DNA of 23,646 nt from a virus, in IMG/VR virus record IMGVR_UViG_3300004463_000175, positions 1 to 23,646 of that record, one strand, 5' to 3'. The notes under the pieces were generated by a model that saw nothing but the letters and a program-made list of their open reading frames with translations, was not told the DNA's origin and searched no databases. Below, piece by piece: positions 1-23,646 of the stretch; the stretch's first letter is position 1, and each line of letters begins with the position of its first letter. The position numbers and the translations under genes are program-made.

Positions 1-423
1 CACAACACATTCGAGGGCTGGCCGCAGCAGGACCTGAACGCCCTCTACAACGCAGCCGACCTGTTCGTGAGCACATCTCGCGGCGAGGGGTTCGGACTGA
101 CGCTCGCCGAGGCGCTGGCCTGCGGCGTGCCGGTAATCGCACAGAACGTATCGGCGATCCCAGAGGTCGTCGGGCCGGGTGGCATCCTGCTGGAGCCTCA
201 GCGGCTACTCACCGTGCCATCAGGCGAAGACGTCTGGCTGGCTGACATCGACGCCTTCAGCGAAGCGATCGAGCGGGCCTACTTATCGGCAGGCTTACGA
301 CGTGACCTGGGCGAGGCGGGACGCAAGCACGTCAAGCAGTTCACGTGGGATTTTGCAGCCGCCCGGTTCAATGAATACATCGAGGCGCTAGCTGTCGGGA
401 CTCAGGATGCCGTCGCCGACTGA
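1..423 (+). CDS. Glycosyltransferase, GT-B fold (GT4-like), C-terminal part
   Basis: The reading frame is open from the first base, so the gene starts upstream; 140 residues are visible. They form the C-terminal Rossmann half of a GT-B retaining glycosyltransferase. The diagnostic E-x7-E motif is present (Glu codons at 85 and 109, in GEGFGLTLAEALACGVPV), followed by the usual V-I-A and E-V-V-G-P-G-G strand and loop that bind the nucleotide-sugar, and a C-terminal helix. The family transfers a sugar from an activated donor to an acceptor; the acceptor here is unknown. Position immediately upstream of capsid genes suggests modification of virion proteins or of host surface glycans, but that is inference. 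It overlaps the next gene by 17 bases. Confidence 0.9.
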   Translation, partial: HNTFEGWPQQDLNALYNAADLFVSTSRGEGFGLTLAEALACGVPVIAQNVSAIPEVVGPGGILLEPQRLLTVPSGEDVWLADIDAFSEAIERAYLSAGLRRDLGEAGRKHVKQFTWDFAAARFNEYIEALAVGTQDAVAD

Positions 424-910
424 TGTTGCATGGGCTGCCGGGTTCTTCGATGGCGAGGGGACGATCGCGATCGCAGAGCGCACTCTGAGAGGCGGTCGGC
501 GCCACGATCAGGGAGAACCGAGGTTTCGTAGCTACCAGCTTCTCCTTCGCCTTCCACAAACGTCGACACCTGCGCTTGATCGTCTCGTTGGGCTCTTCGG
601 TGGGCGGTACCACAGCGCCAAGATCTCGCCACTGGGGCGACGACCCATCTGGGAGTGGTACGTCCTCGCGGGCAAGGCTGCTAATGCGCTCACCCTGATG
701 TTGCCGTTCTTGACGGTCAAACATGAGGAGGCGCTGCTTGCGCTTCAGTTTCGTGCATGGCAAACCACACGACCAGCGATACGCGACAGCCGAGGACGTC
801 TAAGCCCTCTGACTGAAGCGGAGGTGGACATCGCCCGCGCGTATAGGCGGAACCTGATGAAGTACCACCGACCCGTAGAAACGGAGGACCAAAGTGGACC
901 CACAGGCTGA
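407..910 (+). CDS. LAGLIDADG homing endonuclease, single motif
   Basis: The 167-residue protein has one LAGLIDADG-type helix (AAGFFDGEG, residues 10-18), whose acidic residue would bind the catalytic metal. It is followed by the family's later pattern W-x-W-x-x-x-G-x-A near residues 84-92 and P-F-L-x-x-K near 100-105. Length and a single motif fit the homodimeric class, which cuts a long near-palindromic DNA site and copies its own gene into alleles lacking it. No intron or intein junction is visible, so it looks free-standing. It overlaps the glycosyltransferase by 17 bases at its start and the protease by 17 at its end, which is unusually tight for a homing gene. The ATG at 407 has only a weak upstream ribosome site; translational coupling to the preceding gene is plausible. 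Confidence 0.88.
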   Translation: MPSPTDVAWAAGFFDGEGTIAIAERTLRGGRRHDQGEPRFRSYQLLLRLPQTSTPALDRLVGLFGGRYHSAKISPLGRRPIWEWYVLAGKAANALTLMLPFLTVKHEEALLALQFRAWQTTRPAIRDSRGRLSPLTEAEVDIARAYRRNLMKYHRPVETEDQSGPTG

Positions 911-2126
911 CCTCGAGGTCATCCAGCAACCGATCAACTTCAAGATCTTCTCAGGGCTCCTGCGCGCGACTCGCGACGTAGACGGAAAGATGCGCCTACG
1001 CGGCGTTGCCAGCTCGACTGTCAAGGATCGTCATGGCGACGTGATGACCAAGACGGCGATCGAGGACATGGAGCGCGCCGCCAACGAGAACCTTACGATC
1101 TTCCTCAACCACAGCTACAACGTCCCAGAGGATGTCGCAGGCTCAGTTGAGCGAGCGGTCGCGATCGAGCGCGGCTACGACAACGACAACAGCCCGATCT
1201 GGGATCTCGACTTCGATGTCGTCGTCAACGACGCCAACCCGCGCGCGGTGGATGCGTTCAACGCTATCGAGAAGGGCACGAAGCTCGGCCTCTCGATTGG
1301 CGCGATGATCCCCGAGGGGGGCGCCACTCGCGACAAGAAGAAGGGCACCTACATCTTCAACCACATCGACCTGCTCGAGACGAGCATCGTCGGTATTCCA
1401 GCCAACCCACGGAGCTGGGTCCAGAACGCCATCAAGGCGCTCAAGAGCGCGCAGACAACGCAGCTTGGTTCGCCCACGCTGACGCTCGACGGCGATCGCT
1501 ACGTCATCGAGGGCAAGCTCGACCAGACCCAGATCAACATCGCCAACGGCACGACGTCGATTGAGACCAAGGCCGAAGACGACGCGCCACCTCTCGATGA
1601 GCCTGATCCCCATCAGGATGATCCTGACGAGGAAGAGCCCACCGAGACCCCTGGTGAGGGCGAGCCTGAAGTGCAGGACGCCAAGATCCAGGTCATCACC
1701 ATTGACACCGATGACCCCGGCAACGGGGGATCGGATGGCTCGCAGGGAGCTTCAGAGAGCGACCCTGACATAGAGCCCGACGACGACGTCAACGACTCGG
1801 CCGATCCGAGTGACGTATCGCTCGCCTCCACGCTGACGGAGACCCTCGACTCGTTCGAGGCAACCGCCGCGGCGCTGGTGGAGATGCGGCGTCAGCTCGA
1901 CCAGGTAATCGAGGAGCGGGACGCAGCGCGTCGCGAGCGGGACGAAGTTGCCGAGGTGGCCAACCAGGTCATCACGTCGACGAGTCAGATCATCGAGAAA
2001 CTGGCCAACATGCCAGTGGGTCGCAAGGCCGTGGTCCGCGAAGCGAAGGACGAACTGTCCGGACTCGAGCGGCTCTATGGGCCGGAGATCCTGAAGCTAA
2101 TGAGGAGCAATCACGACAATGGGTGA
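894..2126 (+). CDS. Prohead protease (HK97 gp4 / peptidase S78 type) with acidic coiled-coil tail
   Basis: Residues about 15-180 match the HK97-family capsid maturation serine protease: the early G-V-A-S-S-x-x-x-D-R-H-G-D-V segment, the catalytic His in LNHSYN (His73), and the Ser of the conserved ETSIVGIPANP block (Ser164). The enzyme cleaves capsid precursor or scaffold inside the prohead and then itself. The protein is long at 410 residues. Residues about 225-305 are extremely rich in Asp, Glu and Pro, and about 315-370 form a strong heptad coiled coil, so the C-terminus may act as a scaffold. The GTG start at 894 is supported by GGAGG at 883-887. The stop overlaps the capsid gene start by 8 bases. 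Confidence 0.92.
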   Translation: MDPQADLEVIQQPINFKIFSGLLRATRDVDGKMRLRGVASSTVKDRHGDVMTKTAIEDMERAANENLTIFLNHSYNVPEDVAGSVERAVAIERGYDNDNSPIWDLDFDVVVNDANPRAVDAFNAIEKGTKLGLSIGAMIPEGGATRDKKKGTYIFNHIDLLETSIVGIPANPRSWVQNAIKALKSAQTTQLGSPTLTLDGDRYVIEGKLDQTQINIANGTTSIETKAEDDAPPLDEPDPHQDDPDEEEPTETPGEGEPEVQDAKIQVITIDTDDPGNGGSDGSQGASESDPDIEPDDDVNDSADPSDVSLASTLTETLDSFEATAAALVEMRRQLDQVIEERDAARRERDEVAEVANQVITSTSQIIEKLANMPVGRKAVVREAKDELSGLERLYGPEILKLMRSNHDNG

Positions 2127-3468
2127 CGAGAACGTCCAGGAGACCGCTCACGCGGCCCTGGAGACGCTCGAGCGCATCCGGGGTTCCCTGGAGGCACTCG
2201 GCAACACCCCTCGTCCGGTAAGCCCGCCCGTCGCGCCCAGCGCGTCGGCAGGCATCACGGACCAGGCAATCTCGGCCCCCTCCCGGTCGCCGTTCCTGAC
2301 GCAGAGCGAGTTGCTCGCGATGCGCCGAGAGCTGCGCCAGTTGTCGACGCAGGAGCTGTATGCCATCTTTGGCGAGCAGGCCCGCAAGCGCGACACTGGC
2401 GTTCCTTTCGACGCCTGGATGGCCATGGGCGGGGCGCCGCTTCAGCAGGGCTGGAGCCAGCTCCAGGCCCAGGAACTGAACCCCGAGGTTCAGAAGCTCC
2501 TGGACTCAGGCACGGGCGCGGCCCTGATCCGGCAGGATCTCGAGCCGATCCTGTACGAGCTATACATCCGTCAGTTCCCGGCCTTCGAGCGGTTCCCGAA
2601 GGAACCCGCGAACGGCCTGGTGCACACGTTCCAGCAGATCACCAGCTTTGGTGATGCCCAGTTCATGGGCGAGCTGGGGACCGTGACGGACGATCGCTCG
2701 ACCTACGTTCGTCAGACGACGAACGTGGCGATCCTCGCCACTCGGCGCGGCATCAGCCTGAAGTCCCAGTTCGCCACGATCCAGAGTGGTTCGGGTTTCA
2801 ACCCCGAGCAGCTCGAGATCCAGGGTGGCCTGCGGTCGATCGCAGCCCGGATGCAGAAGACGATCTTCTCGGGCAACGCGGCCGACTCAGGCGGCGACGC
2901 GAACAACGAGCTTGGCCTGTACGACCCCGATGGGTTCACCGGGCTGCGCTCGATCCTCAACACCTCTCGCGCTAAGAACGTCGATCCGACGAACGCAACG
3001 CCAGAGGATGTTCGCGCTGCGGTCAACGCGGCATCGGTCGAGATCATGCAGATCATTTCGGGCAACGGCCCGGTGGTCGCATACCTCAGCCCGGTGTCGA
3101 AGGAGTTCATCGACGAGCAGCAGGACAAGAACGTCCGCTACGTCAACAACCGTGTCAATGTCGCGGTCGGCGTCAACGCCAATGCGATCAACACGGTCTT
3201 TGGCGAGCTGCCGCTCTTCCCGGTTGCGGGTGACTCCATCGGCAGCTATACCAGCTCGGAGTATTCCGGGAACACGGTCAGCGACATCTACCTCGTCGAC
3301 GAGGGCTCGATTTCGCTGCCGTACCTGGGTTCGCCCGGGCCAACGGTCCTTGACATCCCGATCGGTGTCAGCGGTCAGCTCACCCACCTGTTCATCATCT
3401 TCGTGATGATGGGCCTGGCGGTGAAGGCCCCGATGGCGTCGAACAAGGTTCGCGTCAAGGTCGCGTGA
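2119..3468 (+). CDS. Major capsid protein, HK97 fold
   Basis: The 449-residue product follows the prohead protease directly, as in HK97-like phages. Residues 1 to about 115 are helix-rich and Pro/Ala-linked and resemble a delta (scaffold-like) domain that the protease could remove. From about 120 on, the sequence looks like an HK97-fold shell protein: a segment L-D-S-G-T-G-x-A-L-I-R-Q-D-L-E-P-I-L, a long helix near 230-260, the acidic DPDGFTGLRSIL turn, and a C-terminal beta-rich P-domain. A search would be needed to name the subfamily. ATG at 2119 has GAGGAG at 2102-2107. No gene for a separate scaffold or decoration protein is seen beside it. A perfect GC-rich hairpin follows the stop. Confidence 0.9.
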   Translation: MGDENVQETAHAALETLERIRGSLEALGNTPRPVSPPVAPSASAGITDQAISAPSRSPFLTQSELLAMRRELRQLSTQELYAIFGEQARKRDTGVPFDAWMAMGGAPLQQGWSQLQAQELNPEVQKLLDSGTGAALIRQDLEPILYELYIRQFPAFERFPKEPANGLVHTFQQITSFGDAQFMGELGTVTDDRSTYVRQTTNVAILATRRGISLKSQFATIQSGSGFNPEQLEIQGGLRSIAARMQKTIFSGNAADSGGDANNELGLYDPDGFTGLRSILNTSRAKNVDPTNATPEDVRAAVNAASVEIMQIISGNGPVVAYLSPVSKEFIDEQQDKNVRYVNNRVNVAVGVNANAINTVFGELPLFPVAGDSIGSYTSSEYSGNTVSDIYLVDEGSISLPYLGSPGPTVLDIPIGVSGQLTHLFIIFVMMGLAVKAPMASNKVRVKVA

Positions 3469-3492
3469 GATAGTCGATAGTCCTCTCCTTCG

Positions 3493-3524
3493 GGGGCGGG
3501 ATCGTGTGATGGCGATCCCGCCCC
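3493..3524 (+). terminator. 12-bp perfect hairpin after the capsid gene
   Basis: Bases 3493-3504 and 3513-3524 are perfect inverted complements (12 bp, mostly G-C) with an 8-base loop. The hairpin sits in the only sizeable gap of the capsid region, 24 bases after the capsid stop. No T-run follows, so it is either an imperfect intrinsic terminator or a 3' stabiliser that keeps capsid message abundant relative to neck genes. A smaller alternative UUCG-loop stem just upstream (about 3484-3495) would compete with it. Confidence 0.65.
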
Positions 3525-3543
3525 TGCCTCTCTGGAGCACATC

Positions 3544-4446
3544 GTGACCCCTTACCTCACAGAAGAGCGTCTGCGCGTGCTCGGGTTCGTGGGCGACGAT
3601 GATCTCGAGAACCTCAGCAGTGCGCAGATCAAGAGCATCCTGGTTTCGGCATCTGCTCGGGTGGACGCGTTCTGCAACGTGCCGAAGCTACCCCAGCCGT
3701 ACTCCTTCCGCGGCGGTTCGATCGTCGACGAGGAGCACGACTGGTCCGCTGGCGACGCGCTGACTCCGGCCCAGCGCCGGGTGTTCCTGCGGCATCGCCC
3801 GATCAAGGCAGTGTCGGCGCTACGGATCTACGTCACCAACACGCAGTACACCGACTTCGACGCGTCAGAGCTGTTCGTCAACAAGACCATCGGCGCGATC
3901 GAGATCGTGTCCTTCGCGCTCACTAGCTCTACTCCGTTCGGCGCCTTTGTCTTGCCCAACCTGGGGCTCCAGACTCCACTCGCGAAGGTCAGCTACACCT
4001 ACGGCTATGAGCTGGCCGCGGTGGACGAAGTTCTCGAGCCAACGGACGCTCGGACCTATCGGGCGGTGAACCAGTTCTGGGACGACTCAGACGTGACCGT
4101 CGCGGTCAATGGTGCCGCCGCAAACCCCGGCGACTACACAGTCGATCGCACGGAGGGCACGATCACCTTCAATAGTGCCCAGGCGGCTGACGTGGTCGTA
4201 AGCGCGAGCTACGGCTACACGCTGCCCCAGGACATTGCGATGGCCACAGGGCTGATCGCTCACGACATGATCACTGAGAAGCAGCTTCACGATAAGGGCA
4301 TGGGCAACGTGCGCACCCTGCGCGTGGGCGAGATCACGATCGACCGCGGCCGAGACCTCAGCAGTGTTCAGCGCGACGCGACGATGCACATCCCCCCTGA
4401 CGCGATAGTGCACCTGGAGCCGTGGAGGTTCATCTCAGTCCGATGA
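3544..4446 (+). CDS. Head-tail adaptor (gp6-like connector) with beta-sandwich insertion
   Basis: The first gene after the capsid protein, 300 residues. The N-terminal part (T-x-E-x-L ... S-A-Q-I-K-S-I-L-V-S-A-S-A-R-V-D-A-F-C-N) and the C-terminal helix (D-I-A-M-A-T-G-L-I-A-H-D-M) are typical of adaptors that dock under the portal ring. Family members are normally about 100-200 residues; the extra length comes partly from an inserted beta domain at about 170-228, with the pattern V-x-V-N-G, D-Y-T-V-D, G-T-I-T-F and a final A-S-Y-x-Y. The same pattern occurs in both tail-hub proteins of this window. The GTG start at 3544 has GGAG at 3533-3536. The call rests on gene order plus sequence pattern. 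Confidence 0.75.
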   Translation: MTPYLTEERLRVLGFVGDDDLENLSSAQIKSILVSASARVDAFCNVPKLPQPYSFRGGSIVDEEHDWSAGDALTPAQRRVFLRHRPIKAVSALRIYVTNTQYTDFDASELFVNKTIGAIEIVSFALTSSTPFGAFVLPNLGLQTPLAKVSYTYGYELAAVDEVLEPTDARTYRAVNQFWDDSDVTVAVNGAAANPGDYTVDRTEGTITFNSAQAADVVVSASYGYTLPQDIAMATGLIAHDMITEKQLHDKGMGNVRTLRVGEITIDRGRDLSSVQRDATMHIPPDAIVHLEPWRFISVR

Positions 4447-4838
4447 GTCAACTCCTGACGCTCAGCCAGCTTCGAGGCATCCAGAAGATCGGCGAGCAGG
4501 GCATGAACCAGCGCGTCGAGATCTACCACAAGACCCCCCAGGCCAAGGACCCGGCTAATCCGTATGGTGACGAGGACGTCATCTACTCGACCGAGAGCGA
4601 GGCGACGGTGGTCATGGGCTGGCTGGTGACCAAGCCAACCGAGCGCATCGACGTCGGATCAGGTCAGATCCAGACGATCGCCACGCACGTCCTGCGAGTG
4701 CCGGTCGGGACACGCATTCTGTCAGAGGATCGGGTCAAGATCGGCGACGAGGAGTTCCTCGTCACTGACGCGACCAACGAGCAGTCCTGGCCCGAGTGGA
4801 CCATCGCTTACCTGCGAGGGTACGAGCGTGCCGGATGA
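4443..4838 (+). CDS. Head closure / stopper protein
   Basis: A small beta-rich protein of 131 residues that follows the adaptor and precedes the gp10-like protein, the standard place for the head-tail stopper that seals the head after DNA packaging (SPP1 gp16 family). The pattern N-Q-R-V-E-I-Y-H-K near the start, the central R-V-P-V-G-T strand, and I-G-D-E-E-F-L-V-T-D near the end fit that small barrel family. I chose ATG at 4443, which overlaps the adaptor stop in an ATGA arrangement; a longer GTG start at 4422 is possible but would begin on top of the GGAGG at 4424-4428 that probably serves 4443. Confidence 0.72.
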   Translation: MSQLLTLSQLRGIQKIGEQGMNQRVEIYHKTPQAKDPANPYGDEDVIYSTESEATVVMGWLVTKPTERIDVGSGQIQTIATHVLRVPVGTRILSEDRVKIGDEEFLVTDATNEQSWPEWTIAYLRGYERAG

Positions 4839-5748
4839 GTTCGACAACGCGCTTGATCGGACGATCGCAGAGATCGAGACGCGCGCTGTAAGGGGGCTCG
4901 ACGAGGCTCTCAGGTTCGCTCACGATCGGGCGCGAAAGTACGCGCCTGTGCGAGCGATCTTTGCGCGGACCCGAAGAGGCAGAGCAATACCCGGCTTGCG
5001 CACCGCAGGTGGGTCGAGCGCCCAGGTTATGCGGGCATACCAGATGCTCGGCTTCAACAAGATCGACTACCGACGCTTCCGGCTAGCCCAGGCGCCGAAC
5101 AAGCGTTTCGTCATTCCCAAGGGCAGCGTGCCTGCCGCCCAGAAGCCCAAGCTTGACAAGTACGGCAACCCACAGGGAAGCCTCGAGGCGTTCCACCTCA
5201 ATCAGCGCATCCAGGATGCCATCCCGCACGGCCAGCGGTACGGCCACAGCAACAGTCTCTACCCGATCGCGCCTGGCGACATGCTGGGCGAACACGTCAC
5301 AGGCGACTTTCGACAGGTCCGCAATGGCAAGCTTGTGCCGGTCGCATACGCATCGAGGGTCAGAGGCGGGCAGGTCAAGATCCATGTTCCAGAGGTCACG
5401 ACTGACCGACACGGGCGGGCGGTGGTTCCGACCGCTTACGCCGAGCGATTGCTCACGTCACGTGGGCGCTACGAGGTCGAAAGTGGGCGCGCGAACTTCA
5501 AGTCCGGAAGGGGCGAGGAGGAGCGGGTCGGCGGTCGATTGAGGGGGTCCATCGTAATCGTAAAGCCAGCCCCTACCGAAAGGGGGGTCATGGGCTACGT
5601 TCAAGCAGGAGGCGCCGAGGCGTACTACGCCCGGTTCCAGGAGTTCGGGACGCGTCATAACAGGGCGCAACCGTTTCTGAGACCGGCGTTGTACGAGAGC
5701 CGCAAGGTGCTCGTTCAGCGAGTGTCTGGGGCACTGAGGGGTCGGTAA
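4828..5748 (+). CDS. HK97 gp10-like neck / tail completion protein with a large insertion
   Basis: The C-terminal third carries the hallmark of the HK97 gp10 family: A-x-Y-Y-A-R-F-Q-E-F-G-T-R followed by A-Q-P-F-L-R-P-A-L and a terminal helix (residues about 265-300). The N-terminal helix with A-L-R-F-A-H-D-R-A-R-K-Y-A-P-V also fits. Family proteins are usually 110-160 residues; this one has 306, the difference being a basic, Gly/Arg-rich segment at about 55-215 that I do not recognise. The family sits at the head-tail interface and is needed for joining. The GTG at 4828 overlaps the previous stop by 11 bases and has GAGGG at 4816-4820. Confidence 0.8.
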   Translation: MPDEFDNALDRTIAEIETRAVRGLDEALRFAHDRARKYAPVRAIFARTRRGRAIPGLRTAGGSSAQVMRAYQMLGFNKIDYRRFRLAQAPNKRFVIPKGSVPAAQKPKLDKYGNPQGSLEAFHLNQRIQDAIPHGQRYGHSNSLYPIAPGDMLGEHVTGDFRQVRNGKLVPVAYASRVRGGQVKIHVPEVTTDRHGRAVVPTAYAERLLTSRGRYEVESGRANFKSGRGEEERVGGRLRGSIVIVKPAPTERGVMGYVQAGGAEAYYARFQEFGTRHNRAQPFLRPALYESRKVLVQRVSGALRGR

Positions 5749-6158
5749 TGCCAAAGACGTCAGCCACCATTCGGCGAGCCGTTGTACAGGCGGTGCGAGC
5801 AGCATCCGCCTACTCCTCCCTCAAGGGGATCTTCAACGGTTTCGCCCCCGAGCAGACCGAGTATCCGTTCGCGGTTTACAACCAGATCGCCGCTCCTTAC
5901 GAGGACGACTGGACCAACAGGATGACCCTGTCCGCGTTCGACATCTTCGTCTACTCGCGCAACGAGGTCGAGGCCAACACCCTCGATCAAGCTCTGGCCG
6001 ACGCGCTCGACGGAGCGCAGTTGACGGTCGAGGACCAAACCGCCCTCATCTGCCGCCGCGTCAACGACATTCCGGTGTCGCCTGACGTGGACGAGGAGGG
6101 GAAGAAGATTTACCAGGTCGGCGCCACGTACGAAATCTGGACCGACCAACCCCTCTGA
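5748..6158 (+). CDS. Tail terminator protein (gp17 / DUF3168-like)
   Basis: A 136-residue protein between the gp10-like gene and the tail tube gene. It has an N-terminal helix, Y-P-F-A-V-Y-N-Q-I at about 38-46, a central strand F-D-I-F-V-Y-S, a helix full of small and acidic residues (E-A-N-T-L-D-Q-A-L-A-D-A-L-D), and a last strand ending in Y-E-I-W, matching the tail terminator fold. These proteins cap the tail tube when it reaches the tape-measured length and provide the surface that binds the head. The start overlaps the previous stop by one base (TAATG) with GAGGGG just upstream. Confidence 0.8.
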   Translation: MPKTSATIRRAVVQAVRAASAYSSLKGIFNGFAPEQTEYPFAVYNQIAAPYEDDWTNRMTLSAFDIFVYSRNEVEANTLDQALADALDGAQLTVEDQTALICRRVNDIPVSPDVDEEGKKIYQVGATYEIWTDQPL

Positions 6159-6170
6159 TAGGAGATAGAA

Positions 6171-6578
6171 GTGGCCAACAGCGGCACCAAGCTTCACGGC
6201 AAGAACGGCGCCATCTACCTCGGTGGCCCCAAGGGCGGCGGCGGCACGAAGGTAGCCGTCAAGAACGAGTGGACGTTGTCGCTCAATCGCGACTACGTCG
6301 ACGCCACGGTGTTCGGCGACACCAACAAGACCTATCTGGTCGGTCTGAAGGACATCAGCGGCACGTTCGCGGGCCTGCTTGACACCTCGGGCGACCTGTT
6401 GGTCATGGCGACCGACTCCGACTCGATCGACGTCTACCTGTACGCAGATGACGGCTCATCGCCGGTCCTCGTGGCGTCAGGCCCGGGTCTGTTCGATGCG
6501 GCGGTCAATGCCAGCAACACGGATGCTGTCCGCGTGAGCGGCAACTTCCGCGCAGCGGGCAACTGGACGGTCTACTAG
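6171..6578 (+). CDS. Major tail protein (tail tube subunit)
   Basis: A 135-residue beta-rich protein in the standard tube position, right after the terminator and two genes before the chaperone. The segment G-K-N-G-A-I-Y-L, then N-E-W-T-L-S-L-N-R-D-Y-V-D-A-T, the V-F-G-D-T-N-K-T-Y loop and F-R-A-A-G-N-W at the end fit siphovirus tube proteins, which stack as hexameric rings around the tape measure. GTG at 6171 has GGAG at 6161-6164. An inverted repeat follows the stop and covers the ribosome site of the next gene. Confidence 0.85.
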   Translation: MANSGTKLHGKNGAIYLGGPKGGGGTKVAVKNEWTLSLNRDYVDATVFGDTNKTYLVGLKDISGTFAGLLDTSGDLLVMATDSDSIDVYLYADDGSSPVLVASGPGLFDAAVNASNTDAVRVSGNFRAAGNWTVY

Positions 6579-6584
6579 ACCGCT

Positions 6585-6619
6585 AGACTCTCCTCGCCAG
6601 TCACTGTGCGGGAGGGTCT
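6585..6619 (+). promoter_or_regulatory. Hairpin overlapping the ribosome site of the next gene
   Basis: Bases 6585-6594 can pair with 6610-6619 (10 pairs, two of them G-U) around a 15-base loop. The right arm contains the GGGAGGG Shine-Dalgarno of the gene starting at 6620 and ends directly at its ATG. It could lower translation of that gene relative to the abundant tube protein, or simply end part of the tube message; no T-run follows. Pairing is seen by eye only. Confidence 0.4.
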
Positions 6620-6940
6620 ATGGGCGCCATCACCCTGACCAGCATCGCTGGCAAAGAGGGTTCCATTCGTATTCCAGCGTTAGGAACTGTCATAGGGCAG
6701 TTCGCAAACTGGTCACTAAAGCGGCGTGGAGACGACGGGGCGAAGGAGCCCTCGTACGATCTCCGCGCCGCTTTGTCTTATGTCAACCCCCATCTGTTCA
6801 ACCACTCGGAATACGCCGCCAAGCGTGAGATCCGGGTCCGCATCAACAAGCAGACCGAGTTCCGCATCGACGGCGGGGCCAACATCAACCTCGATGGCAC
6901 CACACTCACGATGGAGGGAGTCACTCTGTGTCGCCTGTAA
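6620..6940 (+). CDS. Small tail protein, possible truncated tail-tube paralogue
   Basis: A 106-residue beta-rich protein with no catalytic motif. Its start G-K-E-G-S-I-R-I followed at similar spacing by A-N-W-S-L-K-R parallels G-K-N-G-A-I-Y-L and N-E-W-T-L-S-L-N-R in the tube protein just upstream, so it may be a shortened duplicate or a distinct minor tail component made in small amounts. The C-terminus F-R-I-D-G-G-A-N-I-N-L-D-G-T-T-L resembles a beta hairpin. Its end overlaps the chaperone gene start by 13 bases. The gene itself is well supported by its Shine-Dalgarno and packing; the function is not. Confidence 0.6.
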   Translation: MGAITLTSIAGKEGSIRIPALGTVIGQFANWSLKRRGDDGAKEPSYDLRAALSYVNPHLFNHSEYAAKREIRVRINKQTEFRIDGGANINLDGTTLTMEGVTLCRL

Positions 6941-7317
6941 AGACCCCTAAGTCACCGAAGGCTGGGGACTACTCTGACGAGTTCGTTGAGAAGATCGTCA
7001 GTCTGCGTGGTCGGGAGTACAAGCTGCGCGAGCTTGACGTCTCGACCTATGACGAGCTGGTCCAGCTCGCCACATCCAAGAATGACGCTGGCGATGAGAT
7101 GGTCGACAACCAGCTCTTGCGCAAGCTGATGACCGTCAAGACCTGTGTCTCGCCGCGCCTGCCTGATGGCATGGCAGGAATGCCTATGCGCCTGGCGAAC
7201 AAGCTCACAGTCGTCGCACAGGAAGTCAACTACGGCGTGGAGCCTGAAGACGGCGCCAAGGATGAGAAGGCTCCCGATATCGAGGAGGGCGAGCCTGAAG
7301 AGGAGGGGGAAGGCTAA
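6928..7317 (+). CDS. Tail assembly chaperone, short form (gpG-like)
   Basis: A 129-residue protein directly upstream of the tape measure gene, the fixed place of the lambda G gene. It has a mainly helical body (Y-D-E-L-V-Q-L-A, N-Q-L-L-R-K-L-M, L-A-N-K-L-T-V-V-A-Q-E-V) and a strongly acidic end (E-E-G-E-P-E-E-E-G-E-G). The family binds the tape measure and delivers tube subunits but is absent from the virion. GTG at 6928 has GGAGGGAG at 6913-6920. A slippery G-GGG-GAA lies at 7305-7311, two codons before the stop, and produces the longer form. Confidence 0.85.
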   Translation: MSPVKTPKSPKAGDYSDEFVEKIVSLRGREYKLRELDVSTYDELVQLATSKNDAGDEMVDNQLLRKLMTVKTCVSPRLPDGMAGMPMRLANKLTVVAQEVNYGVEPEDGAKDEKAPDIEEGEPEEEGEG

Positions 7318-7475
7318 CCGCGGCCGACCTGGTCTATCGCCTGGCGAAAGACCTGGGCAAGTGGCCCGCTGAGGTCGCGGCGCTCCCGCTTCACACATAT
7401 AGGGCTCTCAGAGACGCCTTCATACGCGCTAACACGCCTCCGAAGCGTAAGCGTGATCCGTTCGAGATGGGTTGA
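6928..7475 (+). CDS. Tail assembly chaperone, long -1 frameshift form (gpGT-like)
   Basis: A second open frame, -1 relative to gpG, runs from 7299 to the TGA at 7473-7475 and has no plausible own start. After a -1 slip at 7305-7311 the added 54 residues read as a T-type domain: T-A-A-D-L-V-Y-R-L-A-K-D-L-G-K-W-P, then L-P-L-H-T-Y-R-A-L, a basic P-P-K-R-K-R-D-P-F-E-M-G end. The -1 frame is closed by TGA at 7296-7298 and gpG ends at 7317, so any slip must occur within about 18 bases, where only this slippery run fits. The predicted fusion is about 182 residues. The ratio of short to long form is critical for tail assembly in lambda-like phages. Confidence 0.85.
7305..7311 (+). promoter_or_regulatory. 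-1 ribosomal frameshift site, G GGG GAA
   Basis: The heptamer sits across codons GGG and GAA of gpG. The P-site pairing is fully kept after a one-base backward slip; the A-site tRNA would re-pair with GGA, which is imperfect. It lies inside the only stretch (7299-7317) where gpG and the -1 frame are both open. Confidence 0.75.
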
Positions 7476-10400
7476 TGGCTGACGACACCATCCAGACAAT
7501 CAAAATAGGTCTCGGCATTGACACGGCTGGCCTGCGGCAACAGGCGAAGCAAGCGCGTGCCGATATCAAACGTGAGCTGCGCGACAGCGCCGTAACTGTC
7601 ACGCCCCTTCTGGGCAAGGTTCCCGCGGGCGAGGTCGCGAAGGCAGCCAAGGACATCGCGAACAAGGTCCAGGCACAGCTCAAGGCTGCGACCACGATCA
7701 CGCCCAAGTTCACGGTCACTAAGCAGTCGATCACCCAGCTTCGCCGTTCCATCGACGACGAGTTCAAGCAGTCACCGATCCGCGCACCAATCGAGTTCCG
7801 CAAGGTCACTACGGGCGCAATCCGTCAGGCGCGCCGCGATATGGAAGCCATGTGGAACAGCAGCCCGGTGCGTGTGCCGCTGACCTGGTATTGGAAGGAT
7901 GGCCCGCCCCCGACAGATCTAGGCGTTTCAGGCAAGGGTGGTCCACAGGGCGGTGGCACTGGCGGCGCAGCAGGTCCTTCCGGGCCAGCCGCAGGACCGG
8001 CCCCACAGTCGACCCGGGCCGAACGCCGTGAGGCGAATAAGGCCGCCTGGGCGCAGCGCGGTGCGCGTGGCGCTACCGGAGCGCCTCGTTCCACTGGTGG
8101 CGCGGCTGCCGCTACCACTGCGCCGCCCACATCCCCACCCCCGCCGACATTCACAGAACCTGCCCCACTGGCCTCTGCCCCGCGTAGAACGGGGCAGGCT
8201 GCTGCGCGTCCAGCACGGCAAGCCGCACGCCAGCCACGAACGACTCCGGCTGGCACTCAACAGCGTGTCAGCATGGACGAGCTGCGCGGCGGCCATGAGC
8301 AGCCCATTTCCTGGAACGAGTTCGCCGCCGCAGAGGCGGAGAGAGCCCGCGGCACCTTCGCCCGCCAGCGTCCAGCTCGCGGTGTGCGAACCGGCTCGCG
8401 TGCTGGGAACTTCATTACTGGCACGCCAGACGAGATTGCCAACGCCCAGACACCGTTGCGCCCAGACGAGATCAAGTGGCGCGAGATCATGTGGGACTTC
8501 CACGAGCAACTCGCACGGCGTGCGGAGCGACAGGCAGCGGCCGTTCGGCATAACGACCCGGCCTGGCAACGCGCACAGGCTTTCTCTCGAGCCATCAACT
8601 CGGTCAAGCGCGACCCGAAGACAGGGACGCCCGACATCTCCGAGATGGAAGAGCTTCTCGGCGCGCGTTTCGGTGCCTCTGGAGCCAAGCTCGCGGGCGC
8701 CTATCAGGCGCTACTGCTTGGCCAGACTGATAAGGCGCGCGCAGCAGTTAGCGAAGCGTTCGAGCGGTTCGGTGCAGAGAGCGGCGTAAAGAGGGGCAAG
8801 CGAAAGCTCATACGCGCGCTCGATCCCGAGAGCGCCGCTTTCAATAAGCAGCCCGCCGACGTTCAGCTCTTCGGTGGGTTCGGCAGCGCCATCCGATCCC
8901 AAGCGTCCATCCTGGCCAACCCTGACGTCGCCCTAAAGAAGAAGACTGTCACTGGCCGCACGTTCGGTGTGACGAGCTACAACAAGGGTCTAGGGTTCAC
9001 CAAGACCGCGTTCGATACCGACAAGGACGACGTCGAGAAGATCGAAGACGAGGTCAAGCGCAGCGGCGGGTATCTCCAGGAGCGGCTCAAGCCGACCGTC
9101 GTGAAGGACGACGCCGAGCTGGGCATCAAGGAGATCTACACCACGGGCGGCCGGAGGCTGCGCGTCAAGGAAGACCCTGAGACCGGCGTCAAGACGGTCC
9201 TCAGTGAGTCCGACGAGCGGGCGAAGGACGCCGCAAAGCGCGATCGCGAGAGACTTAGCAAGGAAGTCGCCAAGCGTGCGCGCCGAGACCCGAATACGCC
9301 ATCACCGTTCGCTGGTGAGGTCGACGAGAGCCTGCGGCCAGGTCCATTGGCTCCGTTCAATCCGGCGACGTTCGGCCCTGGGCGCGAGCGCATCATCAAA
9401 CGGAAGAAACGGAAGCCGAAGATCACCGGGCTCGCTGAGGGCGGCGATGTCAAGCAGCTCGAGTTGTGGCCGGGTATGTCCAAGCTGCGTGCCGGACAGT
9501 TCCCCTGGTTCCCGATCCAGAAGTTCAGCAAGCCTGGCTCTTACGGCACCTACTCCGACATCTATGCCGCGCTGCGTCCAGAGACCTTCAACACGATGGG
9601 CAGCGTGTCGGTGTTTCACAACGCCTACGGCGATCCGGAAGACATCTTCCCGTTCGTGGAGCCGCAGTATCGGCGGCGCGGTATTGCCAGCAAGCTCTAC
9701 GAGCACATCGCGAAGGGCGGCGTTGACATCGAGGCGCTGTCAAACAGGAACGCCTCCGAGGGCGGGCAGACCGAAGAAGGCTCCGCATTCTGGCAAGCCC
9801 GCAAGCGGCGCCAGGGCTGGACCAACAAGGACATTCGCGCGCTTGTGCGGCCCCCTGCCGATCCATATGGCAAGTGGGACGGCGTATTGGAGCGCAAGGC
9901 GAGCGGCGGGCTCGTTGAGCGACTGCTAGCCGCCACGCTTGATGCGAGCGGCGCAATCAAGCCTGGCATGGAGGCGCGCAGTCAGCAGTACAACCAGATC
10001 CTCGAGCAGAAGCGCGGCGGGTGGAAGGGCGCCTACCTGACCGGCGAGCGCGGCGTCGAGTGGTACAAGTCCAAGAGCGGCAAGCACGATCGTCCTGTAG
10101 GACTGCGCGGGCCAGAGATCTTCACGCCGCCCGAAGACGGCGAGATCATCCCGCACCACAAGCTTCCTGGGCGTGCATCTGGCGGCCCCGTCTATCCATT
10201 CCGCGGCACGTTCCAGAACACCAAGGGTCGGGTCATCAGCGAGGCTGAGGCGAGCCGTCACGGCGTCGTCAAGGGCTACGGCGAGATCGCCCGCGTCTAC
10301 GTCGTCAACTTCCCCGCGGCGTTCACAACCCCGGTCGTTGCCGACGCTCGCACAGCACGTGCCGACACGTTAACGAGGAAGGTCCAGGAGAGCGCAGAGG

Positions 10401-13400
10401 AAGGCGAACCGACTCTTCTTGGCACGGCTAGGTCGACGAGGCAGACGCCGCTCCAGACAGCCCAAGCGAAGCTTCAAGCGCGAGAGACGATCGAGCCGCT
10501 GCTTGATGAGATTGGCGACATTCGCTCGAGTATCTCCGAGCAGCTCCAACTGACTCCTGTGCGTGCCTTGTCGGTGTCCATTGGACAGATCTTCCAGACA
10601 GCCTTCGGCGGTCGCGCCGGTATCTTGGCCCGCTCCCGCATTGCCAATCGCGCCGCTGCTGAGGCTCAGCAGTTTGCCGAGCAGCAAAGGGCCAGTCAGG
10701 AGCGAGCTTCGCGAGTGGGGGATCAGCTTTCACTCGCTCGTACCTTAGGCGCTCAGCCTGAAGAGCTTCGTCCCCTGGAGCAGGAGCAGGCTCAACATCT
10801 CGCGGCGGCGGCCACGTTCGGGGAAGCCGCTCGTCAACGCGCCGTTGACGCACGTATTCGTGCTGAGGGCGAGCAGAAGACCATCAAGCTTGTCCGCCAG
10901 AGGCAGCAGGAAGGCGAGATCAGCGGCGCTGAAGCGGAACAACGGATTGCTGAGATACGACAGCGCGCAGCAGCAATACCTGAAGGCGAGCGCAGGGGGG
11001 TGGCGACCCGTACGAACCGACTCCAGGCGCAGGCTCTTGGCCTGACCGGCATCGTCGTTGGTACGATCGGCTTTACCGCGGCGATGCACGCTGCCCAGTT
11101 GGCCCTCGACTTGTTCGGCAAGGCGACAAGCGACGGCGTCGACCGGCTGACGGGCTGGAACGGTGCGCTCGCAAAAGCGTCGGCAGAGTTGGCTGTCGCA
11201 GCGCAGGCTGTGCCTGGCGCGCCGCAGGCCGGTCTAGCCGCTCAGTACGCTCGCCTGGGTGTAACGGGCGAGCAGTTCCCGTTGCTCGGTCCATTCGCTA
11301 CGCGGCTCGCGGGCGCACAGAACCTCCAGACCGTCATCGGCATGATGCGCGCGGAGAGCAACCTGCGTGCCCAGGTGAACGGCAATCCGAATGTCGTTCC
11401 CGGTATCGGCACCGGGTTTGGAAATGGGCCGCTGGCCTTCCTGGGTGGCGGACTTGGCTGGCTCGGCCAGACGCCAGGCGCGCTCGAGCAACTCGGCGGC
11501 GCATTGGCAAGCGGCGGCTACTCTGGGTCGCCTATTCAGGCGGCGCCTCTCTTTGGAAGCCTGCCATTTCTCAGCCCCGACGTCATGGATACCTTGGCAA
11601 ACAAGTTCGCTCCGGGCACCGCGTCGACCTGGGACCCACGTGTCCGTGCGGGCATAGCGTCAGGCGCGAGTGCCTTAAGCAATCTGCCGTTTGTCGGCGG
11701 GTTCTTCAATGACTGGTCCCGCAACCTCGAAGAGCAGGATCGCGTCCAGAAGGAGGGCGCGGACAACTTCGCAAGCCAGATCGACACCTTCAACGATCGG
11801 ATCTACCGATCGGTTGGCGACGCGGCGAGGCTCCAAGTCGGTGCTACGAAAGAGCAGCTTACGGCCTCGATCGAGGCGTTCAGGCAGGCTGGCAACAAGC
11901 AGGCCGGTGAGCAGCTAGCCAGACAGGGCATCGCCGTTGTAGGGGCCGGTGGCGCTGCCGCGACCGCTGACATCGTCAACATGGTTGGCGACGCGATCGT
12001 CAGGCTGCTGCCCTCGCGTGCCGCGCTGGAAGCGGCAATACGTCCGCAGCTCGCGGGCCAGTTGGCAGGCATCAGCGTCAACGCTCAGCGTCAGCGCGAG
12101 CAGTTGATCCCAACCCAGCTCGCGATGCAGCTCATCGCTCGTCCACAGCTTGCGCCGTCGACCGGCCTGGTCCCGACCCAGACGACCGCCAACATCACCC
12201 AGCCCGGTGTTGTCAACGACACCGCTCAGGCAATGTCGTCCTACGTCGGTCAGGTTGCGCGTTACCAGCAGATGTCGCGTGAGCTGGCGCAACCAGGCTA
12301 TGACTGGCTGGCCAAGCTCTCGCCAGAGGCTCAGGAAGCGATCGGCCACGTGCGCGAGCTGGGTCAGGAAATCGCCGCCATCAGGCAGCGCACGGCGACT
12401 ATTCAGACCAACTTCGCCAACGACGAATGGCTACGACAGCAGGATCTCGCGCTCCGGCAGGCAGGCGACATGGTCGGCCTCCTGGGCGAGCAGTCACGCA
12501 CGGTGCACCTGATCAACGACTACGACAGCCAGGGCAACGCGATCTTCGAGGATCGGCTCGTCCAGGCCACAGAACTGGGCCGTCTCCAGAGGGATCAACT
12601 TAATGCCACGCGCGAGCAGCAGCGCATCTCCTTCCAGATCGAGCAGCGTGACATCAACTTCCAACGGGCGCTGGCTCAGATCGAAGTGCCTGGCCGTACG
12701 CCGGGTGAGCAGCAGGCTTACGTTGACGCCGCGGAGCGCCATGCTCGAGAGCGCCAAGAGGCGCATGACCGGGCGGTCGACATTTTCGAGCGCGGCATCA
12801 CGATCGAGAACATCCAGCTCGGCCGTCAGGCGAATGACTTCCTGAACAAGGACCTGCCTGCCATGTTCCAGGGGCACTACGTCAACATCGAGGTCACTGG
12901 CGGCGAGGCTGCCGTGACCGCCGCGCAAGATGCGCAGAATGGCTGGCTAGGGTTCGCGGACTCATTCAAGTCCGAGATGGAGGAGGTCGAGAGCGCGGTC
13001 ATATCTGCCGCGCTGTCCGTCGAGACCCAGATGAACGCCTATCAGGAAACGTTCGCTTCGACGATCGACGCCAACCTGGCCGCCATCCAGACGAAGTACC
13101 CGCAGTTCTTCTCGCAGATGACCCTGCCGTCTGACGTTCCTGCTCCACCTGCGCCTGTTCCGCCTTGGTGGCACGGTGGCCCAGGTGGTGAAGACCGCGG
13201 TGGCGGCGACGCTGGCGGTGGCTACGCGACAGGCTCATGGCGGACCGGCAATGAGCTGGCCATGCTCCACGCGGGCGAGATGGTCATCCCAGCCAATCAG
13301 GCTGCCTGGATGCGAGCGACGATGCTTGGTGCCTCGGTGCCTGCCAGTAGCGGTGGCGGCAATGTCCAGATCGTCATCAACAACCCCGTGGTGCGCGACG

Positions 13401-13483
13401 AGAGCGACATCGACAAGATTGCGCGCAGGGTCGAGGAAGTGATGAACAGGAGGGCCGTGTCAGTTGGGCTGGTGAACAACTGA
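7475..13483 (+). CDS. Tape measure protein with embedded GNAT-like segment
   Basis: The longest gene in the window (2002 residues, ATG at 7475 in a TGATG overlap with gpGT). It sets tail length; at about 1.5 angstrom per helical residue a fully helical chain would span near 300 nm, an upper bound because parts look globular. Order: helical N-terminus 1-140; Pro/Ala/Gly-rich linker about 140-265; helical section to about 640; GNAT-like segment about 660-780 with V-E-P-Q-Y-R-R-R-G-I-A-S-K-L-Y; A-x-G-G-x-V motifs near 650, 810 and 900; coiled coil about 990-1180; hydrophobic stretch about 1185-1215 that may insert into the host membrane; another near 1490-1515; more coiled coil; C-terminal G-G-Y-A-T-G ... 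A-M-L-H-A-G-E-M-V-I-P typical of tape measures. No tape-measure peptidase motif was recognised. Confidence 0.94.
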   Translation: MADDTIQTIKIGLGIDTAGLRQQAKQARADIKRELRDSAVTVTPLLGKVPAGEVAKAAKDIANKVQAQLKAATTITPKFTVTKQSITQLRRSIDDEFKQSPIRAPIEFRKVTTGAIRQARRDMEAMWNSSPVRVPLTWYWKDGPPPTDLGVSGKGGPQGGGTGGAAGPSGPAAGPAPQSTRAERREANKAAWAQRGARGATGAPRSTGGAAAATTAPPTSPPPPTFTEPAPLASAPRRTGQAAARPARQAARQPRTTPAGTQQRVSMDELRGGHEQPISWNEFAAAEAERARGTFARQRPARGVRTGSRAGNFITGTPDEIANAQTPLRPDEIKWREIMWDFHEQLARRAERQAAAVRHNDPAWQRAQAFSRAINSVKRDPKTGTPDISEMEELLGARFGASGAKLAGAYQALLLGQTDKARAAVSEAFERFGAESGVKRGKRKLIRALDPESAAFNKQPADVQLFGGFGSAIRSQASILANPDVALKKKTVTGRTFGVTSYNKGLGFTKTAFDTDKDDVEKIEDEVKRSGGYLQERLKPTVVKDDAELGIKEIYTTGGRRLRVKEDPETGVKTVLSESDERAKDAAKRDRERLSKEVAKRARRDPNTPSPFAGEVDESLRPGPLAPFNPATFGPGRERIIKRKKRKPKITGLAEGGDVKQLELWPGMSKLRAGQFPWFPIQKFSKPGSYGTYSDIYAALRPETFNTMGSVSVFHNAYGDPEDIFPFVEPQYRRRGIASKLYEHIAKGGVDIEALSNRNASEGGQTEEGSAFWQARKRRQGWTNKDIRALVRPPADPYGKWDGVLERKASGGLVERLLAATLDASGAIKPGMEARSQQYNQILEQKRGGWKGAYLTGERGVEWYKSKSGKHDRPVGLRGPEIFTPPEDGEIIPHHKLPGRASGGPVYPFRGTFQNTKGRVISEAEASRHGVVKGYGEIARVYVVNFPAAFTTPVVADARTARADTLTRKVQESAEEGEPTLLGTARSTRQTPLQTAQAKLQARETIEPLLDEIGDIRSSISEQLQLTPVRALSVSIGQIFQTAFGGRAGILARSRIANRAAAEAQQFAEQQRASQERASRVGDQLSLARTLGAQPEELRPLEQEQAQHLAAAATFGEAARQRAVDARIRAEGEQKTIKLVRQRQQEGEISGAEAEQRIAEIRQRAAAIPEGERRGVATRTNRLQAQALGLTGIVVGTIGFTAAMHAAQLALDLFGKATSDGVDRLTGWNGALAKASAELAVAAQAVPGAPQAGLAAQYARLGVTGEQFPLLGPFATRLAGAQNLQTVIGMMRAESNLRAQVNGNPNVVPGIGTGFGNGPLAFLGGGLGWLGQTPGALEQLGGALASGGYSGSPIQAAPLFGSLPFLSPDVMDTLANKFAPGTASTWDPRVRAGIASGASALSNLPFVGGFFNDWSRNLEEQDRVQKEGADNFASQIDTFNDRIYRSVGDAARLQVGATKEQLTASIEAFRQAGNKQAGEQLARQGIAVVGAGGAAATADIVNMVGDAIVRLLPSRAALEAAIRPQLAGQLAGISVNAQRQREQLIPTQLAMQLIARPQLAPSTGLVPTQTTANITQPGVVNDTAQAMSSYVGQVARYQQMSRELAQPGYDWLAKLSPEAQEAIGHVRELGQEIAAIRQRTATIQTNFANDEWLRQQDLALRQAGDMVGLLGEQSRTVHLINDYDSQGNAIFEDRLVQATELGRLQRDQLNATREQQRISFQIEQRDINFQRALAQIEVPGRTPGEQQAYVDAAERHARERQEAHDRAVDIFERGITIENIQLGRQANDFLNKDLPAMFQGHYVNIEVTGGEAAVTAAQDAQNGWLGFADSFKSEMEEVESAVISAALSVETQMNAYQETFASTIDANLAAIQTKYPQFFSQMTLPSDVPAPPAPVPPWWHGGPGGEDRGGGDAGGGYATGSWRTGNELAMLHAGEMVIPANQAAWMRATMLGASVPASSGGGNVQIVINNPVVRDESDIDKIARRVEEVMNRRAVSVGLVNN

Positions 13484-16400
13484 TGGTCGCCGTTCAGGTG
13501 CTCTACGAAGGCGTCGATATCACCGCCGACGTCAAGTTTGACGAGGCACGCTTCACCTCCCGCGCTGGGCCAGATGCAGGCGAAGCCGAGATCAAGGTCC
13601 GCGACAAGGAACACGTCTACGCTCCTGGCTTCTTCCAAGTAGGCGGGACGCTGGAGCTATTCATAGACGGCGTCCGACAGTGGGATGGCTGGGTCATGTC
13701 GAAGGATCGCGTGTGGTCGTTCCCGGCTGAGGACACGCGAGACGTCGCCCGCTTGACGAGTTGGACGCGGCTCAGGGGATACGACCGCAACATCCTCTTC
13801 TCGCGCCGCTTCCACCTCGACAAGAACAACCCGGTCAACCTCGACTTCGGCACGTACCAGGCAGGCGCCATCGACCAAGTGGTCGTGCGTGACATCCTCG
13901 ACCGGTTCACGACGCTCGAAGAGGATGGGTTGGATCTGGTCTCGGGGATCGCCGCGGTCGGCGCGATAGACCCTTACGTGTCGATCAAGGCCGCGTCTGC
14001 TGGCGAGTCCCTGGGCACCTCGATGCAGGGCATCTCGTCTCAGAACGGGGCGGTGTTCTACATCGACCCCGATCGCGTCTTTCGTTACGTCGACGACACC
14101 ACAGAAACTGCGCCATTCGCGCTCTCGGATCAGCCCGCGGATGGCGAGGTCGGTTACCGCGAGCTGACCATCTGGGAAGACGGCCAGCAGCTCTTCAACG
14201 ATGCGCTGATCTGGGGCGTAGGACAGGGCAGCCCGAACCCTGTATTCGCTCGTGTTGAAAGTGAAGACTCGATCAGCTTGCATGGACGGCTCCAGTTCGG
14301 TGGCTTTGAGCGAGCGATGTATGTCCAGCAGTCTGTTCAGCGCCGCGCTGACACGCTGGTCAATGGCTCGCCTGGCCACAACCGTGGCCACAAGGAAGAC
14401 GCCGTTCAGATCGACTGTGTCATCTACGAACCCGGACTACGAGTGGGCATGGGCGTTGGCTTCCGTTCGTTCTCCTGGGACTTCGGAGACCTGACGCTCG
14501 ATCTGGCGGATCTCGTCTACACGCCTGGCAACTACAACAAGAACACCGAGTTTGAGCGACTCCTCGTGAGCATCGGCAAGATCGAGTCGAACAACAACTA
14601 CACGCGCCAGAACAAGCGGTCGAAGGCTTACGGTCGCTGGCAGGTCATGCCTGGCAACTGGCGTGTCTGGGGGCCATTGGCGCTGGGCCTGCCGCGGTCG
14701 GTTGGCGTGGCATCGCGTGATATCGACCCATTGCACTGGTATCCGCCCGCGACGCCGCAGAACCAGGACACGGTGGTCCGCTGGCGCATGGGCAAGATGT
14801 ACCAGACCAAGGGCCAGGACCCGCGGCGCGTGGCGGCTGCGTGGCGCTCTGGCGCCAGCGTGGGCAGCCGCGAGGCGTCGACCTGGGGTCGCGGGACGCT
14901 CAAGTATGTCAACCACGCCTGTATGCCGCTGGGCTACGCAGAGGTCACGACCTCGACCACGCTCGATCCGATCAGCGAGCCCGATTACGACCGCGAGGAT
15001 TTCCAGCCTGGCGAGAACTCGGATGACGTGTATCCGGTGCGGCGCCTGGAGATGACCTTCCCGACGCCAGACAGCGTTCGCTATCGGGTGATCATGTCGC
15101 ACTTCCCAGACACGCCCTGGGCCTATCGCGACCCGCTGCCGCCACTCGACCCGAGACCTGGGTTCCAGTGGACCGACTACTTCACGCTCTACTCGCCCAT
15201 CCCGGGTGGGGAATGGCCACCCTTTAGCGACGTCGCCACTCTGAGTACCAACGCCCCAGCCCGCTCTTTCACCGGGTTGTTAAACGCCCTCTCGCTTTCC
15301 AAGGGCGAGACCGGTACGCGGCAAGGGAAAGGGCTCTACAGCTCGGTGGGCATCCAGTTTGGGTTCGCTGCTGGTATACCGTGGTATGAGACCAACTGTG
15401 GCCTCGGGCCTGGAGGTTGGACGTATTGGGAGACGTCCGAGCGGTGGTATCCGCTCAAGACCCTTTTCCAGTCCGAGTTCTTCATGGTCGGTCTCGATAG
15501 TCAGGGTAATCCTGTTTACAAGACGCTCGCTGAGATTAACGAGCATTACCCGATCGAGGTGAGGCTAACCGGGACCGGGGTCCTCTCTGGCTACACGCCC
15601 AGCCTCACCTTGCGGTATGCAAATGTCGACCCGGTCGAGCCCAGTGGCCAGGTACATTACGGGGAAGGCACGAAGCTAGGGATCATGTCGCTCGACGGCG
15701 GTGTGGCGGGCGAGCGAGGCTTTGACTTCGCCAACGCAGGGACGATCCTGATCCCTCCCGGGACCATCCAAGGCCCGAGTCCATGGTTCGTGTTGGCTCC
15801 AAGCTGGGAGTGTGCCCACGTCGGGCCTCCGTCCTACTATTGCGATCCGTACTACTCGGGGAACGCGTATGGATGTGGCGGAAGGGGACCACGCTGCTCC
15901 GGGGAGGGCAACTCCGGCGTGGTCAATCTCGTCACCGGTCCGAACTGGGAGTTGGAGGTTGTCGGATGGCCGACTAGTGGCCTGGACGACTGGGCTAGCT
16001 CGCAGTGGACTGGGTCTGATAGCGGTGGATCGGTGTGGTACGGCAACACCTTCCGCACGACCTTCCCGTACATCGCGGGCACGCTCGAGATCTCATACCA
16101 GGGCGTCAAACTGACACGCGGCGTGGAGTACACCGAGACCGATCCCGCCGCGGGCGTCTTCACTCTTAATCAGACCTTCGCAGGCGAGGTCACGCTGGTC
16201 GTGACCTACCGGGTGGCCTACGGCTCAAGCCCTACCTCTCCCATGCCGGGTGAGCCTGGCGGCGATGTGATAAACGACTCTGCGCTGGGCGCAGTCATTG
16301 CGATGACCATCGCGCAGCTTGGTAAGCCATATGTCTTTGGCACGGAAGGACCGAACACGTTCGACTGCTCGGGCCTGATCTACTACGTCTTCAAGGCAAC

Positions 16401-17343
16401 CGGTTACGGCGAGCTGATGGGTGGAACTCGTCGAGGCGCGACGTCTTACGCGCGCTGGTTCGCCGACCAGAACCGGTTCACGACCAACTTCAACTACGCC
16501 CGACGAGGCGATCTGGTGTGCTATTCGGACAACTGGCCGCGCGTCACCCACATCGGCATCTACATGGGCGACGGCACGGCCATCAGCGCCCTGAACCCTG
16601 CCCTCGGGGTGCGGAGACACCGGGTCAACGGGATCGGGGTGCCGATTGTCGGAGCGTGCTTGATGGCCTACCCATCAGGCGTCTCTCGTTCGAGTACCGA
16701 TGGGGCGGACATTCTCGCGACAGGCACGGATGTCGCGCCTGATCCCGCTGACGTCGAGGTCTTGCCTGACCCGGCTCCCACGGGCCACATCTACCGACCT
16801 ATCCCGCAATGCCAGTTCGGCTGGGGGACGCAATGGGACGGGCAGAACTGCAACATGGCCGCAGCCGCTATGGCCCTCGATCGGCACACGCTCGGTAACT
16901 ACACGCCTACCAATGGGACCCCACGTAGCACACCACCGAACATGCGGCTGTACAGCGGACGCATCGGAGCCGATAGCCTGAACCGACTGGGAACCACCAT
17001 CGCCGATGCCGTGACGGCTTGGAGTGCTGGTTGGAGCGAGGTGTTGCTCTCGCCTGGCGCAGTGAACTGGGACTACTTCGTCGCCCAGATCCGGGATGGC
17101 CGCGGAGCAATCCTGCATGGCCGCGAGTCAGCATTGCCAGAGGAGTTCAGGCGCTCCAACTGGCAGGACGCGCACGCGCTGTATGTCAATGAGATCCTCA
17201 CCGACGACAGCTTCTGGGTCGTCGACCCGCTTGGGCAGCAGGCGGCGATCTTCCAGCCCGACGTGCTTAAGGCTTATGCCCAGTCGCTCTATGGTGCCGA
17301 CATCATCATCTGCGGACTGACGCGGAGGACCCCACAAAGCTAA
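13483..17343 (+). CDS. Tail hub protein with lytic transglycosylase, NlpC/P60 and C39-like peptidase domains
   Basis: A 1286-residue protein. Residues 1 to about 345 resemble the tail-hub protein encoded next (V-D-I-T, F-Y-I-D-P-D-R, D-A-L-I-W-G). About 355-485 is a transglycosylase SLT domain: I-G-K-I-E-S-N with catalytic Glu368, then A-Y-G-R-W-Q-V-M-P. The hub part then resumes (P-V-R-R-L-E-M-T-F-P-T). About 560-850 is an unrecognised beta-rich region with a four-cysteine cluster (Cys777, 787, 798, 805). About 852-914 is an Ig-like beta module. About 938-1060 is NlpC/P60 (F-D-C-S-G-L, Cys962; T-H-I-G-I-Y-M-G-D-G, His1023). About 1095-1286 resembles a C39-family peptidase (Q-N-C-N-M-A-A-A, Cys1123; D-A-H-A-L, His1231; Asp1248). 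It probably drills the peptidoglycan at entry. ATG overlaps the tape measure stop (TGATG). Confidence 0.92.
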   Translation: MVAVQVLYEGVDITADVKFDEARFTSRAGPDAGEAEIKVRDKEHVYAPGFFQVGGTLELFIDGVRQWDGWVMSKDRVWSFPAEDTRDVARLTSWTRLRGYDRNILFSRRFHLDKNNPVNLDFGTYQAGAIDQVVVRDILDRFTTLEEDGLDLVSGIAAVGAIDPYVSIKAASAGESLGTSMQGISSQNGAVFYIDPDRVFRYVDDTTETAPFALSDQPADGEVGYRELTIWEDGQQLFNDALIWGVGQGSPNPVFARVESEDSISLHGRLQFGGFERAMYVQQSVQRRADTLVNGSPGHNRGHKEDAVQIDCVIYEPGLRVGMGVGFRSFSWDFGDLTLDLADLVYTPGNYNKNTEFERLLVSIGKIESNNNYTRQNKRSKAYGRWQVMPGNWRVWGPLALGLPRSVGVASRDIDPLHWYPPATPQNQDTVVRWRMGKMYQTKGQDPRRVAAAWRSGASVGSREASTWGRGTLKYVNHACMPLGYAEVTTSTTLDPISEPDYDREDFQPGENSDDVYPVRRLEMTFPTPDSVRYRVIMSHFPDTPWAYRDPLPPLDPRPGFQWTDYFTLYSPIPGGEWPPFSDVATLSTNAPARSFTGLLNALSLSKGETGTRQGKGLYSSVGIQFGFAAGIPWYETNCGLGPGGWTYWETSERWYPLKTLFQSEFFMVGLDSQGNPVYKTLAEINEHYPIEVRLTGTGVLSGYTPSLTLRYANVDPVEPSGQVHYGEGTKLGIMSLDGGVAGERGFDFANAGTILIPPGTIQGPSPWFVLAPSWECAHVGPPSYYCDPYYSGNAYGCGGRGPRCSGEGNSGVVNLVTGPNWELEVVGWPTSGLDDWASSQWTGSDSGGSVWYGNTFRTTFPYIAGTLEISYQGVKLTRGVEYTETDPAAGVFTLNQTFAGEVTLVVTYRVAYGSSPTSPMPGEPGGDVINDSALGAVIAMTIAQLGKPYVFGTEGPNTFDCSGLIYYVFKATGYGELMGGTRRGATSYARWFADQNRFTTNFNYARRGDLVCYSDNWPRVTHIGIYMGDGTAISALNPALGVRRHRVNGIGVPIVGACLMAYPSGVSRSSTDGADILATGTDVAPDPADVEVLPDPAPTGHIYRPIPQCQFGWGTQWDGQNCNMAAAAMALDRHTLGNYTPTNGTPRSTPPNMRLYSGRIGADSLNRLGTTIADAVTAWSAGWSEVLLSPGAVNWDYFVAQIRDGRGAILHGRESALPEEFRRSNWQDAHALYVNEILTDDSFWVVDPLGQQAAIFQPDVLKAYAQSLYGADIIICGLTRRTPQS

Positions 17344-18965
17344 TGCCCTCGCCCTCGACCATCCAGATCCTGTTCAACAACACCGAAGACATCACGCGCT
17401 ACTGCACCTTCGCCCAGTCGCACTTCGAGACTGTCGGAACCGGCCTGCCCGGTACTGGCAGGCTGGTGCTCAAGGACCCCAACCGCGAGTTGCAGTTCCA
17501 GACCGGCGACGAGATCAAGGTCATTGTCGATGGCATTGCGATGTGGGGCGGGGTGCTCCTGGGCAAGGGCAAGGGCCACTTCTTCCCGGTCGTCGACTCG
17601 ACCGACATCGACGCGGTCCACGACGTCCAGTGGCAGCTCAACCCAACTGACTTCAACATCTGGATGGACAAGCGGGTCATTCGTGACACCTCGGACTACC
17701 TGCATCGCATTCGCCTGCCCAACGCAACGAAGCTGGGCCACATCATCAAGCAGGGCATGGCCGACTACATGGACGAGGTGCCCGGACTCGACTTCACTAC
17801 GCATGTCATCAACACCAAGATCGACGTCTCGGACCCTGATGGTGCGCTCCTGCTGGATCAGGGCAAGACCTGGCGCGAGCAGGCTGACTGGTGCGTCCAG
17901 CAGGGTGGCTTCGTGTGGTACATCGACCCGGACAAGAAGCTCCACTTCGAGGCATTCCGGGACCTGCTCCATCCATGGGGCTTTACCGACCGCTATCCGA
18001 ACAAGGTGACGTCCATCGGGTTCCGCGAGGGCACTGTCAGCGAAGACGGGATGCAGATGGTCACAGACGCCCTGGTGTGGGGCGGACAGGCCAACCATCT
18101 CGAGGACGCCCCGGAGAATGTGCAGCAGGTGTTCTTTGCACGCTTCCCTGACCCGCCAGCGAACGCGTTTGATATCAAGGGCGTCCATTACCCCATAGGG
18201 GCCGAAGAGGACGCGATCGACCGGCTCGCGCAGTATGGTCGTTGGCAACGCGCCGAGATCCACTTCGGCCAGGACCCGTACATCGACCAGGCATCCGTCA
18301 CCCAGAGGGCGGTGGCGATCACGGTCGGGCCGAAATACTCCGCGGACAACTACGACACGGGGACCGATCTCGACGGCGAAGACGTGGGTCTCAATAAACC
18401 TGTCTGGCAGATCAGCCTGACCTGGTTCGCTCACGACGTCCCCGGCAAGGTCCACCTGCGCCCGGGCAACATCGTGCCGCTGAACTTCTACACGCTCGGC
18501 GTCGACGCGGCGCATCCGCTATCGCTGCTGCTGCCACTGCGCACGCTGCGCATGTCGTTCCCCACCCTGCCGTCTGAGCTGCCTGGCGAAGATCCACAGA
18601 CCTACGTTCGCTTCGATGGCGAGTTCGGCATCAGCTACAGCGATACGCGCTACCTGTGGCGCTTCCTGAGAGCCCGTGGCGGTGATCCGCAGACCGTCTT
18701 GACGACTGTCTCGAATGCCTCCACCTCGAGCCAGCCCGGTGCGATAGGCGGCTTCTTCCCGAACGAGGCGCCCAACGGCTCGCGCATCGACTTCACGCTG
18801 CCCTTCGGCTACATCGTGGGTACGACCGAGGTCTATCTCAACGGTCTACTCCAGCGTTCACGCTTTGAGTACCTCGAGGCCGACCCAGCCAACGGCATCA
18901 TTCGCTTCGCCACGGCGCCCTTCGCAGATGACACCATCTGGGTCGTGTGCCGGACTGCGGGGTGA
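17343..18965 (+). CDS. Tail hub / baseplate protein, paralogue of the preceding gene
   Basis: The 540-residue protein shares its plan with the preceding hub protein but lacks the enzyme domains. Parallel landmarks are I-Q-I-L-F-N-N-T-E-D-I-T against V-Q-V-L-Y-E-G-V-D-I-T; V-W-Y-I-D-P-D-K against V-F-Y-I-D-P-D-R; D-A-L-V-W-G against D-A-L-I-W-G; and P-L-R-T-L-R-M-S-F-P-T against P-V-R-R-L-E-M-T-F-P-T. It ends with the Ig-like beta module (about 479-540: V-Y-L-N-G-L-L, F-E-Y-L-E-A-D-P-A-N-G-I-I-R-F) that ends the protein. The role is probably the ring or cap at the tail tip, but which of the two is the distal-tail and which the hub component is not settled by sequence reading. The start overlaps the previous stop in TAATG. 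Confidence 0.8.
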   Translation: MPSPSTIQILFNNTEDITRYCTFAQSHFETVGTGLPGTGRLVLKDPNRELQFQTGDEIKVIVDGIAMWGGVLLGKGKGHFFPVVDSTDIDAVHDVQWQLNPTDFNIWMDKRVIRDTSDYLHRIRLPNATKLGHIIKQGMADYMDEVPGLDFTTHVINTKIDVSDPDGALLLDQGKTWREQADWCVQQGGFVWYIDPDKKLHFEAFRDLLHPWGFTDRYPNKVTSIGFREGTVSEDGMQMVTDALVWGGQANHLEDAPENVQQVFFARFPDPPANAFDIKGVHYPIGAEEDAIDRLAQYGRWQRAEIHFGQDPYIDQASVTQRAVAITVGPKYSADNYDTGTDLDGEDVGLNKPVWQISLTWFAHDVPGKVHLRPGNIVPLNFYTLGVDAAHPLSLLLPLRTLRMSFPTLPSELPGEDPQTYVRFDGEFGISYSDTRYLWRFLRARGGDPQTVLTTVSNASTSSQPGAIGGFFPNEAPNGSRIDFTLPFGYIVGTTEVYLNGLLQRSRFEYLEADPANGIIRFATAPFADDTIWVVCRTAG

Positions 18966-18968
18966 TAA

Positions 18969-19376
18969 GTGGCGAGCTTCACCTTAAGCTCATGGGTGAT
19001 CTCAGGCCGCCATCGTCATCACCGAACGCGAGACCACTTCGGGGCTGACTCAGACCTCTACGTCACGCTCGAGGAGCCGATCGCCCACTGGGGCGCAGGG
19101 ACCCCGCTGCACTATGTCCTGGCCGAGCTTTGGGACCGTCAGGCTGCGTTTGCCAGCGGAGATCACCAGGTCCGGGTGCTCTACCTCAACTCCTGGGTAA
19201 TGACGACCTCGGTCAACGAGGGCGGGCGGGGGATCAAGGCACTCGACGCCATCGTCAAACGCACCCCTACCGGCAGCTTCACGATCCAGGCTCTTATCGT
19301 TACCGGTGGCTCAGCCACACTCGATGCGTGGGTCAGCGGAGCGGCCAGCCTCTCTCTCAATGCCTGGGTCGTCTAG
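18969..19376 (+). CDS. Short tail-tip protein with SFTLDA-type repeats
   Basis: A 135-residue protein made of two parts. Residues 13-70 form a domain (H-F-G-A-D-S-D-L-Y-V-T-L, W-G-A-G-T-P, V-L-A-E-L-W-D) that recurs in the next gene. The rest, and the first ten residues, consist of short beta repeats: SFTLSSWVI, SFTIQALIV, SATLDAWV and SLSLNAWVV. No enzyme motif is visible. It looks like a small adhesin or fibre-base protein, a miniature of the next gene. GTG at 18969 follows the hub stop by three bases, with only a weak G-run as ribosome site. Confidence 0.7.
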   Translation: MASFTLSSWVISGRHRHHRTRDHFGADSDLYVTLEEPIAHWGAGTPLHYVLAELWDRQAAFASGDHQVRVLYLNSWVMTTSVNEGGRGIKALDAIVKRTPTGSFTIQALIVTGGSATLDAWVSGAASLSLNAWVV

Positions 19377-19379
19377 GCA

Positions 19380-21335
19380 ATGCCCAAGTTCGTCGCCGTT
19401 GGCGACGCCGCCAAGCAGGCCGGGTCCGAGGATGGCTATATCTGGCTGGAGCAGTTGGCGGGACTTCCTGGTGCGATCTACACGGTCGCCTGGGCGTATG
19501 GCGTATGGCTGGCCGCGGGGAATAACGACACCGCGGCGCGTTCAGTCGATGGCGAGAACTGGTCAGCGATCACCATCGGCTCCACCTACAACGTGTGGGG
19601 GTTTGCCCACAACGGCACAACCTGGGTCGCCGTCGATGGGTACGGGCAGGTCTTCACCAGTTCAGATGGAGAGACCTGGACACTGCAATCAACCCCGCTC
19701 GATGGGGCAAACGGCGACGCGCTATATGCGTTGGCCTATGACGAGGTAAACGGGCTCTTCATCGCGGTTGGCGAAAAGAGTTACGGGGTCCAAGGCGCAA
19801 TCATCACCAGTCCAGACGGAACGACCTGGACCGAGCGGACCGCGCCCGCTGGCTACAACTCCATCGCTTGCGTGGCCGCTGGCAACGGCATCTCAGTAAT
19901 CGGAAAGACGATCTCGGGCACAGGCACGGGGACCCAGAAGCTGGCATCGGGTACGACCGGGACGAGCTGGACGCCGCAGACGGCCTTCGATGCCACCTCC
20001 CGGCCGCTCGCGATCGCGCACGGCAATGGGTTTGTCGCCGCGGGCACTCAGGGGAAGCTCTACACGTCTAGCGACGGCGTCACATGGACTCCACAGATCT
20101 CCTTCTTTGACACCTCGGCCATCAACGGGGTGAGCTACAGCCAGGTCCTAGAGCGTTGGGTCGCGGTTGGCGGCTCAGGCAAGCTGGCCGCGAGCAATGA
20201 CGGCTTAGGCTGGACGCTACAGATCACCCCGTTCGATACGTCGACCATCTGGGCGGTTACATCTGGTGGCGGCAACGCTGCCGCCTTTGCAATGGACGCC
20301 TGGGTCCTTGCCACCCCGCGTCTCTACCTTGACGCCTATGTCCTAGCCGAGACGAGCGAGCGCATCTCGGCTACGTTCCTGAACGCCTACACCAGGAACG
20401 ACGCGTGGGACGACCCTCCCCTGCTGCGTAACTCTCGTGCCGTCCACGATCGGCGCGAGATGCACTTCGGCGTCCAAAGCGCGCTGCTGGTGGAGCTGTC
20501 CAGCGGGATTGGCACCTTCTCCGCGGGCTCGACCGTCGAGGATGTGGTCCGATACCTATGGGGGCAACTCGGCGACGCCGAGGCGTTCTGGGGTGCTCGC
20601 TTCACGCTCGGGGCGATCGCGCGGGTCATCAAGACCGGCAGCGCCACCCTCAACGCGTATATCAAGGCCGCCTTCCAGCTCGACGCCATCGTGCTCGTCG
20701 TTCGGAGCGGCGGCATCACGCTCAACGCGATCATCAAGACGACAGGCGTGGGCAGCTTCACAGCCGATGCCGAGGTCGAGGTTGGTCCGGCCTCCTTCAC
20801 GCTCGACGCGATCGTCCTCGCCTCCGGCGCGGGCAGCCCGACACTGGACGCAATCGTCCGCGCGAGTGGCGCTGGAAGCCTGACGCTGGACGCCAACTCG
20901 GTCATCAGGGTCGCGGGCACGCCAGTGCTCGATGCCTGGATCAAGGCCACGCTCACAGGCAGCTTCACACTCGACGCCAGCACACCGCTAGGCGCTGAGT
21001 CGGGCCTGCTGGGCGACCACACTCTCGGCCGTCACGAACTGGGTGGACCAGTGAGCACGGCAAGCTCCCCGACAGCGAGCTTCACCGCCGATGCAATCGT
21101 GCTGGCAGTGGTAAGCGGGACGGCGACGGTCGACGCGGTGGTGAAGGCCACGGTCAGCGCGACGTTCACACTCGACGCCTCCATAGGCCCACCGCCAGGC
21201 GGCTTCACCGCTGATGCGATCATCAAGGCGACGGTCAGCGGCAGCTTCACCCTCAACGCGGAGGTCCCGGGCGGTGGCGAGTCAGGGCTCCTCGGCGATC
21301 ACATCCTTGGCCAGCATGAACTCGGAGGCGATTAG
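19380..21335 (+). CDS. Asp-box propeller plus SFTLDA-repeat tail adhesin
   Basis: The 651-residue protein has three parts. Residues 30-285 contain six Asp-box (BNR-like) turns of the form S-x-D-G-x-x-W at about 55, 94, 144, 190, 230 and 271, spaced 39-49 residues, which predicts a six-bladed beta propeller. Residues about 350-415 repeat the domain of the preceding gene (H-F-G-V-Q-S-A-L-L-V-E-L ... L-W-G). Residues about 300-345 and 405-651 carry more than a dozen short repeats around S-F-T-L-D-A-I-V, with an E-S-G-L-L-G-D-H element at 540-556 and again at 634-650. Propellers of this type bind sugars; a sialidase active site (Arg triad) was not identified. The likely role is host-surface binding at the tail tip. 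No secretion signal is visible. ATG at 19380 follows the previous stop by three bases. Confidence 0.8.
   Translation: MPKFVAVGDAAKQAGSEDGYIWLEQLAGLPGAIYTVAWAYGVWLAAGNNDTAARSVDGENWSAITIGSTYNVWGFAHNGTTWVAVDGYGQVFTSSDGETWTLQSTPLDGANGDALYALAYDEVNGLFIAVGEKSYGVQGAIITSPDGTTWTERTAPAGYNSIACVAAGNGISVIGKTISGTGTGTQKLASGTTGTSWTPQTAFDATSRPLAIAHGNGFVAAGTQGKLYTSSDGVTWTPQISFFDTSAINGVSYSQVLERWVAVGGSGKLAASNDGLGWTLQITPFDTSTIWAVTSGGGNAAAFAMDAWVLATPRLYLDAYVLAETSERISATFLNAYTRNDAWDDPPLLRNSRAVHDRREMHFGVQSALLVELSSGIGTFSAGSTVEDVVRYLWGQLGDAEAFWGARFTLGAIARVIKTGSATLNAYIKAAFQLDAIVLVVRSGGITLNAIIKTTGVGSFTADAEVEVGPASFTLDAIVLASGAGSPTLDAIVRASGAGSLTLDANSVIRVAGTPVLDAWIKATLTGSFTLDASTPLGAESGLLGDHTLGRHELGGPVSTASSPTASFTADAIVLAVVSGTATVDAVVKATVSATFTLDASIGPPPGGFTADAIIKATVSGSFTLNAEVPGGGESGLLGDHILGQHELGGD
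20590..21329 (+). repeat. SFTLDA protein-coding repeat tract
   Basis: Imperfect repeats about 15-22 codons long, each built round a [S/G]-[F/A/L]-T-[L/A/V]-[D/N]-A-x-[V/I] core. At DNA level the core often reads GGCAGCTTCAC (for example near 20752, 20959 and 21240), so the tract is a likely substrate for unit gain or loss by recombination. Further units lie at 20290-20394 and in the preceding gene (18969-19376). Confidence 0.8.
20997..21329 (+). repeat. Duplicated LLGDH element bounding a repeat block
   Basis: Two 17-codon copies, at 20997-21047 and 21279-21329, encode E-S-G-L-L-G-D-H-[T/I]-L-G-[R/Q]-H-E-L-G-G. They differ at two residues and at many third codon positions, which argues for an old duplication kept by selection. 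The second copy nearly ends the protein. Confidence 0.85.
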
Positions 21336-22039
21336 TGGAACGGTTCACCAACAACGGCGAGAGCACGCTTGGATCTGGCATTGACAACGCCGTCACGTCG
21401 TTGACGGTGGCCAGCGCCAGCTCATTCCCGACAGCAGGCAACTTCCGCATCCGCATAGATGACGAGATCATGCTCGTGACGGGCGTCTCGGGCACCACGT
21501 TCACCGTGACCCGGGCAAGCGAAGGGACTGCCGCCGCCTCGCATAGCAGCGGCGCGACGGTGCGTCATGTGCTTACGGCTGGGGCTATCGCCGCAGCCCT
21601 GGAGTGGGCGACGGTCACGAAGGGCAGCGATGAGAGCCGAAACACGACAACAACCCTGGCAGTGGATGGCGAACTGGTAACGCCAGCCCTGACCTCGGGC
21701 AAGGTCTACGAGTTTGAGGCGCTCATCATTTATGCCTCGCCCGTTGGCGGCGGCACTCCGGACATCAAGATTACATTCGGTGAGGACACGACTCCGCGTG
21801 GGGATTGGCACTACCTGGGTGAAACCACGACTGGCGCGGTAGCACATGGTGGCACCCTTACCGAAAACGACAACGCAGCGGCGTTCGGCACCAAGACGAA
21901 TAAGTGGTGCGTGAAGGTGACGGGCTTCCACATCAGCAATGGCGGGGCGTTCGGGCTGTACTGGGCGCAGAACACGAGCAACGGCAACGACACGACCGTT
22001 TATGCGGGCTCACGCTTGCGCTACAAGCAGGTCGACTGA
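21335..22039 (+). CDS. Tail fibre-like protein
   Basis: The 234-residue protein starts with a module seen in many phage fibre and minor tail proteins: I-D-N-A-V-T-S-L-T-V, F-R-I-R-I-D-D-E-I-M-L-V-T, G-T-T-F-T-V-T-R and A-S-H-S-S-G-A-T-V (residues about 13-78). Residues about 90-234 form a separate beta-rich domain with T-T-T-T-L-A-V-D-G-E-L and G-S-R-L-R-Y-K-Q at the end, likely the distal, possibly ligand-binding, part. GTG at 21335 overlaps the previous stop (TAGTG) and has GGAGG at 21324-21328. The exact structural role is uncertain. Confidence 0.72.
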   Translation: MERFTNNGESTLGSGIDNAVTSLTVASASSFPTAGNFRIRIDDEIMLVTGVSGTTFTVTRASEGTAAASHSSGATVRHVLTAGAIAAALEWATVTKGSDESRNTTTTLAVDGELVTPALTSGKVYEFEALIIYASPVGGGTPDIKITFGEDTTPRGDWHYLGETTTGAVAHGGTLTENDNAAAFGTKTNKWCVKVTGFHISNGGAFGLYWAQNTSNGNDTTVYAGSRLRYKQVD

Positions 22040-22098
22040 GGCCCGTCTTCGGGGCTGGCCATGATGTAGACTCACGAGCAACTGAAGACCTGCGAACG

Positions 22099-22127
22099 GA
22101 CGCAGTCGGGGCCCACCTGACTGCGTC
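22099..22127 (+). terminator. 9-bp perfect hairpin between fibre and holin genes
   Basis: Bases 22099-22107 and 22119-22127 are perfect inverted complements with an 11-base loop, followed by a mixed T/C stretch (TCTTCGTGCTT). The hairpin lies in the largest intergenic gap near the end of the tail genes (22040-22151) and may be a weak terminator separating tail from lysis genes. Confidence 0.55.
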
Positions 22128-22151
22128 TCTTCGTGCTTAGGGAGGTACTGA

Positions 22152-22418
22152 ATGAATGCCGATCTGATCCGGCTCGCCTTCACCTACGCAATCGCGCTGG
22201 TCGCGCTGATCGGGGCGTTCCTGCTGATCTACGCCAAGCTGTCCGAGATCAGCGCCGAGTCACTGCTGGCGCTTGTGACCTTCGTGCTCGGCCTCGCCTT
22301 GGGTTTCGTGTTCAACCGCGAGTCGACCACCTCCGGCGCGCGTGCGGCGGAGCGCGCGGTCAGCCAGGGGGCCAATGCGGGCGTGATCCCGCCAGTACCG
22401 CCAGCACCACCAGCCTGA
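22152..22418 (+). CDS. Small two-span membrane protein, holin candidate
   Basis: An 88-residue protein with two predicted membrane helices (about residues 7-29 and 37-55) separated by a short polar turn, then a polar tail ending in Pro/Ala. Size and topology fit class II holins, which permeabilise the host membrane to start lysis, and its place directly after the tail fibre genes is usual for them. ATG at 22152 has a strong GGGAGG at 22140-22145. No family-specific motif can be named, and no endolysin gene is adjacent in this window. Confidence 0.6.
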   Translation: MNADLIRLAFTYAIALVALIGAFLLIYAKLSEISAESLLALVTFVLGLALGFVFNRESTTSGARAAERAVSQGANAGVIPPVPPAPPA

Positions 22419-22433
22419 GCACGGAGGCAGGGG

Positions 22434-22626
22434 ATGGCCCACACATTAGACGACTCGTAAGTTCGGGTGGACCCTGGTCTGTCCGAAGTGCTACCGCACC
22501 CCGACTCACTACGCCATCCTGAAGGTGCCGTCCGAGCCGGTGAATATGAACTGCCCCAACTGTGCCACGCGGCTTATCGACATCGAGCGGCTGCGCGAGC
22601 AACGCTCGACAGGGGTACGACAATAG
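22434..22626 (+). pseudogene. Zinc-ribbon microprotein with disrupted reading frame
   Basis: An ATG at 22434 with GGAGG at 22423-22427 opens M-A-H-T-L-D-D-S and meets TAA at 22458-22460. In the +1 frame directly after that point (22459-22626) the sequence reads as a compact zinc ribbon: L-V-C-P-K-C ... M-N-C-P-N-C-A-T-R-L, two CxxC pairs about 23 residues apart, then a helix to TAG at 22624-22626. The +1 frame has no ATG, GTG or TTG before the first CxxC. Joining the two gives about 64 residues. Either one base was inserted (a real broken gene or an assembly error), or the ribosome shifts +1 at TCG-TAA-G. Such small zinc ribbons are common in phages, with unknown roles. Confidence 0.65.
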
Positions 22627-22640
22627 AGGAGTAGGACCAG

Positions 22641-22904
22641 GTGGACGGAAGCGTTCTACAGCTTCTGCTGGTTACGGGCGCGGCCGGTGCGTTCTTCTTG
22701 GTCTTGAAGTGGCTTGCCGATGGCAAGTTCCACACGCACTCGGAGGTCGCAGGGCTGCGTGAAGACAAGAAGACGCTCCTGGCCATCAACAAGACCACCG
22801 CCGAGGCTCTCAAGCAGAGCAACGAGCTTCATCAGCGTGCTCTTGACACGATCGCCGAGTTGCGCGCCGAGAACGATAAGCTTCGACGGGGGACGTCGGG
22901 CTAA
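22641..22904 (+). CDS. Small membrane-anchored coiled-coil protein
   Basis: An 87-residue protein with one N-terminal membrane helix (about residues 5-25: L-L-L-V-T-G-A-A-G-A-F-F-L-V-L) followed by a charged heptad coiled coil to the end. The topology fits an i-spanin-like, antiholin or holin-accessory protein, none of which can be chosen from sequence alone. GTG at 22641 is preceded by AGGAG at 22627-22631, which lies at the end of the zinc-ribbon frame. Confidence 0.6.
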   Translation: MDGSVLQLLLVTGAAGAFFLVLKWLADGKFHTHSEVAGLREDKKTLLAINKTTAEALKQSNELHQRALDTIAELRAENDKLRRGTSG

Positions 22905-22907
22905 GCC

Positions 22908-23114
22908 ATGAGGTGGGTGTCCTTGATCGCTAACTTCTTCCGAAGGGCGGACCTTGAGACGTCGCCAGACGGGGGCGTGACGCACGACCCCGAGGTCAGA
23001 GACGCGGTCGCGGAGAACCGGGTTGTTCTCGAGCGCAACCGCCAGCTTGTGACCGAGCTGGCTGCTGTTGAGCGCGCTCTGCGGAGGAGATCTTGGAAAA
23101 CGCGGACCCGCTGA
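22908..23114 (+). CDS. Small coiled-coil protein of unknown function
   Basis: A 68-residue protein with a short amphipathic or hydrophobic N-terminus (W-V-S-L-I-A-N-F-F-R-R), then a coiled coil (about 27-62) rich in Arg and Glu. It begins three bases after the preceding stop and overlaps the next gene by 22 bases, so it behaves as part of the same cassette. The ribosome site is weak. Function not recognised. Confidence 0.5.
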   Translation: MRWVSLIANFFRRADLETSPDGGVTHDPEVRDAVAENRVVLERNRQLVTELAAVERALRRRSWKTRTR

Positions 23115-23602
23115 CCTACTTCATAGCGGTATTCACCGCGACATTGACAGCCGGGTTGTTCCTCTTGTGGAGAAGGGCTGTCTCGTTGCGGGACGCGCTC
23201 GATGGCAAGGAAGGCCACCGGCTGATGGCCATCTTCGCGAACATTTTCGCTGTCGACACGCTCGTCCTGGGCAGCACGGCGGTACGCACCGCCTTGCTCT
23301 TCAACCACGAGTTCGACCTACTGCGCCAGTTAATGGGCGTCGTGACTTGGCTGATGTTCCTGGGCGTCCACTTCTGGGCGCTGCTCGAGGTTCGCGGCAT
23401 CACGCGCGACAAGCGTGACGCGCAAGTCCGCCAACACGAGGCCGAAGTCCACCAGGAGGTGCTCGATGCGATCTCCGGCGTGGGCGACAAGGCCGACGCT
23501 GCGTATCACGAAGCCAACCAGGTCAACATCAAGATCGCCAATCTAGACCAGCGCCTGCTTGAGCAGGGCGAGCGCGCCGAGCGCGACCACCAGAACCCAT
23601 AA
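23093..23602 (+). CDS. Three-span membrane protein with coiled-coil tail
   Basis: A 169-residue protein with three predicted membrane helices (about residues 8-27, 43-66 and 78-99) and a long charged coiled coil (103-165). It could be a holin-like or superinfection-related membrane protein; no family motif was recognised. The start is a TTG at 23093, chosen because GGAGG lies at 23083-23087 and no ATG or GTG gives a complete first helix; the start overlaps the preceding gene. Confidence 0.6.
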   Translation: MENADPLTYFIAVFTATLTAGLFLLWRRAVSLRDALDGKEGHRLMAIFANIFAVDTLVLGSTAVRTALLFNHEFDLLRQLMGVVTWLMFLGVHFWALLEVRGITRDKRDAQVRQHEAEVHQEVLDAISGVGDKADAAYHEANQVNIKIANLDQRLLEQGERAERDHQNP

Positions 23603-23646
23603 GCACCTTCCTCGCAATACAGACGGAGCCTGGCTGGTACCCCCCC

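Follow-up and report, generated by a model that had tools for sequence, protein, structure and literature searches.

Can a single tail-hub protein carry three separate wall-active domains, one of them inside the hub fold itself, and what would a phage do with such a set? The question is raised by an open reading frame, P0001, on IMG/VR virus record IMGVR_UViG_3300004463_000175. The window, by which we mean the whole stretch of DNA that was analyzed, covers positions 1-23,646 of that record (23,646 nucleotides); it is a fragment and comes from a single metagenomic contig. The original prediction, made from the letters of the DNA alone, named an SLT transglycosylase segment splitting the hub, an NlpC/P60 domain and a C39-like domain. 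All of the residues that it singled out are in place (Glu368, Cys962, His1023, Cys1123, His1231 and Asp1248), and the coordinates are collected in Table 1.

Table 1. Features of the hub gene, its product and its neighbors in the window.
Feature	Position	Strand	Size or residues	Basis and remarks
Tape-measure protein gene	7472..13483	+		position, length, homology; adjoins the hub ORF upstream
Hub protein ORF P0001	13483-17343	+	1286 aa	
Hub domain, N-terminal part	13483..14493	+	1 to about 337	Foldseek, orthologue identity
Insert in hub fold	14494..15021	+	about 338-513 (337-516 at the widest)	not present in the paralogue or in three orthologues; either limit may shift by a few residues
SLT/GH23-like lytic transglycosylase domain in insert	14536..14946	+	Glu368; AYGRWQVMP 382-390	profile that includes P0001's own sequence
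Hub domain, C-terminal beta-hairpin	15022..15117	+	about 514-545	pLDDT, alignment
Middle region	15163..16050	+	about 561-856	no family match (Pfam); not common to orthologues, most of it without a BLAST segment to them
Small beta domain	16051..16227	+	about 857-915	BLAST/alignment, pLDDT 71-86
NlpC/P60 domain	16270..16629	+	about 930-1049; Cys962, His1023	Pfam
C39-like papain-fold domain	16783..17340	+	about 1101-1286; Gln1117, Cys1123, His1231, Asp1248	
Second hub paralogue	17343..18965	+	540 aa	uninterrupted, no recognized enzymatic domains

The window holds head genes, then the tape-measure gene, the hub gene and a second hub gene that is its paralogue (BLASTP 5e-14). Orthologues with the same gene order, the hub directly after the tape measure, were found in L005 (L003 and L004, two more contigs, cover the same place), L009 and L013, while L016 holds only the first 165 residues of the hub and L010 has two shorter hub proteins. 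The tape-measure product has homologues in L005, L009, L010, L013 and L016, each of them a long protein encoded upstream of the hub. Two hub paralogues in tandem are kept in this phage group (17343-18965 in the window, 10001-11590 in L005, 10001-11635 in L009 and about 13792-15432 in L013), and the two of L010 are separated by another gene. Elsewhere in the window, a glycosyltransferase (Pfam Glycos_transf_1, E 5.5e-19), encoded upstream of the head genes, is represented by its C-terminal part at positions 1-423, residues 724-774 of the tape-measure protein resemble a GNAT acetyltransferase below the cut-off (PF13508, E 0.009), and 19380-21335 has a DUF6242 match near threshold (E 3.6e-6, 27.4 bits vs 29). 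No match to any sheath family was found among the proteins scanned on this fragment, some of which were scanned against phage families.

Is P0001 a hub, and does the transglycosylase segment really split it? The predicted structure of residues 1-565 matches T4 gp27, Mu gp44, VgrG and the diffocin hub over part of the model (Foldseek E 3.5e-10 to 1e-6, prob 1.00), and a search against predicted viral proteins likewise gave hub-fold matches. The N-terminal hub part is 36-41% identical to the orthologues in L005, L009 and L013. These three, which are on distinct contigs, run continuously at the point where about 180 additional amino acids interrupt P0001, and the paralogue lacks the insert as well. 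In L013 the BLAST segments are contiguous on the orthologue's side, with P0001 1-347 aligned to 1-349 and 513-557 to 337-381. After the insert the hub resumes in frame with 'PVRRLEMTFPT', which aligns with 'PLRTLRMSFPT' of the next gene, just as had been predicted.

Residues 1-332 and 514-542 were modeled with fair to high confidence (521-540 at a pLDDT of about 90), while 333-513 fell below 50 because the alignment holds no close relatives of the insert. We treat the two well-modeled pieces as one domain because the orthologues align continuously and the fold matches, rather than from contacts in the model; both pieces fold, and together they match whole hub structures. The insert had been placed at 355-485, which is roughly its catalytic core, but the limits given by the comparison are wider, at about 337-516. 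Judged by alignment and model together, P0001 is a gp27/gp44/VgrG-type tail hub with an enzyme-like insert inside the fold.

Direct searches of the window with Pfam SLT and C39_2 gave no match, and the insert scored below the cut-offs of both Pfam SLT (12.5 bits, cut-off 21.3) and NCBIfam AggPromo_Cterm (22.8 bits, cut-off 40). A PDB sequence search with the SLT segment alone returned chance-level matches only. The link to SLT was made through bacterial intermediates instead. We scanned one genome per species, from 84,980 species, with a DNA pattern for the SLT motif and found eight places (L018-L025), seven in Chloroflexota and one in Sporomusa ovata; over viral contigs a DNA pattern for this motif confirmed nothing. 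The eight bacterial domains are 32-36% identical to the insert over about 120 residues, and against a profile of such domains, mostly from Chloroflexota, the insert scores 77.3 bits. Because the eight relatives had been chosen by the motif, we masked its 12 residues, and the insert still scored 39.2 bits, compared with 9.5 bits for the best of 2000 whole-protein shuffles and about 1 for the orthologues. Four of the bacterial relatives were scanned with Pfam; two pass the SLT cut-off (33.1 and 32.3 bits vs 21.3) and two pass that of Transglycosylas. Run against the PDB, the profile also reached RpfC. Glu368 and most of the GxxQxMP motif are invariant in the alignment with the eight relatives, which were chosen by the motif and not by the Glu. 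The masked score, the Pfam matches of the relatives and the RpfC match make the insert, as far as sequence comparison can place it, SLT/GH23-like; the domain is complete, with the Glu, the motif and the downstream part all there, and Glu368 is the expected catalytic acid.

The NlpC/P60 domain was more straightforward, and Pfam NLPC_P60 recognizes it as predicted (47.4 bits vs a cut-off of 23, E 2.1e-12), with Cys962 in FDCSGL and His1023 in THIGIYMG. It was modeled poorly, and in a PDB sequence search it matches the diffocin hub-hydrolase 8v3w_H. It lies in the linker between the C39-like domain and the small beta domain, which is common to the orthologues and to the C-terminus of the next gene; in the orthologues this linker is short.

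The C-terminal domain is 36-46% identical to the C-termini of the three full-length orthologues. It has no match to Pfam C39 or C39_2, and the segment alone gave only chance-level matches in a PDB sequence search. However, a profile of the four C-terminal domains finds a standalone C39-like protein in L005 (E 6e-8), which itself scores 15.5 bits against Pfam C39 (cut-off 22), and the top Foldseek matches are papain-like proteases (E 0.018 or worse, from a model that is partly of low confidence). Gln1117 lies six residues before Cys1123. Thus what survives of the C39 assignment is a papain-like domain with a Cys-His-Asp set, suggested by sequence and model, and we call it C39-like by resemblance through weak links, not a member of the C39 family. 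His1231 and Asp1248 are invariant among the four hubs, while position 1123 is Cys in P0001 and L013, Ala in L005 and Leu in L009. Standalone C39-like proteins, possible endolysins, also lie downstream of the tail genes in two relatives (14122-14877 in L005 and 16957-17709 in L009), and the one in L005 has what looks by eye like an SH3-like tail.

Among 50,697 phage records, P0001 was matched only through NlpC/P60; the next gene, the capsid protein and the SLT and C39-like parts had no counterpart in phage records. Exact-peptide scans of viral contigs with the full protein and with the C39-like domain confirmed nothing, and the hub paralogue, used as a query against bacterial genomes, found no match. 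The orthologous hubs of L005, L009 and L013 share with P0001 the hub, the small beta domain, the C39-like C-terminus and the gene order, but they are without the SLT insert and the NlpC/P60 domain, and two of them are without the C39-like Cys. Neither the SLT-like nor the NlpC/P60 domain was found in five related viral records of 28-77 kb (possibly fragments), so both were probably gained in the lineage of P0001, onto an older plan of hub and C39-like domain. This is the simplest history that the comparison suggests, with loss of both enzymes in the relatives being less simple, and on the same comparison the C39-like domain appears to be an ancestral part of the hub family.

We believe, with a probability of about 0.7, that P0001 is a wall-entry hub with two gained hydrolases and an older C39-like domain for which catalysis seems optional. 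In a tailed phage, probably one with a long tail, it would form the distal hub (Tal-like, gp27 fold), and we infer from its parts how it may act, presumably as a trimer. The hub would bring peptidoglycan-cutting enzymes to the site of DNA injection at the tail tip. There, from its place in a loop of the final hub barrel, the SLT-like domain would cleave glycan strands beside the tube opening, and stem peptides would be cleaved by the NlpC/P60 domain, which sits on the C-terminal arm. Between them the two enzymes would make a local gap through which the tube and the DNA could pass. Since the Cys has been lost in orthologues, the C39-like domain most likely serves first to bind wall peptides, with cleavage being optional. 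The host would have a peptidoglycan wall and is perhaps one of the Chloroflexota.

The original prediction is borne out in what it saw and supported in part in what it inferred. Neither of the outcomes that it named as contrary clearly occurred, with SLT reached through intermediates, C39 only through weak links, and the two hub pieces folding and together matching whole hubs. It had offered a three-step entry machine as one of two readings. In the boldest form of this reading, all three domains would be catalytic and act in sequence at entry, with the nested GH23 domain presented only when the hub opens. We consider this unlikely; the C39-like part is old and its Cys is lost in two of the four hubs, so that a three-step machine as such is not supported.

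It is also rather improbable, by our estimate, that activity is confined to one predicted enzyme, with the others serving as regulators, binders or assembly parts. That is the situation in PrgK, whose SLT domain is active while its LytM domain is degenerate and its CHAP domain has no observed activity, and in which LytM and CHAP down-regulate the SLT (PMC11323569). PrgK thus warns that predicted hydrolase domains can be inactive, and the variable position 1123 fits such a reading; against it, the catalytic residues expected for each of the three domains are intact in P0001. By the same analogy, the SLT-like enzyme of P0001 could be a muramidase.

The other role that had been proposed for the C39-like domain is maturation, by cutting the tail protein or a neighbor at a double-Gly site. 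A double Gly is the site after which the C39 peptidases in ABC exporters cut, such pairs do occur in the P0001 chain, and in two orthologues (P0003, L013) a Gly-Gly stands shortly before the domain. However, there is none directly before the domain in P0001 or L009, and L005 and L009 keep the same architecture without the Cys. With the site absent and the Cys lost in orthologues, we disfavor double-Gly maturation and regard it as very unlikely. That unrelated genes were joined artificially, by an error of assembly or sequencing, is hardly credible, even on a single metagenomic contig with no second copy of the full architecture found, given 1286 codons in one unbroken frame, an even G+C of 61-66% in every segment, both gained domains at family boundaries and a hub that resumes in frame after the insert.

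For the wall-entry hub that we prefer, the meaning is that an entire enzyme can be accommodated within the conserved barrel of a tail hub, and that a hub family otherwise without wall enzymes can gain them. Natural sites for taking them up would be the loop of the hub and the linker that precedes the C39-like domain. Because the C39-like domain occurs both with and without the Cys, it offers a natural comparison between binding and cutting as the role of such tail domains.

The SLT-like domain is also a lead to phages of Chloroflexota, for which few characterized phages are known to our knowledge. Seven of the eight genome matches to the SLT motif are from this phylum (L018, L019, L021-L025), which is a lead to the host. 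The lead is still a weak one, because in 400 genomes of the Chloroflexota set the hub paralogue found a single weak tail-like match and the capsid protein found two, both weak. One genome of that set, 7.7 Mb in size, has a pair of almost identical tail-like regions that include a distantly related hub (L026, and L027 463-2568).

How does P0001 compare with known systems? In T4, gp27 has the hub fold (1k28 chain D) and works with a wall-cutting enzyme, gp5, which carries a lysozyme inside a structural chain. The T4 enzyme is in a separate protein, however, and not in the hub. Of 98 lytic transglycosylase domains in enterococcal phages, 97 sit in tape-measure proteins (PMC10194240), so the hub is a less usual site for one. 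The Chloroflexota proteins and the tape-measure-like protein of Sporomusa ovata have the same SLT-like domain as P0001, but none of the eight is in a hub. PrgK, from pCF10 conjugation, resembles P0001 in that it serves DNA delivery and combines three predicted wall-hydrolase domains, among them an SLT and a cysteine peptidase/amidase (CHAP); unlike P0001, it is a conjugation protein and not a tail hub, its domains are LytM, SLT and CHAP, and two of them showed no hydrolase activity.

The closest published case that we found is the diffocin hub CD1368 (PDB 8v3w chain H), which the hub part of P0001 matches by fold. CD1368 has a gp27-type hub, a predicted lytic transglycosylase and an endopeptidase in one chain, with the enzymes described as C-terminal additions (PMC13324602). 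It differs in that the enzymes are not nested in the hub, the domain order is not the same, no C39-like domain is reported, and it belongs to a contractile bacteriocin. The claim that this exact set had not been seen in one hub protein therefore seems fair, although a hub with a lytic transglycosylase and an endopeptidase has been published. What is new, among openly licensed papers, is the enzyme nested inside the hub fold, as is this trio of domains, and the novelty of the nested arrangement is provisional because our literature search covered only such papers. We conclude that P0001 is an unusual new arrangement of known parts, not a new kind of machine.
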